A stretch of DNA of 64,000 nucleotides from Betaproteobacteria bacterium. Lineage in GTDB: Bacteria; Pseudomonadota; Gammaproteobacteria; Burkholderiales; JACQAP01. This document shows, in pieces, positions 1-64,000 of this stretch. A program made the position numbers and the translations under genes. Numbering within the stretch: position 1 is the first letter of the stretch; each line of letters starts with the position of its first letter. A model generated the notes under the pieces. It saw only the letters and a list, made by a program, of their open reading frames with translations, had not been told where the DNA came from and ran no database searches. The stretch lies in NCBI GenBank assembly GCA_016194905.1, contig JACQAP010000020.1, positions 1-64,000 on the forward strand, read 5' to 3'.

Positions 1-1716
1 CAGTGGCAGACCCGCTTTCGCGACCGGTACGAGCTTTCCGCTCGCATGGTCCAGCACGCTGATCCAGCCGACGGTGAATCCGCCCTGGTCGACGGCGATG
101 CGACAGGCTTCCTGAAACAACTCCTCGCGGTCGCGAATGCGCACGATCGCCGAGTTGATATCGCTCAATACGGCATGGATCCGGCCCAGCCGCGCGATCT
201 TCTGCTCCTGGCTGCGGCGCGTCGTAATGTCGTGGAAAATCACCTGGACCAAACCCGTATCAAGCATCTTGAGGCTGACCTCGGCAGGAAAGGCGCTCTC
301 GTCCTTGCGCTTGATCATGCGTTCGAACCGCAGGACCTGCCCCGAACGGACCTGTTCCATGCGCTTGGTATGGATTTCCCGATCCTCTTCCAGATAGGTC
401 ACTTTGCCGTTCATGCCGATCAACTCGTTCTCGGTGTAGCCGAGAAGCTCGCAGCCCCGGGAATTCACCAGAATGAAGTTTCCTCCCGCGTCGCTGATGA
501 ATATGCCGTCCGCCGCCTGCTCGATGAGTTGGCGGTACTTGGCTTCGCTTTCCCGCAACGCCTGTCCTGCGTGCTTGCGTTCGGTGATGTCACGGGTGAT
601 GCCTAACAGCTCTTGAACTCTGCCCGCGGCAGTACGTAACGGGACAGCGCGAGTTTCCAACCAGCGACGCGCTCCTTTGAGACCGATCACCTCGAATTCG
701 AGCGCGCCGCTCTCGCCCTGCATTACCCGTTTGTGCAGGTCGCCAAAAGCGGCCCGGTGTTCGGGCACAATGAACTCCAGCAGGGATTGTTGCTGTGCCT
801 CCGCCAGCGAACTCGCTTGCAGCATGGCCAGTCCTGCCTGGTTCATTTCCAGTAGCTTCCCGTCGCCGGCGACGACCTTCACGCATTCCGGCTCGGTCTC
901 GATGATCGCCCGCAAGCGTGTTTCGCTTTTCCGCAGCGCCTCCTCGTCCCGCTTGCGTTCGGTGATGTTGTAGGCCACCACGATCCTGGCGGGCCTGCCT
1001 TCCAACACAAGATCGTGAGACGCGATTTCTACGTCGATCAGCTCGCCGCTCTTTGCTTGGTGTTTCCAGAATTCCGGCTTGTTGACCATTGGGAGCGGTT
1101 TTGCAACGTGATCGACGAGCCGGGGGAGGTCTTTCTCGGGGCGAATGTCCTTGATGGTCATTGCGAGAAACTCTTCGCGGTTGAATCCGTAGCGTGCTAT
1201 CGCAGTGTCGTTCACCGCCAGGAAACGCAGCGTCTCGATGTCGTACACCCACATCGGATGCGGATTGCTTTGGAACAGCGCGCGGTATCGCTTCTCGCTC
1301 TCACGCAACTGGTTTGCGAGCGCCTGGCGCGCATGTCGCTCCTCGGCCTCTTTTATCGCCCTTTCCACCGCGGCAGGAAGACGGAGCAAGTTGTTCTTGA
1401 GGACGTAATCCGTCGCGCCGTTTTTCAGCGCGCGAACGGCATACTCCTCACCGATGGTGCCGGACACGAAGACGAACGGGATGTGGGGGTAGGACTGGCT
1501 GGCAATCCTGAGCGCTTCCATGCCGTCAAATCTCGGCATGGAAAAATCGGACAAGATCACGTTCGGCTGGAATTCCTCGAGCTCTCGCCGATATTCGACG
1601 GCAGTTTCTACCCGGCGTGCGTCACAGCGGATGCCGGCGCGCTTGAGTTCTCTCAACATGAGCTCGGCGTCGGTTGCGACGTCCTCGACCATCAGTATCC
1701 TGAACTGCTGGCTCAT
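1..1716 (-). CDS. Response regulator-PAS-PAS-PAS-GAF sensor protein (3' end outside window)
   Basis: Read on the complement from the ATG at 1716-1714, the frame stays open for 572 codons to the window edge. Residues 1-120 form a receiver domain: acidic pair E11-D12, phospho-acceptor D57 in LSDFSMPRF, then FVSGT and a lysine in VLKNN. Three PAS-type segments follow, each with a 'RKSE/ITERK' style linker (about 140-260, 265-385 and 390-515). A GAF-like segment then starts with the motif DQGGFTVGWI. The missing C-terminus is probably a histidine kinase or GGDEF output domain, but it cannot be seen. It is a cytoplasmic signalling protein with no membrane segment in the visible part. The opposite-strand open frames here are shadows. 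The ligand is unknown. Confidence 0.88.
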   Translation of the reverse strand, partial: MSQQFRILMVEDVATDAELMLRELKRAGIRCDARRVETAVEYRRELEEFQPNVILSDFSMPRFDGMEALRIASQSYPHIPFVFVSGTIGEEYAVRALKNGATDYVLKNNLLRLPAAVERAIKEAEERHARQALANQLRESEKRYRALFQSNPHPMWVYDIETLRFLAVNDTAIARYGFNREEFLAMTIKDIRPEKDLPRLVDHVAKPLPMVNKPEFWKHQAKSGELIDVEIASHDLVLEGRPARIVVAYNITERKRDEEALRKSETRLRAIIETEPECVKVVAGDGKLLEMNQAGLAMLQASSLAEAQQQSLLEFIVPEHRAAFGDLHKRVMQGESGALEFEVIGLKGARRWLETRAVPLRTAAGRVQELLGITRDITERKHAGQALRESEAKYRQLIEQAADGIFISDAGGNFILVNSRGCELLGYTENELIGMNGKVTYLEEDREIHTKRMEQVRSGQVLRFERMIKRKDESAFPAEVSLKMLDTGLVQVIFHDITTRRSQEQKIARLGRIHAVLSDINSAIVRIRDREELFQEACRIAVDQGGFTVGWISVLDHASGKLVPVAKAGLPL

Positions 1717-1756
1717 AAGTATTCTTCCCTACAACGCGCCGAATCTGTCAAACAGC

Positions 1757-1930
1757 CTACACCTGATCAGTCAATGCCGGGGCGACATTCCTGACAACGC
1801 TCACGCGGTCGCCGACCGCGTAATGCGCAATTTCGGTAATCGCATGCACCCGCGCGAAGGTGACGCCTTCCTTGACATCAATGAGGGAAGGATCCAGCCA
1901 TATACCGTGCGTTTCCCCGAGCAGCGTCAT
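1757..1930 (-). CDS. Possible small protein, 57 aa
   Basis: A short frame lies 40 bp upstream of the receiver/PAS gene on the same strand, starting with MTLLGETHGIWLDPS. Third codon positions are biased to G/C as in real genes here, and it could be co-transcribed with the sensor. An in-frame extension to 2050 looks non-coding (Ser/Cys-rich). No family is recognised and no strong ribosome-binding site is visible. Apart from this frame, the stretch between 1717 and 2201 shows nothing recognisable. Confidence 0.3.
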   Translation of the reverse strand: MTLLGETHGIWLDPSLIDVKEGVTFARVHAITEIAHYAVGDRVSVVRNVAPALTDQV

Positions 1931-2201
1931 GGTCGGAGAATGCCCGCGGGAGGAGCTAGAGAAGTTACCGTTGGTGAAGGAAAAACAGGGACGGGAAGAT
2001 CGCATCCTGTACGCGCAGGGCGGACTGCAGAAGCAGAAAGGGGTGAGCAATGCGTACGTGTTGGATCGGGGAACTATTCGTGACGTCGTCGCCTGGTGGC
2101 GGGAAAGCTCTTCGACTCAGGATTATCCTAAACCGAGCATTGGCGCGGCTTCCCAAGGGTTATTCGACTACCGCCGGCCACCAATTTCTGACCCGAGGCA
2201 A

Positions 2202-2591
2202 TCAGTAGTCGTCTTTTTCTTCTATGTCGCCGAGGTCCTCTTCGTCGTCGTAGAAGTCGTCTTCCTCTTCCTGCCAGTCTCCCGAATCGATCACCTCTTT
2301 CACGATATCGACGACTCGACTGCGCACATCCAGTTCAGCCTGGCCGCTGATGCCTTTCGTTTCGAAATAAACATCCTCGTCATCGTCGATGGTCACCGTC
2401 GCGTCCGGCCATTCTTCCTGCAATGCCTGAAGCAGCTGGCTCTTGAACTGTTCATATTCTTCCTCGGAGACGACTCCGAGCAGATCGTGGTTCGCGAAAT
2501 AGGCGATCGAAAGTAAGGAGGCCATGTCGTTGTGCGCCGACCAAATTGCAGATGGCGGAAGAATACCCAAATCCTGACTTATTTTCCGCAT
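2202..2591 (-). CDS. Hypothetical protein with acidic C-terminal tail
   Basis: A 129-residue cytoplasmic protein of no recognised family. The central part (residues about 23-100) looks like a compact alpha/beta domain with amphipathic helices (EEEYEQFKSQLLQALQEEW). The last 25 residues are almost all Asp/Glu plus aromatic residues (DWQEEEDDFYDDEEDL), a tail that could bind cations or a basic partner. Two starts are possible: the ATG at 2591 used here, or the ATG at 2525 (MASLLSIAYF). Neither has a strong Shine-Dalgarno sequence. It stands alone between the sensor and the lldD remnant. Coding character is good, but no function is inferred. Confidence 0.6.
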   Translation of the reverse strand: MRKISQDLGILPPSAIWSAHNDMASLLSIAYFANHDLLGVVSEEEYEQFKSQLLQALQEEWPDATVTIDDDEDVYFETKGISGQAELDVRSRVVDIVKEVIDSGDWQEEEDDFYDDEEDLGDIEEKDDY

Positions 2592-2692
2592 TTCCGCGGC
2601 TGTCGTAAACCACTCGAGGGCTTGAAATTAGTTGACAGCACTTCGCGTGCCAGTTATTGCGAACTGGACGCAAGAGAGTAACTGCAAAGGCA

Positions 2693-2908
2693 TCAACCTT
2701 GCAGAATCCTGCGGTCGATCTCCGCGAGCGTCGGCCGTCCAAGCAGGGTCAGCGTAATGTCGATCTCGTCTCGCAGAATTTCGAGGGTACGTTCCACCCC
2801 CGGCTGGCCTCCCGATGCAAGGCCGTAAAGCCAGGCCCGGCCGATCATGCAGGCTTTCGCACCGAGCGCGCGGGCGCGCACGACGTCGGTACCACGGCGG
2901 ATGCCGCC
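2693..2908 (-). pseudogene. lldD 3'-terminal fragment (duplicate of the gene at 13.1 kb)
   Basis: The frame encodes only the last 70 or so residues of an FMN-dependent alpha-hydroxy-acid dehydrogenase, from GTDVVRARALGAKACMIGRA to IDRRILQG. The complete gene at 13126-14265 has the same residues, and 196 bp align with five mismatches. All catalytic residues and the N-terminal three quarters are missing, so it cannot work. The in-frame upstream part (to 3028) overlaps the 3' end of the Fe-S/FAD oxidoreductase and is not homologous to LldD. The last residues differ slightly from the full copy (RRILQG versus QRVLIEKP), so the donor may have been a close paralogue. Confidence 0.8.
2713..2908. repeat. 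Direct repeat, left copy (196 bp)
   Basis: This matches 13152-13347 base for base except for five substitutions (about 97%), in the same orientation, with a constant offset of 10,439 bp. Similarity stops abruptly at 2908/13347 and fades just left of 2713/13152. The pair brackets the complete cytochrome/porin cluster, so recombination between them could delete, circularise or amplify that block. Confidence 0.9.
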
Positions 2909-2949
2909 TTGGTACCGATGCATGCGGTGGGTCGCCGCGCAAACCACTT

Positions 2950-4245
2950 TCAGGCTTCGCCGTGGCGCGTCTCCACCATCACGCCGATGTCGCGGAGAAA
3001 TTGCGTCGGCATCAAACCGCCTGCACAAACGATAACGGCCTCGTTGCGCAAGGTGAACGAATTCTTTCCGTGCTTGAGTACGACCTGGTCGGGCTTGATT
3101 TCGACAACCTCGGATTCCAACAGAACGCGCACCCGACCATTCGATTCTGCCTCCTGCAGGCGGTCGCGACTACCCGGCTTGATGCGGTTGAATGCCCGGC
3201 CCCGATACGACAGGGATACGGTCGCGCCCGATTGTTGGGCAACTGATACCGCGGCTTCGATGGCGCTGTCTCCGCCGCCGACCACCAGCACATGCTGGCC
3301 GCGGTACTGCGCAGCGTCAATCAGGCGATAGACCACTTTCGGCTGTTCCTCACCCGGAACATCGAGCCGTCGCGGCGTGCCGCGCCGCCCGATGGCAAGC
3401 AGGATATTACGGGCGAGATAAGACCGCGAACTGGTCCTGACGAAGAAACCTCGATCCGCGCGTTCGACGGCTAGGACGCGTTCTCGGAAACTCACCTTCA
3501 AGCCGGCTTTTACTGTAATGCCTTTCCACAGGTCCAACAGCGACTCCTTGCTGACCTCTCCAAGTTTGATGCGACCGGCAGTCGGAACCTGCATTGGAGC
3601 AGTCATCGCGATTTTGTTGCGTGGATAATGATATACGGTGCCGCCGAGTGAAGATTCTTGCTCGAGTGTGACGAAACGCAGCTGCTTCTCTTTCGCGGCC
3701 AGCGATGCGGACAGGCCTGCGGGGCCTGCGCCTACGATCACCACATGGAGCATGTCCGGATCCGCCTGTCGCTCCGAAATTCTGCGAATCGCCTGTTTGC
3801 CTTGTTCGACCGCCTTGTGGATCAAACCCATTCCACCCAGTTCACCGGCGATGAATATGCCCGGAACATTAGTTTCGAAGTAAGGGTCCACCTGCGGGAT
3901 GTCGACGCCCCTGCGTTCGGTGCCGAATACAAGATTGATCGCGCCTGTCGGACAGGCCTTCAGACATGCCCCGTGTCCGATGCACGCGGAACCATTCACC
4001 AGTTGCGGAGAGCCATCGATCATCCCGATTGCTTTCTCCGGACAGGCAGATGCGCAAGCTCCGGAACCAATGCAGCGACCCGGATCGAAGACCGGATGCA
4101 GAGATGTCGGCTCGTCGAGTCCCGCCGTGACGGACACCACGTGGCGATGCAAGTCCTGCGTCTCTCTGCGCCTTCTTCGTTTGACGTAGATTGCGAAGAC
4201 AGCGATCAGCGGAAGCACATAGACGATTGCCGTTTCGAGATTCAT
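2950..4245 (-). CDS. Membrane-anchored Fe-S/FAD pyridine-nucleotide oxidoreductase
   Basis: The start is set at the ATG encoding MNLETAIVYVLPLIAVFAIY (an N-terminal membrane segment, residues 5-21). The longer in-frame extension to 4461 is low-complexity and basic. Domains: TM anchor followed by a basic stretch; a two-cluster ferredoxin-like region (residues 58-99, CIGSGACASACP and CIGHGACLKACP); then a two-dinucleotide-fold flavoprotein with the FAD motif VGAGPAGLSA (about 171-180), the NAD(P) motif VVGGGDSAIEAA and a C-terminal CAGGLMPTQF segment. In each Fe-S motif the usual second Cys is Ser or His, which I recall as common in this family. Likely role: electron exchange between NAD(P)H and the membrane/periplasmic cytochromes encoded divergently. 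The 3' end lies 41 bp from the lldD fragment. Confidence 0.85.
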   Translation of the reverse strand: MNLETAIVYVLPLIAVFAIYVKRRRRRETQDLHRHVVSVTAGLDEPTSLHPVFDPGRCIGSGACASACPEKAIGMIDGSPQLVNGSACIGHGACLKACPTGAINLVFGTERRGVDIPQVDPYFETNVPGIFIAGELGGMGLIHKAVEQGKQAIRRISERQADPDMLHVVIVGAGPAGLSASLAAKEKQLRFVTLEQESSLGGTVYHYPRNKIAMTAPMQVPTAGRIKLGEVSKESLLDLWKGITVKAGLKVSFRERVLAVERADRGFFVRTSSRSYLARNILLAIGRRGTPRRLDVPGEEQPKVVYRLIDAAQYRGQHVLVVGGGDSAIEAAVSVAQQSGATVSLSYRGRAFNRIKPGSRDRLQEAESNGRVRVLLESEVVEIKPDQVVLKHGKNSFTLRNEAVIVCAGGLMPTQFLRDIGVMVETRHGEA

Positions 4246-4455
4246 TGCGATTCGTTTGAAGTCGATCCCTGTTGATGTTGTTCGAAATCGTCTGCTGCTG
4301 ACGACAGTCCCCTCGAAGCGAGTTCGATAGTAGTTCCCTAGGATTTCTCCATCTAACAATTTGCGCCAACGATGTCGTGCGACAACGACAAGGGTGAGCG
4401 CGAATTCAATTCGTGTGACTGCAAGTCCATGCGAGGCCAACAGTAATGCCGCCGG

Positions 4456-4472
4456 TGGCATGCATATTGCAA
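4456..4472 (+). promoter_or_regulatory. Putative sigma-54 promoter ahead of the cytochrome b/27-heme operon
   Basis: The sequence TGGCAT-N5-TTGCA has GG at 4457-4458 and GC at 4469-4470 with exactly 10 bases between, the sigma-54 (-24/-12) geometry. Transcription would start near 4482, downstream of the ATG at 4477. That favours the ATG at 4522 as the true start of the cytochrome b gene. Confidence 0.55.
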
Positions 4473-4521
4473 AACTATGCAGGCAAGTCCCCGATCAAGT
4501 TCCTTCACTTTCGACAACTCC

Positions 4522-5358
4522 ATGACCCAGGTCGTTTCAGTTCGCTCTGCAGTTCAATCAAAACCCGTGCCACGACGCATGCCGTTCCTGCTCGCGCTGC
4601 TCGTAATTGCGGCCGTTGCACTGTTCGGATGGCATGCCATGAGCCAGCCCGGTTACTCAAGTGGATCACGTACCGGATACAACATCGGCCTTGCCGGGGC
4701 CGTCTTGATGCTGATCCTGTTCCTCTACCCCCTGCGCAAGCACGTCCGCTGGTTGAATGCTGCGGGACCGCTGCGCGAGTGGTTGAACCTGCACATGCTA
4801 CTCGGCATTTGCGGCCCGCTTCTCATCCTGTTTCATTCCCGCTTTCACATCGATTCGACGAATGCCGCGGTCGCGATGACAAGCATGCTGGTCGTGGCCG
4901 GGAGCGGCATCGCGGGCCGGTTCATTTACACGCGCATTCATCACGAACTGCGCGGCCGGAAGCTTGCGGCGATCGAACTGCGCGCGGCACTGGCGGAATC
5001 GCTGGCTCGCATAGAAGGGGGCAAGACGTTGCCGGCGTCGGCCAGGCGCATATTGGAATCTTACGAGGCTTATGCCGAACGCGTTCCCGGCAGCCTAATC
5101 GCCCGGGCGCTCAAGTTTCTGTTTATTGGCTGGCGAAGGCTGTGGACCACCAGGCGGATTCGCCATCAGTTAAGCGGATACCCAGGAGGGCGACGCATCA
5201 CAATTCAACTAGAGAATTATCTTCAGGGCTTGCAACGCGTCGCGCAGTTCTCGATCTACGAACGACTGTTCTCGCTCTGGCATCTGCTTCACATTCCGCT
5301 GGTAGCCTTGCTCGTACTGAGCGCTGTCTTTCACGTGCTCGCTGTTCACATGTACTGA
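4522..5358 (+). CDS. Di-heme membrane cytochrome b
   Basis: A 278-residue integral membrane protein with hydrophobic segments at about 20-38, 53-70, 91-108, 116-134 and 255-275. Two His pairs spaced by 13 residues, H91/H105 and H257/H271, are the classic bis-His ligation of two stacked b hemes; extra His residues at 109, 254 and 276 lie near the membrane faces. The region between the third/fourth and last helices (about 140-245) is a basic, charged cytoplasmic domain. It would link the quinone pool or the divergent Fe-S/FAD protein to periplasmic c-type cytochromes. The ATG at 4477 is an alternative start, but the sigma-54-like site just before it argues for 4522. The stop codon directly abuts the start of the 27-heme gene. 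Confidence 0.82.
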   Translation: MTQVVSVRSAVQSKPVPRRMPFLLALLVIAAVALFGWHAMSQPGYSSGSRTGYNIGLAGAVLMLILFLYPLRKHVRWLNAAGPLREWLNLHMLLGICGPLLILFHSRFHIDSTNAAVAMTSMLVVAGSGIAGRFIYTRIHHELRGRKLAAIELRAALAESLARIEGGKTLPASARRILESYEAYAERVPGSLIARALKFLFIGWRRLWTTRRIRHQLSGYPGGRRITIQLENYLQGLQRVAQFSIYERLFSLWHLLHIPLVALLVLSAVFHVLAVHMY

Positions 5359-7311
5359 ATGACGCGCAGCCTGCTGCGGGGTCTCGGAGCCCTGCTACTG
5401 GTCGCCATCGCCCTGAATCCGCGATCGGCCCGCCCGGATACGGTCGAGACGCTGGTGATGCCCGGAAAGGTGATAGAGGGGCACGCCGACATCGAGGGGC
5501 AGTGCCGTAAATGCCACCAGCCATTCAAGAAGGAAGGGCAGAACGCGCTGTGTCTGGACTGCCACAAGGCGGTGGCGCAGGACGTCGCGTCGAAATCCGG
5601 CTATCACGGCAGAATTTCCGAAAAACCTTGCAGGGAATGTCATGCCGAGCACCTGGGCAGACCGGCGAAGATCGTGAAGCTGGACGAAGGGCGATTTGAT
5701 CATCGGCAGACCGACTTCCTGTTGCTGGGCAAACATACTGCGGTGAAGTGCGTTTCCTGTCACCCCTCGGCACGCAAGTTCCGGGAAGCCGAACACGAGT
5801 GCGTATCCTGTCATCGCAAGGATGACGTTCACCACGGCACGGTTGGCGCGGGCTGCGAGCGTTGTCACACCGAAACGGATTGGAAGAAGGCGAAGTTCGA
5901 CCATGACAAGACGCATTTCCCACTGAGGGGCAGGCACGCCCAGCCCAAGTGCACGGCGTGCCACCGAACCCAGAACTTCAGGGAGACGCCGAACGAATGC
6001 GTCGGCTGCCATCGCCGGGACGACGTCCACAAGGGAAAGCTGGGCGCCAATTGTGCCGAATGCCACAACGATCGCGGATGGAAAAAGACCGCCTTCGACC
6101 ACGAAAAGACGCACTTCCCGCTGTCAGGCAAACACGGTGCGGTCAAGTGTGCGGACTGCCATCGCGATCAGAGTTTCAAAGAGACGCCCCGCGAATGCGT
6201 GGCGTGCCACAGGAAGGACGATATCCACAAGGGCTCATTGGGAGCGGATTGCGACAGGTGCCATAACGATCGGGACTGGAAGAATACTGCGTTCGATCAC
6301 GGGAAAACGAAGTTCCCGTTGCTAGGCGCGCACGGCACGACCCGCTGCCTGGCCTGCCATAGGAGCCAGGCCTTCCAAGACGGTCCGCCGTCGCAGTGCG
6401 TAGCCTGCCATCGCAAGAATGATGTCCACAAAGGCCGGTTCGGGGAGAGGTGCGAAACCTGCCATGGCGAAACGGCCTGGAAGACGCTGAAATTCGATCA
6501 TGATCGAGACACGAATTTCCGCCTGCGTGAGTCGCATTCAAGAGTCAAGTGTGATAGCTGTCATTCTGGAATGCTGTACGCCGACAAGGCTCCCAAGGAC
6601 TGCAACGGCTGCCATGCAAAAAGTGATGTGCATCGCGGAAGCCTCGGTACGCAATGCGAGTCCTGTCACAACGAATCGAAATGGAAGACCTCGTCGTTCG
6701 CTCATGATCGCGACACGCGATATCCCCTCCGCGGCCGTCACGCTTCGATTACATGCAAAGCCTGTCACCTGGACGGTACATTTCGGCAGAAGCTTGCCAT
6801 GCAGTGCATCGCCTGCCACCGCAAGGATGACCGCCATGCCGGCCAGGAAGGAAGCGAATGCGAGCGTTGCCATGCCGAGACGTCGTGGAAGACGACGAAC
6901 TTCGACCATGGCCGTGCGAATTTTCCGCTGACCGGCAGGCATTTGTCGGTTAAATGCGAGGCCTGCCACGCCAGTCCGAAGTTCAAGGATGCGCGCAGGG
7001 AATGCTTGGCATGCCATGCCAGGCAGGATGTACACAAGCGCAGGCTGGGTGCGGATTGTGCCTCTTGCCACAATGCGCGCGATTGGCGCATCTGGGATTT
7101 CGATCACGACAAGCGGACTCACTTCGTTCTCGATGGCGCTCATCGCAAACTGGATTGCGTGACATGCCATGTACACCCCGGCGACACGATACCTGCCGTG
7201 GGCGTGCGTTGTGTGGATTGCCACGAGCGTGACGACGTTCACCGTGAGGCCTTCGGCAACCGCTGCGAGCGCTGCCATGCGACCTCGAGCTTCAAAGAGA
7301 TCCGGCATTAA
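5359..7311 (+). CDS. 27-heme c-type cytochrome, triheme-repeat type
   Basis: A 650-residue exported protein with an N-terminal signal (hydrophobic residues 6-20, SARPD region). I count 27 CxxCH heme-binding motifs. After three N-terminal hemes, the other 24 fall into about eight 66-residue repeats. Each repeat follows the pattern CxxCHRKDDVHKG, CxxCHN..WK, FDHDKTHFPL.GRH, CxxCH; the extra conserved His residues probably supply distal heme ligands. Heme density is one per 24 residues, typical of nanowire-like electron conduits. There is no lipobox or membrane segment after the signal, so it is soluble periplasmic or exported. It starts one base after the cytochrome b stop, implying co-translation. 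No exact named orthologue is claimed. Confidence 0.92.
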   Translation: MTRSLLRGLGALLLVAIALNPRSARPDTVETLVMPGKVIEGHADIEGQCRKCHQPFKKEGQNALCLDCHKAVAQDVASKSGYHGRISEKPCRECHAEHLGRPAKIVKLDEGRFDHRQTDFLLLGKHTAVKCVSCHPSARKFREAEHECVSCHRKDDVHHGTVGAGCERCHTETDWKKAKFDHDKTHFPLRGRHAQPKCTACHRTQNFRETPNECVGCHRRDDVHKGKLGANCAECHNDRGWKKTAFDHEKTHFPLSGKHGAVKCADCHRDQSFKETPRECVACHRKDDIHKGSLGADCDRCHNDRDWKNTAFDHGKTKFPLLGAHGTTRCLACHRSQAFQDGPPSQCVACHRKNDVHKGRFGERCETCHGETAWKTLKFDHDRDTNFRLRESHSRVKCDSCHSGMLYADKAPKDCNGCHAKSDVHRGSLGTQCESCHNESKWKTSSFAHDRDTRYPLRGRHASITCKACHLDGTFRQKLAMQCIACHRKDDRHAGQEGSECERCHAETSWKTTNFDHGRANFPLTGRHLSVKCEACHASPKFKDARRECLACHARQDVHKRRLGADCASCHNARDWRIWDFDHDKRTHFVLDGAHRKLDCVTCHVHPGDTIPAVGVRCVDCHERDDVHREAFGNRCERCHATSSFKEIRH

Positions 7312-7528
7312 GTGGCCGGAGAACGGTCGCTCCTCCAGATTGTGTTCGGGACGATGATCGGGGTGAACGAAGCTGTTCGACGAGAACCGGACCCTGAATA
7401 TTTTCATTTCTGCTTGTCTCCCTCCGGCGACGCATATCAAAGCATTTCGTGCGGATCACGACGGTGTACGAAGCAAGAAAAAGAAAAATATTAGATATGA
7501 CAGCGGGTTGAGAGAAGAGTTGGGTGTT

Positions 7529-7544
7529 TGGCACAACCATTGCG
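7529..7544 (+). promoter_or_regulatory. Putative sigma-54 promoter of the 17-heme cytochrome gene
   Basis: TGGCAC-N5-TTGC is a full match to the sigma-54 core, with GG at 7530-7531 and GC at 7542-7543 (10-base spacing). It lies about 50 bp before the TTG start at 7594 in a 282-bp intergenic stretch that otherwise holds only an A-rich segment (7478-7494) and no gene. An enhancer-binding protein would be needed; its site was not identified. Confidence 0.6.
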
Positions 7545-7593
7545 GTGTTGATCCACACGGACATCCCACCTTTCGCAGGTGCGCTGAAAAAAT

Positions 7594-9009
7594 TTGAATA
7601 TTGAGAATCAACCTCATGTGAATCGGACTGCCGTCGAACTCTGTGCGCACTCCGTTGCCGGACCGCTGGCCGCCAGAATGCGGGCCGTCAGCATCGCGTT
7701 TCTGTGTGTCTTGGGGATGATGCTGTTCATTACCATCACTGGGGCGATTGCGGCGCAGAAGACACCTAAGAAGGAAGTGCGCTTCGACCATATCAAGACC
7801 GGCTTCAATCTGACCGGCGCCCACTTGCGGGCTCGCTGCGACTCCTGCCACGTCAACGGAGTCTTCCGAGGTACACCGACCCAGTGTGCCGTCTGCCATG
7901 CGGCCGGGAACCGGTTTTCGGCGAAAGCCAAACCGCAGAATCACATTCCCACCAACGCGGGTTGCGACACGTGCCACAACACGACGGCATGGATTCCCTC
8001 GCAGTTCCGACACCAGGGTGTAGCGGCCGGCACCTGTCGCACGTGCCACAACGGGACAATGGCAAACGGACAGACACCAAGCCACATCCAGACGACTGCG
8101 TCATGCGACACCTGCCACACCACAATTTCATGGCGAGCGACGGCATTCAACCATCAGGGAGTGGCGCCCGGCACTTGTTCGACTTGTCACAACGGCGGCA
8201 GGGCGACCGGCAAGCCGGGCAACCATCTTGCGACTACCGCGTCCTGCGATACGTGCCACCGCACTACGGGATGGGTGCCCGCGAATTTCAGTCACGCAAG
8301 TGTGGCGGCAGGAACCTGTGCGACCTGCCACAACGGTTCGACCGCAACGGGTAAACCGGCGAAACATATTCCGACCACTGCATCGTGCGATACCTGCCAT
8401 CGAACCACGGCGTGGACACCGGCGACGTTCAGTCACGCCGGCATTTCGCCCGGCACCTGCGCGACGTGCCACAACGGCACCTCGGCAACCGGCAAACCGG
8501 CTACCCATATCGTGACCACCGCATCCTGCGACACGTGTCACCGGACGACGGCCTGGACACCCGCCACTTTCAGCCACAGCGGCGTTGCAGCCGGGACCTG
8601 CGCAACCTGTCACAACGGGACGTCAGCCACGGGCAAACCGGCAAATCATGTTCTCACCACGCAATCCTGCGATGCGTGTCACAAGACGACGGCCTGGACA
8701 CCCGCGACATTCAGCCATACCGGCATCGCCGCCGGCACTTGCAGCACTTGCCACAACGGTACCACCGCAAAAGGAATATCCGCCAATCACATACCGGTGG
8801 CACAAACCTTCGCCGGCGGAGTGTCTTGCGATCTTTGCCACCGGTCGACGACGACGTTTGCGTCGGCCACGATGAGCCACACAGGCGTCGTTCCCGGTTC
8901 GTGCGCGACCTGCCACAACGGCGTCCTCGCCAAGGGAAAGCCCAGGGATCATCCATCCACCACCAAGGCCTGCGACGCCTGCCACAGCACGAGGACCTTC
9001 AGCAAGTAG
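7594..9009 (+). CDS. 17-heme c-type cytochrome, diheme tandem-repeat type
   Basis: An exported protein with 17 CxxCH motifs. A hydrophobic signal lies at residues 30-54 of the 471-residue frame (AFLCVLGMMLFITITGAIAA). The frame starts at TTG 7594; the ATG at 7678 would place the signal at the N-terminus and is the likelier start. The body is built from 47-residue diheme units: CDTCHRTTAW.PATFSH, then GTCATCHNGT, then ATGKPA.HI.TTAS. The FSH histidine is a probable distal ligand. Ser/Thr/Gly-rich linkers and few charges contrast with the 27-heme protein, suggesting a different location (possibly surface-exposed). A close sigma-54-like promoter suggests its own transcription. Porin and CcmI genes follow on the same strand. 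Confidence 0.9.
   Translation: MNIENQPHVNRTAVELCAHSVAGPLAARMRAVSIAFLCVLGMMLFITITGAIAAQKTPKKEVRFDHIKTGFNLTGAHLRARCDSCHVNGVFRGTPTQCAVCHAAGNRFSAKAKPQNHIPTNAGCDTCHNTTAWIPSQFRHQGVAAGTCRTCHNGTMANGQTPSHIQTTASCDTCHTTISWRATAFNHQGVAPGTCSTCHNGGRATGKPGNHLATTASCDTCHRTTGWVPANFSHASVAAGTCATCHNGSTATGKPAKHIPTTASCDTCHRTTAWTPATFSHAGISPGTCATCHNGTSATGKPATHIVTTASCDTCHRTTAWTPATFSHSGVAAGTCATCHNGTSATGKPANHVLTTQSCDACHKTTAWTPATFSHTGIAAGTCSTCHNGTTAKGISANHIPVAQTFAGGVSCDLCHRSTTTFASATMSHTGVVPGSCATCHNGVLAKGKPRDHPSTTKACDACHSTRTFSK
7963..8808 (+). repeat. Six 141-bp tandem repeats inside the 17-heme gene
   Basis: The first base of successive CDTCH/CDACH codons falls at 7963, 8104, 8245, 8386, 8527 and 8668, exactly 141 bp apart. 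The next is at 8827 (159 bp, a six-codon insertion), then 8971. Units are similar at DNA as well as protein level, most clearly 8386-8667, so heme number could change by unit gain or loss. Confidence 0.85.
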
Positions 9010-9147
9010 CCGTATTGAGCCGGGCCGCATTGCGACGGCGATTCCGGAGATTGCAGACCAGACTTGGCCGCCGGAAAACGCGGACGGGTTTCCTGCGATC
9101 CGGAATATGTGCGCAGGCCAGCAGAAGAACAACACCAATTGCGAACT

Positions 9148-11748
9148 ATGAATTCTCCCGTTCACAGCGTTTCTGCTTTTCGAACGGCACTGTTTCGGAT
9201 TCCAGCCGTTTTTCTGGCAGTACTGCTTGCGCTTTATTCTCTGGCGACGCGAGCCGAATACCTCGACGACGTGGATGTCGACGCCAGTGGAAAGAATGTA
9301 CTCATCCGGGTCCGCTTCAACACCAGTTTCCAGTACCTGCGTCACGTTCCGGAGACGCAGGGCGATGTCCTGCAGATCTTCCTGCGACAGCAATCCGGCG
9401 ACGTGCCTCCGCCGGTGGCCGAGGAAACGAAATCGGTTGCCGCCACCGACCTGACGCCGAAAGTCATTGTGACCTACCCGCTGCAAAATGGCGCGCCCAC
9501 CAAACGGCTTCTGGTGAAGTTCGACAAAACCGTCCAGTTCCGGGTGCGGCAGGGTGTCGATCCCCACAGTATCGAAATTGTGATGCAGCCGGTCGTTGTC
9601 ACCAAACCCAGGAAGTCCACCGCGCCGCCGAAATATGCGATCTTTCTCGATACCCATGCGTCAGCCGACGAGGCGAAGGGCGCTCCGTTGCCGCCCGAAC
9701 TCTCCCGCTATGAAACGATTCTCTCGAAATCCGAGATTGCAGACGTGGAGCTCTACGACCGCAATGTCGGTTACTTCGACACCGCGGAAGCCGCCGACGT
9801 GATCCGGGAGCGGATACTCCCGAAATTCCCCAACGCCAGGGTCGTGGATACGTCCACCGGGACGAAGGTCGTCGGGGCCGAGCCGCGACCTGCAGCAGCG
9901 CCGGTGCCGCGAGCGAAGCAACAACCTCCCGTGGCGACGGCACCGGCGCTGCCGATACCGAAAACCCCGAACGTGGAACCGACCCCGGCTCCCGTTTCCG
10001 GCGCTCCGGAGGCGGCAGCGGTGCCGGCGCTCGCAGTCCCGAAGTCTCCCGAGCCGGCGTCCGTGGCGGAAAAGGGGGCACAGGCTGTCGCGTCGGCGGC
10101 AGCGCCCGACGTTGAGCGCCGGGCTCGTGAAGCGATGGAAACGGCGCGCAACGCTTTCGCGGGGAACAAATGGGACGAAGCGATCAATGCGCTGAATCAG
10201 TTGCTGATCCTGCCGCCCAACAGTCTGTCGCAACAAGCTCAGGAAATGGTGGGTCTGGCCCGGGAACGCAGCGGCCAGTTAGGCAAGGCAAAGGCGGAGT
10301 ACGAACTTTACCTCAAGCTCTATCCGGACGCCGAAGGCGCGAAACGGGTAAGGGAGAGGCTCGCATTGCTGGAACAGCGGTTCGCCAGCATGCCTGCCGG
10401 TGCGCGACTCGCGTCGGAACCGGTCGAATCGCGTGCGCCGGTCAAGACGGTTTTCGGCAGCTTCGCGCAGTACTACTACGACGGATCGACAAAATCCGAA
10501 ACCGCATTCAATACTCCCACGACTGTCGACCAGGCGACGCTTTCCAGTCGCGATCTGTCGGCGATTGTGACGACGGCCGACGCAAACGCCCGATACCGGT
10601 CGGAGCGGTCCGATATCCGGCTCGTGTTCCGCGATACCGATACCAAGAGCCTGATCGACAAGAATCCCAGCAGGAACCGGCTGGATGCGGCCTATGTCGA
10701 CTACCGCGGGCTGCAGGACCCGTATTCGTTGCGCCTTGGCAGACAGATTGGAACGAGCGGCGGAATTCTTGGGCGCTTCGACGGAGCAATTGCCGGATAC
10801 AAATTTACGAAAAACTGGCGCATCAATATGGAAGTTGGCGCACCCGTCGATTACGGCCTGGATTCGAAACGCTATTTCTACGGATTGAGCCTGGACGCGG
10901 AAAACATCCTCGAAAACTGGAGCGGGAATGTTTACGGAATCAGGCAAATGGTCGATGGCATTCCCGATCGCGAAGCGGCAGGCGGCGAGATCCGCTATTT
11001 CAAGAATGGCAATTCCCTGTATTCGATGGTGGACTACGATACGTTGTTCAAGAAGGTGAACATCGCCACGATCCAGGGAAGCGTGCAGACCAGGGGGCAG
11101 ACGACTTTTACGGTCCTGCTCGACCAACGCAAGGCGCCGCCGCTTTCGACGACGAACGCGGTGTTCGGCCAGCCTGTGTCTTCGGTCGAGGCGTTGCTCC
11201 GCACCAACACGGAGGACCAGTTGCACCAGAAGGCGCTTGCGATCACCGCAGATGTGAAGCAGGTCCTCGCGAGCGTTACCACGCCGGTGAGCGCCGCCTG
11301 GCAACTGGGCGCCGACTACCGTCTGACGAACGTGGGCCCGCTCCCGGCCTACAACGACATTCCGGCGACGCCAGGTACCGGCAACATCAATAGCTATACG
11401 TTGCAGGCGATCGGAAGCAACCTGTACTCCAGCCGGGACATCAACGTGTTCAGCGGCAGTTGGCTCAAGAGCCCGCTGTTCCATGGCGAGTACTTGTCCT
11501 ACAGCAACCTCACCGGATTCGGCCCGAAGTGGGCGCTGGAGCCTTCGTTGCGCTGGTACACGCAGCGCGACAGTACCGAGACGAAAACCGACAGATATAC
11601 CGCCGTTCTGCGGCTCACTTACGCCTGGAAGGAGAACATCTCCTTCGATGGCGAGTACGACGTGGAACGAAGCATCACGGAGAGTCCGATCCAACGGGAG
11701 AATGCGGTGCATCAGTTCTTTTATCTCGGCTATCGTTACTCGTTCTGA
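9148..11748 (+). CDS. Outer-membrane beta-barrel with TPR repeats (porin of the cytochrome cluster)
   Basis: The start is set at the ATG (MNSPVHSVSAF) that opens a clear signal peptide (residues about 12-36, ending ATRA-EYL); the 28-residue upstream extension is not signal-like. Mature order: an N-terminal all-beta region resembling an AMIN-type domain (about 38-165); a SPOR-like region; a Pro/Ala-rich linker (about 245-320); one or two TPR repeats (about 325-410); then a barrel of roughly 430 residues with alternating aromatic strands. It ends in GYRYSF, the C-terminal aromatic typical of BAM-assembled barrels. By context it would house or contact a multiheme cytochrome to carry electrons across the outer membrane. 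The opposite-strand 531-codon frame is a shadow. Confidence 0.85.
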   Translation: MNSPVHSVSAFRTALFRIPAVFLAVLLALYSLATRAEYLDDVDVDASGKNVLIRVRFNTSFQYLRHVPETQGDVLQIFLRQQSGDVPPPVAEETKSVAATDLTPKVIVTYPLQNGAPTKRLLVKFDKTVQFRVRQGVDPHSIEIVMQPVVVTKPRKSTAPPKYAIFLDTHASADEAKGAPLPPELSRYETILSKSEIADVELYDRNVGYFDTAEAADVIRERILPKFPNARVVDTSTGTKVVGAEPRPAAAPVPRAKQQPPVATAPALPIPKTPNVEPTPAPVSGAPEAAAVPALAVPKSPEPASVAEKGAQAVASAAAPDVERRAREAMETARNAFAGNKWDEAINALNQLLILPPNSLSQQAQEMVGLARERSGQLGKAKAEYELYLKLYPDAEGAKRVRERLALLEQRFASMPAGARLASEPVESRAPVKTVFGSFAQYYYDGSTKSETAFNTPTTVDQATLSSRDLSAIVTTADANARYRSERSDIRLVFRDTDTKSLIDKNPSRNRLDAAYVDYRGLQDPYSLRLGRQIGTSGGILGRFDGAIAGYKFTKNWRINMEVGAPVDYGLDSKRYFYGLSLDAENILENWSGNVYGIRQMVDGIPDREAAGGEIRYFKNGNSLYSMVDYDTLFKKVNIATIQGSVQTRGQTTFTVLLDQRKAPPLSTTNAVFGQPVSSVEALLRTNTEDQLHQKALAITADVKQVLASVTTPVSAAWQLGADYRLTNVGPLPAYNDIPATPGTGNINSYTLQAIGSNLYSSRDINVFSGSWLKSPLFHGEYLSYSNLTGFGPKWALEPSLRWYTQRDSTETKTDRYTAVLRLTYAWKENISFDGEYDVERSITESPIQRENAVHQFFYLGYRYSF

Positions 11749-11842
11749 GGCTGCGCATGCAAATTCGACAATTCGGGACCCGACCTCCAAGCGTGGAAAC
11801 GACAATCCCCGTTGCGGCCCGGCTTCGACAACAGGGGCGCCG

Positions 11843-13093
11843 ATGACTGGTTTCCTGATCGCGGCATGCGCCATGCTGTGCGCGGCGCTTGGATTCCTGC
11901 TACCGCCATTGCTGAGGCGCCCGTGGCATGAACATGCCTCGGTGGAAAATGCAACCCATGATCTGGTCGAGCTCTATAGGCAGCAGGTGACAGAAGTCGA
12001 AGGCGATTTGTCTTCGGGATTGTTGGCCGCGGGGCACCATCAGGAAGCCAGACGGGAACTCGAACGCAGAATGCTGGAGGACTTGTCGCAAGGAGCGCCG
12101 ATGCAGGCGACACAGTGGCGGATGGCGCTAAAAACGGCCCTGGGAATGCTGGTGCTATTGCCTCTTGCGGCGGCACTGCTTTACGGTCAACTCGGAAATC
12201 CCGGTGCGATGTCGGCGCCACCGGCCGGGTCGTCGGCCATGCAAGCCGGGCCGCATGCCACCTCTCCTGCGCAGATTGCGATGATGGTCGACCAACTGGC
12301 GCAGAAACTGGCCGACGATCCGGATAACCCGGACGGTTGGGCCATGTTGGCGCGGTCCTACGACGTACTGGGCCGATACCGAGACGCAGTTGCCGCGTTC
12401 AAGAGAGCAGAGGCGCTGCTGCCTGACGATGCTGCGTTGCTGGCCGACTACGCTGATACGGTGGCGATGACACAGCGGGGTCGTCTGAGGGGGAAACCGA
12501 TGCAGCTGGTGCATCGCGCGCTCAAGGTAGATCCGGACAATCCCAAGGCATTGGCGCTTGCTGGAACCGATGCTTTCGACCGTCGCGACTACCGGGGCGC
12601 GGCAACATTCTGGGAAAAGGCGCTGAAGGCCGCGCCCGAGGGTACGGAGTTCACGGCGGGATTGCGCGCCAACCTCGAGGAAGCGAGATCTCTTGCCGGT
12701 GATCGGTCGCGTCCGGCAATGGCAACGCCTGAATCGACTCAAGCGGTCGCTGCGCAAATATCGGGGCGCGTCACTCTGTCGACTTGGCTGAGAGAGAAGG
12801 CTCCGCCTGACGGCACGTTGTTCGTATTCGCCCGCGCGGAAAGCGGACCGCGCATGCCCCTGGCGATACTGCAGGCGAACGTGAAGGCCTTGCCGATGGA
12901 ATTCATCCTGGACGACAAGTCCTCGATGTCGCCCACGCTGAAACTTTCCAACTTCGACCGGGTCATCGTCTCGGCGCGCATCTCCAGGTCGGGTGACGCG
13001 TTGCCGAGGTCAGGCGACCTGATCGGAAGCAGCGGTCCGGTTCCAGTGGGAACGCGAAACCTGCAAATAGAAATCGGCGAAACCGTCAAATAA
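11843..13093 (+). CDS. ccmI: CcmI/CycH-like cytochrome c maturation protein
   Basis: A 416-residue inner-membrane protein. Residues 1-22 are hydrophobic; the segment ELYRQQVTEVEGDLSSGLL...RRELERRMLEDL is the characteristic CcmI N-terminal domain. A second TM lies at about 96-112, then TPR repeats (about 145-280), then a C-terminal periplasmic beta domain (about 305-416). CcmI presents apocytochrome to the heme ligation complex. The start at 11843 is chosen because the in-frame upstream part is antisense-like porin sequence. No other ccm gene is nearby, so this copy probably serves the 44 heme sites encoded just upstream. It converges on lldD with a 32-bp gap. Confidence 0.85.
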   Translation: MTGFLIAACAMLCAALGFLLPPLLRRPWHEHASVENATHDLVELYRQQVTEVEGDLSSGLLAAGHHQEARRELERRMLEDLSQGAPMQATQWRMALKTALGMLVLLPLAAALLYGQLGNPGAMSAPPAGSSAMQAGPHATSPAQIAMMVDQLAQKLADDPDNPDGWAMLARSYDVLGRYRDAVAAFKRAEALLPDDAALLADYADTVAMTQRGRLRGKPMQLVHRALKVDPDNPKALALAGTDAFDRRDYRGAATFWEKALKAAPEGTEFTAGLRANLEEARSLAGDRSRPAMATPESTQAVAAQISGRVTLSTWLREKAPPDGTLFVFARAESGPRMPLAILQANVKALPMEFILDDKSSMSPTLKLSNFDRVIVSARISRSGDALPRSGDLIGSSGPVPVGTRNLQIEIGETVK

Positions 13094-13125
13094 GTGGGTC
13101 CGTAGACGATACGGCGCCGGCATCG

Positions 13126-14265
13126 TTACGGTTTTTCGATGAGGACGCGCTGGTCGATCTCCGCGAGCGTCGGCCGTCCAAGCAGGGTCAGCGTAATGTC
13201 GATCTCGTCTCGCAGAATTTCGAGGGCACGTTCCACCCCCGGCTGACCTCCCGATGCAAGGCCGTAAAGCCAGGCCCGGCCGATCATGCAGGCTTTCGCA
13301 CCGAGCGCACGTGCGCGCACGACGTCGGCACCACGGCGGATGCCGCCGTCGAGGACCACTTCCAGTTTGTCGCCCACGGCCTCCGCGATTTCGGGCAGGG
13401 CTTGAACGGCGGACATCGCGCCTTCGAGCTGTCGTCCACCATGGTTCGAAACGATTACGCCGTCGGCACCGTGGCCCGCCGCAAGCTTTGCATCCTCAGC
13501 GGTCAGGATGCCCTTCAACAGTACCGGCCCGCCCCAGACCGATTTGAACCACTCGACGTCGCGCCAGCTCACACTCAGATCGTACTGTCCGGCGATGAAT
13601 TGGGTGATGGTGATCGCATCGGCGGATGCCACCTTGGTACCGACGAAGTTCTTGAAAGTGATGCGTGGCCCGAGCGCTACGTCGAACAGCCAGGAATAGT
13701 GACGGGCGAAATCCAGAATTGTGGCGGCGGAGAAGCGGGGCGGCACGGTGAAGCCGTTACGCATGTCACGTTCGCGTGGACCTTGCACTTTCGTATCCAC
13801 AGTGAGCACCAGCGCCGTGCAGCGTGAAGCCCGTGCCCTCTCAATGAAATCCTTGGTCAACTCCCGGTCGCGCAATACATAGAGCTGGAACCATTTTGGC
13901 GGCGCCGTCTCGCTGGTGATTTCCTCGATGGTGCAGGTGGACATCGTGGAAAGGCAATACGGCACGCCGTACTTTTCCGCAGCGCGGGCAGCCGCCAGTT
14001 CTCCGCGGCGAGACAGCAAGCCCGCCAAACCGGTCGGAGCGAGGATGAGCGGCGACGCGCATCGCTGCCCGAACAGCGTAATCGACTGGTCGCGCGTGGA
14101 GACATCGGTCAATGTGCGGGTGCGAAATCGCCATTTCTGGAAATCCTCTCGATTGGCCCGGAGCGTGGTTTCGTCCTGGGCACCGCCGTCGATGAATTCG
14201 AAAATGGCGCGTGGCAGCCGGCGCTTGGCCGCCGCGCGAAGGTCGTCGATATTGATGGCTTGCAT
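13126..14265 (-). CDS. lldD: FMN-dependent alpha-hydroxy-acid (L-lactate) dehydrogenase
   Basis: A 379-residue TIM-barrel flavoenzyme of the lactate dehydrogenase/glycolate oxidase family. It oxidises an L-2-hydroxy acid and passes electrons to quinone or oxygen. Seen: N-terminal INIDDLRAAAKRRLPRAIFEFIDGGAQDE, the phosphate/FMN segments LVLTVDTKVQGPRERD and GVIVSNHGGRQLEGA (catalytic His and Arg), and LDGGIRRGADVVRARALGA. Length is normal. The start is the ATG of MQAINIDDL at 14265; the in-frame extension to 14373 is not family-like. The 3' 196 bp are duplicated at 2713-2908. Exact substrate (lactate, glycolate or mandelate) is not decided. Confidence 0.88.
   Translation of the reverse strand: MQAINIDDLRAAAKRRLPRAIFEFIDGGAQDETTLRANREDFQKWRFRTRTLTDVSTRDQSITLFGQRCASPLILAPTGLAGLLSRRGELAAARAAEKYGVPYCLSTMSTCTIEEITSETAPPKWFQLYVLRDRELTKDFIERARASRCTALVLTVDTKVQGPRERDMRNGFTVPPRFSAATILDFARHYSWLFDVALGPRITFKNFVGTKVASADAITITQFIAGQYDLSVSWRDVEWFKSVWGGPVLLKGILTAEDAKLAAGHGADGVIVSNHGGRQLEGAMSAVQALPEIAEAVGDKLEVVLDGGIRRGADVVRARALGAKACMIGRAWLYGLASGGQPGVERALEILRDEIDITLTLLGRPTLAEIDQRVLIEKP
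13152..13347. repeat. Direct repeat, right copy (196 bp, within lldD)
   Basis: Partner of 2713-2908 in the same orientation, five mismatches in 196 bp. This copy lies in the intact lldD and is presumably the source or target of the recombination that placed the cytochrome cluster here. Confidence 0.9.
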
Positions 14266-14388
14266 GGATACGGTTATTTTTATTGAAGAGGGCGTGAAAT
14301 AGTTCCAGTTGTTTATTTTACGGGATGTCAACAGCCGTGATTTCAGTGGCGGACCGGAATGCTGCGCCGGCATGAATCTCGTTCTGCC

Positions 14389-15855
14389 TCAGGGACGAAC
14401 GGGATTGTCTCCCCAGTAGATCGGCGTCGGATATTTTCGCGGCTTGTGCAGGTCTTCGAGGTAAAGCGACGGCGCCATTTCCCAGGCATATTCGTTGAAG
14501 CGAATCAGCATCTCCTGCACGCGCTGGGGTTCGCGTTCGGCATGATTGTCTTCTTCCGAAGGATCGTCCTGGACATTGTAAAGCTCGTAGCGTACCGGCA
14601 AACGCGAATAGACGATCAGCTTCCAGTCGTCCATCATCAGGGCGCCGCGAAAATCCTCCATGCTTAACAACAAATCCTTGCGCGGACTGAGCTTGGCGCC
14701 CGTCATCGTCGCCCATTGGTCGATTCCATCGAGGGGTTTGGGTTGCTCGAGCCTGGCGCCGGCAATGCCAAGCAGTGTCGGGTACATGTCGGTGACGTGA
14801 ATGCGCTCCGTAACGACGCCGGCTGGGATTTTCCCCGGCCATGAAGCGATCGCGACAACGCGAAGCGACCCTTCATACAGGCTTCCCTTGCCATCGCGAT
14901 AAGGGCCGTTATCGGAAACTTCCCGTTGCACGTCACCGTCGCCGGTGGGATATTTGTTCGGCACCGCCCCGCCGTTGTCGCTGTGAAAGACGATCAGCGT
15001 GTCGGCCGTCATGGCCTTTTTCTCGAGTGCGGCCATGACCATGCCGATTGCATCGTCCAGCGCCGTCACCATGGCCGCGTAGATCCGGCGCTGCTCGTCG
15101 CGCACTTCCCTATACAGATCCAGATATTCCTTCGTTGCCTGCAAGGGCGCTTGAGGCGCATGGAAGGACAGATACAGGAACAGTGGCTTGGCGGTATCGT
15201 GCTTCTCGATGATCTGCGCGGCTTCTTTGCCGATCAGCGCGGTGCAGTAACCCTCTTCCCTGACGGACCGCTCGTTTCGATGCCAGTCGGGTTCGTAGGC
15301 CTGGTTGGTCTTGCGGAAACAGTCGATGTCGCCATTGAAGCTGCCGTAAAAGCTGTCAAAGCCGCGTTGCGTCGGCCAGTAGTCTTTCTTGTAGTGACCC
15401 AGTTGCCACTTGCCAAGCAAGGCAGTGCGATAGCCTGCCTCTTTCAACGCTTCCGGCAGCAGGCGCTCGCCGGTTGGCAGTCCGTACTGGCTCCATGGAA
15501 GAATCGACAGGGTTTGTAAACCATAGCGCATCGGGTAACGCCCGGTGAGCAATGCCGCGCGCGCCGACGTGGAATACGGCTGTGTGTAGAACCTCTCCAG
15601 GCGCACGCCCCTTTGCGCGAGTCGGTCCAGATTGGGCGTCCTGATCGCGCCGCCGTGAAATCCCACATCCTTCCAGCCAAGGTCGTCGGCCAGGATGTAA
15701 ACGATATTGGGATGCTCCGCGGCGCCAGCGCATGCCACGGAGCATCCCAGGGCTACCGTGCAGACTAGGGCCACGGTGCAGACCAAGGCCACGGTGCAGA
15801 CCAAGGCCACGGTGCAGTCCAGTAACCACGCCGCGAGTCGCAAGGCGACTCCCAT
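14389..15855 (-). CDS. Exported sulfatase-family protein with variant nucleophile motif
   Basis: A 488-residue alkaline-phosphatase-superfamily sulfatase. The start at 15855 is backed by a GGAGG Shine-Dalgarno 6 bases upstream. The signal peptide carries four near-identical six-residue blocks (CTVALV/G). Metal ligands are visible in YILADDLG (about 53-60) and FHSDNGG. The activation motif, normally Cys/Ser-x-Pro-x-Arg followed by LLTGR, reads S95-T-S-A-R99 before AALLTGRYP. The nucleophile position is therefore Ser and the usual Pro is Ser, so formylglycine formation is uncertain. It probably hydrolyses sulfate esters in the periplasm, or is inactive or a phosphoesterase. No maturase gene is nearby. 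It is divergent from the MoxR operon. Confidence 0.82.
   Translation of the reverse strand: MGVALRLAAWLLDCTVALVCTVALVCTVALVCTVALGCSVACAGAAEHPNIVYILADDLGWKDVGFHGGAIRTPNLDRLAQRGVRLERFYTQPYSTSARAALLTGRYPMRYGLQTLSILPWSQYGLPTGERLLPEALKEAGYRTALLGKWQLGHYKKDYWPTQRGFDSFYGSFNGDIDCFRKTNQAYEPDWHRNERSVREEGYCTALIGKEAAQIIEKHDTAKPLFLYLSFHAPQAPLQATKEYLDLYREVRDEQRRIYAAMVTALDDAIGMVMAALEKKAMTADTLIVFHSDNGGAVPNKYPTGDGDVQREVSDNGPYRDGKGSLYEGSLRVVAIASWPGKIPAGVVTERIHVTDMYPTLLGIAGARLEQPKPLDGIDQWATMTGAKLSPRKDLLLSMEDFRGALMMDDWKLIVYSRLPVRYELYNVQDDPSEEDNHAEREPQRVQEMLIRFNEYAWEMAPSLYLEDLHKPRKYPTPIYWGDNPVRP
15750..15821. repeat. 18-bp tandem repeat, four copies, in the sulfatase signal peptide
   Basis: Four consecutive 18-bp units (15750-15767, 15768-15785, 15786-15803, 15804-15821). 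The middle two differ by one base and the outer ones by a few. Each encodes six residues of the signal-peptide hydrophobic core, so copy-number change keeps the frame but changes core length. Confidence 0.88.
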
Positions 15856-15965
15856 AAAAATCCTCCGTCGGATCAGCCGGATGTTACATGAGAATGCAAC
15901 GCCGACGACCTGCCGGTGTGCCTTTTCGCATGGGCATTCGGTGCTGCGATACAATCGGCCGAGTC

Positions 15966-17531
15966 ATGAAAGAGCGTCATATCATTATCGGCGTGCTCCG
16001 CGAACTGGGCCGCCGTCTGTGGATAAACAGGGCGATTCGGGACGCCGCATTTGTTACCTGCGTCATTCTGTTTTGCCTCGTCTGCTTCCAGTTGATCGAG
16101 CCGGCCCTCATCGCGGGCGTACCGTCCACCGGAACCGCAACTCGCATCGCCCTGCTTGCGGCATTCGCCGCCGTTACCGTCGAGGTTGTAAGGCACAGCG
16201 CGCGCGGGGTTTCCACGCGACAGGCTGCTGCGGAAGCCGATGCGCGCGCGCAACTGAAGGACGAACTGAAATCGGCGCACTGGTTCCTGTCAGAACTGGA
16301 GTCCTCGCCTTTCGCGGAATTGCAGGTGCAGCGCGCGGCGGCTACCGCTGCGCGGCTTGATCTGGCCATACTCGCGCCACGCACGCTGCCCATCAATGCC
16401 TTCGCGGCCGGCGGGCTGGGGCTGCTCCTGGCTGCGCTGATGTGGATGACACCGCAATTGTCGCGCTCATGGGATTCCAGTCACGAAGCCAGCGTCGCGG
16501 AGCATAGCGAGTCCGCCGATCTGCGGTCGTTGCTGAAAGACGCCCCGCATGACGCGGAGATCGAAAAACTCGATCTCGCTCTGCGTAAGCTGCAGCAGAC
16601 CGATGCTTCTGCCGAGCAAAAGAGGCGGGCCCTCGCCGACGCGCGCGATGCGATCGATCAAGCGAATATGGAGGCGTCGGCCGTGCGCGAAGGATTGGCG
16701 AGGCTGGCCGAGTCGCTGAAAGCCAATCCGAAGTTCGAAGCGGCGGCACACGCGCTGAACCAGGGGTCCGTCGACGAAGCGATGGAGCTTTTACGCAAGC
16801 TCAAAGCCGGCTCCGCAGCCGCCAGCGCGCGTGAAAACCGGGCGATCGAGCCGGCAGACAAAGGCAGCGCGCCGGAAAGCAACATCGGTCAGGCGCTGGA
16901 AAGTGCCGGACGGGATTTGGCCAGTAGGAACGCCGCGGTCAATCAGGACGCGATCAACCGCGTGATCAATGCTCTTGAGCAGGCGAATGAACGCATGGAA
17001 GTGCAGAACCGGGTAAACAGCGTCAAGCGGCGCATGGAAAACAACCTGATTGCCACGACCCAGCGCGGCACGCTGACCGCGAGTCAGTTCGATAACTACT
17101 CCAATGCTGCGAATCCGACTCCCTCGCCCGAGACCGGCAATTCCAACATGCGGGGCGGCACGCTGTTCCGCCAGGCCGCCGTTGCGCGCGAAGAGAACGA
17201 TAACGCGCGCGAAGGCAGCCAGACCGGCGATGCTTCGGGTGATTCCGCTGCGCTCCCGCTGGAAGGGGCGGCCATCAAGCGGCTCGATGCGCAGTTGAAA
17301 CTCGAGACCTTTCTGCAGCAAGACGAAGTGGGCGAAGAACCGAATGGCAAAGGCGACCAAGGGTGGTTCTATTCCGCCAGCCGGGAACAGAAATCGACCT
17401 TGCAGATCGAGAATGTGCGTTCGCGTGCCAGCTATGACCGTGAAGATGCGATAACCCATGATCGGGTGCCGGTGCGGCAGAAAAACATCGTCAAAAACTA
17501 TTTCCTGAACCTGCACGAAAGCGAGAAGTAA
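15966..17531 (+). CDS. DUF4175-like membrane/coiled-coil protein of the MoxR operon
   Basis: The start is the ATG at 15966 (MKERHIIIGVL); upstream in-frame residues overlap the sulfatase promoter and are basic and non-homologous. The 521-residue product has three hydrophobic segments in its first 190 residues (about 26-48, 60-77 and 158-176). It then has a long Ala/Glu/Lys/Arg-rich helical, coiled-coil region with repeated KLDLALRKLQQ / RVINALEQANERM patterns, and a polar C-terminus. It resembles the first protein of MoxR/vWA (aerotolerance-like) operons in proteobacteria. The stop overlaps the MoxR start (TAATG), indicating translational coupling. The molecular role is unknown; it may anchor or deliver substrates to the MoxR AAA+ machine. 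Confidence 0.65.
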   Translation: MKERHIIIGVLRELGRRLWINRAIRDAAFVTCVILFCLVCFQLIEPALIAGVPSTGTATRIALLAAFAAVTVEVVRHSARGVSTRQAAAEADARAQLKDELKSAHWFLSELESSPFAELQVQRAAATAARLDLAILAPRTLPINAFAAGGLGLLLAALMWMTPQLSRSWDSSHEASVAEHSESADLRSLLKDAPHDAEIEKLDLALRKLQQTDASAEQKRRALADARDAIDQANMEASAVREGLARLAESLKANPKFEAAAHALNQGSVDEAMELLRKLKAGSAAASARENRAIEPADKGSAPESNIGQALESAGRDLASRNAAVNQDAINRVINALEQANERMEVQNRVNSVKRRMENNLIATTQRGTLTASQFDNYSNAANPTPSPETGNSNMRGGTLFRQAAVAREENDNAREGSQTGDASGDSAALPLEGAAIKRLDAQLKLETFLQQDEVGEEPNGKGDQGWFYSASREQKSTLQIENVRSRASYDREDAITHDRVPVRQKNIVKNYFLNLHESEK

Positions 17532-18529
17532 TGAACACCGTGGCCGTAGACCGGCAGATCCAGGCCTTCCGCGAACAATTCCAACTGGTCCGCGATGAAA
17601 TATCACGTGTGATCGTCGGCAACGAAGAGATCATTTCCGGGGTGATGACCTGCCTGCTCGCGCGAGGCCACGTGTTGCTGGAAGGCATTCCCGGGGTAGG
17701 CAAGACCAAGCTCGTACAGACCATGGCGGACGTTCTGCACCTGAAGTTCTCGCGCATCCAGTTCACCCCCGATTTGATGCCCGGCGACATCATCGGCACG
17801 AACATCGTCCGGGAGGATGAGGCCGGGCGAAAATCGTTCGAATTCCAGCGCGGACCGATCTTCGCCAACATCGTGCTGGCCGACGAAATCAACCGGGCCA
17901 CGCCCAAGACGCAGTCGGCACTGCTGGAAGCGATGCAGGAAAACAGCGTTTCCGCGGCAGGGCGCACGCACGCACTCGATCAGCCTTTTTTCGTCCTCGC
18001 CACGCAGAACCCGATCGAGATGGAAGGCACCTATCCTCTGCCCGAAGCGCAGATGGATCGTTTCTTTTTCAAGTTGAAGCTCGATTTTCCGGATGTCGAG
18101 CAATTGCACCTGATCATCGACCGGACCACGCGCCAGAAGGAGCCTTCGGTGCAACGGGTCCTGCAGCAAGGCCAGATTCTGGACATGCGCGAAACCGCGC
18201 GCGCGATACCGGTCGCGCGACCGGTGCAGGAATATGCAATCAAGGTCACGCTGGCAACCCATCCGGAGTCGAACCAGGCGCACGAGATGACGAAAAAGTA
18301 CGTGCGTTTCGGTTCCAGTCCGCGTGGCACGCAGGCACTGATCCTGGGAGCCAAGGTGCACGCGCTGATGAACGATCGGGTTTACGTCTCCTGCGAAGAC
18401 GTTCGTGCCGTGGCCTTGCCGGCGTTACGGCATCGGGTGCTGCTCAACTTCGAAGCGGAGGCGCAACGCATGGATTCCGACGCCATTCTTGCGCGGATCC
18501 TGGATTGGGTTCCGGAGCCCACGGAATAA
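17531..18529 (+). CDS. MoxR-family AAA+ ATPase
   Basis: A 332-residue AAA+ ATPase. Walker A is GIPGVGKT at residues 52-59, Walker B is VLADEIN at 115-121, then sensor-1 ATQNP and the MoxR signature GTYPLPEAQMDRF; the C-terminal lid domain ends in ILDWVPEP. MoxR proteins act as chaperone-like remodelers of von Willebrand factor A (vWA) partners, which are encoded in the three following genes. Length and order of motifs are normal. Its start overlaps the stop of the preceding membrane-protein gene by one base. Confidence 0.93.
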   Translation: MNTVAVDRQIQAFREQFQLVRDEISRVIVGNEEIISGVMTCLLARGHVLLEGIPGVGKTKLVQTMADVLHLKFSRIQFTPDLMPGDIIGTNIVREDEAGRKSFEFQRGPIFANIVLADEINRATPKTQSALLEAMQENSVSAAGRTHALDQPFFVLATQNPIEMEGTYPLPEAQMDRFFFKLKLDFPDVEQLHLIIDRTTRQKEPSVQRVLQQGQILDMRETARAIPVARPVQEYAIKVTLATHPESNQAHEMTKKYVRFGSSPRGTQALILGAKVHALMNDRVYVSCEDVRAVALPALRHRVLLNFEAEAQRMDSDAILARILDWVPEPTE

Positions 18530-18583
18530 CGAACCCCGCGCCACGCGACGGCAGGCGGTGCGCGGCCCATCGAGGTTACTCTC

Positions 18584-19471
18584 TTGGTTCAGGAAAGCGT
18601 GCTGTTCAGCGAAGAATTTCTTCGCCAGCTTGAGCATCTGACGATGCTGACGCGGCGTCCTGTCGCCGGCCATCTGCGCGGCCATCATCGTTCGCGCCGT
18701 ACCGGGTCGGGCATGATCTTCACCGACTACCGGCCCTATTCCCCGGGCGACGACACCCGCAATCTCGACTGGGGTACCTATCTCAGACTCGATCGCCTGA
18801 TCCTGCGGCTGTTCGAGGAAGAAGCCGATCTTCCAGTCTATGTTTTCGTCGACGCCAGTCGCTCGATGGATTTCGGCGATCCATCTAAGTTCGATTTCGC
18901 GCGCAGGTTTGCCGCTGCGATCGCCTATATCGGCCTCATCAATCACGATCGTGTCAGCCTGGTGGCGTTTTCCGACGGTGTGATCGAGGAAATGCCGGCG
19001 CGCCGCGGCAAGAACCAAATCTGGAGATCGCTGCATTTCCTCGAACGCCTCGAAGCCTCCGGGGGCACCAGCCTGCAAACCGCATTTCGTCGTTTTTTTG
19101 GCGCGCGCCGCACTCGCGGCCTGGCTGTCGTGATCTCCGACTTTCTGGATCGCGACGGTTTCGAGCGCAGCTTCCAGGTAATTCGCGAATACCGTCATGA
19201 TGTTTTCGCCATTCATGTCACCAGTCCCGAAGAGGTCGAGCCGGCGCTCGCCGATGAAGTGCTTCTGGTCGACTCCGAACTGGGCCATTCCGCGCGGACG
19301 CGAGTTACCGCCGATCTGATCAAAGCCTATCGCGAAACTTTCGTGCGCTATTGCGCGGAAATCGAAGGCTTCTGCCGTGGCCATGGCTGGGGATATCTGC
19401 GCACCTCGACGCAGGCGCCACTCGAGGAATTGATGCTCAAGGCGCTGCGCGACGAAGGTCTGTTGCGATGA
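18584..19471 (+). CDS. DUF58 domain protein (vWA-like partner of MoxR)
   Basis: A 295-residue cytoplasmic protein with the DUF58 hallmark RRTGSGMIFTDYRPYSPGDDTRNLDWGTYLR (residues about 37-67, shown in part). A vWA-type fold follows with a MIDAS-like DASRSMDF. The frame begins at a TTG at 18584; no ATG is available before residue 21. It normally pairs with MoxR and membrane vWA proteins. Its stop overlaps the next start (ATGA at 19468-19471), so the genes are translationally coupled. A function in cell-envelope stress or complex assembly is inferred from the family only. Confidence 0.88.
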   Translation: MVQESVLFSEEFLRQLEHLTMLTRRPVAGHLRGHHRSRRTGSGMIFTDYRPYSPGDDTRNLDWGTYLRLDRLILRLFEEEADLPVYVFVDASRSMDFGDPSKFDFARRFAAAIAYIGLINHDRVSLVAFSDGVIEEMPARRGKNQIWRSLHFLERLEASGGTSLQTAFRRFFGARRTRGLAVVISDFLDRDGFERSFQVIREYRHDVFAIHVTSPEEVEPALADEVLLVDSELGHSARTRVTADLIKAYRETFVRYCAEIEGFCRGHGWGYLRTSTQAPLEELMLKALRDEGLLR

Positions 19472-21261
19472 ATGCGTTGGCCTTGCCGCTTTATCAGTCC
19501 ATGCTCGCTCTTATCGCCGCGATCGGCATCGTCGCAGCGCTGTACTGGCTCAAACCGCCGCCGCGCAGGGTGGTGGTCCCGTCCAGCCTGGTCTGGGACA
19601 GGGTACTGCGCGAAAGTCATCCGGGTTCGGACCGGTTGCGCTGGTGGTTATCCCTGCTGCTTGCGGCGCTGATTGCAGCCGTCGTGGTCAGCGCAATCGT
19701 GCCGCTGTCTCCAGCCGGCGCGAGTGGCGCCGCCACCAAACTCATACTGGTGCTGGACGATTCGCCGACCATGGCAACGCGAACCACCGACGGCACCACG
19801 CGTTGGGATCATGCCTTGGCCAAAGCACGCGCCTTGATGGAAGCGCGTGCCGCCGGAACCCAGATCTGGCTGGCCGATACGATGCGCCGCGTCGCTACGC
19901 CTGCATTCGAAAATCGCGATGATGCGCTGGCGCAACTGGCGCGATTGCGGGTTTCTTATGGCCCTGTGCCGACGGTGCCGCTGCCGGAACTACCAGCCGG
20001 CATCGAGACAGTCGTGATCACCGATGGGGTATCGATTGGCGCTGCGCCGGCGCAGGCGAGACTGGAGTCCGTTTTCGAATCGGTGGAAAACGCCGGCATC
20101 ACGGCCTTCGAAGTGCGCGCGCTACCCGCCGATCCTCGCCGATACCTGGCCTACGTCGAATTGGTCAACGCCAGTGGCGTCGAAAAGCGGATCGAACTGG
20201 CGATCGTCGGTGTCGGTGACAAGCGCATCTCCAGGGTAGTCCAGGTTGCGTCCGGCAGCGCGCGCAACGAGATGATCGACATCTCGGATTTCGACAGCGG
20301 ACCGGTGCGGGCATCGATTGTAATGCCCGGCGACGGGCTGGCTATCGACGACGTCGCGTATTCGATCTTGCCGGTTCGTCGCGTGGTGCGCGTGGCGCTG
20401 GTGACCAGCGGCAATCCTTATCTCGAAAAATCCCTGCAGGCCCAGCCGCGGGTGGATCTGACCGTCGTCACGCCCGGGCGTTACGTGGACGATCGTGGTT
20501 TCGATGCCGTGGTGTTCGACCGCCATGCGCCAAAGGTCCGTCCCCATGTGCCCGCGCTGCTGTTTCGTCCGTCTCGCGCCGACTGGTTGCCGTCGCCGCA
20601 GAAAGAGATCGCCAATGTATCCGCCACCGCATGGAATGCAGCGCACCCGCTGCTGGAAAACATTTCGCTGCTCGATCTGAACGTTGACCGTGCGACTGTC
20701 GTCGGATTGAAAGGTCCGCCTCAGGAATCCGCATCCGTACTGGCGAGCGCGCCTGGCAACGTGCCGCTGATCATTGCTCATGAGGATGGGGTGCGCTGGA
20801 CATTGTTTTCCTTTGCACTGGAGGAGTCGAATTTCGCGCTGCACGCCGGCTTTCCGATATTTCTGAACAACGCGCTTGACTGGATGCTTGGCGAGCGGGC
20901 GGTCATCGCCCGCGGGCTCGGCTCGATCGAAGTTCCCGTGTCCGGCGCGCGCGCGCTTGCCGCAGACGGGAAAGAGCTGCCGATGCAGCCCATTCCCGGA
21001 GGCAGCCTGTTCGAAGTCGACACGCCTGGATTGTTCACCGTCGTATCCGCGCATCAACGCCTGCGCGTCGCGGCGAATCTATTCGACCGCCGCATTACTG
21101 ACGTAAACAAGTCCCGGCTCGCCCAGATCAAGCCGGACGCGGATACACCAATCCGCACGAACCCATCGTTTGCATTCGATTCATGGTTTGCCCTTTTGCT
21201 CATCGCGGCACTGCTGCTGATGTTCGAGTGGTGGAGCTGGAATCGGCGGATGACGGTATGA
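19468..21261 (+). CDS. BatA-type membrane protein with N-terminal vWA-like region
   Basis: A 597-residue membrane protein. It has an N-terminal BatA motif with two helices (about 6-25 and 54-76), then a vWA-like domain starting LILVLDDSPTMATRT (the MIDAS DxSxS is degenerate: DDSPT). A long extracytoplasmic beta-rich region and one C-terminal helix (LLLIAALLLMFEWW) follow, ending in a short basic tail. The start ATG overlaps the DUF58 stop; the stop overlaps the next start. The degenerate MIDAS suggests a structural rather than metal-binding vWA. It probably forms a periplasm-facing complex with the following double-vWA protein and MoxR. Confidence 0.8.
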   Translation: MNALALPLYQSMLALIAAIGIVAALYWLKPPPRRVVVPSSLVWDRVLRESHPGSDRLRWWLSLLLAALIAAVVVSAIVPLSPAGASGAATKLILVLDDSPTMATRTTDGTTRWDHALAKARALMEARAAGTQIWLADTMRRVATPAFENRDDALAQLARLRVSYGPVPTVPLPELPAGIETVVITDGVSIGAAPAQARLESVFESVENAGITAFEVRALPADPRRYLAYVELVNASGVEKRIELAIVGVGDKRISRVVQVASGSARNEMIDISDFDSGPVRASIVMPGDGLAIDDVAYSILPVRRVVRVALVTSGNPYLEKSLQAQPRVDLTVVTPGRYVDDRGFDAVVFDRHAPKVRPHVPALLFRPSRADWLPSPQKEIANVSATAWNAAHPLLENISLLDLNVDRATVVGLKGPPQESASVLASAPGNVPLIIAHEDGVRWTLFSFALEESNFALHAGFPIFLNNALDWMLGERAVIARGLGSIEVPVSGARALAADGKELPMQPIPGGSLFEVDTPGLFTVVSAHQRLRVAANLFDRRITDVNKSRLAQIKPDADTPIRTNPSFAFDSWFALLLIAALLLMFEWWSWNRRMTV

Positions 21262-23855
21262 CGCTGCCGCTTGCCATGCAAACTGCCTGGCCAGTTGTAC
21301 TTCTGGCAGCGGTACCGTTGCTGTTCTGGTTGGCCGGCCGGAGTCGAACCCGGCTCGGGCGAAGACACCTGCTGATCGCGACGAGTCTGCGCAGCCTGGC
21401 GATCATATCGCTCGCCCTGGCCTTGATGAGGCCTCAATGGAACGCGGGACCGGGCGACGTATCGGTTGTCTATGCGCTGGATGTTTCCCGTAGCGTGTCT
21501 TCGTCCTTTGTCGATGCGGCAATCGAATGGATCGAACAGGCCGACCGGGAAGGGGTGCCGGCGCACGCGCGCTATCTGGCGTTCGCCGATCACGCCGTCT
21601 CGGTGCGGAAGCCCGGCGATATACGCGGGCTCGCGGTCACCGAAGGCCGTCCGCGCGACGCGTCAGCCGACCCGGCCGTTATCGATCGGACGGCGACCAA
21701 TCTCGAACAGGCACTGGATGCCGCGCTGTTGGGCCTGGATCGCGATCGCGCGAAACGCATCGTGTTGCTGACCGATGGCAACCAGACCGCCGGTGATGTC
21801 TGGCGCGTGCTGCCGCGGCTGGCGCAGGCCAAGGTTCGCGTCTATCCGATTCCGGCGAAAGCGCGTGACGACAACGATGCCTGGGTCGCAGGCGTCGAAG
21901 TGCCGGCGGATGTCCATGCGGGCGAGCCAGTCACCGTGACCGTGCGCGTCTTTTCCGCCGTCGAAACGTCTGCCCAGGTGTTGCTAAAGGACGCAGCAAG
22001 CGTGCTGGGCACGCGCAAGTTGCGGCTGAGTGCCGGTTTGAATCGCGTCGCCTTCGAAGTGAAGCTGGCGCGTGCCGGAGCGGTGACGTTGTCGGCTGAA
22101 GTGGTTGCCAAAGGCGATCGCGTTTTCGAAAACAACCGCATGCAGCAATCGGTCTGGGTGAAAGGGCGGCCGCGCATCCTCTACGTCGAGGGCGGGCAGG
22201 CCGACAGCGCACGCTATCTTGCCGACGCATTGGCCGGCCAGGGAATCGAAACGCGCGTGACCGCGCCCGCCGCGCTACCCGGATCCGTCTCGGAATTGGC
22301 TGCCTACGACGCGTTGATCCTCAGCGACACGCCGGCGAAGGCACTGACGGCCGACAGGATGCAGGCCATCGAATCCTATGTACGCGACCTCGGTGGCGGC
22401 CTGCTGTTTGCAAGCGGCGAGAATGTCCATGGCGAGCAGGGTTACAGCGATACGGCCGTGGAGAAAGTGCTGCCGGTGCAGTTCCGCGCGCAGGAAAAGC
22501 GCAAGGATCTCGCGCTGGTGATCGCACTCGATCGCTCGTATTCCATGAAGGGACGCAAGATGGAGATGGCGAAGGAAGCCACCCGCGCCGCGCTCGACTT
22601 GCTCGAGGAGCAGCACCGTTTCGGGGTGGTGGCTTTCGACTCGCAAACCTACATCGCGGTGCCGATGCAGTACGTGCGTTCCCGGCGCAAGGCGGAAGAC
22701 CAGATCAGCCGGATCCAGGCCAGCGGCCAGACCAACATCTATCCGGCGCTCGGGATCGTTTATCGCCTGTTGCAGAAAACCGATTCCAACGCCAAGCATG
22801 TGATCCTGCTCTCCGACGGCGATACGCACCCGGCGGATTTCGAAACCCTGGTCAAACGCATGGCCGGCGAAAAGATAGTCGTGTCGACGGTGGCGGTCGG
22901 CGCGGATGCGAACCGGGTTCTGATGAGTGACATCGCCAAATGGGGCAAGGGCAGGGCTTACGTAGCAGAGAACGCAGAGTCGATTCCGCAGATATTCATC
23001 GAAGAGACCGAGCGCGCGGTGCGATCCAATCTGCTGGAAGAATCTTTCCGGCCCGTGGTCAAACATCGCAGTGCCGCGTTCCGCGGTCTGGAGGTGGACA
23101 GGCTGCCGGAACTCAGGGGATTCGTCAGCAGCAAGGCGCGTGATCATGCGGAGGTTTTGCTCGCCTCGCCATCCGGCGCACCGCTGCTGGTGCGCTGGCA
23201 ATATGGCTTGGGCAAGACCGTCGCGTTCACCTCGGACGTAAAGAATCGCTGGGCGACGAATTGGCTGGCCTGGCCGGGTTACGGCAAATTCTGGGCGCAG
23301 CAGGTGCGCGACGTCATGCGGCGTGATTCCGGCGAAGCATTGGATTTTCAGGTTGCACGCGAAGGCGGCGAGGCGGTGATCAGGCTATCGGTGCTCACGC
23401 CGGATGGAAACTATCGCAACGGATTGGTTCCGCAGGTGAAGGTAACGCGGCCGGACGGAAGCACAGCCATCATCGGGCTCGAGCAGACCGGGGCCGGCAC
23501 CTACCGGGTGCGCATGCCCTTCAAAGGGACGATGCAGGCTGAGCGCTTCGAGCTCGTCGATTCGCCGGGCCTGCCGAAGCAGGCGTCGCTGCGAGCCGGA
23601 GCGCGCATGCTGAATCTGGATTATGCGGACGAATATCGGGCCTTCCCGCCCGATATCGAATTGCTGAGCGCGCTCGCACGTGCAACCGGGGGCAAGGTCG
23701 CTCCGTCGATAGCCGAAGTTTTTGCGCAGCAGGGCGATGAAAGCAGGACCACGAAGACACTGTGGCCGTGGTTTGCGGCACTGGCGCTGATTTTCTACCT
23801 GCTCGACATCGCTGTGAGGCGGTCGCCGCTGGCGTGGCGCTGGCTGGAATCCTGA
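21258..23855 (+). CDS. Large membrane protein with two vWA domains
   Basis: An 865-residue protein. It has two N-terminal helices (about 7-24 and 37-57) and a first vWA domain starting VVYALDVSRSVSSSF (intact MIDAS DxSxS). A beta-sandwich region and a glutamine-amidotransferase-like segment (ILYVEGG...LGGGLLFASGE) follow. A second vWA domain at about 412-580 has LVIALDRSYSMKG and LLSDGDTH, then a beta-rich region, and one C-terminal helix (WFAALALIFYLLDIAV). Both ends are membrane-bound. This architecture is frequent at the end of MoxR operons. Its ATG overlaps the previous stop. It ends 8 bp from the convergent RsbW-like gene. Confidence 0.85.
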   Translation: MTLPLAMQTAWPVVLLAAVPLLFWLAGRSRTRLGRRHLLIATSLRSLAIISLALALMRPQWNAGPGDVSVVYALDVSRSVSSSFVDAAIEWIEQADREGVPAHARYLAFADHAVSVRKPGDIRGLAVTEGRPRDASADPAVIDRTATNLEQALDAALLGLDRDRAKRIVLLTDGNQTAGDVWRVLPRLAQAKVRVYPIPAKARDDNDAWVAGVEVPADVHAGEPVTVTVRVFSAVETSAQVLLKDAASVLGTRKLRLSAGLNRVAFEVKLARAGAVTLSAEVVAKGDRVFENNRMQQSVWVKGRPRILYVEGGQADSARYLADALAGQGIETRVTAPAALPGSVSELAAYDALILSDTPAKALTADRMQAIESYVRDLGGGLLFASGENVHGEQGYSDTAVEKVLPVQFRAQEKRKDLALVIALDRSYSMKGRKMEMAKEATRAALDLLEEQHRFGVVAFDSQTYIAVPMQYVRSRRKAEDQISRIQASGQTNIYPALGIVYRLLQKTDSNAKHVILLSDGDTHPADFETLVKRMAGEKIVVSTVAVGADANRVLMSDIAKWGKGRAYVAENAESIPQIFIEETERAVRSNLLEESFRPVVKHRSAAFRGLEVDRLPELRGFVSSKARDHAEVLLASPSGAPLLVRWQYGLGKTVAFTSDVKNRWATNWLAWPGYGKFWAQQVRDVMRRDSGEALDFQVAREGGEAVIRLSVLTPDGNYRNGLVPQVKVTRPDGSTAIIGLEQTGAGTYRVRMPFKGTMQAERFELVDSPGLPKQASLRAGARMLNLDYADEYRAFPPDIELLSALARATGGKVAPSIAEVFAQQGDESRTTKTLWPWFAALALIFYLLDIAVRRSPLAWRWLES

Positions 23856-23863
23856 CGCGTGGC

Positions 23864-24310
23864 CTAGTCGCGGGTTGCGGTAAGCCTGAGGCAGATGCGA
23901 TTGCGGCCTTCGACGTAACTGTAATCGGCCTTGTCGGTCAGGCCGATGGTGATGAATATGCCCAAGCCGCCGATCCGGCGTTCCTTGATCGTCGAGTCGA
24001 TGTCGGTGCGACGCCCTGCGGCGAGCGGATCGAATTGCGGCGCGGAGTCTTCGTAGATCAGTCGCAAGTTCCCTTGCGCTTCTTCGAAGGTGATGAAAAC
24101 CGGTGCGTCGCTGTCGCCGCGATGGCCGTGATTCACCGTATTGGTGAACAATTCCTCGACAATTAACGTCAGTTTGTGGCGATCCTCGCGGCCGAGTTCG
24201 GCCACGGCACCGAATTCGTCAATCAGCGCCTTGACTTGATCGAAGGCCCGCAGACGCGCGGGGAATACGCGATTCAGGCGATGCATGGTTTTCTCAAATT
24301 GCACAGGCAT
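23864..24310 (-). CDS. RsbW-like serine kinase (HATPase_c anti-sigma type)
   Basis: A 148-residue GHKL-type ATPase. The N-box is LIVEELFTNTVNHGH, the G1-type region is LIYEDSAPQFDPL and the G2-type segment is RRIGGLGIFI; there is no membrane segment or HisKA domain. Such stand-alone kinases phosphorylate a STAS anti-anti-sigma partner and in the unphosphorylated state bind a sigma factor or other target. The probable partner is the STAS protein at 28769-29140, and the opposing phosphatase is the CHASE2-SpoIIE protein. No sigma-factor gene is in the window. Start: ATG at 24310 (MPVQFEKTMHRLN) or 24286; the frame further upstream is not homologous. Confidence 0.82.
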   Translation of the reverse strand: MPVQFEKTMHRLNRVFPARLRAFDQVKALIDEFGAVAELGREDRHKLTLIVEELFTNTVNHGHRGDSDAPVFITFEEAQGNLRLIYEDSAPQFDPLAAGRRTDIDSTIKERRIGGLGIFITIGLTDKADYSYVEGRNRICLRLTATRD

Positions 24311-24430
24311 TTGTCCCTTGGTGCAAGGGGTGGGCCCACTGCTATCATATCGACGTGCATGGTTCTTGCAGCATGAATCCGTGACCGGCGAAGTTTGCCG
24401 ACAATACGATTGAGAACCGAAGGGGGCAAA

Positions 24431-24913
24431 ATGACCAAAGTCAAAGTATCGACATTCCAAAGAGATATCCTTGTTTTTGGCTTGTTGCTGATAGCGGGTG
24501 CATGGATGTGCACCCACGCGTTTGCCGGCGAGGCCGGACGCATCAAGGTATCCAAGGGCGACGTACAGATCGAGCGTAACGGCAAAGTGATGGCTGCACC
24601 GGTCGGAGCCGTCATCGAGGCGGAGGATACGGTAAAGACCGGAGCCGACGGCTCGGTCGGCATTACCTTCCAAGACAACAGCCTGTTGTCGGCGGGTCCG
24701 AACAGCGAACTGGTGATCGAGCGCTTCGTATTCGATAGCACGACCCACCAGGGCGAGTTCGATACCAGGCTGAAAAAGGGAACGCTGGCCGTCGTCTCCG
24801 GCAAGATCGTCAAGCAATCCCCGGAAGCCATGCGAATCAAGACTCCCGCTGCAATCATGGGTGTGCGCGGTACTGAATTCATCGTGAAAGTGGACGAGCC
24901 CGCCGCCAACTGA
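24431..24913 (+). CDS. Periplasmic FecR-domain protein
   Basis: A 160-residue exported protein. The signal segment is DILVFGLLLIAGAWMCTHAFA; the FecR beta domain runs from GRIKVSKGDVQIERNGK to TPAAIMGVRGTEFIVKV. The start ATG is preceded by AGGGGG. Unlike classical FecR there is no N-terminal sigma-binding or membrane domain, so it is probably a free periplasmic ligand-binding or structural domain. The OmpA-like lipoprotein gene follows after 2 bp. It is divergent from the RsbW-like kinase, so they may share a regulatory region at 24311-24430. Confidence 0.85.
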   Translation: MTKVKVSTFQRDILVFGLLLIAGAWMCTHAFAGEAGRIKVSKGDVQIERNGKVMAAPVGAVIEAEDTVKTGADGSVGITFQDNSLLSAGPNSELVIERFVFDSTTHQGEFDTRLKKGTLAVVSGKIVKQSPEAMRIKTPAAIMGVRGTEFIVKVDEPAAN

Positions 24914-24915
24914 TA

Positions 24916-25608
24916 ATGCGCGTTGCTCTCGCGTCGGCCATCATCATGATGATGATGGCCGGTTGTGCGCAGTTCGGTTCCCAGCCTCACGCTGATTCCC
25001 AACCGGTTCGCTGGACGAATTCCCAGCAGCCGATCGAACCTGAAGCATTGCGCCCGTCGGACAGGCCGGCACGCAATGATCTGATCGTCCTGCTGCCCAA
25101 GCCGAACGGTACCATCGGCGGTGTCATCGTCAGAACCGAGGGCGGCGGGGAACTGCTTCTGAACAAGGCTTATGCCGGTGCGCATATCGAGGGTCCCGGC
25201 ATGATGCAGCCTGTGACATATGATGCCGATCGGGCAAAGCGCGAATTTTCTTCTGTCATTGCAGCCCTTCCCGGACGCCCTGCGACGTTCCTGCTTTACT
25301 TCCTCGAAGGCAAGGACGAATTGACGCCCGATTCCGAACGCGAGGTCGAGCGTGTCTTTGCCGAAATCGCCGCGAGACCATATCCGGAAGTTTCGGTCAT
25401 CGGACATACCGACGCGGTGGGCAACACGCAATTCAACGACCAGCTTTCGCAACAGCGGGCGCAACGCGTGCATGACGATCTCGCCAAGCGCGGGATTTCC
25501 GCCGATCGCATCGAAGTCTCCGGTCGTGGCAAGCGCGAACCGCTGGTTCCGACTTCCGAAGGCGTTTCCGAGCCCAAGAACCGGCGTGTCGAAATCAACG
25601 TGCGCTGA
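24916..25608 (+). CDS. OmpA-family lipoprotein
   Basis: A 230-residue lipoprotein with lipobox MAGC (Cys17). A variable linker and a short domain (LLPKPNGTIGGVIVRTEGGGELLLNKAY) follow. Residues about 110-230 are an OmpA/MotB peptidoglycan-binding domain with VIGHTDAVG, QLSQQRAQRVHDDL and NRRVEINVR. It tethers the outer membrane to peptidoglycan and is encoded with the FecR protein. A paralogue with the same domain order lies at 56324-56986. It is convergent with the CHASE2-SpoIIE gene. Confidence 0.88.
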   Translation: MRVALASAIIMMMMAGCAQFGSQPHADSQPVRWTNSQQPIEPEALRPSDRPARNDLIVLLPKPNGTIGGVIVRTEGGGELLLNKAYAGAHIEGPGMMQPVTYDADRAKREFSSVIAALPGRPATFLLYFLEGKDELTPDSEREVERVFAEIAARPYPEVSVIGHTDAVGNTQFNDQLSQQRAQRVHDDLAKRGISADRIEVSGRGKREPLVPTSEGVSEPKNRRVEINVR

Positions 25609-25649
25609 TCTTTGCGCACGGGGGGTAGTCCGGCTCCACAATCGGTTTT

Positions 25650-27806
25650 TCACCCGTCACCACCGTTCCAGCGCAGGACAAGGATCGTAAGGTCGTCCGA
25701 GCGCTCGGTGGCCAGCACGAATGCGCGAACATCGTCCCTGATCGCATTGACCAGTTGCAGCGCATCGGTTGCGCCGGCGGACGATTTCAGAACCGAAAAC
25801 AAACGCCGTCGTCCGTAGAGCTCGTCGTCGGCGTTCATTGCTTCCGTAACGCCATCCGTGAAAAGGCACAGTGCTTCGCCCAGCAGTAAACGGTAGCGCT
25901 CCGGACGATATGCGTATCCTTCGATGACACACAGGGGCGGGCCCGCATCGCCTTCGAGCCTGGTCGGTATTTTCTGGCCCGGACGCAAACAGAAAGGGGA
26001 ATCGTGCCCGGCGTTACACCAGTTCAACTCGCCGTTTTTCAAGTCCAGGATACCCGCGAACACGGTCACGAACAGCATTTCGGGATTATCGCGGGCGATC
26101 TCTGCGTTGGCCGCGCGCATCACTTCGCCGATGTCGGCAGCTTGTTCCATCCGTAATGCCGCGCTTTTGTATAAAGCCTTGCTTACCGCCATGAAGATGC
26201 TGGCAGGCAGGCCCTTGCCCGCCACGTCGCCGACCATGAAGAACAACCGGTCGCCGTCAAGTTTGAAGAAATCATAGAGATCCCCGCCGACCGATTTCGC
26301 GGGCTCGATCAGGGCCTGCAGGGTAAAGCGCGGGTCGCCGTAGAAATTGGCGGAAGGGGGCGGCAGCATGCCCATCTGGATGCGCTGTGCCGCCTCCAGT
26401 TCGCCTGCGGCGCGTGCCGCCGCCTCGCGTTCCGCATCCAGTGCCTGGCGCAACGCGCGACGCTGTCGATCCGCCTCGGTGAGTGTGCCGGTCAGCATCA
26501 CGCCGAACAACAGGGTGCAGGCAGCCGCCGGCCAGGCAACGTCGACCAGCAACTGCTGCCAGTAATACAGTGCAAATCCGGCGGCAAGCAGGCCGGCTAT
26601 CAATACCGCATAAATCGATGCCGCTGTCCTCGACCCCACGGCTGGAACGGCGAGAATCAGAATCAACCCCGACGCCAGCAGTACCGCGCGCTCCAGATGC
26701 ATGAGAAATTCCGGCCGCAGCAACAGGCTGTCTTCGAAGACGCCTTCCAGGATCTGTGCGTGGACTTCGATGCCGGGCAGGCGCTGTCCGATGGGCGTCG
26801 TCTGGTAGTCGAGCAGTCCCAGACCGGTTGCGCCGATAAGCGCGATCTTGCCGCGCATCTGCTCGGCATCGACGCGCCCGTGCAGTACGTCGGTTGCCGA
26901 AACGAAGCGATCTTCGTCGTGCGGGCCGAAATGTACCCATACCGTACCGTCCGAGTTGGTCGGAATGAAGACGTCACCGATGCCGATACCCTTTGCCCGA
27001 TCCGGTTCGCCGACCACGACGAAGGCGGGAGTCTGGGTCGCGATACGCAACACTTCCATGGACAAGGCTGGCGTCAGCACACCGTCAACCGAGACGACCA
27101 GCGGAACCCGCCGCACGACGCCACCACTCGGATCGACGCTCAGAAGACCATGCCCCGGCGCTGCCGCATCCAGCTGCTCCAGGCTGCGCAATGTGCCTGC
27201 GAAATGCCGTAGATGCGGGGTCGGATCGGTTCCGCGTATGCGGAACGGGGCGGTCCGGTTGCCGGCAGAGGCCGATCCTTTCTGTTCGACGCCCGCGATC
27301 CCAAGCGCCACCGGATGCCGGCGCAGGGTATTGGCCAGGACCGAGTCATTGCTCGGCAACTGCGCCAAACGCCGGGCGAGCTTGGCATCCAGCTTTTCGA
27401 CGAGCCCGGCGATGCTCGCCGGCGACATGCGGTCGAGTTCCGGCATCAGCACGTCTACGCCGATCGCAGCAGGCTCGTTTTCCGCGATCGCTTCGATGAG
27501 TTCCGCCATTGTCGTGCGCGGCCACGGCCACTGCCCGAGTTCCTGCAGGCTTTTCTCGTCGATGGCGACGATGACGGCAGGAGCCGATGCACGCTTTCGC
27601 GGCGCCACTTTCTGGTAGCCGTCGAACAGCGCCATGCGTAATTCGGAGATGGCGGGCAGCGAAGGAAACAGCGAAAGCGCCAGCAATAGCACCAGTATTG
27701 CCGCACCCAGCGGCCGGCCGTGACCGCCGACCAGCACCAAAAGCAAGGCGCGCGGGACGCGTTTGTCCGACGCCTTCGCGTCCGGCTTTTGCGTGACTTC
27801 GGTCAA
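25650..27806 (-). CDS. CHASE2 sensor-SpoIIE (PP2C) phosphatase
   Basis: A 718-residue inner-membrane receptor. TM1 is at about 34-52; a CHASE2 extracytoplasmic domain (about 55-360) contains GQWPWPR, IGVDVLMPE and KIALIGATGLGLLDYQTTP; three to four TM helices follow at about 370-440. A short coiled coil (LDAEREAAARAAGELEAAQRIQMGMLP, shown only in part here) leads to a SpoIIE/PP2C domain (about 490-718) with GGDLYDFF, VGDVAGKG, FTDGVTEAMN and SDDLTILVLR, i.e. all metal-binding aspartates. It should dephosphorylate a STAS protein in response to a periplasmic signal. Its start overlaps the stop of the metallo-hydrolase gene upstream by 4 bp (ATGA). Confidence 0.9.
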   Translation of the reverse strand: MTEVTQKPDAKASDKRVPRALLLVLVGGHGRPLGAAILVLLLALSLFPSLPAISELRMALFDGYQKVAPRKRASAPAVIVAIDEKSLQELGQWPWPRTTMAELIEAIAENEPAAIGVDVLMPELDRMSPASIAGLVEKLDAKLARRLAQLPSNDSVLANTLRRHPVALGIAGVEQKGSASAGNRTAPFRIRGTDPTPHLRHFAGTLRSLEQLDAAAPGHGLLSVDPSGGVVRRVPLVVSVDGVLTPALSMEVLRIATQTPAFVVVGEPDRAKGIGIGDVFIPTNSDGTVWVHFGPHDEDRFVSATDVLHGRVDAEQMRGKIALIGATGLGLLDYQTTPIGQRLPGIEVHAQILEGVFEDSLLLRPEFLMHLERAVLLASGLILILAVPAVGSRTAASIYAVLIAGLLAAGFALYYWQQLLVDVAWPAAACTLLFGVMLTGTLTEADRQRRALRQALDAEREAAARAAGELEAAQRIQMGMLPPPSANFYGDPRFTLQALIEPAKSVGGDLYDFFKLDGDRLFFMVGDVAGKGLPASIFMAVSKALYKSAALRMEQAADIGEVMRAANAEIARDNPEMLFVTVFAGILDLKNGELNWCNAGHDSPFCLRPGQKIPTRLEGDAGPPLCVIEGYAYRPERYRLLLGEALCLFTDGVTEAMNADDELYGRRRLFSVLKSSAGATDALQLVNAIRDDVRAFVLATERSDDLTILVLRWNGGDG

Positions 27807-28759
27807 ACCTCGATTTCCATGCCGTCGAAGGCGGCGCTGACGATCAGAGGCCGGTCGCCGCGTGTAAGCTGCTCGAAACGAATGGTTTCGTTGAGCACCG
27901 ACTGGATGCGCTCGTCATCGAACGCAGGCTCGTGATGGAACATGCACAGATGCCTGACGTTCGCCAGCTGCGCCAGCTCGACGCCGACCATGTTGCTCGA
28001 ATGCCCCCAGTCTTCCTTGACCGATACCGCATCGAGCAGCGAATACATCGCGTCGAAAATGACCAGATCGGCATTGCGGAAGAACTCGATGAAAGATTCG
28101 GTATCGGCCGGGTCCTCGAGTTTGTGCTCGGAATCGGTCGAATAGACGATGGCCTTGCCGTCGCGTTCGAAGCGGTAACCGTAGGAGTCGCCGGTGTGTC
28201 GCTGGAGCTTGGGTGTGACCTGGTACCCGGCGATGTCGGCGGCCCGGCCGGCTTCCAGCTTTACGAACTCGATATCGGCAGATAGCCGGGAGAAGTCGAC
28301 TGGAAAACAGGGAGCGGACTGCTGCAGCCGGAATGCTTTCTCGATCACATCGTGACAACCGAAAATGCGAATGCGCGTACCGGGAACGTAAGCGGGAGCG
28401 AAGAAGGGAAAGCCCATGATGTGGTCCCAGTGCACATGGGACATGATCACGTTGACTGAAATCGGCCCGGATTTCTGCGCCGACATGATGTGACCGCCGA
28501 ACGCGCGTGCGCCGCTGCCCATGTCGCACACGAGGTATTCCGCGCGTCCGGTTTCGATCTCCACGCACGGCGATTGCCCGCCGTAAGTCTGCGAGATCGA
28601 GAAGTCGAGATCGTTATCGATGAAAGACCGCAGTTTGTCCGTCGAATTCACGCCCTTGGCGATCGCCATGGAAAGCGCCGTCTCGACCTTGCGGCGGATG
28701 TCGGCCGATGTTAGCGCGACGGGGATGGAACCGCGGGTTCCCCAGAAACGTACCAGCAT
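27803..28759 (-). CDS. Metallo-beta-lactamase-fold hydrolase of the partner-switch operon
   Basis: A 318-residue cytoplasmic MBL-fold protein starting MLVRFWGTRGSIP, with the metal motif H108-x-H110-x-D112-H113 in MSHVHWDH, a second His/Asp region (HTGDSYGYRF, YSTDSEH) and SSNMVGVELA. The 'WGTRGSIP' start is typical of a family linked to c-di-GMP/cAMP-type signalling and phosphodiesterase-like enzymes, but the substrate is unknown. The middle gene of the STAS-MBL-CHASE2/SpoIIE operon, it overlaps the CHASE2 gene by 4 bp and lies 9 bp after the STAS gene, which suggests a role in the same signalling path. Confidence 0.82.
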   Translation of the reverse strand: MLVRFWGTRGSIPVALTSADIRRKVETALSMAIAKGVNSTDKLRSFIDNDLDFSISQTYGGQSPCVEIETGRAEYLVCDMGSGARAFGGHIMSAQKSGPISVNVIMSHVHWDHIMGFPFFAPAYVPGTRIRIFGCHDVIEKAFRLQQSAPCFPVDFSRLSADIEFVKLEAGRAADIAGYQVTPKLQRHTGDSYGYRFERDGKAIVYSTDSEHKLEDPADTESFIEFFRNADLVIFDAMYSLLDAVSVKEDWGHSSNMVGVELAQLANVRHLCMFHHEPAFDDERIQSVLNETIRFEQLTRGDRPLIVSAAFDGMEIEV

Positions 28760-28768
28760 CTTGTGCCT

Positions 28769-29140
28769 CTAGGCCTGGTAGGCCTTGAGAGCTGAAGGTG
28801 AAAATCGGGCCAGCGCCTCGCGCACCGTGGCGAAAGTCTCGAATACCAGCGTGAACCGGCTGATCTCGAAAATTTCCTTCACCACCGGCTGCATGGCCGC
28901 GACCACGATCGTGCCACCTTGCGCCTTCGCCTGCTTTTCCGCCAGCATGAAGCAGCGAAGTCCCGCGCTGCTGATGTAGTCGACTCCGGCCAGATCGAGC
29001 ACAATGCGCTCGCCGTCGTTCTTGCAGCGATCGACGAAGGGACCGAGGCTGTTGCGGAAGTCTTCGCTGTTGGCGTGGTCTATTCTGCCCTCGGGCGAAA
29101 GCACGAGGATGTCGTCGTAGGTTTTGTTTCTGATATCCAT
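28769..29140 (-). CDS. STAS-domain anti-anti-sigma factor
   Basis: A 123-residue single STAS domain starting MDIRNKTYDDILVLSPEGRID. The phosphorylation loop is DYISSAGLR, with Ser57/Ser58 as the likely phospho-acceptor. It is the predicted substrate of the RsbW-like kinase (23864-24310) and of the SpoIIE phosphatase encoded downstream. The start at 29140 matches STAS N-termini; the extension to 29281 is basic and unlike the family. It is the first gene of a three-gene operon. Confidence 0.87.
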   Translation of the reverse strand: MDIRNKTYDDILVLSPEGRIDHANSEDFRNSLGPFVDRCKNDGERIVLDLAGVDYISSAGLRCFMLAEKQAKAQGGTIVVAAMQPVVKEIFEISRFTLVFETFATVREALARFSPSALKAYQA

Positions 29141-29342
29141 TTTCTTGTTCCGGACGCGAAGGTAAGCCGGCGGGGAGGCGGCAACCAAAGCCAAGTCGCA
29201 TGCAAATGCAAGTCGCACGCCGGCCGTTGGCGGAACTGCGCATGGACGCACGCGCTTCTCCCTGAAAGCGCGTCGCGGCACAACCGGTGCGAGCGCCTAT
29301 ATTAAACCTGAAAACGGATCGTGCCGGCGCCGCGACGTAAAC

Positions 29343-30566
29343 TCAGGAAAAAACAGGGAAGGATTCGAATTTGCCGGACAGCAACTGCTCGGTATCGCGG
29401 CAGCCGAGCCAACCGTCGATTACGCTGGCATAGACGCGGCGAAAATCCGTGGTGAAGACCAGATTGTCCCCTTCGTCCAGCTCGGTCAGGCTGGGCGGTT
29501 GCCCATAGTGACCGCCTTTGACCGGTTTGCCGATCACGTACATGTAGTTCGCCGTTCCGTGATCGGTTCCGAGACTGGTGTTTTCCGGCACACGGCGGCC
29601 GAACTCCGAAAACACGAGCACCGTCACGTCGTCGGCGCGGCCGATGCGTTCCATGTCCTTCATGAATCCTTCGACCGCATCGGAAACATAGGTGAGAAGC
29701 CGCTGGTGCAGGTCGGATTGCTGCACGTGAGTATCGAAGGCGTTGTGGCGGTAAGAAGTGTAGTACAGCCGCGTCGGCATACCCGCCGCAATCAGCGAAG
29801 CGATTTTCGGCAGTTGCACCGGGACGATGCCGTAGTCGACGGGCGTTTTGTAGCCGGACCAGGCGTCGCGCACCAGTTGCGAAGCCTCGCGCGCGCTCTT
29901 CGCCACCTCCAGCAAGTAGTGCTTCGACGCACTGGCGTCAGCGTCCATGTCGGGCGCGCGATCGAGCAGCGGCCGCGTCTGGTAAAGCCCTTTGCGCCCG
30001 AACTTCTCCGGGTCGTCGAACACCACGGGCACATGATCGCGGGCGCGTACCGCCAGCGATTGCACTTCGTCGATGTTGACGATGAAATTGGGCGTCGAAG
30101 GCGTATCGATCGCATCGGCAACCCTGCCCACCCAGCCGTACTCTTCACCGCTGTTCGGCGCGCCGGTGTGCCAATAGGCCATCGACGTGAAATGCGAGAA
30201 GGAAGGTTGCGCGTAGCCGCAGCCGTGCACAATCGCCATCCTCCCGTCCTTGTACAAGCGCTCGAATCCCGCCATTCCGCCATTGAAGCCGTAGCGCTCG
30301 TCTATCTTGCGCAATTTTTCGAGGCGGATGCCGATCTTCGGCCGATGCCGGTAATAGGCGTCGTCCGCGTACGGCACGAGCGTGTTCAGTCCGTCGTTGC
30401 CGCCTGACATCTCGAGCACCACCAGGATGCGATTCGATGCCGCCGGATCCGCAGCCATCACGCGTGAAAACACCAGCGGCATCGCACTCGCGCCGATGCC
30501 TGCGAGGCCGGCGCGCAGGATTTCGCGCCGCGTCCAGGGCTTGAGAAGCAGAGAAGTCGTTTTCAT
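29343..30566 (-). CDS. DUF1501 protein with Tat signal
   Basis: A 407-residue exported protein of the sulfatase-like DUF1501 family. The N-terminus carries a twin-arginine motif (TRREILRAGLAGIGASAMPLV, given partly), so it is exported folded. Family segments seen: LVVLEMSGGNDGLNTLVPY, DTHVQQSDLH, VFSEFGRRVPEN and GTDHG. DUF1501 is nearly always paired with DUF1800, whose gene lies just upstream on the same strand. The biochemical role is unknown. The ATG at 30566 is chosen: a hairpin at 30578-30602 lies directly upstream, and the RR motif then sits near the N-terminus. Confidence 0.87.
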   Translation of the reverse strand: MKTTSLLLKPWTRREILRAGLAGIGASAMPLVFSRVMAADPAASNRILVVLEMSGGNDGLNTLVPYADDAYYRHRPKIGIRLEKLRKIDERYGFNGGMAGFERLYKDGRMAIVHGCGYAQPSFSHFTSMAYWHTGAPNSGEEYGWVGRVADAIDTPSTPNFIVNIDEVQSLAVRARDHVPVVFDDPEKFGRKGLYQTRPLLDRAPDMDADASASKHYLLEVAKSAREASQLVRDAWSGYKTPVDYGIVPVQLPKIASLIAAGMPTRLYYTSYRHNAFDTHVQQSDLHQRLLTYVSDAVEGFMKDMERIGRADDVTVLVFSEFGRRVPENTSLGTDHGTANYMYVIGKPVKGGHYGQPPSLTELDEGDNLVFTTDFRRVYASVIDGWLGCRDTEQLLSGKFESFPVFS

Positions 30567-30577
30567 GGGGCTTTTCT

Positions 30578-30602
30578 CCCTCTCCGCCTCAGGGGGAGAG
30601 GG
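30578..30602. repeat. GC-rich hairpin between the DUF1800 and DUF1501 genes
   Basis: An 8-bp perfect stem (30578-30585 with 30595-30602) and a 9-base loop, 12 bp before the DUF1501 ATG. In the mRNA it includes the purine-rich ribosome-binding segment, so it may control translation of the second gene. It resembles widespread CCCTCTCC/GGAGAGGG intergenic palindromes. The rest of 30567-30728 holds G-rich sequence and no gene. Confidence 0.6.
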
Positions 30603-30728
30603 CATCGTTGACTCGGCGAATGGGGTTGGGGTGGGGCGGGAAGCGATGCCTGGGCGCGCTGCCTGCAAACGGGTGATTTCATCACTAACGTGTCCGCGCG
30701 CCGGGGAGAGGTGGTGGGGGCATGCGTT

Positions 30729-32531
30729 TCATCCCAGTTGATACTCCGGCAGTGACAGGATCAGGTGCAGCGTGGTGCGCAGCGGTTCTTCGAGGAAGCT
30801 GGCCGCAGCCGTGAGATCGTCTGTACCGAGCTCGCTTTCCAGGAATTTTGCGATGCGCTCGTGGCTGGCCGCGTCCAGCGGAACCGACACGAAACGCGCC
30901 AGCAGGTAATCGACGGCCTCGCGTGCGCTCTTGCAGCCCGCGCCGAGTACCATCGCGGACAGGTCCAGTTGCGCCGTTGCACGGGGAATCGGTTTGACTT
31001 TCTGCAGGGCCATCTGCCAGCCGCGAAAGCTGGCAAGCCGCGTATTGAAATCCTCGTCGCGATCCGCCTGCATCGACATCGACGTCACTTCCTTGGCTTC
31101 CGGCTTGGTCGCCGTGGTCACATCCATTCCCAGAGCCAGTTTTTCGTTGACCGCCCCGATTTTGTAGTCCGTCAGCGGATAACGATCCGGCGGCAGGAAA
31201 TTGATATCGGGAAATAGCGTGTCGTAGACGAAGTTGCCGCGCGCAAGCAGCAGGCCCGGCGTGATCCAACTCTTGCCGTTTGCCCAGCCGGCGACGGTCG
31301 GTGGATAGAGCAGTTTCTGGCCGAGTGCTTCAGTGAGGTCGTTGAAATCGGGTACACCCGGGACTTCGGTGAGCCCCATCTTCTTGTAGGCCGATATCAC
31401 CAGTTCGACCGGCGACTTGATGTGCGTTGCCATCGAGGGCGGGCTGTAGAAATCCCTCGACATGAATATCGTCTCGAGCAACGGCGCGATTTCGTAGTTC
31501 GACTCCCGCAATCTGGCACCGAGTTCTCCGCGCAGTGCGGGAGAAAGATCCTGGCGTACGAAGTAACGATAGAGCCTGCCGGACACATATTCGCTGGCGA
31601 CTGGCTGCGACAGGATCACGTCGATGATATCGACACCGTCGAAAGCGCCCTGTTTCCCGAGCACCGACTTGGTGGTTTCGTCATGCTTCTCTGGGGTGAC
31701 GACGAAATCAAGGTCGACGAAGTTCCAGCCGGTGAATGCGCGCGCCGCTTCGCGGATATCCGTTTCACTGTAGTTGCCGACCCCCATCGAGAACATTTCC
31801 ATGATCTCGCGCGCGAAATTTTCGTTCGGGGCGCCCTTCACATTCACGCCGGCATCGAGGAAGGCGAGCATTGCCGGGTCCTGCGCGACGCCGATCAGCA
31901 GGTCGCGGAAATTGCCGGTTCCCTGCGCCCGAAACAGCTCGTTCTGCTTGAGCATCTTGCGATAGTCGCGGACTTTTTCCTCGCTGGTGGCAAAATGGCC
32001 GTGCCAGAACAGCGCCATTTTTTCCTCTAGCGGACGATTCGTCGCCAACATGCGGTTGGCCCACCAGTAAGCGACGCGATTTGTCTCCAGCCTGCTCGCC
32101 CGCAACCAGTAGAAGAACTTGTTGGCCACCGGCTGCAACCGGCGATTGCCGGCGGGCTTGACCTTGATCCCCATCGATTCGCCGGTGTCCCTGGCCAGGT
32201 CGGTGGCCGCCGGGCGCGATGCGGGAAAGGGTTCCAAGCCCGCATCGTGGATGCCGGAATGATCGAACGCAGGCAGATCATTGGCGACGCCCTTGTGATA
32301 AACCAGCCGCCGCACCGCGGCTTCGGGTGTCATCGCCGCGAACTGCGCGATTTCCTCCGGCGTCCCGCCAAAGCCGGCGCGTTCCAGCAGATGCGCTGCG
32401 CGCTCCGCATTCCAGTCCTCCTGGCCGATGGGCGTGAGGTCGCCGGTCCAGCCTGTCGCCGCGATGCAGGCAAGCGGGGCGAGTAGCAGGGCAAGCAAGG
32501 CGAAGCCGCCTACCGATTGGCGTGTGGTCAT
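30729..32531 (-). CDS. DUF1800 exported protein
   Basis: A 600-residue protein with a signal peptide (residues 9-25, ending CIAA-TGW). The family core includes HLLERAGFGGTPEEI, ANRMLATNRPLEEKMALFWHGHFATS, NENFAREIMEMFSMGVGNY, EAARAFTGW and PPTVAGWANGKSWI. DUF1800 is uncharacterised, largely helical and co-encoded with DUF1501. Starting at ATG 32531, it is the upstream gene of the pair. A secreted or envelope function is likely; no catalytic site can be named. Confidence 0.87.
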   Translation of the reverse strand: MTTRQSVGGFALLALLLAPLACIAATGWTGDLTPIGQEDWNAERAAHLLERAGFGGTPEEIAQFAAMTPEAAVRRLVYHKGVANDLPAFDHSGIHDAGLEPFPASRPAATDLARDTGESMGIKVKPAGNRRLQPVANKFFYWLRASRLETNRVAYWWANRMLATNRPLEEKMALFWHGHFATSEEKVRDYRKMLKQNELFRAQGTGNFRDLLIGVAQDPAMLAFLDAGVNVKGAPNENFAREIMEMFSMGVGNYSETDIREAARAFTGWNFVDLDFVVTPEKHDETTKSVLGKQGAFDGVDIIDVILSQPVASEYVSGRLYRYFVRQDLSPALRGELGARLRESNYEIAPLLETIFMSRDFYSPPSMATHIKSPVELVISAYKKMGLTEVPGVPDFNDLTEALGQKLLYPPTVAGWANGKSWITPGLLLARGNFVYDTLFPDINFLPPDRYPLTDYKIGAVNEKLALGMDVTTATKPEAKEVTSMSMQADRDEDFNTRLASFRGWQMALQKVKPIPRATAQLDLSAMVLGAGCKSAREAVDYLLARFVSVPLDAASHERIAKFLESELGTDDLTAAASFLEEPLRTTLHLILSLPEYQLG

Positions 32532-32701
32532 GACCGGGTCCCTGGTGAATTCACGGCATTTCTGAGGGTGGCCGTTATTTTCGAGTAGTCCATTAAATCG
32601 GTCCTGCGCAAAACCCGCAATTGCGTTTCATGATTTTCATGATGGCGCTTGACGCGGCACAGGCGCAAGAGTAGTTTCGTCGCGCCTCAAAACCAATACA
32701 A

Positions 32702-33520
32702 TTGTCAGCCGGTTTTCTTGCCTTGGGTACCACCCTTTCGCTGCTTGCGGTCGGATTCTTCCTCGGAATGCGCCATGCTACCGACGCCGACCACGTGATT
32801 GCCATCTCCACGATCGTCAGCCGGCAGCGATCAATGCGCAGCGCCGCCATGATCGGTGCGCTCTGGGGCGTCGGGCACACGCTGACCGTGGCGCTGGTCG
32901 GCGGCGCGATCATCTTGTTCACCATCACAATTCCGCCGCGGGCAGGGCTGGCGATGGAATTCGCCGTCGGGGTGATGCTGGTGCTGCTCGGCTTCCTGAA
33001 CCTGACCGGACTCAACCAGTGGATACGCGATAATGTCGCGCCAGGATCGTCCGTTCACGGGCATACCCATGCCCACGGCGATTACGCACACAGTCATGTT
33101 CACGGACACGGGCCGGCTGCGCATGGACACAACGAGGAGCAGACGCCCCAGGCTTGGCTCGATCGCAAACTCGGCGGCCTCGGCTTGTACCAGATGGCGC
33201 GTCCGCTGGTTGTCGGCATCGTGCACGGTCTTGCCGGATCGGCTGCCGTCGCGCTTCTGGTGCTGACTGCGATCGAGGATCCGTGGTGGGGAATGTTGTA
33301 CCTGTTCGTTTTCGGTGTGGGCACCGTTGCCGGCATGATGCTTATCACGGTGGCCATTGCAGCGCCTTTTGCCTACTCCATGGGACGCTTTCCGCGCTTC
33401 AACGCTTATCTCCGTATAGCATCCGGACTGCTTTCCCTCGGCTTCGGTTTGTTCCTGATCTACTACATTGGCTACGTGGATGGCCTCTTCGGGGAAAATC
33501 CGCAATGGTCACCGAAGTAA
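32702..33520 (+). CDS. Nickel/cobalt transporter-like membrane protein (NiCoT/UreH type)
   Basis: A 272-residue polytopic membrane protein with about six helices. The signature RHATDADHV (residues 24-32) is the nickel/cobalt-binding motif of the NiCoT/HoxN superfamily, and a His-rich loop lies at about 119-144 (HGHTHAHGDYAHSHVHGHG, cytosolic or periplasmic). The start is a TTG at 32702; no ATG precedes the first helix. Transport of Ni or Co is inferred from the motif. A second His-rich transporter of the RcnA type is at 37671-38624 in the opposite orientation. Confidence 0.8.
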   Translation: MSAGFLALGTTLSLLAVGFFLGMRHATDADHVIAISTIVSRQRSMRSAAMIGALWGVGHTLTVALVGGAIILFTITIPPRAGLAMEFAVGVMLVLLGFLNLTGLNQWIRDNVAPGSSVHGHTHAHGDYAHSHVHGHGPAAHGHNEEQTPQAWLDRKLGGLGLYQMARPLVVGIVHGLAGSAAVALLVLTAIEDPWWGMLYLFVFGVGTVAGMMLITVAIAAPFAYSMGRFPRFNAYLRIASGLLSLGFGLFLIYYIGYVDGLFGENPQWSPK

Positions 33521-33635
33521 GAGATCTCCTGGTGCATATTTCAAACTGAAACTTAAGAATGAGTGCTTGAAAATTAAGACGCAGTTACTGCGGCGCAGCA
33601 TTGACGCTAATCCATTCACGGACTAAATTTTCAAA

Positions 33636-34220
33636 ATGCAAACAGAAGTAAGCGGGTCGCAGCGTACGGCCCGGGTCGCTGCACTTAAAGGTTTTGGTGT
33701 CGGCGCGCTGGTGGTGGGGCTCATCGCGCTAATGGCGGTGGCGGCATTTCGCGAAACGGCCAAACCAAAGCCGCAGCAAGTCGCAGCCAGCGCCGAAGTC
33801 AATCATGTCGAGCGTCCCGCGGTAACGGCTGAGGAAGAAGCCTACGCGCGCGCGTTGTGGCCGATTCATGCGCAAGTAAAGCAGGACGCAGTGAAAATGA
33901 CCTTCGCGGGGCTGGCGTACAAGATGGGCGATATCAAGCGTGCGGCAGTGAAAGAACGAGTCGCGCCGCTTACACCGATGTTCGACTCCGCAGTGGTGGC
34001 TCTGAGCAAATTGCAACCGCCGGCGTCGATGCGGGCATTGCATGGCGAATACAGCGAGGCCATCAAACTTTATCGCGATGCATCGGTGACCATGATCAAG
34101 GTCGCGGTGGACGGGCGCGACGGACACCTGCTCGAAGCGCAAGCAATGTCGGAGAAGGCATCGGGCCTGACGCTCAAGGTGGGCGATACGCTGTGGCCCG
34201 GAGAATACAAACCGAATTGA
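33636..34220 (+). CDS. Single-pass exported hypothetical protein
   Basis: A 194-residue protein with one N-terminal hydrophobic segment (about 18-37, FGVGALVVGLIALMAVAAF) and an otherwise helical, charged extracytoplasmic domain (ALWPIHAQVKQDAVKMTFAGLAYKMGD...). No Cys is present and no family is recognised. It looks like a four-helix-bundle sensor-type domain without an output. It sits on the same strand as, and 98 bp before, the metallo-beta-lactamase-fold gene. Confidence 0.65.
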   Translation: MQTEVSGSQRTARVAALKGFGVGALVVGLIALMAVAAFRETAKPKPQQVAASAEVNHVERPAVTAEEEAYARALWPIHAQVKQDAVKMTFAGLAYKMGDIKRAAVKERVAPLTPMFDSAVVALSKLQPPASMRALHGEYSEAIKLYRDASVTMIKVAVDGRDGHLLEAQAMSEKASGLTLKVGDTLWPGEYKPN

Positions 34221-34318
34221 TCGGGATGCATCCGGGACGATGACGCAGATGCGGCCCGGAACGGAAGTATGGAAGAAGTTGTAAACAAGCAGTCCAATCG
34301 TCAAGGAGGGGTTAGAAG

Positions 34319-35302
34319 ATGAAGAACAGTCTAAAAACAGCAATGGTCGCGGCGGGTTTGGCCGCGTCGGCATTAGCAGCTCCTGTCGCTCAGGCGGCCG
34401 ACGTATGTTCCGTGTGGCTGGTGGAAAACAGCCGGTTCATGGGCGTTCCGTTCGGCGCATTCATGCCGGACCGTGCGTTTGTACCGGGCAGCACCAGCAA
34501 GAGCAATAACATCAATACGGTGGATCTGCCGGTCAACGTCGGTGTGATCAAGTGTGGCAACGAATTGATCCTATACGACAACGGCTGGAACCAGACCGAC
34601 TACCACAAGATGACGGGTACGGACCACTGGTCGCCTCTGTCCAAGCAGATTGCCCAGCTCGGCTTCGACGCCAAGGATGTCAAGAAAGTCATCGTTGGCC
34701 ATGGTCACTGGGATCATGCAGGCAGCCTGGACGAGTTCCCGAACGCGGTGCTGTATATCCAAAGGGAAGAGCTGAAGGGAATCGAGTGGGCGTTGAACTA
34801 TCCGCACCCCCGCATCAGCGCGGTAAACGACTCGCCCGGCGGTTGCGCCCGTACCCCGGCCTGCGGTTATCCGTCCAAGACCATGGACTCGATCTATGGC
34901 AAGGTGCTCAAGGGTAAGGCAGTGATCGTGGACGGCGAGATGGAAGTGCTGCCCGGCGTGAAAATCCACCCGGCCTTCCGCGCCCACACGGCGGGTTCGC
35001 AGTTGCTGGAAGTTCCCACCTCGATCGGCAAGCTGGTGTTCGGCAGCGACGCCTACTCGTCGTGGGAAGGCATCCGCGACTGGCAAATCGCCAATCCGCA
35101 GCAGACCGACACCGTGCAGCAGTTCCTGGCCTACGAGCAGTGCTACAAGATCACGGGCGGTTATCAAAATTGCGTGTGCGCCCACGAACCGCTTTCCTAC
35201 ACCGACGGCTATCCGCTTACCAAGAATTCCTGGGTAGGCATGAACGGTGGCCGCCTGGCGGAAATCGCGCTGGCACCGGGAGAAAAGTCGCGCAAGAAGT
35301 AA
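34319..35302 (+). CDS. Exported metallo-beta-lactamase-fold hydrolase (lactonase-like)
   Basis: A 327-residue secreted protein with signal peptide (ending AQA-ADVC). The zinc motif is H128-G-H130-W-D132-H133-AG, then FRAHTAGSQ, SDAYSS and a C-terminal AHEPLS; the layout resembles N-acyl-homoserine-lactonase/MBL proteins (long insert with a CARTPACGYPS loop, possible disulfide). A strong ribosome-binding site (AAGGAGGGG) lies 9 bases upstream. A perfect terminator follows at 35331. The substrate is not decided; lactone, quinoprotein-linked or other ester hydrolysis are possible. Confidence 0.85.
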   Translation: MKNSLKTAMVAAGLAASALAAPVAQAADVCSVWLVENSRFMGVPFGAFMPDRAFVPGSTSKSNNINTVDLPVNVGVIKCGNELILYDNGWNQTDYHKMTGTDHWSPLSKQIAQLGFDAKDVKKVIVGHGHWDHAGSLDEFPNAVLYIQREELKGIEWALNYPHPRISAVNDSPGGCARTPACGYPSKTMDSIYGKVLKGKAVIVDGEMEVLPGVKIHPAFRAHTAGSQLLEVPTSIGKLVFGSDAYSSWEGIRDWQIANPQQTDTVQQFLAYEQCYKITGGYQNCVCAHEPLSYTDGYPLTKNSWVGMNGGRLAEIALAPGEKSRKK

Positions 35303-35330
35303 CTGGCTGACTGAAGGTAGTACACTTCGA

Positions 35331-35364
35331 TGCGAGGAGCCGGAATCGGCTCCTCGCATTTTTA
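35331..35364 (+). terminator. Rho-independent terminator
   Basis: A perfect 12-bp stem (35331-35342 with 35347-35358), GAAT loop and TTTTTA tract, 29 bp after the MBL-fold gene. It lies inside the long open frame starting at 35330, showing that frame's first codons are not the real start of the BNR gene. Confidence 0.92.
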
Positions 35365-35389
35365 TTCGCAGGTTCGTGATCGGCCAGCC

Positions 35390-36565
35390 GTGTTTTCTCG
35401 TATCGCATCCTCTCTGATATTGCTTGTTGCCGCGGGCTTCGCCTTGTCGGCAAGCGCCCACGACCCCAGCGCGTGGGGCGGATTGTTCCGTTCGCGGGAT
35501 TTCGGCGCCAGTTGGTTCCCGGCCGATGCGGGGCTGTTCATCGGCGGCGCGCTGGGCGTCGCGATCCATCCGCAAGATCCCGCTCAACTTCTGTACGGGA
35601 CCGACGCGCGCCTGCTGCGCTCGAAGAACGGCGGCCGCGATTGGGTGACCGAGGCGGCCGCGACGATGCCCGGCGCGGTGTTCGCGGTTGCTTTCGACGC
35701 GGACGGCAAAGGTGCGCTGGCCTCGAGCGGCACGCGAATTTTCTACGCCGACGATGATGCCGTCTGGCGGGATGCCCTCGCGCCGGGTGGCGCCGCGCCT
35801 GCGCGTATCTTCGTGCGCAGTTCCATGGCAAATCGTGTTTACCTGGCCGGCGCCCACGGACTGTTCCTGAGCGACGATCGCGGGCGCGCATGGTCGCGCG
35901 CGGGGGATGGCGTGCTGCCTGAGACTGCCGTCAGCACGATCGTGATGACGCCGGGTCCGCCAGAGAACGTTTATGCGGTGATAGATGGCAAGGTCTGGGT
36001 GAGCGGCGATGGTGCGCGCAACTGGCAGACGTGCGCTGCCGGTTTGCCCGCCGGACATGTGGACACGCTTGCCGCGGATATACAGAAGGCGGGACGTCTG
36101 TGGACTGTGGCAGCCGCCCAGGTATTTGTGAGCGACGATGCGGGCGCGACGTGGACGGCATACGGCCGGCCGCTGCCGGAACCCGGTACCTCGGTGCGCG
36201 GGCTCGCTGTATCCGAAGACAAAAAAATGCTGGTGCTCAGTACCCACCGCGGTGTATTGCGCAGCACCGATGGCGGCCAGAACTGGACCCAGGTTGAAAG
36301 CACGCTGCCGGTACACCTGGAATCGGGACTGCTGTTGCGCGACCCGTACGATGCGGCGACGCTTTACGCCGGCTTCTCGTTGACCCCTTATGGCGAGATG
36401 TGGCGGCGTGCCGAGCAGGGTGGTTCGCTGCTCGCGCAACTCGATCCGGTCAGCCTGGCGGGCGGCCTGGCCTTTCTCGTGATGCTGCTCGTGATCGGCA
36501 TTCTGGGTACCCGCTGGCTGTTGCGCCGCTATCGTGACGCCGACGTCACACCTCGCTTCCGTTGA
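35390..36565 (+). CDS. Exported BNR/Asp-box repeat protein with C-terminal membrane anchor
   Basis: The start is a GTG at 35390, which begins a proper signal peptide (VFSRIASSLILLVAAGFALSASA). The 391-residue protein has six Asp-box-like blades (SRDFGASW, SKNGGRDW, SDDRGRAW, SGDGARNW, SDDAGATW, STDGGQNW), a beta-propeller resembling YCF48/sialidase-type proteins without sialidase catalytic residues. A C-terminal helix (LAGGLAFLVMLLVIGILG) and basic tail anchor it in the inner membrane. Function is unknown; propellers of this kind assist assembly or binding. The NHL-propeller gene follows after 15 bp, probably in one operon. Confidence 0.8.
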   Translation: MFSRIASSLILLVAAGFALSASAHDPSAWGGLFRSRDFGASWFPADAGLFIGGALGVAIHPQDPAQLLYGTDARLLRSKNGGRDWVTEAAATMPGAVFAVAFDADGKGALASSGTRIFYADDDAVWRDALAPGGAAPARIFVRSSMANRVYLAGAHGLFLSDDRGRAWSRAGDGVLPETAVSTIVMTPGPPENVYAVIDGKVWVSGDGARNWQTCAAGLPAGHVDTLAADIQKAGRLWTVAAAQVFVSDDAGATWTAYGRPLPEPGTSVRGLAVSEDKKMLVLSTHRGVLRSTDGGQNWTQVESTLPVHLESGLLLRDPYDAATLYAGFSLTPYGEMWRRAEQGGSLLAQLDPVSLAGGLAFLVMLLVIGILGTRWLLRRYRDADVTPRFR

Positions 36566-36580
36566 AGGGAAAAAAGTTCG

Positions 36581-37573
36581 ATGAATTCCACAGGTTCTTC
36601 CAGGCGCAATCTCATATTGATTGTCGGTGCACTCGTCGTCGTGATCGCCGCGGCGCTGTTCTGGCGCATGCGACACGGACCCGGATCAGGCGGTGACTTC
36701 GTCGAGTATCCGATGACGGTCGCGAGCGACATTCCGACCGCGGTTGCCGTGGGCCCCGATGACACGGTGTGGTTCACCATCGGTTTTGCAGATGCCGTCG
36801 GCATGATCCGGGATGGAAAACTCCAGCGTCTGCCGAAGAGCAAGAAAAACGTGGAGCCAGTCGGCCTCGCCGTGGATGCGGACGGCGCCGCGTGGTACAC
36901 CGATCCGACCGAGGTCCTGATCTCGCGCATTTTGCCGAGCGGAGAGATCAAGTCCTTCCCGCTGGGGACGCCGATCGCGCGCCTGGGCCGGCTTGCAGTG
37001 GCGCCGGACGGAGCGGTGTGGTTCGCTGAAAGCACGGCCTATGGAATCACCCGGCTTAAGGACGGGGTGCTGACGCGCAACGTGCCGAAATCGGTGCGCG
37101 GCGGCCCCTATGGTGTCGCGGTGGACGCGAAAGGCATTGTCTGGGGCACACTACAGAGCGGCAACCAGTTGATCAAAATTTCTCCCGGCCAGGAGATTGC
37201 CGAATATGAAATACCGACGCCTGGCAGTTCGCCGAGCGATATCGCTGTCGACGGTTCCGGCAATGCCTGGTTCGTCGAATTTCGCGGCAACAAGATCGGA
37301 AAATTCGGCGACGGAAAATTTTCCGAGTTCAACGTGGCGGGTGAATGGTCGGGACTATCCGGCATTGCCGTGGCGGCGGATGGAACGGTATGGTTCGGGA
37401 TGCTGCGCAGTCACGCCATCGGCCGCTTGCGCGATGGCCAGTTCAGGGTATTCGAGTTGCCGCGCAAGGATGCGCGTCCTTACACGGTCGCAATCGACAA
37501 GACAGGAAACGTCTGGTATGCCGATATCAGCGGCTATGTCGGGATGTTGAAAGCGAGCGCGGCGAGAAGATAG
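36581..37573 (+). CDS. Membrane-anchored NHL/Vgb-type beta-propeller protein
   Basis: A 330-residue protein with one N-terminal helix (about 11-28) and a six- to seven-bladed propeller. The blades repeat the pattern 'P.G.AVD..G..WF...' (IPTAVAVGPDDTVWFT, PVGLAVDADGAAWYT, LGRLAVAPDGAVWFAES, PYGVAVDAKGIVWGT, PSDIAVDGSGNAWFVEF, LSGIAVAADGTVWFG). This is the streptogramin-lyase (Vgb)/NHL pattern, but anchoring and the lack of a resistance context argue against antibiotic inactivation. A companion of the BNR propeller gene upstream. It is convergent with the RcnA-like gene. Confidence 0.78.
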   Translation: MNSTGSSRRNLILIVGALVVVIAAALFWRMRHGPGSGGDFVEYPMTVASDIPTAVAVGPDDTVWFTIGFADAVGMIRDGKLQRLPKSKKNVEPVGLAVDADGAAWYTDPTEVLISRILPSGEIKSFPLGTPIARLGRLAVAPDGAVWFAESTAYGITRLKDGVLTRNVPKSVRGGPYGVAVDAKGIVWGTLQSGNQLIKISPGQEIAEYEIPTPGSSPSDIAVDGSGNAWFVEFRGNKIGKFGDGKFSEFNVAGEWSGLSGIAVAADGTVWFGMLRSHAIGRLRDGQFRVFELPRKDARPYTVAIDKTGNVWYADISGYVGMLKASAARR

Positions 37574-37670
37574 GGCCGAGGTTCGAGGTGCGAGGTTCGA
37601 GAAAAGGCAAAAAGAAAAAGGGTCGGAGGATCTTCACTCGGCCCTCGGACCTCGTACCTGCTCAGCTCGC

Positions 37671-38624
37671 TTACGTCAGTGAGCTGAGCGTCCGCCATGC
37701 GCCGAAAGAAAGAATCGCACCGACGACGACGATCAACAGCGACGTGCCGACCTGAAGCCGCATCGCCCAGGGACCGGCGAGCCAGTCGAGAACCTTCTGT
37801 CCGACTTTCGCGGCGACCACGCCGACGACCACCAGCGTGGCTGCGAAGCCGACGCTGAATACCACGACCGTTCCCAGTCCCAGCATGACTTTGCCCTGGG
37901 CGAGCGCATTGAGCAGGATGGCGAGCGCCGCCGGATCGGGCAGCAATCCACCGGCCACACCCAGGCCGATCAACACCCACAGGCCCGGGCGGTTCGTCGT
38001 CGCGAGTTTCAGATCGTGCGTGTGCTTGAAGCCCCAGCCGTGGCTGTGATAGCCCGCTTCTTCGTCACGTTTTTGATGATCGCCGTGGGCTTGATGGTCG
38101 CCGTGGGTTTGATCATGGCCATGGCTGTGATCATCGCCGCGGCCGTGATCGTGTGAGTGATTGTGCCCAGCACCGTGTGCATGGCCATGGCCGTGCTGAT
38201 GATGGCCATGTCCAGGATCGTGATCGCGCGTGTGCGGACGAAAGCCCATCTCGGCATGGTCGTGGACATGGTCGGGCGCATGCGGCATCGGCGGCACGCC
38301 TTGCAGTTGCATGATCAATTCCCTTTGCGTCCACAGCGTCCACAGACCGATGACGATCACCAGCAGACCGGTGATCAGCGCCAGCCATGCCTCGATTCGT
38401 TGCGGCACCATGCCCGGCATGCCGATCGACGCGAGTATGCCCACCAGCACGATGCCGCTGGTGTGAGACAGCGTCACGAATATTCCCAGGATCACCGCGT
38501 CGACGGGCCTGCCTCGCGCGCCGACGATATAAGCAGCGGCGATGGTCTTGCCATGACCCGGCGTCGCGGCGTGAACGGCGCCGATCCAGAAAGCGGAGGC
38601 GAGGTAGATCAGGGCATCGGTCAT
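37671..38624 (-). CDS. RcnA-like nickel/cobalt efflux protein with His-rich loop
   Basis: A 317-residue six-helix membrane protein of the NicO family. The motif HAATPGHGKTIAAAYIVGARGR begins at about residue 18, and a second half carries GGLLPDPAALAILL (family Gly-Pro motif). A long loop at about 120-205 contains over 30 His and many Asp residues, suited to metal sensing or binding. Start ATG 38624 (MTDALIYLASAF). RcnA-type proteins export Ni2+/Co2+. Its stop lies within a 9-bp inverted repeat (37660-37668/37681-37689). Confidence 0.85.
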   Translation of the reverse strand: MTDALIYLASAFWIGAVHAATPGHGKTIAAAYIVGARGRPVDAVILGIFVTLSHTSGIVLVGILASIGMPGMVPQRIEAWLALITGLLVIVIGLWTLWTQRELIMQLQGVPPMPHAPDHVHDHAEMGFRPHTRDHDPGHGHHQHGHGHAHGAGHNHSHDHGRGDDHSHGHDQTHGDHQAHGDHQKRDEEAGYHSHGWGFKHTHDLKLATTNRPGLWVLIGLGVAGGLLPDPAALAILLNALAQGKVMLGLGTVVVFSVGFAATLVVVGVVAAKVGQKVLDWLAGPWAMRLQVGTSLLIVVVGAILSFGAWRTLSSLT

Positions 38625-38730
38625 GGGAGATGAAGCGCGAGGTCGATTCGTTATTTTGAGGGCCGGGGCGAGAATAGGTGTCGTCCCCCACCCTGTCAAG
38701 GCGCCGCGCGCGCAGAGCCATCCAGGCTGG

Positions 38731-38925
38731 ATGTTGTGGGAAGGCAGGGGCGTGCCGCAGGATGCGGTGCAGGCTCACATGTGGAGCAATATCGCGGCTT
38801 CTCAGCTTGCCGGCGAAGAAGGCGAGCGGGTCGCCAAGGTGCGCGATTTCATCGCCTCGAAACTTGCGCCGGATCAGCTCGCGAAAGCGCAGGAACCCGC
38901 GCGCAACTGGCAGCCGAAGAAGTAA
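38731..38925 (+). pseudogene. C-terminal remnant of a Sel1-repeat protein
   Basis: The last 65 codons read MLWEGRGVPQDAVQAHMWSN...WQPKK, the usual end of secreted Sel1/TPR proteins (EGxGVPQDxVQAHMWxNLAAS). The rest of the protein is missing; the in-frame start at 38623 covers only the NicO promoter region. Apart from this, 38625-38985 shows no gene. Confidence 0.6.
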
Positions 38926-38985
38926 CCCGTCCTCTGCAGTCAGAGTTGTCTTGGTTGATACCGGCTTTCACGCAGTTACAACTGC

Positions 38986-40164
38986 TTACTTCACGCGATA
39001 TTTCTTCAGGACTTTCGGATCGAGGTCGATTCCCAAACCCGGCCGTTCAGACAATGTGATGTCGCCTTTCCTGTCCACCAGCAACGGTTCCTTGGCCAAT
39101 TCATTCATGAGCGCGTGAGCGGGATACACGGTCTCCGCCATGGAGCCGTTGCGCACCGCGCCGAGCAGATGGACTGCGGCCGCCACCGCCACCGCGGAGC
39201 CGTGGATGTGCGGGGCGATGGGCAGGTTCGCCGCCTGTGCCATATGCGCAATCTTTAGCGTTTCCGTCAGGCCTCCGGCCCAGGCTGCGTCAGGCTGCAC
39301 GAAATGCACGGCGCGCGCCTTGATGTAGTCGTTGAAATCGACAATGCCGTAGCTGCAGGTTTCATATCCCGCGACCGCGATAGCAACCTTGGATGCAACC
39401 TCGGCGCTGCCGGCGATGTCGTCCGGTGACACCGGCTCTTCGTACCAGTAAATGTTGTGGCGTTCCATCGCCCGGCCCATCCTCACTGCGGTGGGCACGT
39501 CCCAGGCGCAGTTGGCGTCGACCATCAGCTTGATGTCCGGCCCGATCGCGTCTCGCACCGCGGCAACGCGCTTCAGGTCTTCTTCCAGCGTGACTTCGCA
39601 TCGACCGGCATTGTCCATCACGCGTAACGGCGACAGTTCGATGGCGGGGTTGCGCCCGACTTTCATTTTCACTGCGCGAAAACCGTGCTTGACGTAAGCC
39701 TCCATTTCCCGCGACAACTCCTTGATGCCTTTACCTTCCGAATAGAAGCCGCCGGTTGCGTAAGCGGGCACGCGCTTTCTATAACCGCCGAGCAACTGCC
39801 ATAACGGCATGCCGGCCATCTTGCCGCGCAAGTCCCAGAGCGCGATGTCGATGCCGCTGATGGCGGCAATGACGATGCCGCCGCGTGCATGCTTGTATGC
39901 GCGGCGATGCATCCTCTCCCACAGGTATTCGTTGTCGCGCGGATCCTGCCCGATCAGATAGTTGCGTAATTCATGCTCGATGACTTGCGCGGTCGATGCC
40001 ATCGGTCCACCGAAGTGCGCGGCCTCGCCCAAACCGACAAGGCCCTGATCCGTTTCGACTTCGACGAGAAGTGCGGGCTTTGTCGCCATGGTGTAGTTGG
40101 CGTCGTAAACCGGTTTGGGCAGTTTGACGTCGACGGCAATGGTGCGGATGTCGGTGATACGCAT
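38986..40164 (-). CDS. Mandelate racemase/muconate-lactonizing enzyme family protein
   Basis: A 392-residue enolase-superfamily enzyme. Seen: N-terminal capping domain; GGIVIAAISGIDIALWDL; the KxK catalytic motif in AVKMKVGRN; metal ligands in MVDANCAW (Asp), YWYEEPVSPDD (Glu) and GYETCSYG (Glu); and a C-terminal APHIHGSAVA (His). The reaction is proton abstraction alpha to a carboxylate (racemase, dehydratase or cycloisomerase), acting on a hydroxy- or sugar acid. Hydroxypyruvate isomerase and the LysR regulator nearby point to hydroxy-acid catabolism. Exact substrate unknown. Confidence 0.87.
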   Translation of the reverse strand: MRITDIRTIAVDVKLPKPVYDANYTMATKPALLVEVETDQGLVGLGEAAHFGGPMASTAQVIEHELRNYLIGQDPRDNEYLWERMHRRAYKHARGGIVIAAISGIDIALWDLRGKMAGMPLWQLLGGYRKRVPAYATGGFYSEGKGIKELSREMEAYVKHGFRAVKMKVGRNPAIELSPLRVMDNAGRCEVTLEEDLKRVAAVRDAIGPDIKLMVDANCAWDVPTAVRMGRAMERHNIYWYEEPVSPDDIAGSAEVASKVAIAVAGYETCSYGIVDFNDYIKARAVHFVQPDAAWAGGLTETLKIAHMAQAANLPIAPHIHGSAVAVAAAVHLLGAVRNGSMAETVYPAHALMNELAKEPLLVDRKGDITLSERPGLGIDLDPKVLKKYRVK

Positions 40165-40378
40165 GAGTTGAGATTCCTCTTCTGATTTTTTTTGTTCGGC
40201 AATCTATTTCGGGCAACACGATTGCTGAAAAATTGAGCAGCACTAACGAGAGGATAAGCAGCAATACGCATTTGCGCAAAATGCCGCGCGCAATCCACAA
40301 GGTTATCCACAGAATTTGTGGATATCGCTGCGCGCGAAAAAAACTCTCGAGCAATCGAATCGTCGCCGATGAGCGACA

Positions 40379-40780
40379 CTATTTCTTGCGACAGAAGTGC
40401 ACTGATTGAAATCCGAGCCAGCTCCACGTCGTGGCTCGCTGAGGATCTTCGTTTTCGATTCGCCACGACTGCGGTCCGAAAAAAGGTCCGAGGATCAGGT
40501 GTTCGCCGGGGCTGCAGTTCTTGGCGCCTTCGTGCTCGTGCTTCTGCGCGGCATCGAGAGCCTTCTCTCGGCGCGACTCCCACGCCTTGCGATAAGCTTC
40601 CGTCGCGTCCTCGACGGCGTTCTCGCCGATGCCGTTGCCGACGACGAGCTCATGGAAAAATTTTGCAGACGGAGGACATGCGAGCGCGTCTTCGATCGGA
40701 GAAGTTATTGTTTTCTTTTTCTTGCCGTGCTTCTTGGTCTTGCCGTCCGCGCCCGTCTTCTTGACGCTCTTTTTTCCCAC
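40379..40780 (-). CDS. Lys-rich hypothetical protein
   Basis: A 133-residue protein of no recognised family. The first 25 residues are strongly basic (KKSVKKTGADGKTKKHGKKKK), suggesting nucleic-acid binding; the rest is a small mixed domain with two Cys (ACPPSAKFF, NCSPGEHL) and several Trp. It stands alone between two metabolic genes; the 214-bp region on its 3' side (40165-40378) holds a run of A/T-rich sequence and no gene. Confidence 0.55.
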   Translation of the reverse strand: MGKKSVKKTGADGKTKKHGKKKKTITSPIEDALACPPSAKFFHELVVGNGIGENAVEDATEAYRKAWESRREKALDAAQKHEHEGAKNCSPGEHLILGPFFGPQSWRIENEDPQRATTWSWLGFQSVHFCRKK

Positions 40781-40934
40781 GACGATTCTCCAATTGGCGC
40801 AACGAAGGAGTGGATGCTAACTTGCTTTTCGTGAGCCGAGTGTATACATGGATTCGATTGCAATCGCCAGCGCGCGCTTACACATCGATACAACTTTATC
40901 CAGCCTGAAGATATGCCAGGGAGATTTCGACTAC

Positions 40935-41780
40935 ATGCCTCAATTTGCCGCCAACCTGCATTACCTGTTCAGTGAACTGCCTTTTCTCGATCGATTCGAA
41001 GCCGCCGCCGCCGCGGGCTTCAAAGCCGTCGAGTTCCAGGTGCCTTACGACTATCCGACTGCCGAGTTGTCGGCGCGATTGCGTTCCAATGCGCTGAAAA
41101 TGGTGTTGTTCGACGCGCCGATGGGCGTGTGGGATCGCGGAGACCGCGGACTCGCCGCAGTGCCCGGGCGGGAAAAGGAATTTCGCGATGGCCTGGCCAA
41201 GGTGATCGAGTACGGCAACGCGCTGGGTTGCGATACCGTGCATCTGATGGCCGGTGTGGTCGGTCCGGGAGAAGACTACAAAACCGCCGAGCGCACTTAT
41301 ATTTCGAATCTTGGCCTGGCAGCGGCGGTGCTCGGCGAACACGGCATTACCGGTGTCATCGAGCCCATCAACAAGAAAATGGGCATCGTGCAGAACGGCC
41401 CGAGCTATACGACCCAGGGCATGCACGGTTACTTCCTGAACCATACCGATCAGGCCAGGCGCATTCTCGACGAGGTCGGCAGCCCGAATCTGCTCCTGCA
41501 CCTGGACTTCTATCACATGCAAATGCTGGAAGGGCATCTCGCGGAGACCATCCGGGAAAACATCGCGCTGCTCCGGCATGTGCAGATAGCCGGGGTTCCG
41601 GGCCGCCATGAACCGACGGCTGGAGAAATCAATTATCCATATCTGTTCGACCTGCTGGACGAACTTGACTATCAGGGCTGGGTCGGATGCGAGTACCGGC
41701 CTCAGGGCGATACCTGGGCCGGCCTCTCCTGGGCCACGAAATACGGGATCCTGAATTCACGGTCTGTTGCATCGAAGTAA
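40935..41780 (+). CDS. hyi: Hydroxypyruvate isomerase
   Basis: A 281-residue TIM-barrel enzyme of the xylose-isomerase-like Hyi family. It starts MPQFAANLHYLFSELPFLDRF and contains ITGVIEPINKK (Glu ligand), LHLDFYHMQMLEGHL (Asp/His), IAGVPGRHEPTAGEINYPYLF and GCEYRP (Glu). It interconverts hydroxypyruvate and tartronate semialdehyde in glyoxylate/glycerate metabolism. The ATG at 40935 is chosen because the upstream in-frame 29 residues are not family-like. The enolase-superfamily gene is close by on the other strand. Confidence 0.88.
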   Translation: MPQFAANLHYLFSELPFLDRFEAAAAAGFKAVEFQVPYDYPTAELSARLRSNALKMVLFDAPMGVWDRGDRGLAAVPGREKEFRDGLAKVIEYGNALGCDTVHLMAGVVGPGEDYKTAERTYISNLGLAAAVLGEHGITGVIEPINKKMGIVQNGPSYTTQGMHGYFLNHTDQARRILDEVGSPNLLLHLDFYHMQMLEGHLAETIRENIALLRHVQIAGVPGRHEPTAGEINYPYLFDLLDELDYQGWVGCEYRPQGDTWAGLSWATKYGILNSRSVASK

Positions 41781-41807
41781 GCACTGACCGTTTGCGGCTG
41801 CAGTGAC

Positions 41808-41836
41808 AAAAAAAGAGGGGCGCTTGCGCGCCCCTC
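41808..41836 (-). terminator. Rho-independent terminator of the 49-residue protein gene
   Basis: On the complement, a perfect 9-bp GC-rich stem (41815-41823 with 41828-41836) with a four-base loop is followed by seven T. It is 115 bp past the small gene's stop. A further inverted repeat (41842-41849 with 41868-41875, 8 bp) sits just before it. Confidence 0.85.
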
Positions 41837-41951
41837 GGAAACCACGTAATTCAAGAGGAGGAGAGAGTTACGTGGGGGAGGACCGTTTTCCTCGCCGCCC
41901 GAAACTTTCCCGGAGTTTTGAGCGGGTACCTAAGCCCCTAATCCGAATAGG

Positions 41952-42101
41952 TTAGGGCAGGTACGGGAAGGTGCTGGCGTCCTTCGCGGACAGGTCCAGC
42001 AGGCGCCCTTCGATTCCTTCTTGCGCCTTGGACTCTGATGCCGTAGGCGCGGGACCGTCGAATTCATACAGGCGGAGCAGGGCTTCGAATAGCGATCTCA
42101 T
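41952..42101 (-). CDS. Small protein, 49 aa, divergent from the LysR gene
   Basis: Found by reading the complement: ATG at 42101-42099, preceded by TTGGAG with a 6-base gap, then MRSLFEALLRLYEFDGPAP, ending in TFPYLP and TAA. The N-terminus is an amphipathic helix and the middle is acidic/polar; no family is recognised. A terminator follows at 41808 and a palindrome lies in the shared upstream region, so it looks like a genuine, independently transcribed unit. It may be a target of the adjacent LysR regulator. The rest of 41781-42219 is 3' leader/terminator and promoter DNA. Confidence 0.6.
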   Translation of the reverse strand: MRSLFEALLRLYEFDGPAPTASESKAQEGIEGRLLDLSAKDASTFPYLP

Positions 42102-42119
42102 GGTTATCTCCAAATAAAG

Positions 42120-42152
42120 GCATAAGCGACGGTTTGCACTTTAGTCTTATGC
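42120..42152. promoter_or_regulatory. Inverted repeat in the LysR divergent promoter region
   Basis: GCATAAG at 42120-42126 is repeated inverted as CTTATGC at 42146-42152 (19-base spacer) between the LysR gene and the divergent small gene. The position fits an operator; the spacer is longer than the usual T-N11-A LysR site, so this is tentative. Confidence 0.4.
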
Positions 42153-42219
42153 TCTGTGAACAACTAGACATCAAAATTGAATAGGATTTATGCAAATAAA
42201 GTGATAACTTGTCTGCCCT

Positions 42220-43170
42220 ATGGACAGGCTCTATCAGATGCGGTTATTTGTCCGGGTCGTCGAAACCGGCAGCTTCTCGGCCGTCGCTCGCGAACTGGGC
42301 ACAATCCAGCCCACCATCAGCAAGCAACTCACTGCTTTGGAAGACAATTTGGGTGTGCGGTTGCTCAATCGCACGACCCGTCAGCTGAGTACGACCGAGG
42401 CCGGCCGCAAGTATTACGACCGTTGCCGCCACATCCTTGATGAAATCACCGATCTCGAAGGTAGCCTGACCGAGCTGCAAAACAGTCCAACCGGCCTGTT
42501 ACGGGTCAATGCACCGGTCGCGTTCGGGCAGCTCTATATGTTGCCGCTGGTATTTCGCTTTCGGCGGCTTTACCCCGGGCTCTCGGTCGACCTGACGCTA
42601 AACGACCGCTACGTGGACTTGGTGCAGGAAGGCATCGACGTTGCCATCCGGTTCGGCGAACTGGCCGATTCCCAGGTCGTCGCCAGGAATATCGGCAGGG
42701 TCATGCGCGTTTGCGTAGCCAGTCCGGCCTACCTGCGCGCCAGGGGCATTCCCAAGTCCCCGGACGACCTCACTTCTCACAATTGCATTACCTATAACTA
42801 CCTGTTCACGAACGAATGGCAGTTCGGAGGTCCTAAAGGTCTGACGACGCTGCGCGTGGCCGGCGATTTCCGCGCCAACAGTGCGCTGACCATTCGCTCG
42901 GCTGCGCTCGAAGGTATCGGCATCGCCAACATGCCCGGCGTGTTCGTGCAGCAGGACCTCGACAACGGCAGCCTCGTGAGAGTGCTGGCCGACTATGCGC
43001 CGCCGCCGGTTGAAATCCATGCGCTCTATCCTTCCGCACGCTTTCTCGCGGGCAAGGTCAGATTGTTTCTCGACTTCGTGCGCGACGAATTCCTTCAAAT
43101 CCCGTCGTTGCAGGTTCCGGTCGACAAACCGAAGCGAGTGCCGCGCATACGCGCGAAAGTGGCGGGTTGA
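42220..43170 (+). CDS. LysR-family transcriptional regulator
   Basis: A 316-residue regulator with an N-terminal winged helix-turn-helix (MDRLYQMRLFVRVVETGSFSAVARELGTIQPTISKQL, given in part). The C-terminal effector domain contains LRVNAPVAFGQLYMLPLV and VDVAIRFGEL-type segments, typical of the DsdC/CrgA-like LysR branch. It likely controls the divergent small gene, itself, or the hyi/enolase-family genes. The Arg/Lys-rich C-terminal tail (KPKRVPRIRAKVAG) is slightly longer than usual. Confidence 0.9.
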   Translation: MDRLYQMRLFVRVVETGSFSAVARELGTIQPTISKQLTALEDNLGVRLLNRTTRQLSTTEAGRKYYDRCRHILDEITDLEGSLTELQNSPTGLLRVNAPVAFGQLYMLPLVFRFRRLYPGLSVDLTLNDRYVDLVQEGIDVAIRFGELADSQVVARNIGRVMRVCVASPAYLRARGIPKSPDDLTSHNCITYNYLFTNEWQFGGPKGLTTLRVAGDFRANSALTIRSAALEGIGIANMPGVFVQQDLDNGSLVRVLADYAPPPVEIHALYPSARFLAGKVRLFLDFVRDEFLQIPSLQVPVDKPKRVPRIRAKVAG

Positions 43171-43357
43171 TCGGCGCGCGGCTTAGAATACACGCCGTGC
43201 TGTGCGCCGCACCTGCGTATCGATCCGGGTTGGCGGACGCATTGTAAAAGGGTACTCCGACGTGCTGCGCACGTAGGGTATCCGCGTTCGCATCCGTTGA
43301 AACAAAACAATTTTCTTGTCCGACCGTGCTGTCGCACGGCCTGTCCTGAAGGAATTC

Positions 43358-45346
43358 ATGGCAAAAAAACCCAACGCCTACACCGCAGAGGACATCGAGA
43401 TCCTCGAGGATCTGTCGCCGATTCTGCATCGCCCCGGGATGTATACCGACCCGGTAAACCCGAACCACGCGCTAGTCGAAATCATCGACAACGCCGCGGA
43501 CGAAGGCCTGGCGGGATTCGCGAAGAATGTTGCAGTGGCGCTCTACGAAGACGGTTCGGCGGAAGTCAGCGACGACGGGCGCGGCATTCCGGTGGACATC
43601 CATCCGAAGAAGAAAGTGCCGGCCGTGCAAGTCATCTTCACCACGCTGCATTCCGGCGGCAAGTTCCGCAAGACCGACAAGGACGCCGCGTATCGGATCG
43701 CCGGCGGTCTGCACGGCGTCGGCGTGTGCGTGCCCAATGCGCTCTCGACGCGGCTCGAAGTCGAAGTCAAACGCGACGGCGAGAAAAATCGCATCGTGTT
43801 CGCTGACAACGGCAAGGTAAAAGAGCCGCTGAAGAAAATCGGCGCAGTGGGTCCGCGCGATACCGGCACGCGCGTGCGCTTCTGGCCGGATCCGAAATAT
43901 TTCGACGCGTCCAAGATCGTCGCCGCTGACATTGCCGCGCTGCTGCGTGCCAAGGCCATGCTGCTGCCCGGCGTGAAATTCTCTCTGGGGATCGAGAAGA
44001 ACAAGAAATTCGAAATCCAGACCTGGCATTTTCCGGAAGGCATCAAGGGCTACTTCGCATCTGCAATGGAAGACCAGGAGCCGGTCGCCGAACCTTTTCT
44101 GGGTGAGCGCTACGTCGCCGCGCAATCCGAATCCGACAATTTCGCCGAGGGTGAAGGCGCGATGTGGGCCATCGCCTGGACGCCGGACGGCGAACTGGTC
44201 ACCGAGTCCTACGTCAACATGATTCCCACCCGCGTCGGCGGTACGCATGTCGCCGGCCTGCGCGAAGGCGTCTACAACGCGATCAAGAACTTCATCGACC
44301 TGCACGCGATGGGCCAGCGCGGATTGAAAGTCGTCCCCGAGGATGTATGGTCGCGCACTTCATATGTGCTCGCGGTGAAAATGCTCGACCCGCAGTTCAA
44401 GGGGCAGGTGAAGAACGAACTGATCTCGCGCGACGCGGTCAAGCTCACCGCGCAGATGGTGCGCGATCCCTTCGAGCTCTGGCTCAACCAGCACGTCGAC
44501 GAAGGCAAGCGCATCGCCGAGCTCGTCATCAGCCAGGCCAATGCACGCACGCGCGCCGCGCAGAAAGTCGAGCGGCGCAAGCAGTCCGGCGTGGCCGTGC
44601 TGCCGGGCAAGCTGACCGACTGCGCGTCGGAAGATCCGGATCGCAACGAATTGTTCATCGTCGAAGGCGATTCCGCCGGAGGCTCGGCGAAGCAGGCGCG
44701 CGACAAGGAATTTCAGGCGGTGCTGCCGCTCAAGGGCAAGCCCAAGAACACCTGGCAGGACAGCGCCGATACGCTGTATGCCAACAAGGAAATCGAAGCG
44801 ATCGCCCTGGCGATCGGCGTGGACCACCACAAGGTTGGCGACAACGCGGACCTCTCCGGCCTGCGCTACCGCAAGGTCATCATCCTCGCCGATGCGGATG
44901 TCGACGGCGCGCACATCCAGGTATTGCTGCTGACGCTGTTCTTCCGGCATTTTCCGAAGCTGATCGACCGCGGCAACGTTTACGTCGCACAGCCCCCCCT
45001 GTTCCGCATCGACGTGCCGTCGCAGGGCAAAGGCAAGCCCGCGCGAAAACTCTATGCGCTCGACAAGCAGGAACTCGACGGCATCGAGGAAAAACTCGAG
45101 GACGAAGGCTTCAAGCCGAATTCGTGGACTGTCAGCCGCTTCAAGGGCCTCGGCGAAATGAATCCCGAGCAGCTCTGGGAAACCACGCTCAATCCCGATA
45201 CGCGCCGCATGCTGCCGGTCTCGCTTGACGACGGCGCCAACATCTCGGTGGACATCTTCAACATGATGATGGCGCGCGAAAACGCGTCCCAGCGCCGCGA
45301 ATGGATGGAAACCTACGGTAATCTGGTGGAAGCCGATATATCGTGA
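43358..45346 (+). CDS. parE: DNA topoisomerase IV subunit B
   Basis: A 662-residue type IIA topoisomerase ATPase subunit. GHKL motifs are seen (ALVEIIDNAADE, DDGRGIPV, GGLHGVGVCVPNALS), as are the transducer, the TOPRIM acidic residues (FIVEGDSAGGSAKQARD, ILADADVDGAHI) and the C-terminal RFKGLGEMNPEQLWETT. The short length without the GyrB insert and the pairing with parC favour ParE over GyrB. The start is ATG 43358 (MAKKPNAYTAEDIEIL), with GGAATTC upstream. Confidence 0.93.
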   Translation: MAKKPNAYTAEDIEILEDLSPILHRPGMYTDPVNPNHALVEIIDNAADEGLAGFAKNVAVALYEDGSAEVSDDGRGIPVDIHPKKKVPAVQVIFTTLHSGGKFRKTDKDAAYRIAGGLHGVGVCVPNALSTRLEVEVKRDGEKNRIVFADNGKVKEPLKKIGAVGPRDTGTRVRFWPDPKYFDASKIVAADIAALLRAKAMLLPGVKFSLGIEKNKKFEIQTWHFPEGIKGYFASAMEDQEPVAEPFLGERYVAAQSESDNFAEGEGAMWAIAWTPDGELVTESYVNMIPTRVGGTHVAGLREGVYNAIKNFIDLHAMGQRGLKVVPEDVWSRTSYVLAVKMLDPQFKGQVKNELISRDAVKLTAQMVRDPFELWLNQHVDEGKRIAELVISQANARTRAAQKVERRKQSGVAVLPGKLTDCASEDPDRNELFIVEGDSAGGSAKQARDKEFQAVLPLKGKPKNTWQDSADTLYANKEIEAIALAIGVDHHKVGDNADLSGLRYRKVIILADADVDGAHIQVLLLTLFFRHFPKLIDRGNVYVAQPPLFRIDVPSQGKGKPARKLYALDKQELDGIEEKLEDEGFKPNSWTVSRFKGLGEMNPEQLWETTLNPDTRRMLPVSLDDGANISVDIFNMMMARENASQRREWMETYGNLVEADIS

Positions 45347-45357
45347 AACGATATATC
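45335..45357. repeat. Perfect 10-bp inverted repeat across the parE stop codon
   Basis: GATATATCGT at 45335-45344, a three-base spacer, then its exact inverse at 45348-45357. The parE TGA lies in it. A/T-rich and without a following T tract, so an operator or RNA structure is as likely as a terminator. Confidence 0.6.
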
Positions 45358-45569
45358 TCCGGGTACCTCTCAAGGGGTATGGAAAAGTATGCCGCGTTCT
45401 GAGAGAAAGACAGACCTGATTTTCAACGATTACACCCTGGGCTCCCACCCCGCCTTTTCGGCGAAGAGGGCTGGGATGGCGCTGGATTTACATGTCAGAC
45501 CGGCTCGATTTTCTGGAGGATGTTGCGGCAGCGGCGCGCCCCGGCGGTGGGACGAACTGCGTCTGACCG

Positions 45570-46673
45570 ATGCTGGGTCGCCTCTTCATTCCGAGTCGAG
45601 ATCCGCAGCAGGCCCATCGCATTCGCCGGTTTTTGATGGGCGTGGGCGCTTCGGTCCTCGTCATTGCACTCCTGTTCGTTTCTCATCTTCTCGACGTACT
45701 GACCTTGCGTGCGTTTGTAAACGCCGCGCTGCTGATCCTTGCCTGCGTGTTCGTGTTTTATGCCGCTTTTCGCAGCGGCATGAATCTGCGCTTCCGCGAT
45801 CCGAGCCTGACCGTTTTGCAGATCCTGTGTTCCTCGCTGGTGATCCTGTATGTGCTGTACGAGTCGGAAAGCGGACACGGGGTTCTGACGCTCATTTACA
45901 TGGTGTCCTTTCTGTTCGGCGTCTTTCGCCTCGACACGCGCCAACTCCTGTCACTTACGGTCTTTGTCGCCTTGTCCTATGCGCTCATCATCGTCCTGCA
46001 ATGGCATCCAGGGGCAGACCTGGACGAGTTCAAGCGCAAGCTGCTGAATTGGATTGTGCTGACCGCCGTTCTGACGTTTTTCTCCATCATGGGCGGCTAC
46101 CTCAGCCGGTTGCGAAAGCAGCTTGCCGAGAGCAAGGTTCGGCTGGAAGAAGCGTTGCGGCGCATCGAACATCTGGCCGCCAGAGATGAACTCACCGGCG
46201 TATTCAACCGCAGGAGCCTGGTCGACGTGATGACCCAGCAGAAAAGCCGCGCCGACCGGTACGGCACGACATTCTCGGTATTGATTGCGGACATCGACTT
46301 CTTCAAGCGCGTCAACGATACGCACGGCCACCAGGCCGGCGACGCCGTGCTGAAAAAATTTGCGGAGGCGGCCGCCGCTTGCCTGCGCAGCACCGATGTC
46401 TTCGGCCGCTACGGGGGCGAGGAGTTTCTGGCGGTCCTGGATCAAACGTCGCTTGCCGGCGTCCCGGTCGTGGCCGAGCGGCTCTGTGCGGCGGCGCGCC
46501 AACTCAATCTGGACGAAGTGGCTCGCGGATTCCGGGTCAGCGTTTCCGCCGGCGGTGCGGAGTACATAAGGCCGGAGGATTGGAAGGCGACAGTCGCACG
46601 CGCAGATCAAGCCCTCTATCGCGCCAAAGAAGGAGGGCGCGACCGTTTCGAATTGAATATTGCACAGTCGTAA
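45570..46673 (+). CDS. Membrane diguanylate cyclase (GGDEF)
   Basis: A 367-residue protein with six N-terminal helices (within about 20-178). A coiled-coil linker (LAESKVRLEEALRRIEHLA) and a GGDEF domain (about 205-365) follow. The active site is GGEEF (282-286), with metal/substrate residues in ADIDFFKRVND; an inhibitory I-site RxxD (R273-S-T-D276) lies five residues before it, so product inhibition is expected. It makes c-di-GMP. The gene sits between parE and parC on the same strand. The start ATG at 45570 has a weak ribosome-binding site. Confidence 0.9.
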   Translation: MLGRLFIPSRDPQQAHRIRRFLMGVGASVLVIALLFVSHLLDVLTLRAFVNAALLILACVFVFYAAFRSGMNLRFRDPSLTVLQILCSSLVILYVLYESESGHGVLTLIYMVSFLFGVFRLDTRQLLSLTVFVALSYALIIVLQWHPGADLDEFKRKLLNWIVLTAVLTFFSIMGGYLSRLRKQLAESKVRLEEALRRIEHLAARDELTGVFNRRSLVDVMTQQKSRADRYGTTFSVLIADIDFFKRVNDTHGHQAGDAVLKKFAEAAAACLRSTDVFGRYGGEEFLAVLDQTSLAGVPVVAERLCAAARQLNLDEVARGFRVSVSAGGAEYIRPEDWKATVARADQALYRAKEGGRDRFELNIAQS

Positions 46674-46745
46674 TAGGGTGATTGGCGACTGGTAACCACT
46701 GCATAGTCCCCTCTCAGCACACAGCACTCAGCACTTAGGAATCGA

Positions 46746-49160
46746 ATGGCGGACCAACGCGATTTATTCGGCAACGGCGGTACCGCCGTCGCCGAGAAGA
46801 AAAAGAAAACCAGGGAAGCGCCACCCTCGGCGAGCGGTGGCGACGGCGGTGGGCTGCCGCCGCATTTCGCGCCGCTGTCGGGCGAACTCGGCGATTCTCT
46901 GCCGCTGGGCAAGTACGCCTCCACGCAATACCTGCAGTACGCGATCGCCACGGTGAAGGATCGCGCGTTGCCGCGCGTCGGCGATGGGCAGAAGCCGGTG
47001 CAGGGCCGCATTCTCTATTCGATGTGGACCAGCAATACCCGCTCCGGCACCAAGCGCACGAAATCCGCGGCGGTGGTCGGCGATGTGTTGGGGAAACTGC
47101 ATCCACACGGCGACCAGTCGGTGTACGACGCGCTGGTGCGCCTGGCGCAGAACTTCACCATGCGCTATCCGTTGATCGACGGCGAAGGCAACTTCGGTTC
47201 GCGCGACGGCGACGAAGCGGCGGCCTATCGCTACACGGAAGCGCGGCTGACGAAGTTCGCGGAAGTGCTGCTGTCGGAAATCGATCAGGGCACGGTGGAT
47301 TTCATCCCGAACTACGACGGCACGCGCGAAGAGCCGAAGATATTGCCGGCTCGCCTGCCGGTGGTGTTGCTCAACGGCGCATCCGGCATCGCGGTCGGCA
47401 TGGCCACCGAAATTCCCAGCCACAATTTGAATGAAGTCGCCGCCGCGGCGATCGCGATGATCCGCGACCCTGAGATCAACGTCAGCGGTCTGATGAAGCA
47501 CATCAAGGGGCCGGATTTCCCGGGCGGTGCGCAGATCATCACGCCGCGCGCGGAACTCAAGGAGGCGTATACGACCGGCCGCGGTGCGGTGCGGGTGCGC
47601 GCGCGCTGGAGCATCGAGCGCCTGGCGCGCGGTCAGTGGCAGATGGTGGTGTACGAACTGCCGCCCGGCACCTCGGCGAAGAAGGTGCTGGAAGAAATCG
47701 ACGCGATCACCAATCCGCAGAACAAGCCGGGCAAGAAGTCGCTCACACCGGAGCAGACGCGCGAGAAGCAGTTGATGCTGTCGATGCTCGACAAGGCACG
47801 CGACGAATCAGATCGCACGCACCCGGTCCGGCTGGTGTTCGAACCGAAGACGTCGAAAGTCGACGAAACGGAATTCATCAATCTGCTGCTGGCGAAGACG
47901 AGCCTCGAAACCAACGTCCCGATCAACCTGGTGATGGTCGGGCTGGATGGCCGGCCGACCGGAAAGAATCTTCGCGACGTCATCTCGGAGTGGATTCGAT
48001 TCCGTTTCGAAACGGTGACCCGGCGTACTAAACACCGCCTCGCACAGGTGCTCGACCGCATCCACCTGCTCGAAGGCCGCATGATCGTGCTGCTGAACGT
48101 GGACAAGGTCATCAGGATCATCCGCAACGCGGACGATCCGAAGGTTGAGCTGATCAAGGCGTTCAAGTTGTCCGAGCGGCAAGCCGACGACATTCTCGAC
48201 ATCCGCCTGCGGCAACTGGCCAAGCTCGAGCACATCAAGATCGAGCAGGAGCTCAAGGATCTGCAGAAGGAACAGAAAGGCCTCGAGAAAATCCTCAAGG
48301 ACCCGAAGGCGCTGGCCCAACTGGTGATCTCGGAGATCGAGGAAGATGTCAAGACCTTCGGCGACAAGCGCCGCACCCGCATCGAGGAATCGGAAAAGGC
48401 CGTGATCGAAACGCCGATCATCGACGAGCCGGTTACGGTGATCTTCTCGAAGAAGGGCTGGGTGCGCGCGCGCCAGGGTTGGGAAGTCGATCCCGCGTCG
48501 CTGTCGTTCAAGGAAGGCGACAGCCTGATGTCGCTGATCAAATGCCGTACCGTGGATCCGGCGATCTTCCTGGATTCCAAGGGCAGGGCCTACACCGTCG
48601 AGGCGGCGCAACTGCCGCCGGCGCGCGGCGACGGCGTACCGGCATCTTCGCTGGTGGAAGTGCAGGACGGCGCGCACATCCTCTATTGCCTCAGCGGCAA
48701 ACCGGAAACGAAAGCGCTGGTGGCTTCGACGGCGGGCTACGGCTTCCTGTCGACCGTCGGCGACATGATCTCCAACCGCAAGGCCGGCCGCGAATTCATG
48801 ACCGTGGACGAAGGCCACACGCCGCTCCCGCCTTTCATTTACGAAGAGGCAAAGGGCAACTACGTGGCGGCATTGTCCGAGAACGGTCGTCTGCTGCTGT
48901 TCGCCATCGACGAACTGAAAGCGCTTGCCAAGGGCCGCGGCATGATCGTCATGGGACTGGACGATGGCGAGAAGCTGTTCGCCGTCGTGGTCTCCGACCG
49001 GCCGAAGCTGGTCGTCAAGGGTGTGATCCGCGGCGGCAGGGAAAAAGAGTTCACCCTGGAAAAGGACAAGCTCGCCCACCATGTTCTCAAGCGCGCGCGC
49101 ATGGGACGGGTGGTGCCGGGCGTGGTGAAGTCGACTGCGCTGATCGTGCCCGCTTCCTGA
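46746..49160 (+). CDS. parC: DNA topoisomerase IV subunit A
   Basis: An 804-residue type IIA topoisomerase breakage-reunion subunit. Seen: QKPVQGRILYSMW, the quinolone-resistance region KSAAVVGDVLGKLHPHGDQSVYDALVRL, and the catalytic tyrosine in GSRDGDEAAAYRYTEARL. A coiled-coil gate region (EQELKDLQKEQKGLEKILKD) and a C-terminal beta-pinwheel follow. The first about 45 residues are a low-complexity extension (KKKKTREAPPSASGGDGGG). With ParE it decatenates daughter chromosomes. Confidence 0.93.
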   Translation: MADQRDLFGNGGTAVAEKKKKTREAPPSASGGDGGGLPPHFAPLSGELGDSLPLGKYASTQYLQYAIATVKDRALPRVGDGQKPVQGRILYSMWTSNTRSGTKRTKSAAVVGDVLGKLHPHGDQSVYDALVRLAQNFTMRYPLIDGEGNFGSRDGDEAAAYRYTEARLTKFAEVLLSEIDQGTVDFIPNYDGTREEPKILPARLPVVLLNGASGIAVGMATEIPSHNLNEVAAAAIAMIRDPEINVSGLMKHIKGPDFPGGAQIITPRAELKEAYTTGRGAVRVRARWSIERLARGQWQMVVYELPPGTSAKKVLEEIDAITNPQNKPGKKSLTPEQTREKQLMLSMLDKARDESDRTHPVRLVFEPKTSKVDETEFINLLLAKTSLETNVPINLVMVGLDGRPTGKNLRDVISEWIRFRFETVTRRTKHRLAQVLDRIHLLEGRMIVLLNVDKVIRIIRNADDPKVELIKAFKLSERQADDILDIRLRQLAKLEHIKIEQELKDLQKEQKGLEKILKDPKALAQLVISEIEEDVKTFGDKRRTRIEESEKAVIETPIIDEPVTVIFSKKGWVRARQGWEVDPASLSFKEGDSLMSLIKCRTVDPAIFLDSKGRAYTVEAAQLPPARGDGVPASSLVEVQDGAHILYCLSGKPETKALVASTAGYGFLSTVGDMISNRKAGREFMTVDEGHTPLPPFIYEEAKGNYVAALSENGRLLLFAIDELKALAKGRGMIVMGLDDGEKLFAVVVSDRPKLVVKGVIRGGREKEFTLEKDKLAHHVLKRARMGRVVPGVVKSTALIVPAS

Positions 49161-49161
49161 G

Positions 49162-50136
49162 TCAGGGCCGCGGGCGGTGCTCGCTTGCGGGGACGCAAGC
49201 TTCTTTGCCGGCGCCGCAATCCGGGCAGCGCCAGTTGCCGGGCAGGTCATACGTGCCGGACCACGCTGCGTTCAGCGTACGCGGATCGAACAGGTAGTAG
49301 CAGGCACTGCAAATCAGTCCCTGCGCGGCCTTGCCGCTGGCATTTGCAACGTCGCCCGGCGTTTCCCGGCTTGCTCCGCCGTCCGATCCAATCTCGACCG
49401 CGTCGCCTTCGCGCAGCAATCCCGGCGCGGCGATCCGCAGATACACACCGAGATCCTTGTGGCCGAATTCGGCGCGCAGCTTGCCGGGCACATCGCGGTC
49501 GCGCACCCCGGTTTGTGGATTGACGTTGGTGGCCGCGCAGCGCCCGTTGCGCTGCTCGACGCGGGCGAGCACGCTGCCGAGCTTCACAGCCCTGCCTATC
49601 CATTCCAGCTCTTCGAAGGGCGCGGCGCCGTCGATGTAGATGTTGGCGCGGAAGCGCAGCGGGTCGAGCGCCTGTCCCCAGCGGTTTTCCAGCTCGCGCA
49701 CGCTGGCGAGGTTGATCAGCGAAACATATTTTTCCGCCTTGTCCGTGAACTGATGGCCGTCCGCCTCGACCAGCCGCGGTGCCGCGGTCAGGCGCTTGGG
49801 CAGGAAATCGAGGAAGAACCGGCCGAGTGCAGCCCGGTCGGTCGGACTGCCCAGCGAGAACACCCGTTCATGCCCATCTGGAGTGCGGATACTGAGCTGT
49901 TCACCCTCCGCCGAATAACGGGTGCGCAGGCCGGCGGCCTGTTCGTGCAGCATCAGCATCACGAAGTTCGCCTTCGGCAGCCAGACCGGCGCCGCCGGAT
50001 CGAAACCGGCTTCCGTGCGCAGCAGGGCGTACCTGCGGTCCAGCGGAAATCCGGCTCCGGCGGCAAGCTGCACGGAAGACAGTTGCTCGGGGCTGAGGCC
50101 CTTGACCGGGTAACGATAGAGACTCGCGACTTTCAT
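49162..50136 (-). CDS. MOSC-domain protein fused to a C-terminal rubredoxin
   Basis: A 324-residue protein. A MOSC N-terminal beta-barrel ([24 protein letters not shown]) and a MOSC domain (about 125-260) contain the conserved [15 protein letters not shown] (sulfur-carrying Cys). A rubredoxin-like Fe(SCys)4 knot lies at about 272-312: [11 protein letters not shown]...[14 protein letters not shown] proteins bind or sulfurate molybdenum cofactor; the rubredoxin would deliver single electrons. Start: ATG 50136 (the extension to 50235 is not family-like). It is convergent with parC, with 1 bp between the stops. Confidence 0.85.
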
Positions 50137-50314
50137 GGTTCGGCTCTGTCCGGGTTGTTGTCGGGGGGCGCAAAGTTTGCGGAATGCACGTATCGTGCCG
50201 GTCCTGGCGCGGCAAGTCATCGAGGCGGAGTGCACGGTGCTTGCCGGCCAAATTGAAGGTGGCGCATGCTCCCCTTTTTCCTTCGCAACGCCACATTTTC
50301 ACCGGAAGACGCCA

Positions 50315-51235
50315 ATGAAAGCAGACAACATTCTAGCGACCATCGGAAACACCCCGCACATCCGCATCAACCGGCTGTTCGGTGCGGGACAGAACGTCTG
50401 GATCAAGTCCGAGCGCGCCAACCCCGGCGGCTCGATCAAGGACCGCATCGCGCTGGGGATGGTGGAAGACGCGGAGAAGAGCGGCAAGCTCAAGCCCGGC
50501 GCCACGATCATCGAGCCCACCTCGGGCAACACCGGCATCGGCCTCGCGATCGTCGGTGCAGTGAAGGGTTACCCTGTCATTTTCGTCATGCCCGACAGCA
50601 TGTCGGTCGAGCGCCGCCGCCTGATGCTCGCCTATGGCGCCAGGTTCGAACTCACGCCGCGCGAGAAGGGCATGAACGGCTCGATCGCGCGCGCGCAGGA
50701 ACTCGTCGCGCAGACACCGGGCGCCTGGATGCCGCAGCAGTTCGACAATCCCGCAAACATCGAAGCGCATGCGCGCACCACGGCGCAGGAGATTCTCATG
50801 GATTTTCCGCAGGGGCTCGATGTACTCATCACCGGCGTGGGCACGGGCGGGCACATCACCGGCTGTGCGCAGGTGCTGAAGAAGGCCTGGCCGAAACTGA
50901 AAGTGTTCGCCGTCGAGCCCACGGCCTCGCCCGTGATCTCGGGCGGCAAACATACGCCGCACCCCCTTCAGGGCATCGGCGCGGGCTTCATTCCGAAGAA
51001 CCTCGACACCAGCTTGCTCGATGGCACGATCCTGGTCGAAGCGGAAGCCGCGAAGGAGATGGCACGCCGTTCGGCGCGCGAAGAGGGGATGCTGATCGGG
51101 CTATCTTCCGGCGCCACGCTGGCCGCCATCGCGCAGAAACTCCCGGAGTTGCCGAAAGGGGCGAGCGTGATCGGCTTCAACTACGACACCGGCGAACGCT
51201 ATCTGTCGGTCGAGGGTTTCCTGCCTGCGCAGTAA
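50315..51235 (+). CDS. cysK: Cysteine synthase A (O-acetylserine sulfhydrylase)
   Basis: A 306-residue PLP enzyme making cysteine from O-acetylserine and sulfide. The PLP lysine is K42 in NPGGSIKDR, the substrate loop is [12 protein letters not shown], the phosphate loop is [10 protein letters not shown] and the C-terminal segment is [10 protein letters not shown]; the length is normal. Start ATG 50315 ([18 protein letters not shown]); the in-frame extension to 50135 overlaps the divergent MOSC promoter. CysK rather than CysM is favoured by sequence pattern. Confidence 0.9.
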
Positions 51236-51255
51236 TTCCTGACATAAAAATCGCT

Positions 51256-51451
51256 AACCGCAAAGGCGCAAAGGCGCAAAGACGCAAAGGAAACGCAAAG
51301 GAAAACTGAAGATAGAGAAATTCAGGGTTTCTCGTAGAAATGGATACTGAATCGATTGACCGTACCACTTCAGCCAACCAACCTCGATAAATCTCTCCTC
51401 GCCTTCCTTTGCGTTTCCTTTGCGTCTTTGCGCCTTTGCGCCTTTGCGGTT
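51256..51451. repeat. Perfect 48-bp inverted repeats with 100-bp spacer
   Basis: The left arm 51256-51303 and right arm 51404-51451 are exact reverse complements over 48 bases. Both consist of tandem 'GCAAAG(G/A)' heptamer-like units. The spacer has no gene. The element fills the gap between the convergent cysK and ABC-permease genes and looks like a MITE or palindromic repeat; it could also end transcription from both sides. Confidence 0.92.
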
Positions 51452-51465
51452 CAGGGTTAGATAGC

Positions 51466-52974
51466 CTAAACAGAGGCGGAAGCCGCTTCGTCGCGAAGGC
51501 CGGCCGGCATCAGCCAGCGGTCGAGCAGTTCGAATGCGCCGTGCACCAGTAACGCCAATGCCGCTGCCGGCACTGCGCCGGCAAGCAAGGCCGCGTTGTC
51601 GTTGAGTGCGAGTCCCTGCGCGATGCGTTCCCCGAAGCCGCCGGCGCCGATGAAGGCCGCGATGGTCGCGGTGCCGACATTGATCACGGCGGACGTCTTC
51701 ACGCCCGCGAGAATGGCGCGCGAGGCCAGCGGCAATTCGATCACCCGCAGCCGGTATCCCGGCGGCAGCCCGAGTGCGACCGCCGATTCGCGCAGGTCCG
51801 GCGCGATATCCGCCAGGCCGGCATAGGTGTTGCGCACGATCGGCAGCAGCGCATACAGGAACAGCGCTGCGAGCGCCGGCAGGGTGCCGATCTTCCCGAA
51901 CAGCGGGATCAGGAAAGCGAACAGCGCCAGTGAAGGCACCGTCTGGATCACGCCGACCGTCGACAGTACCCATTGCCGCGCAGCCGGCACGCGGTAGGCC
52001 AGGATGCCAAGCGGAATGCCGATCGCGATGGCGACGAAGAGCGAAGCCGCCACCAGCATCCCATGCTCGAAGGCGAGCCGCCCGAAATCCGGCGCGAACA
52101 GGCGCGCAAGAAAACCGCCGCCTTGCGCGTGCGCCTGCCGGTCGCCGAGAAATCCTTTCGCCACGTCATTGAAGCTCCTGCCGTTCAATTCCGCCTCGGC
52201 GTTGAGCCCGATCATGCGGCGCTCGTCGAATGCGCCGCGCAGGGATGACAGGGCCGCCCAGATGCGCGGCAGCCGTTGCGGCAGGTCCGCCCGGTAGAGC
52301 AGCACGGCGTCGTAGATTGGGAAGAACAGCTTGTCGTCTTTCAAAACGCGCAGGCTGTAGCGGCCGATCTTTGCATCGGTGGTGTAGGCGTCGATGACCT
52401 CGACCTGCGCCGCGGCAATGGCCTCGTAGGCGAGGCCGTGGTCGAGGCCGCGCGGGGTCGCCTGAGGCAGGGCGTACGCCCTCTTCAGGCCCGGCCAGCC
52501 GTCGGCGCGGCCGATGAATTCCTGTGAAAAGCCCAACACGATGTCCGGGTGCGCGGCGAGGTCGGAGATGGAGCGCACGCCGAGCGCCTGCGCGCGATCT
52601 TCGCGCATCGCCAGCGCATAGGTGTTGTTGAAGCCGAGCGGCACGCCGACGCTCAAGCCCAGCGGCTGCAGCGCGCGGTTCAGTCCGTCGAGGTCGAGCG
52701 CTTGCGCACTCTTCAGGATTTCGCGCTCGATGGTGCCGGTGTATTCCGGGTAGACATCGATCTCGCCGTTCTTCAGCGCGGCGTAGACGATGCCGGTGTT
52801 GCCGAGCCCGGGCCGGTGCACGGATTGCGCTTCACCGGCGCGCTGCGCGGTCAGGGTGATGATCTCGCCGAGGATGTACGACTCCGTGAAGCGCTTCGAG
52901 CCCACAGTGAGCGTGTCTGCAGAAAATGCGCCGCTGCAGAGGGTCAATGCGATGGCGGCAAGCAGCGCTTTCAA
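51466..52974 (-). CDS. Osmoprotectant-type ABC importer, substrate-binding protein fused to permease
   Basis: A 502-residue fusion. A signal peptide (residues 1-18) leads to an OpuAC/YehZ-type binding domain (about 20-275: TVGSKRFTESYILGEII, VYPEYTGTIEREIL, DAYTTDAKIGRYSL). A five- to six-helix permease domain (about 300-490) contains the EAA-like loop (ESAVALGLPPGYRLRVIELPLASRAI, in part). The binding domain would be tethered to the permease on the periplasmic side. Likely substrates are glycine betaine, choline or related quaternary amines, from family only. It is coupled by a 4-bp overlap to the upstream ATPase gene. Confidence 0.87.
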   Translation of the reverse strand: MKALLAAIALTLCSGAFSADTLTVGSKRFTESYILGEIITLTAQRAGEAQSVHRPGLGNTGIVYAALKNGEIDVYPEYTGTIEREILKSAQALDLDGLNRALQPLGLSVGVPLGFNNTYALAMREDRAQALGVRSISDLAAHPDIVLGFSQEFIGRADGWPGLKRAYALPQATPRGLDHGLAYEAIAAAQVEVIDAYTTDAKIGRYSLRVLKDDKLFFPIYDAVLLYRADLPQRLPRIWAALSSLRGAFDERRMIGLNAEAELNGRSFNDVAKGFLGDRQAHAQGGGFLARLFAPDFGRLAFEHGMLVAASLFVAIAIGIPLGILAYRVPAARQWVLSTVGVIQTVPSLALFAFLIPLFGKIGTLPALAALFLYALLPIVRNTYAGLADIAPDLRESAVALGLPPGYRLRVIELPLASRAILAGVKTSAVINVGTATIAAFIGAGGFGERIAQGLALNDNAALLAGAVPAAALALLVHGAFELLDRWLMPAGLRDEAASASV

Positions 52975-53720
52975 GCTGGGCTCCCCAGGCGGTCGAGCGG
53001 GGAGCGCTGCGCCGAGATGAACTCGGTGACATACGGATCGGCCGGGCGCTTCAGCAGGTCGTCGAGCGTGCCGCGCTGGACGATCTCTCCCTCGCGAAAC
53101 AGGATCAGTTCACCGGCAAAATGCGCCGCTTCGCCCATGTCGTGAGTGACCATTACCACGGTCTTGCCGAGCCGCGCGAAGATGGTCTTCAGCTCCTGCT
53201 GCAGGCCGCGTCGTGTGACCGGATCGAGTGCGCCGAGCGGCTCGTCGAGGAGCAGCAGCGCGGGGTCGAGCATCAGTGCGCGCATCAGCGCCACGCGCTG
53301 GCGCTGCCCGCCGGAGAGTTCCCGGGGATAGCGGGCGAGCAGAGTGGGCGACAAGGCAACCAGGTCGCAGAGTTCGTCGAGCCGCTTCCTGATTTCTGCT
53401 TCCGGGCGCTTGAGGTAGCGGCCGGCCAGTGCGACATTGGCCTCGACGCTCAGGTGCGGGAACAGTCCGCCCTCCTGAATCACGTAACCCATACGCAGGC
53501 GCAGGGCCTGGGCGTTGCCGGGCTGCAGCGCCTCGCCGTCGAAGACCACGTGGCCGCTGTCCGGCGCGATCAATCCGGCGATGAGCCTGAGCAGCGTCGA
53601 TTTGCCGCAGCCACTGGGGCCGATCAGAACCGAAGTGCTGCCGTCCGCGAAGCCGAGCGAGAGCGGCGCAAGTGCGAAACGCGGGCTCAACGTCTTGGCG
53701 ACATCTTCGAGGCGTATCAT
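52971..53720 (-). CDS. ABC importer ATPase (OpuA/YehX type)
   Basis: A 249-residue ATPase with Walker A GPSGCGKST, Q-loop YVIQEGGLFPHL, signature LSGGQRQRVALMRAL, Walker B LLLLDEPLGALDP and H-loop VTHDMGEA. The start ATG 53720 (MIRLEDVAKTL) lies upstream of and overlaps the binding-protein/permease gene, so the two form a complete importer operon. No CBS domains are present, unlike classical OpuAA. The in-frame extension to 53954 is not homologous. Confidence 0.9.
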   Translation of the reverse strand: MIRLEDVAKTLSPRFALAPLSLGFADGSTSVLIGPSGCGKSTLLRLIAGLIAPDSGHVVFDGEALQPGNAQALRLRMGYVIQEGGLFPHLSVEANVALAGRYLKRPEAEIRKRLDELCDLVALSPTLLARYPRELSGGQRQRVALMRALMLDPALLLLDEPLGALDPVTRRGLQQELKTIFARLGKTVVMVTHDMGEAAHFAGELILFREGEIVQRGTLDDLLKRPADPYVTEFISAQRSPLDRLGSPA

Positions 53721-53941
53721 CGGGTCCGGTGGAGTGTATGCCCGGGCCCGGAGGCGGGCAAGGCACGCTAGGAATCGCTTGGGTGCGTGCTCGACCCCGG
53801 AATGAATGAAGGCGGCATAATATGGGCATCGGCATCCGATCTGAAGCTGTCGTGGTGATATCGTCAGTTGTGGTGGCGGAAGCCGCGCTAGTATTCGACT
53901 AACGGCGTCGGTCCGAAGTGCATTTCGAGGAGACAAACAAT

Positions 53942-54373
53942 ATGCAACCCGCACTGGCCTGGCTTCTGGTCGGCCTCATGCTCGTGGTGGTCGAACTGAT
54001 GACCGGCACCTTCTATTTGCTGATCATCGGCATCGCCGCCGGGATCGGATCGCTGATCGCCTTCCTTGGTCAGCCCTTCTGGATGCAAACCCTGATTGCC
54101 GCGATCGCGGCGTTCGGCGGCGGCGTTCTCGTCCACCGCTACCACCGCGCGGCGAATGCCGGTTCACCGAAGGACAGCGCAAACGACATCGGCCAGACGG
54201 TGACGATCGAAAGCTGGGTAAGCGAACCCCAGCGGCTTGCGCGCGTGCGCTATCGCGGCTCGGTCTGGGATGCGGACGTCCTCGGCAACGATCGCGTCGA
54301 ACCGGATGCACGGCTTTACGTCGTGGCGACGGAAGGCAGCCGTCTCAAGGTGTCTTCGGTCCGTCCCGCCTGA
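53942..54373 (+). CDS. NfeD-like membrane protein
   Basis: A 143-residue protein with three helices (about 5-20, 23-45 and 48-66) and a C-terminal OB-fold domain (GQTVTIESWVSEPQRLARVRYRGSVWDA, in part), the short NfeD architecture. It normally acts with the SPFH/Band-7 protein encoded 32 bp downstream in membrane-microdomain organisation. Start ATG 53942; GAGGAGA lies 12 bases upstream. Confidence 0.88.
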   Translation: MQPALAWLLVGLMLVVVELMTGTFYLLIIGIAAGIGSLIAFLGQPFWMQTLIAAIAAFGGGVLVHRYHRAANAGSPKDSANDIGQTVTIESWVSEPQRLARVRYRGSVWDADVLGNDRVEPDARLYVVATEGSRLKVSSVRPA

Positions 54374-54405
54374 CGGGAAATAAAAACACAAACAGGAGAA
54401 TTCCC

Positions 54406-55413
54406 ATGATTCCAAAACTCATCGTCGCCGTGGTCCTTTCGGCCATGATCTTCATGTATCCGCCGACGCAAGGCTATGCGGTGCCGTTCTTCATCATCGC
54501 CGTCGCGGTGGTGTTCGTCATCGAGGGCGTGCAGGTGGTGCCGCAGCAGAACGCCTGGGTGGTGGAGCGTCTCGGCAAGTTCAACACCATCCTCGAGCCG
54601 GGGCTCACATTCATCGTGCCGTTCATCGACCGCGTCGCCTACCGGCACTCGCTCAAGGAAGTGCCGCTCGACGTGCCCGAACAGGTCTGCATCACCAAGG
54701 ACAACACCCAGCTCTCCGTGGACGGGATCATCTACTTCCAGGTGACCGATCCGCGGCTGGCGAGCTACGGCACGTCGAACTACGTGTTCGCCATCACCCA
54801 GCTCGCGCAAACCACGCTGCGCAGCGAAGTCGGCAAGATGGAACTGGACAAGACCTTCGAAAGCCGCGACGAAATGAACAAACAAGTGGTGTCCGTGCTC
54901 GATGAAGCCGGCCGCACCTGGGGCGTGAAAGTGCTGCGCTACGAGATCAAGAACCTGACGCCGCCGGAAGCGATCCTGCGTTCGATGCAGGCGCAGATCA
55001 CCGCGGAGCGGGAAAAGCGCGCGCTGATCGCCAAGTCCGAAGGCCAGCGCCAGCAGGAGATCAACTTAGCCGACGGCGAGAAGCAAGCGAAGATCCTTTC
55101 CTCCGAAGGCGACAAGACCGCCGCGATCAACAAGGCGCAGGGCGAAGCCGGCGCCATCAAGATGATCGCCGAAGCGCAGGCGGAAGCGGTGCGCGTGGTC
55201 GGCGAGGCGATGGGCAGCGACGGCGGGCAGCGTGCGGCGAACCTGAAAGTCGCGGAGGCTTACGTCGGCGCATTCAGGGATCTGGCGAAGGCGGGCAACA
55301 CGCTGATCATTCCTTCCAACTTATCCGATGCGGCGAGCTTTGTGGCGAGCGCGATGACGGTGCTGGATCGGGCAAAGGTGGGGGCGGATGCGCAGAAGGG
55401 AGCAAAGGCTTAG
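54406..55413 (+). CDS. qmcA: SPFH/Band-7 (stomatin-like) protein
   Basis: A 335-residue membrane-anchored protein with an N-terminal double hydrophobic segment (about 1-40). The Band-7 domain (VVPQQNAWVVERLGKF...QVTDPRLASYG) is followed by a coiled coil (AEREKRALIAKSEGQRQQEINLADGEKQAKILSSEG, in part) and an alanine-rich C-terminus. It forms large oligomers and partners with NfeD. Starts at ATG 54406 after ACAGGAGA. Confidence 0.9.
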   Translation: MIPKLIVAVVLSAMIFMYPPTQGYAVPFFIIAVAVVFVIEGVQVVPQQNAWVVERLGKFNTILEPGLTFIVPFIDRVAYRHSLKEVPLDVPEQVCITKDNTQLSVDGIIYFQVTDPRLASYGTSNYVFAITQLAQTTLRSEVGKMELDKTFESRDEMNKQVVSVLDEAGRTWGVKVLRYEIKNLTPPEAILRSMQAQITAEREKRALIAKSEGQRQQEINLADGEKQAKILSSEGDKTAAINKAQGEAGAIKMIAEAQAEAVRVVGEAMGSDGGQRAANLKVAEAYVGAFRDLAKAGNTLIIPSNLSDAASFVASAMTVLDRAKVGADAQKGAKA

Positions 55414-55565
55414 GGGCTAGGGACTAGGAACGGCAAAGGCTTGAGGGAATCAGTGCGTCAAGTTGTAGGCTCACTGACGAGAGAATAGACTTGTGCCACC
55501 GAGCTCATTGGATCGAGCCGATCCACCAATCGCTCCGCATAAATTTGGCCGAAGGAGATTGTGAC

Positions 55566-55792
55566 ATGGAATACGTGATCAACTTGCATATCGAACGCCT
55601 TCCCGAGGGCGTCTATCTCGCCACGAGCGATGAAGTGCAGGGGCTGGTTGCCCAGGGACGCACGATTCAGGAAACCCTGGAAATCGCGTGCGATGTCGCG
55701 AAGAAGTTGCTGGAGTCACAGGGGGACGGGGTTTCTCCAAAGCTGTCGCCGGCACGCGAAACCTTCGATTACCCGCTGGTCGTGGGAGTTTG

Positions 55793-55793
<1 letters not shown>
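55566..55793 (+). CDS. HicB-like antitoxin
   Basis: A 75-residue HicB/DUF1902-type protein: MEYVINLHIERLPEGVYLATSDEVQGLVAQGRTI, then QETLEIACDVAKKLLE, with no visible DNA-binding tail. GGAGATT precedes the ATG at 55566. Its stop overlaps the start of the truncated HicA reading frame (TGATG), the usual reverse-order coupling. With the toxin broken it is an orphan. Confidence 0.8.
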
Positions 55794-56148
<355 letters not shown>

Positions 56149-56323
56149 TCGGCATGACAGCAAAAGGAATCGGGCAAATCACGATTGTCGAAGCCAAAGG
56201 CCCCGATCCTCTTCCAATCCACGTCCCGCCCGAACTGGCAACGCATTAAGACATGCGTTTGCCGTACTTGCCATTGGCGGTAAAAGATTGAACGGCTTGA
56301 TCGGCAACTCGATGGGGACGACT

Positions 56324-56986
56324 ATGCACACTGCAGGCCGTTTTGGGCCACGTAATCGGGTGATGCGTGGCGGACTCGTTCTCGGCGTGATGGGGCTCGC
56401 GCTTCTCGGCGCGTGCGCGCAGCAGCCGCCCCGTAACATCGGACCCAACGTCACGGTGGTGGTCCTGCCCAAGCCGCCCGACGGTCACGTCGGCGCGGTC
56501 ATGGTGCGGCCCCTCGACGGGGGCAAGCCGGTGCTTTTGAACAAGCCCTACGTCGAGGCCAGCCTTCGCGATACCAAAACGGTGCGGACGTCGCCCATCG
56601 ACCCAAAAAAAGTGAATGAAGTGTTTGGCAAAACATTGGCGGCGCTGCCCGCGCAGCCCACGTCGTTCCTGGTTTATTTCGTGGAGGGGACGGACGAACT
56701 CAACCCCGACGCCAAGCGCGCAATCGACGGCGTAGTCGCCGAGATCGCTAGGCGGCCCTCGCCGGAGATCGCCGTCGTCGGCCATACCGATTTCGTCGGC
56801 ACCGATCAATACAACGACACGCTCTCCCTGCAGCGCGCCCTCAGGGTACGGGACCTGCTGGTTCGGCGCGGCATCCCGGCAAAAATTATTCAGGCCGCCG
56901 CGCGCGGAAAGCGCGAACCTCTGATTCCAACTTCCGAAGCCAAGGCCGAACGTCGCAACCGGCGGGTGGAAATTATTGTGCGTTGA
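56324..56986 (+). CDS. OmpA-family lipoprotein (paralogue of 24916-25608)
   Basis: A roughly 220-residue lipoprotein with lipobox LLGAC. The domain VVLPKPPDGHVGAVMVRPLDGGKPVLLNKPY is followed by an OmpA domain with VVGHTDFVG, TLSLQRALRVRDLL and NRRVEIIVR. It shares order and several identical motifs with the OmpA lipoprotein at 24.9 kb. Start chosen at ATG 56324 (GGGGA just upstream); ATG 56312 or 56363 are possible. No FecR partner is next to it. Confidence 0.83.
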   Translation: MHTAGRFGPRNRVMRGGLVLGVMGLALLGACAQQPPRNIGPNVTVVVLPKPPDGHVGAVMVRPLDGGKPVLLNKPYVEASLRDTKTVRTSPIDPKKVNEVFGKTLAALPAQPTSFLVYFVEGTDELNPDAKRAIDGVVAEIARRPSPEIAVVGHTDFVGTDQYNDTLSLQRALRVRDLLVRRGIPAKIIQAAARGKREPLIPTSEAKAERRNRRVEIIVR

Positions 56987-57138
56987 TCAATTCATGCAAG
57001 AAACAAGACCTCTCGCCAGCTCGCCTGCTGACCCCTCGCCTGCTGTCCAGGAGGATGGAGACTTCATATTGTCGTCGCCTGTATACCAACGGTCAGCCAT
57101 ACCGTTCAATGAGGTATTGACAATCTATACGATGAACG

Positions 57139-57312
57139 ATGATGTTCTATCTCGGCTCGCTGGTTCGATATAACCCGCGATACTTAGGTAATTCTTACTC
57201 TAGCAAATATGGTTGGCTCATTGAGCGCTTTGTAAAAGCGAGTCCGCTAACGTTTATTAGGCATCTCAGTAACCTGATCGAGAACGTGGATCGGGTGTTC
57301 TTTAGACGGTAG
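57139..57312 (+). pseudogene. YaaC-like C-terminal remnant
   Basis: 57 codons, MMFYLGSLVRYNPRYLGNSY, then KYGWLIERFVKASPLTFIRHL. This resembles the conserved C-terminal region of YaaC-like proteins (F.LGSLVRY.P.YL...YGWLIE.F). An in-frame stop lies directly before it. Lower GC than the surroundings. The rest of 56987-57357 shows no other gene. Confidence 0.45.
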
Positions 57313-57357
57313 CTCAACCGTGGATTTGAACACCCTTCGTTCTGTTGGTGACACGCT

Positions 57358-58575
57358 ATGACAGTCATCGCGGCCTTTTCCGTGGGCGAGCATCCCATAG
57401 TATTCGGCGATCTCTTGATTACCGGCCCAAGCGAAAGTGCCGACCGACCTGTTGGCGTGCCGGCCATGCGCGAAGCCCAGGACTTCTTCGAGGGATCAGG
57501 TTGGGCGATCAAAGGACTTTCTCAAAAGGTGACCTTAATATCCAACGAATGCGTGCTCGCCTGGGCGGGTAGCTGGTTGGGCGCTCGAAGTGCAATTTCT
57601 TCTCTAAGAGAGCTGGCCCAAACAACTCCACTCAGCTACGAGAATATTGGGGAATGTTTGAAAGGTAATGCCGATCTAGGTCAGCATTCCGTTAGCCTGG
57701 TCGGTTGGATTCGGCAAGAAGATGGGATACAAAACTTCGGTTGGAATGCAGAGAAATTCGAGAGCCCAACGCTCAGTAGCATGATGCTTGCCGGATCCGG
57801 CTCGTTTGCATTGAAGGAATATTCGAAGTTGGCGGACGGCAGTGACTTTGCTTCGAATTCCCCAGACACTTCGTTTCATGCGGTAGGTCGGGCGCTTATG
57901 CTGGGTGGGATGCTCCTACAAAGTGAATATCGCGGCGGATACTCCGCGCCCACGCTAAGAAATATGTTCGGTGGCGGTTATCAAATAGCTTTGCACCATG
58001 AAGGCCGAGTTAAGAGAGTGAACGAATTGACGTACGTGTTTTGGGATGCGATGCTAAAGGGCAGAAAGCTCGGATTGACTATGCCCCAATTCCTAGTGAA
58101 GCAAAAATATCTCGGCGACTATTTGTTCTTGAGAAGTTGTCGCGTGGAGAATCAGGACGGGCATAACCCAGAGGTTGTTGATGAGCAGCGGTTTGTGGTT
58201 CCTCCTATGTACGATGCGGTGCCTCAAATTGACCATGCTGGGGTATCTGCAATCTCGTATCAATCACCTATGTACGTGCATTGCTTGCCTGTTTTCGCGC
58301 CAAATCACTTGGGGATATACACCCGTGTGGTTCAACAGGGCTCAAGCGGAGAGCCAACAATGCGATTCGAAGACAAGGAAGAGGGCCGAATTGTTGTTGG
58401 TTTTCGTCGCGACATCATGGAAGAGCTTTTTTCCGATCTCAATAAAGCTGTTCACCAAGGTGAAAAACGTACCCACGATGAACGCCGAAAGGCATCACCA
58501 GCTAAGCGAAAACTGAAACCTAAGCGCGGCGGAAAGAAAGGGAAGGGCGCCAAGCAGACCAGGCGGAAGCGTTAG
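57358..58575 (+). CDS. Proteasome/HslV-like Ntn-hydrolase candidate with basic tail
   Basis: A 405-residue protein of no assigned family. The N-terminus MTVIAAFSVGEHPIVFGDLLIT followed by SQKVTLISNECVLAWAGSWLGA resembles proteasome beta/HslV proteins: Thr2 would be the nucleophile after Met removal, D18 and K57 match the conserved Asp and Lys, and a Gly-Ser turn follows (G71-S72). A central mixed domain (to about 330) has no match I can name. The last 40 residues are Lys/Arg-rich (KRTHDERRKASPAKRKLKPKRGGKKGKGAKQ, in part). GC is clearly lower than in flanking genes, which suggests transfer. The catalytic assignment is inference from pattern only. Confidence 0.55.
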   Translation: MTVIAAFSVGEHPIVFGDLLITGPSESADRPVGVPAMREAQDFFEGSGWAIKGLSQKVTLISNECVLAWAGSWLGARSAISSLRELAQTTPLSYENIGECLKGNADLGQHSVSLVGWIRQEDGIQNFGWNAEKFESPTLSSMMLAGSGSFALKEYSKLADGSDFASNSPDTSFHAVGRALMLGGMLLQSEYRGGYSAPTLRNMFGGGYQIALHHEGRVKRVNELTYVFWDAMLKGRKLGLTMPQFLVKQKYLGDYLFLRSCRVENQDGHNPEVVDEQRFVVPPMYDAVPQIDHAGVSAISYQSPMYVHCLPVFAPNHLGIYTRVVQQGSSGEPTMRFEDKEEGRIVVGFRRDIMEELFSDLNKAVHQGEKRTHDERRKASPAKRKLKPKRGGKKGKGAKQTRRKR

Positions 58576-59032
58576 CCTTTGGTTGCAACCCCCGAAAGCA
58601 TAAATGCCGCTTATTTTTTCTCGGGGTCGATCTTGTTGCTGAACTGAATACCAGAAACACGAGGGTCAGGAAACACGAGTAGGAAACACGAGAGGAAACA
58701 GGGAAACACGAGGGGCTAGCCTTTTGCCTGCAGTCGGCGGAGTTTATGAAATGCGATCTAGCTCACCCTGATCCGTTCTCACAGCTTCGGAAAGCTGGCT
58801 TCAAATCTGCAGTGTACGTATTCAATTCGTAGAGCAACCTGATTGAATCCCAAAGCTTGATCCATTCGCAGCCAAATTCCTCGGCCGCAAACCTCTCGGG
58901 CACTTCCTTGAGCAATGAAACTACCGTTTAAATGCATGGGCTCGATTTCATTTCGCTTGCGGCTTGACCCGGGTCGAGCTTGCAAAACGGCATTTCTCAA
59001 TCACCGGTTGTCTTTAAAGACGTTCGTCCTGC
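58576..59032. other. Gene-free stretch with short direct repeats
   Basis: 457 bp with no convincing gene. 58653-58712 holds four copies of GGAAACACGAG (first one variant) at uneven spacing. An open frame on the complement (58779-59000) lacks coding character. Confidence 0.6.
58653..58712 (+). repeat. Four short GGAAACACGAG direct repeats
   Basis: Copies begin at 58653 (AG variant), 58669, 58682 and 58702, 2-9 bases apart, 3' of the low-GC gene. Possibly protein-binding sites or decay of a longer repeat; no CRISPR-like spacing. Confidence 0.6.
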
Positions 59033-59275
59033 TCAGCGATACTTTCGCGTGCACCGGATGATGGCTTCGTTGCTTCCCGCTTTGAGGCAGGTGCGGGCAT
59101 CCTTGTGACGATCGACCTGAGGGCGGGTATTGCGAACCAAGACCGTGGTCTTCGCCGCGGACATCTCCTCGGCTTTCGCCGACTTGGAATTGTCCTGCTC
59201 TACCGCAAACGCGGCACCGCCCGCAAGCAGGAATGCGAAGGCAACTGCTGCAACTGGAATCGATTTGATTTGCAT
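59033..59275 (-). CDS. Small secreted protein, 80 aa
   Basis: Start ATG 59275 with GGGAG 9-13 bases upstream. The signal peptide MQIKSIPVAAVAFAFLLAGGAAFA is followed by about 55 mature residues, Lys/Thr/Asp-rich, with two Cys (ARTCLKAGSNEAIIRCTRKYR) that may form a disulfide. No family is recognised; such proteins are typical small periplasmic factors. Confidence 0.65.
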   Translation of the reverse strand: MQIKSIPVAAVAFAFLLAGGAAFAVEQDNSKSAKAEEMSAAKTTVLVRNTRPQVDRHKDARTCLKAGSNEAIIRCTRKYR

Positions 59276-59605
59276 GAAAACGCGCTCCCTGAAAGATTGC
59301 ACAGGATGATGATCCGGCGCGGTCGTGGGTTCGTCAAGGGAGAAAAGCGGTCGCGGCAGACGTCCCATGCCAATGGCGTGATCGGCGACGCATTTGTCGT
59401 CACGTTGCGACGGTCGTCACGTTTAATGCGAATGTCGGCACAGAGCGGTGGTACGAGGCTTGGCCTGCAGTGTGCAGTAGTGAGTCGTAAATTTATCCGA
59501 CCGATTCCCTACTTGGTTCGTTTATCAAATCTCTTTTCACCCTAAGCCGTTTGGCCACGCCAAGTTCGAATTCTCCGATCAGCGTGCGCTGAGGACCGCG
59601 CGCCG
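59276..59605. other. 330-bp gene-free stretch
   Basis: Promoter side of the small secreted protein gene and 3' side of the M50 protease gene. No gene, repeat or terminator was recognised. Confidence 0.5.
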
Positions 59606-60298
59606 TCAGAAAGAACTGACCTTCAATTCCTCGTAAGTCTCGAACGCCATCACCGCGAGAAGTCCCGCAAGCACCAGATACTGCGCCGCATATTTCAGCC
59701 TGACTTCGCGCGGCGCCCGGTAGTAATCCGACGCGAGGACATTCTTGTCCTTGAACGCCGTCCAGAGCTGGGGGAGGGCGAAGAGTCCGATGAGAATCAG
59801 GAGCGGGCTGGGGCGCCAGATGAACAACGCGACCAGCATCGGAAAGCCTAGGAACCAGATTCGCGGGGAGATGACGGAGACGATGCGGCCGCCATCCAGG
59901 GGCGAGACCGGAATCAGGTTGAACAGGTTCAGGACGAATCCGGCGTAAGCCAGAGCCAGCAACAGGTGGCTCCCCGAGTCGATCGCTAGAAGGTAACAAA
60001 CGAAAGCCCCCGCGCTTCCCAGCATCGGGCCGGCGATGTCGACGAAGGCTTCCGTTTCCGCATCCATCGGTTGTTCCTTCAACTGGATCCATGCGCCCAC
60101 GAACGGGATGAAGGTGGGGGCGCCGACATTCAGTCCGCGTTGCTTCGCCGCCAGGAAATGACCCATCTCGTGCACGAAGATCAGGAGGACGAAACCCACC
60201 GCGTAGCGCCAGCCGAAAACAAAGGAGTACGCGAACACCGAGAGCAGCATTGTGCCGCCGGTCGTCAGGAATTTCCCCAGCTTGCCGGCGGCGAACAA
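59606..60298 (-). CDS. Site-2-protease family (M50) membrane metalloprotease
   Basis: A 230-residue membrane protein: zinc motif HEMGH in FVHEMGHFLAAKQRG (about 43-57) and a second metal motif NLIPVSPLDGG (about 127-137), with five to six helices. M50 proteases cut within transmembrane segments in stress signalling or processing. No PDZ domain. The frame opens with TTG at 60298; an internal ATG at residue 17 is possible. The last gene of a four-gene operon, 15 bp after the J-domain gene. Confidence 0.88.
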   Translation of the reverse strand: MFAAGKLGKFLTTGGTMLLSVFAYSFVFGWRYAVGFVLLIFVHEMGHFLAAKQRGLNVGAPTFIPFVGAWIQLKEQPMDAETEAFVDIAGPMLGSAGAFVCYLLAIDSGSHLLLALAYAGFVLNLFNLIPVSPLDGGRIVSVISPRIWFLGFPMLVALFIWRPSPLLILIGLFALPQLWTAFKDKNVLASDYYRAPREVRLKYAAQYLVLAGLLAVMAFETYEELKVSSF

Positions 60299-60312
60299 TG
60301 CGGCGAGCAGCT

Positions 60313-60672
60313 TCAGGCGCGCTCTCCGCGTTGCCGCATGCCTTCTTCGTAGGCGACGTTGATTTCCTTCGACTTGCGTTCGGCGACGGTCTTCAGCTCG
60401 TCGCCGAGATTGGCGACTTTGTCGGGGTGATATTGGCTCATCAGCGTGCGGTAGGAAAACTTTATTTCGGCCGCCGTCGCGTCGGGCGATACGTTCAGTG
60501 TTTCGTACCAGGTCGGTTCCGCGTTTTCCTCTTTGAGATCCCGATCGGGAGGAGGGGCCGATTGATATTCCGGCGCGGGCTGTGCTTTCGGCTTGTCCAT
60601 GATCAGTTTCGAGACGATCCAGTAGCCGAAGTAGAGCCCGGCAAGCGCGATGAGGATTTCAGTCGTGGACAT
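60313..60672 (-). CDS. Membrane-anchored J-domain protein
   Basis: A 119-residue protein. N-terminal helix (about 5-24, [20 protein letters not shown]), a Pro-rich linker, then a C-terminal J domain with the essential HPD in SQYHPDKV (about 52-112). A co-chaperone that would recruit DnaK to the membrane. Encoded between the membrane protein and M50 protease genes. Confidence 0.88.
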
Positions 60673-60680
60673 GATGTTTT

Positions 60681-61394
60681 CTATTCCGCCAGTTGCAGGC
60701 GGTGCGCCTGCAACTTCGCCATGCGCTCGGTGCCTTCTTCCTCCAGTTCGATCTCTTCATCGAGGCGAAGGATCAGTTGCTGCCGGGTCTTCGCCTGACC
60801 ATCGAGATCCTGCAGGCGGCGCGCGGCGGTGACCAGATCTTCCCCGACCTTCGGAATGGATGAAAGCGTCCTGACGACATTCAGTGCGAACGGCGGGCAG
60901 GTCAGATATTCGAACGCGAACTTGCCGACCTGCTTTATCGACAGATTCATTTTGTTGCGATGGAACCACAGGTACGCCAGCAGGGAAACGATGCTGAGAT
61001 AAAGCAGCACGACGGCGGCCAGCAGCATGCCGTGACCCAGCCGGGTAAAGAAGCCCAGAGGCAGCATCACGAACAGCGCAACGGCTGTGCTCCATACCAG
61101 CGCCACCATCGGCAGGGGAACCTTTCTCCTTGCCTGCCAATTCTCCACCCCGGGTTGCGGCGGAATGCCTTCGAACCGCCAGGACAGCCGGAACATCGGC
61201 CGATGCGGAAACCAGGGCACCGGGATAAACAATTCCTTTCCCCGTATTCTGGGCTCGCGGAAGCCGAAGCGAACCTTCCAGCCCTTGCCCGCGGGAACGA
61301 GGACGCCTTCATTGCAGTAAAGCAACATCATCGAATCGTAGAGGTACAGCCCGACGGCGAGAACCATCAGCAGGACTTCTTCCTGAAGCGGCAT
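60681..61394 (-). CDS. Membrane protein of the DUF2167/M50 operon
   Basis: A 237-residue protein with a first helix (about 6-25, [19 protein letters not shown]), two further helices (about 98-138), a soluble loop between them and a C-terminal helical coiled region rich in Glu/Gln/Arg. No family name is certain. Start ATG 61394 overlaps the DUF2167 stop (TGATG). Eight bp separate it from the J-domain gene. Confidence 0.7.
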
Positions 61395-62236
61395 CACTCT
61401 TTCTTTTTGAACATGGATTTGAAGCCGGCCACCGCCGCTACGAAAACGCCGACAAGAATCTTCCAGAACGCCACGAAAAAGCCGCCGATGACCGCCCACA
61501 ACCCTTTCTTCGTGGCAACGGCCGCGGCGCCACCGAGTATCAACGCACCCAGGCCGTAGGCCGCGAGCTTGTCGCCTTGCTTGAACTCCGAATAATTTTC
61601 GCCGGGCGCATAGGAGAATTGCTCCAGCGCGGTTTTGAATATGGCCGAGTCGGCCGCCAACGAACTGGTGCCGGTGACCAGCGTGGCGCTCATCACGCCC
61701 GACCGGCCAAGCAGGCGGCTCGTGTAGTTGACGTTGGTGCGACCCTGTTCATTCCTCAACCGCAAGCCCCATTCCAGGCGCTTGGTCTGGTTGTCGTAGT
61801 GCGGGAGGACTTCCCAGCCGTCCGTGTATATTTTCGACATACCCAGGCGCTGACGCTCTTCGTTGGAAGGCTCGTCGTTCGCCTTCAACGACTTCAGCAA
61901 TTCATCAGGATCTATTTTCTCGTCGTCCTTCACATATCCGGAAGGGTTGAAAGAAAAAACCGCGAACCATGCGAGCGTTTTGGGTGCGAACAGATAGTGA
62001 CCTTCGGGGGGAGGGTTGCCCATCAGTTCAAGAAACCGCCGCGTATTCTTGTCGTCCAGAAAAACATAGCCGTCGGGGACCTTGATCGTCGCCTTGTCGC
62101 CGATCCGGGCTTCGGATGGGCCGACTTGCCAGGCGAGCTTCTTCAGCTCCGTCTCTATCGTCGAGTCGCCCTGAGCCCATCCGAAAATCGGCCAGACGAG
62201 AAATAAAACCCACAGAACCTGCCGCATGATGCGCAT
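61394..62236 (-). CDS. DUF2167 membrane protein
   Basis: A 280-residue protein with a signal peptide (ending GWA-QGD). Then a DUF2167 domain (IKVPDGYVFLDDKNTRRFLELMGNPP, FNPSGYVKDDEKID, in pieces) and one or two C-terminal helices (about 225-270) followed by a basic tail (KSMFKKKE). First gene of the DUF2167-membrane protein-J domain-M50 operon, all on the minus strand. Function unknown. Confidence 0.8.
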   Translation of the reverse strand: MRIMRQVLWVLFLVWPIFGWAQGDSTIETELKKLAWQVGPSEARIGDKATIKVPDGYVFLDDKNTRRFLELMGNPPPEGHYLFAPKTLAWFAVFSFNPSGYVKDDEKIDPDELLKSLKANDEPSNEERQRLGMSKIYTDGWEVLPHYDNQTKRLEWGLRLRNEQGRTNVNYTSRLLGRSGVMSATLVTGTSSLAADSAIFKTALEQFSYAPGENYSEFKQGDKLAAYGLGALILGGAAAVATKKGLWAVIGGFFVAFWKILVGVFVAAVAGFKSMFKKKE

Positions 62237-62635
62237 CCCCTTTGCTAATTGCGCAATAAATCTGCGCGTTGAAATTCAGGACTATTGACTCAACCCTTCT
62301 TCGAGGGATGGTGGAGAAAATCGACCGGGCGGAGAAACATGACAGCCCGGGAATTCACCCGCCCGGCATATTGCGCCACCGGATGTCGCCTTTGCAAGCG
62401 ACGAGAGCATGCCGTCTAAGTTGCATAAGGAACTATGCGATCACAGGAAGGGTAGGCCTTGCCTTTTGCCTGTCGTCAAGGAAGAACGAACGGGGCGGGC
62501 CTGCAGTGTGAATAAAGGATCACGCGATCGGACGAGTAGCAGCGGCGTCTCGTGGAGTGAATAAGAATGATCCGCAGACTTGTAAAATGGACAATTAGCC
62601 CAACTTACAAGACTCGACCAATCTATTGAGCCCCC
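62237..62635. other. 399-bp gene-free stretch
   Basis: Between the divergent DUF2167 operon and the small plus-strand gene at 62636. It should hold both promoters. No gene, repeat or clear -35/-10 pair was recognised. Confidence 0.5.
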
Positions 62636-62935
62636 ATGAAAAAGCCGCCCTCCATGGCAACCAAGTTTCAAAGCAGCATCGCGAAAACCGAAGCGGTAGG
62701 CGGAACGTCGGAGGTAAAAATCATGTTCACCGACGAAAGCGGTTTTTCGTTTCAGGCTGTAGCCGGCGATCCGAAGCCAAAGGTGAATGGCGCCGGGGAT
62801 TCATTGGCGCATGAATTCTCTGCCGGAGTGAACAAATACACCTTTCTCGCCGCCGGCGTGCAAATGGCATTCAACGATGGGAGCTCCTGCAACATGAATT
62901 TCGGCAAGGCGATCGGCGCCTTGCCGTCGTCGTAG
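62636..62935 (+). CDS. Small hypothetical protein
   Basis: A 99-residue protein without signal peptide or helices: KFQSSIAKTEAVGGTSEVKIMFTDESGFSFQAV, then a predicted beta-rich body and a Ser-rich end. No family is recognised. Start at ATG 62636 or 62654 (MATKFQSS). Confidence 0.5.
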   Translation: MKKPPSMATKFQSSIAKTEAVGGTSEVKIMFTDESGFSFQAVAGDPKPKVNGAGDSLAHEFSAGVNKYTFLAAGVQMAFNDGSSCNMNFGKAIGALPSS

Positions 62936-63006
62936 TCCGCCGCAATATCTCGTCGCGATCACACGGAATTGTCGGCTCGCTCCTGCAGATTACACTCATC
63001 AATACA

Positions 63007-63051
63007 GCCCGACAGGTTCGGGCCTACACCCCGAAGCGAACGCGGCTTCGG
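63007..63051. terminator. Two hairpins between convergent genes
   Basis: Stems 63007-63012/63018-63023 and 63031-63037/63045-63051. No T tract on either strand, so termination is only a possibility. Confidence 0.35.
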
Positions 63052-63063
63052 CTCTTTCGACAG

Positions 63064-63306
63064 TCAAGCAGCCATCGGTCTGACCAGTGATTCGATTTCC
63101 GCTTCGGCATCATCCTTTGCCAGACGCAATTCGTAGTCCTTTTGCAAATTCAGCCACAAGTCGGGCGTCGTGCCGAAATAGCGCGCCAGCCGAAGTGCGG
63201 TATCGGCGGTGATGCCGCGTTGGCCCTTCAGTATCGCCGTGATCCGGTTGGCCGGCACATGCAGCGCGTTCGCCAGCGCATTCGCCGTCAGCCCGTGCGG
63301 CTCCAT
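63064..63306 (-). CDS. HigA-like antitoxin, 5'-truncated
   Basis: 80 residues from the ATG at 63306: MEPHGLTANALANALHVPAN, ITAILKGQRGITADTALRLARYFGT, PDLWLNLQKDYELRLAKDD. This is the XRE/HigA helix-turn-helix family minus about 20 usual N-terminal residues (HPGE-LREEFL). The longer open frame to 63423 reads antisense through the nucleotidyltransferase. No HigB toxin gene is next to it. It may still bind DNA. Confidence 0.65.
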   Translation of the reverse strand: MEPHGLTANALANALHVPANRITAILKGQRGITADTALRLARYFGTTPDLWLNLQKDYELRLAKDDAEAEIESLVRPMAA

Positions 63307-63724
63307 TCCGGAAAGCCCGATATTCCCCGAGATTAAATCCCTGGTTGCGAAGACCTTCGGCATCGCCGACGTGGTGCGTGAGTCGCTGCAACCTTTCGCC
63401 CGGAAGATCCTCGCCGCGTTCATCTACGGTTCGGTGGCCCGCGGGGAACACGATGCATCAAGCGACGTCGATGTGCTTGTGGTGGGCGATATCGCGCCAT
63501 CCCGGCTTGCGCCGATGCAACTGGAGCTCGGTCGTATTCTCGGCCGCCGCATGTCCGTCGTAGTCTACGGCGCGGCCGAATTCCGCAAACACATCGCCGA
63601 GCGCGAACACTTTATCGCAAACCTGATGACGCAACCTCGTATCTGGCTCATCGGCACGGAGGCGGATCTTGCGGCCTGGTATGGCAACGGCGCTAGACAA
63701 TCTCGTCGTCGCAAGGCAGCTTAA
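63305..63724 (+). pseudogene. Nucleotidyltransferase, 5'-truncated (MNT type)
   Basis: From the codons for IPESPIFPEIKSLV on, it matches MNT-type nucleotidyltransferases that normally carry an N-terminal winged helix. The catalytic motif is intact: YGSVARGEHDASSDVDVLVVG. No good start codon precedes the junction at about 63305, where homology to HigA begins in the other direction. Confidence 0.6.
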
Positions 63725-63761
63725 GGCGGAGCCGTCCTCGCCGGCTGAGATCGACGCGCTG
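63681..63761 (+). pseudogene. HEPN-type partner fragment
   Basis: 27 codons, MATALDNLVVARQLKAEPSSPAEIDAL, matching the start of HEPN-like partners of such nucleotidyltransferases (LDNLVRAGRLKAEPP). It overlaps the NTase end. After residue 27 the similarity ends; the frame stays open but is antisense to the next gene. Confidence 0.45.
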
Positions 63762-63821
63762 TCCCCGCGCCTGCCACGCTTTAACCGATTGCAGTTCTGC
63801 GGGCGCCCGCTGGTCATGACT

Positions 63822-64000
63822 TCAGGCCGGCACCAGCCTGAGATGGGTAATTTCGGAAGGCGCGCCGAAGCGCTTGGGCGGCCCCCAGTAGCCGGTGCCG
63901 CGGCTTACGTAAATCCAGAGGTCGTCCAGACGATGCAACCCCGCGGCAAACGGCTCCAGAAGCTTCACGACAAAATTCCAGGGAAAAAACTGTCCACCAT
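63822..64000 (-). CDS. Metallophosphoesterase, C-terminal part (5' end outside window)
   Basis: The last 59 residues: [20 protein letters not shown], then [35 protein letters not shown] and TGA. The GGQ start (end of the GHTHGGQ motif) and [12 protein letters not shown]...EI are typical of calcineurin-like phosphoesterases of the YaeI/YkuE type. Upstream residues are outside the window. Confidence 0.72.

Follow-up and report, generated by a model that had tools for sequence, protein, structure and literature searches.

The window analysed here, a stretch of DNA of 64 kb in its whole length, comes from a draft assembly of 36 contigs. The 44 heme sites announced in the original prediction were recovered as CXXCH motifs in two adjacent open reading frames (ORFs) of the forward strand, 27 in the first (5359-7311) and 17 in the second (7594-9009). 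Over the whole window, 45 CXXCH-type DNA matches were observed against 4.3 expected from shuffles, a number that no shuffle of the window reached. The other proteins named in that prediction were likewise found (Table 1): the ORF 2950-4461 of the reverse strand carries the Pfam domains Fer4 and Pyr_redox_3, as proposed for an Fe-S/FAD oxidoreductase; a protein of 293 aa has five hydrophobic helices and two WX3HX13H motifs, in agreement with the suggested di-heme cytochrome b; the supposed outer-membrane barrel with TPR repeats matches Pfam TPR and shows 22 strands in its AlphaFold model; and the last ORF contains CcmI domains by Pfam.

Table 1. Features of the multiheme cytochrome cluster and its borders (positions in the window).
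Feature	Position	Strand	Basis or remark
Second copy (196 bp, 97% identical) of the 3' part of the FMN dehydrogenase gene (13152-13347)	2713..2908	-	bounds the cluster
Membrane-anchored Fe-S/FAD oxidoreductase (flavoprotein)	2950..4245	-	N-terminal TM helix, Fe-S motifs, reductase-like domain
Intergenic region separating the divergent genes for flavoprotein and IMP	4246..4476	.	gaps in homologous loci mostly 100-350 bp
PCC3-type inner-membrane protein (IMP), predicted di-heme cytochrome b	4477..5358	+	5 TM, motifs
27-heme multiheme cytochrome, periplasmic type	5359..7311	+	CXXCH count, 3-heme repeat, signal sequence
17-heme cytochrome, PCC3 extracellular type	7678..9009	+	CXXCH count, 2-heme repeat, signal sequence
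Outer-membrane protein, TPR and C-terminal barrel	9148..11748	+	Pfam TPR, AlphaFold model
CcmI (CycH) paralog within the cluster	11843..13093	+	Pfam CcmI domains
FMN-dependent alpha-hydroxyacid dehydrogenase, full gene, flank, outside the conduit	13126..14373	-	

The cluster is bounded by a direct repeat of 196 bp (2713-2908 and 13152-13347, 97% identical, copies 10.4 kb apart), which occurs in the source genome in these two copies only. Recombination between the repeats could lead to loss or amplification of the cluster. Of four members of the genus that were sampled, two carry the cluster. Its surroundings differ between them, since the genes outside the cluster in the initial 40 kb of the window had no match in about 30 kb around the cluster of the other carrier. 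Beyond the cluster, the signal region of a sulfatase-type gene (14389-15954, reverse strand) contains TVALVC as a short tandem repeat.

By He et al. 2017 (PMC5566968), PCC3 was named as a set of a porin, a repeat-rich extracellular cytochrome, a periplasmic cytochrome and an IMP, the latter of about 300 aa with five TM helices, of which TM4 carries SGXXG, and TM3 and TM5 carry WX3HX13H each. The helices and motifs of this IMP were all found in the protein examined here: its helices span residues 37-55, 68-86, 103-125, 132-150 and 270-288, the two WX3HX13H motifs are formed by W102-H120 (TM3) and W268-H286 (TM5), and SGIAG lies at residue 143 on TM4. The four histidines are placed for two b hemes, by which the protein is predicted to be a di-heme cytochrome b. 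The IMP profile match begins at 4519; there was no Pfam or NCBIfam match, and no relative among solved structures. The 27-heme protein corresponds to the periplasmic-type multiheme cytochrome (MHC) of PCC3 (about 21-27 hemes, few residues per heme), the 17-heme protein to the second repeat-rich MHC of extracellular type, and the barrel predicted next to them to the outer-membrane porin. Since the IMP motifs, the two MHCs and the barrel porin all fit, the resemblance to PCC3 originally proposed was correct. The claim of an undescribed system found no support for the cluster as a whole: bioinformatic descriptions of PCC3 date back to 2017, and periplasmic members with 27 hemes and extracellular members with 17 are tabulated in PMC10734462. 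What the locus adds is the flavoprotein, which the original prediction listed without giving it special weight.

Both cytochromes consist of ORFs with cytochrome c7/c3 repeats according to Pfam, carry an N-terminal signal sequence and have no lipobox on inspection of their sequences. The 27-heme protein (650 aa, 24.1 aa per heme) is built from a unit of three hemes in about 66 aa, with a heme spacing of 16-18-32 residues, and the 17-heme protein (27.7 aa per heme; ORF of 471 aa, likely start at 7678) from a unit of two hemes in 47 aa, with a spacing of 24-23. The search among solved structures returned no match for the former and weak matches only for the latter, one of them being MtrC; an outer location of the 17-heme cytochrome, which would be reached without a lipobox, is suggested by analogy. 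Among 67 full-length homologous periplasmic subunits, 65 carry 18, 21, 24 or 27 hemes, from which the periplasmic PCC3 subunit appears to evolve in three-heme steps. The heme number of the surface-type cytochrome spans about 10 to 75 in the GTDB loci. For Gallionellaceae, PMC10734462 gives 21, 24 or 27 hemes for the PCC3 periplasmic subunit and 15 or 17 hemes for one extracellular cluster, so that 27 plus 17 hemes fall inside the known PCC3 range.

The AlphaFold model of the barrel protein (mean pLDDT 82, alignment of 27 sequences) places the 22 strands in residues 433-866, preceded by two small beta domains (AMIN-like/SPOR-like), a linker and TPR helices; SPOR was matched by a few of its homologs. 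The best 50 Foldseek matches listed are generic porins, ushers and FadL-type barrels with low TM-score, and MtrB is not among them. The CcmI of the cluster is a second copy, another ccmI being located in the ccm operon on contig 21. Elsewhere, four loci, which are PCC3 loci or flavoprotein ends (L095, L102 from Rhodoferax lacus IMCC26218, L164 and L166), have ccm genes of their own (CcmC, CcmF, CcmG-like, CcmI), which suggests dedicated cytochrome maturation there.

Translation of the flavoprotein probably starts near 4245 rather than at the ORF end at 4461, since its homologs begin there. The protein has a TM helix followed by two ferredoxin-type motifs, CIGSGACX3CP (CX5CX3CP) and CIGHGACX3CP, and in both of them the second cysteine is missing. 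At this position the first motif has mostly Ser or Ala and sometimes Cys in the homologs. The second motif has histidine there (residue 163 of the ORF, or 91 when counted from a start at 4245) in every one of 79 GTDB homologs that were parsed, a sample partly chosen by that motif, as the 80 GTDB loci had been found with the search pattern CIGHGAC; the histidine is nonetheless no product of the pattern, because all 18 loci found without it have the residue as well. In 7-Fe ferredoxins a missing second cysteine gives a [3Fe-4S] cluster, and on this likeness at least the second cluster of the flavoprotein may be [3Fe-4S] or His-ligated.

The remainder of the protein adopts in the model (mean pLDDT 83) the YpdA/thioredoxin-reductase/FNR fold, with the glycine-rich sites for FAD and NAD(P)H present and a CXXC disulfide centre absent from the sequence. 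Comparison of the model with YpdA gave VIA Z 20.9 and an rmsd of 15.1 over 261 residues, which would mean that the two domains are oriented differently towards each other, and the score for the YpdA/Bdr equivalog TIGR04018 was 157 bits, below its cut-off of 340. The model stops where YpdA, thioredoxin reductase and FNR enzymes continue for about 50 residues, and the matching FAD segment (TNVPGIFIAGELGGMGL) sits N-terminal to the first GXGXXG. Used as a separate query, this segment matched residues 306-345 of dihydrolipoyl dehydrogenase (E 0.0009) and residues 239-286 of thioredoxin reductase (E 0.0045). The missing C-terminal residues together with the FAD segment ahead of the first GXGXXG point to a circular permutation of the thioredoxin-reductase-like domain.

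Conservation of the barrel and the cytochromes together, on which the original prediction depended, was observed in the neighbourhood check: the set recurs in Betaproteobacteria and beyond, being present in 15 annotated neighbourhoods from this order and in most of the 80 GTDB loci. Strong matches to the IMP (E < 1e-29) and to the flavoprotein (E < 1e-150) fell in an identical set of 16 genomes in the order sample of 300, and in an identical set of 6 in the phylum sample of 398 (raw counts, kinship ignored); three of the six are shared with the 16, so that 19 distinct genomes carry both. No genome of either sample (300 and 398) had a strong match to one of the two alone, and the flavoprotein lies within the PCC3 cluster in every carrier genome of both. 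An unlinked arrangement of the two genes in G340 and G638 was rejected, as both contigs end inside the cluster. In the source genome, the search for flavoprotein homologs gave one match. The PCC3 text passages of the open-access literature give four genes, and its figures or supplements may show a fifth; the Fe-S/FAD protein as a constant companion of PCC3 goes beyond the text of the PCC3 literature available.

The gene order bears on what the flavoprotein does. Of the 76 GTDB loci with more than 1.1 kb of upstream sequence, 57 have the IMP gene next to the flavoprotein gene in divergent orientation; in most of the remainder the flavoprotein gene stands last at the 3' end, behind the barrel gene or a ccm block (CcmC, CcmF, CcmI). 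The flavoprotein could accordingly be a maturation factor outside the electron path, which supplies reductant for the attachment of the many hemes, and both its position directly after ccmI, at the end of the ccm block, in several Burkholderiales-type PCC3 loci and the cluster's own ccmI in the window would agree with this. We consider such a role unlikely, however, since the ordinary ccm operon of the source genome has no flavoprotein homolog, the flavoprotein adjoins the IMP in most loci and has no CXXC disulfide centre, and in a PCC4-type locus (L050) the genes for an IMP-like protein and a flavoprotein lie side by side, and ccmI is found neither between them nor next to them. We put the probability that the locus is a PCC3-type conduit in which the flavoprotein is a working component at roughly 75%. 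The cluster might instead store electrons in the periplasm or act there as a redox buffer, its barrel serving another purpose; the very high heme density is in line with this, and a capacitor role was suggested in PMC10734462, but the barrel, the surface-type cytochrome and the IMP are retained together across many genomes, which makes a mere store highly improbable.

Gene content, motifs, conservation and co-occurrence are observed; for the localisation, cofactor occupancy, contacts and electron flow of the conduit parts we infer the following scheme. The membrane-anchored Fe-S flavoprotein would exchange electrons with NAD(P)H (or quinol) on the cytoplasmic side, and its Fe-S centres would relay them, in either direction, between it and the di-heme b IMP, which may contact quinone as well. 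The 27-heme cytochrome could act as a wire spanning the periplasm, the 22-strand barrel would take it, or the base of the 17-heme protein, through the outer membrane, beyond which the 17-heme repeat protein would extend; the cluster's own CcmI may aid attachment of the many hemes.

Regarding direction alone, we give outward electron transfer about an even chance. It is mildly favoured because an NAD(P)H flavoprotein feeding the b hemes would be downhill outward, while the path from Fe(II) to NAD+ would be uphill and against the membrane potential; because RuBisCO, MtrB/PioB and MtoAB-type genes are absent from the source genome; and because PCC3 transcripts fall on Fe(II) in Sideroxydans lithotrophicus ES-1, where both PCC3 clusters were down-regulated according to PMC8788666. 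Slit_1448, the surface cytochrome of the second cluster of ES-1, was undetected in the proteome table of PMC12016527. For the conduit reading as a whole, both ES-1 observations count as evidence against. Alternatively, electrons could flow inward: the surface cytochrome would oxidise Fe(II), Mn(II) or a mineral, the IMP would deliver electrons to quinone, and the flavoprotein would make NAD(P)H from reduced b hemes or quinol, or form a side branch. He et al. 2017 propose transfer to the quinone pool (PMC5566968), PCC3 is frequent among iron oxidisers (PMC10734462), and the source genome has a gene for a Cyc2-like fused cytochrome-porin (L139:1354-2787 on G000 contig 36, beginning AVPSFARQTGMACQACH), found by a DNA pattern; the latter also makes iron oxidation by another route possible. 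On the other hand, the same missing genes (RuBisCO and MtrB/PioB) leave the source genome no obvious autotrophic iron oxidiser, the response of ES-1 to Fe(II) runs the opposite way, and a dedicated NAD(P)H-type flavoprotein would be hard to run backwards from Fe(II), so we hold inward flow for possible and rather doubtful. PCC3 is described as functionally unverified in PMC12442390, and the open-access PCC3 literature available contains no demonstration of its electron-transfer activity.

A more specific form of the conduit reading is put forward tentatively, at somewhat less than even odds: PCC3 would be a five-component, NAD(P)H-linked conduit in which an obligate, permuted Fe-S flavoprotein with His in place of one Cys feeds the di-heme b protein. 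If true, it would give a direct path from cytoplasm to surface that need not pass the quinone pool. As a candidate conduit, PCC3 is widespread among metal-cycling bacteria of fresh water, and the flavoprotein may be usable as an additional marker where its cytochromes are too repetitive to annotate. As NAD(P)H oxidation is directly assayable, the IMP serving as acceptor, the flavoprotein also offers a purifiable handle on the direction, substrate and inner-membrane entry of PCC3.

Among known systems, MtrCAB, MtoAB and PioAB have in common with this locus a barrel and multiheme cytochromes crossing the outer membrane, as predicted here. Membership in this group was rejected, as there is no MtrB/PioB barrel (PF11854, no match in the whole source genome) and no decaheme MtrA/DmsE-type cytochrome. 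Neither cytochrome scored above the DmsE/MtrA or OmcA/MtrC cut-offs (TIGR03508 gave 71.9 bits for the 17-heme protein, cut-off 192). The flavoprotein shares its FAD and NAD(P)H domains with YpdA/Bdr, thioredoxin reductase and FNR, but differs from them in the apparently permuted C-terminal FAD segment, the lack of CXXC, the fused Fe-S motifs and the TM anchor.

PCC4 (He et al. 2017) has, as here, an IMP with two WX3HX13H motifs and an Fe-S flavoprotein. Its cytochromes, however, have 4, 5 and 10 hemes and it has no surface cytochrome, and membership was rejected because only 27- and 17-heme genes are present in our locus. The PCC4-type locus L050 encodes 10-, 4- and 5-heme cytochromes and an IMP-like protein with both motifs, with the flavoprotein gene adjoining. 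The PCC4 flavoprotein, about 780-800 aa (781 aa in L050), has an unpermuted reductase domain, cNMP-binding domains and the Fe-S motif CX2CX2CX3CP. PCC4 clusters support the pairing of IMP and Fe-S flavoprotein as a recurrent one. Three other loci (L141, L142, L145) combine a PCC3/PCC4-like IMP and an Fe-S flavoprotein of 800 aa with three cytochromes, one of them tetraheme, one with 10 hemes and FHA-like at its N-terminus, and one long (about 1250 aa) and likewise with 10 hemes; they are possibly a further conduit type.

With the PCC3 clusters of S. lithotrophicus ES-1 (Slit_0867-0870 and Slit_1446-1449; He et al. 2017), our locus shares the IMP motifs, the periplasmic MHC of three-heme steps, the repeat-rich MHC and the large porin. 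It differs from published PCC3 in that the loci collected here often include CcmI or additional ccm genes, and in that the Fe-S/FAD protein joins the four published genes as a fifth, both here and in all homologs examined.
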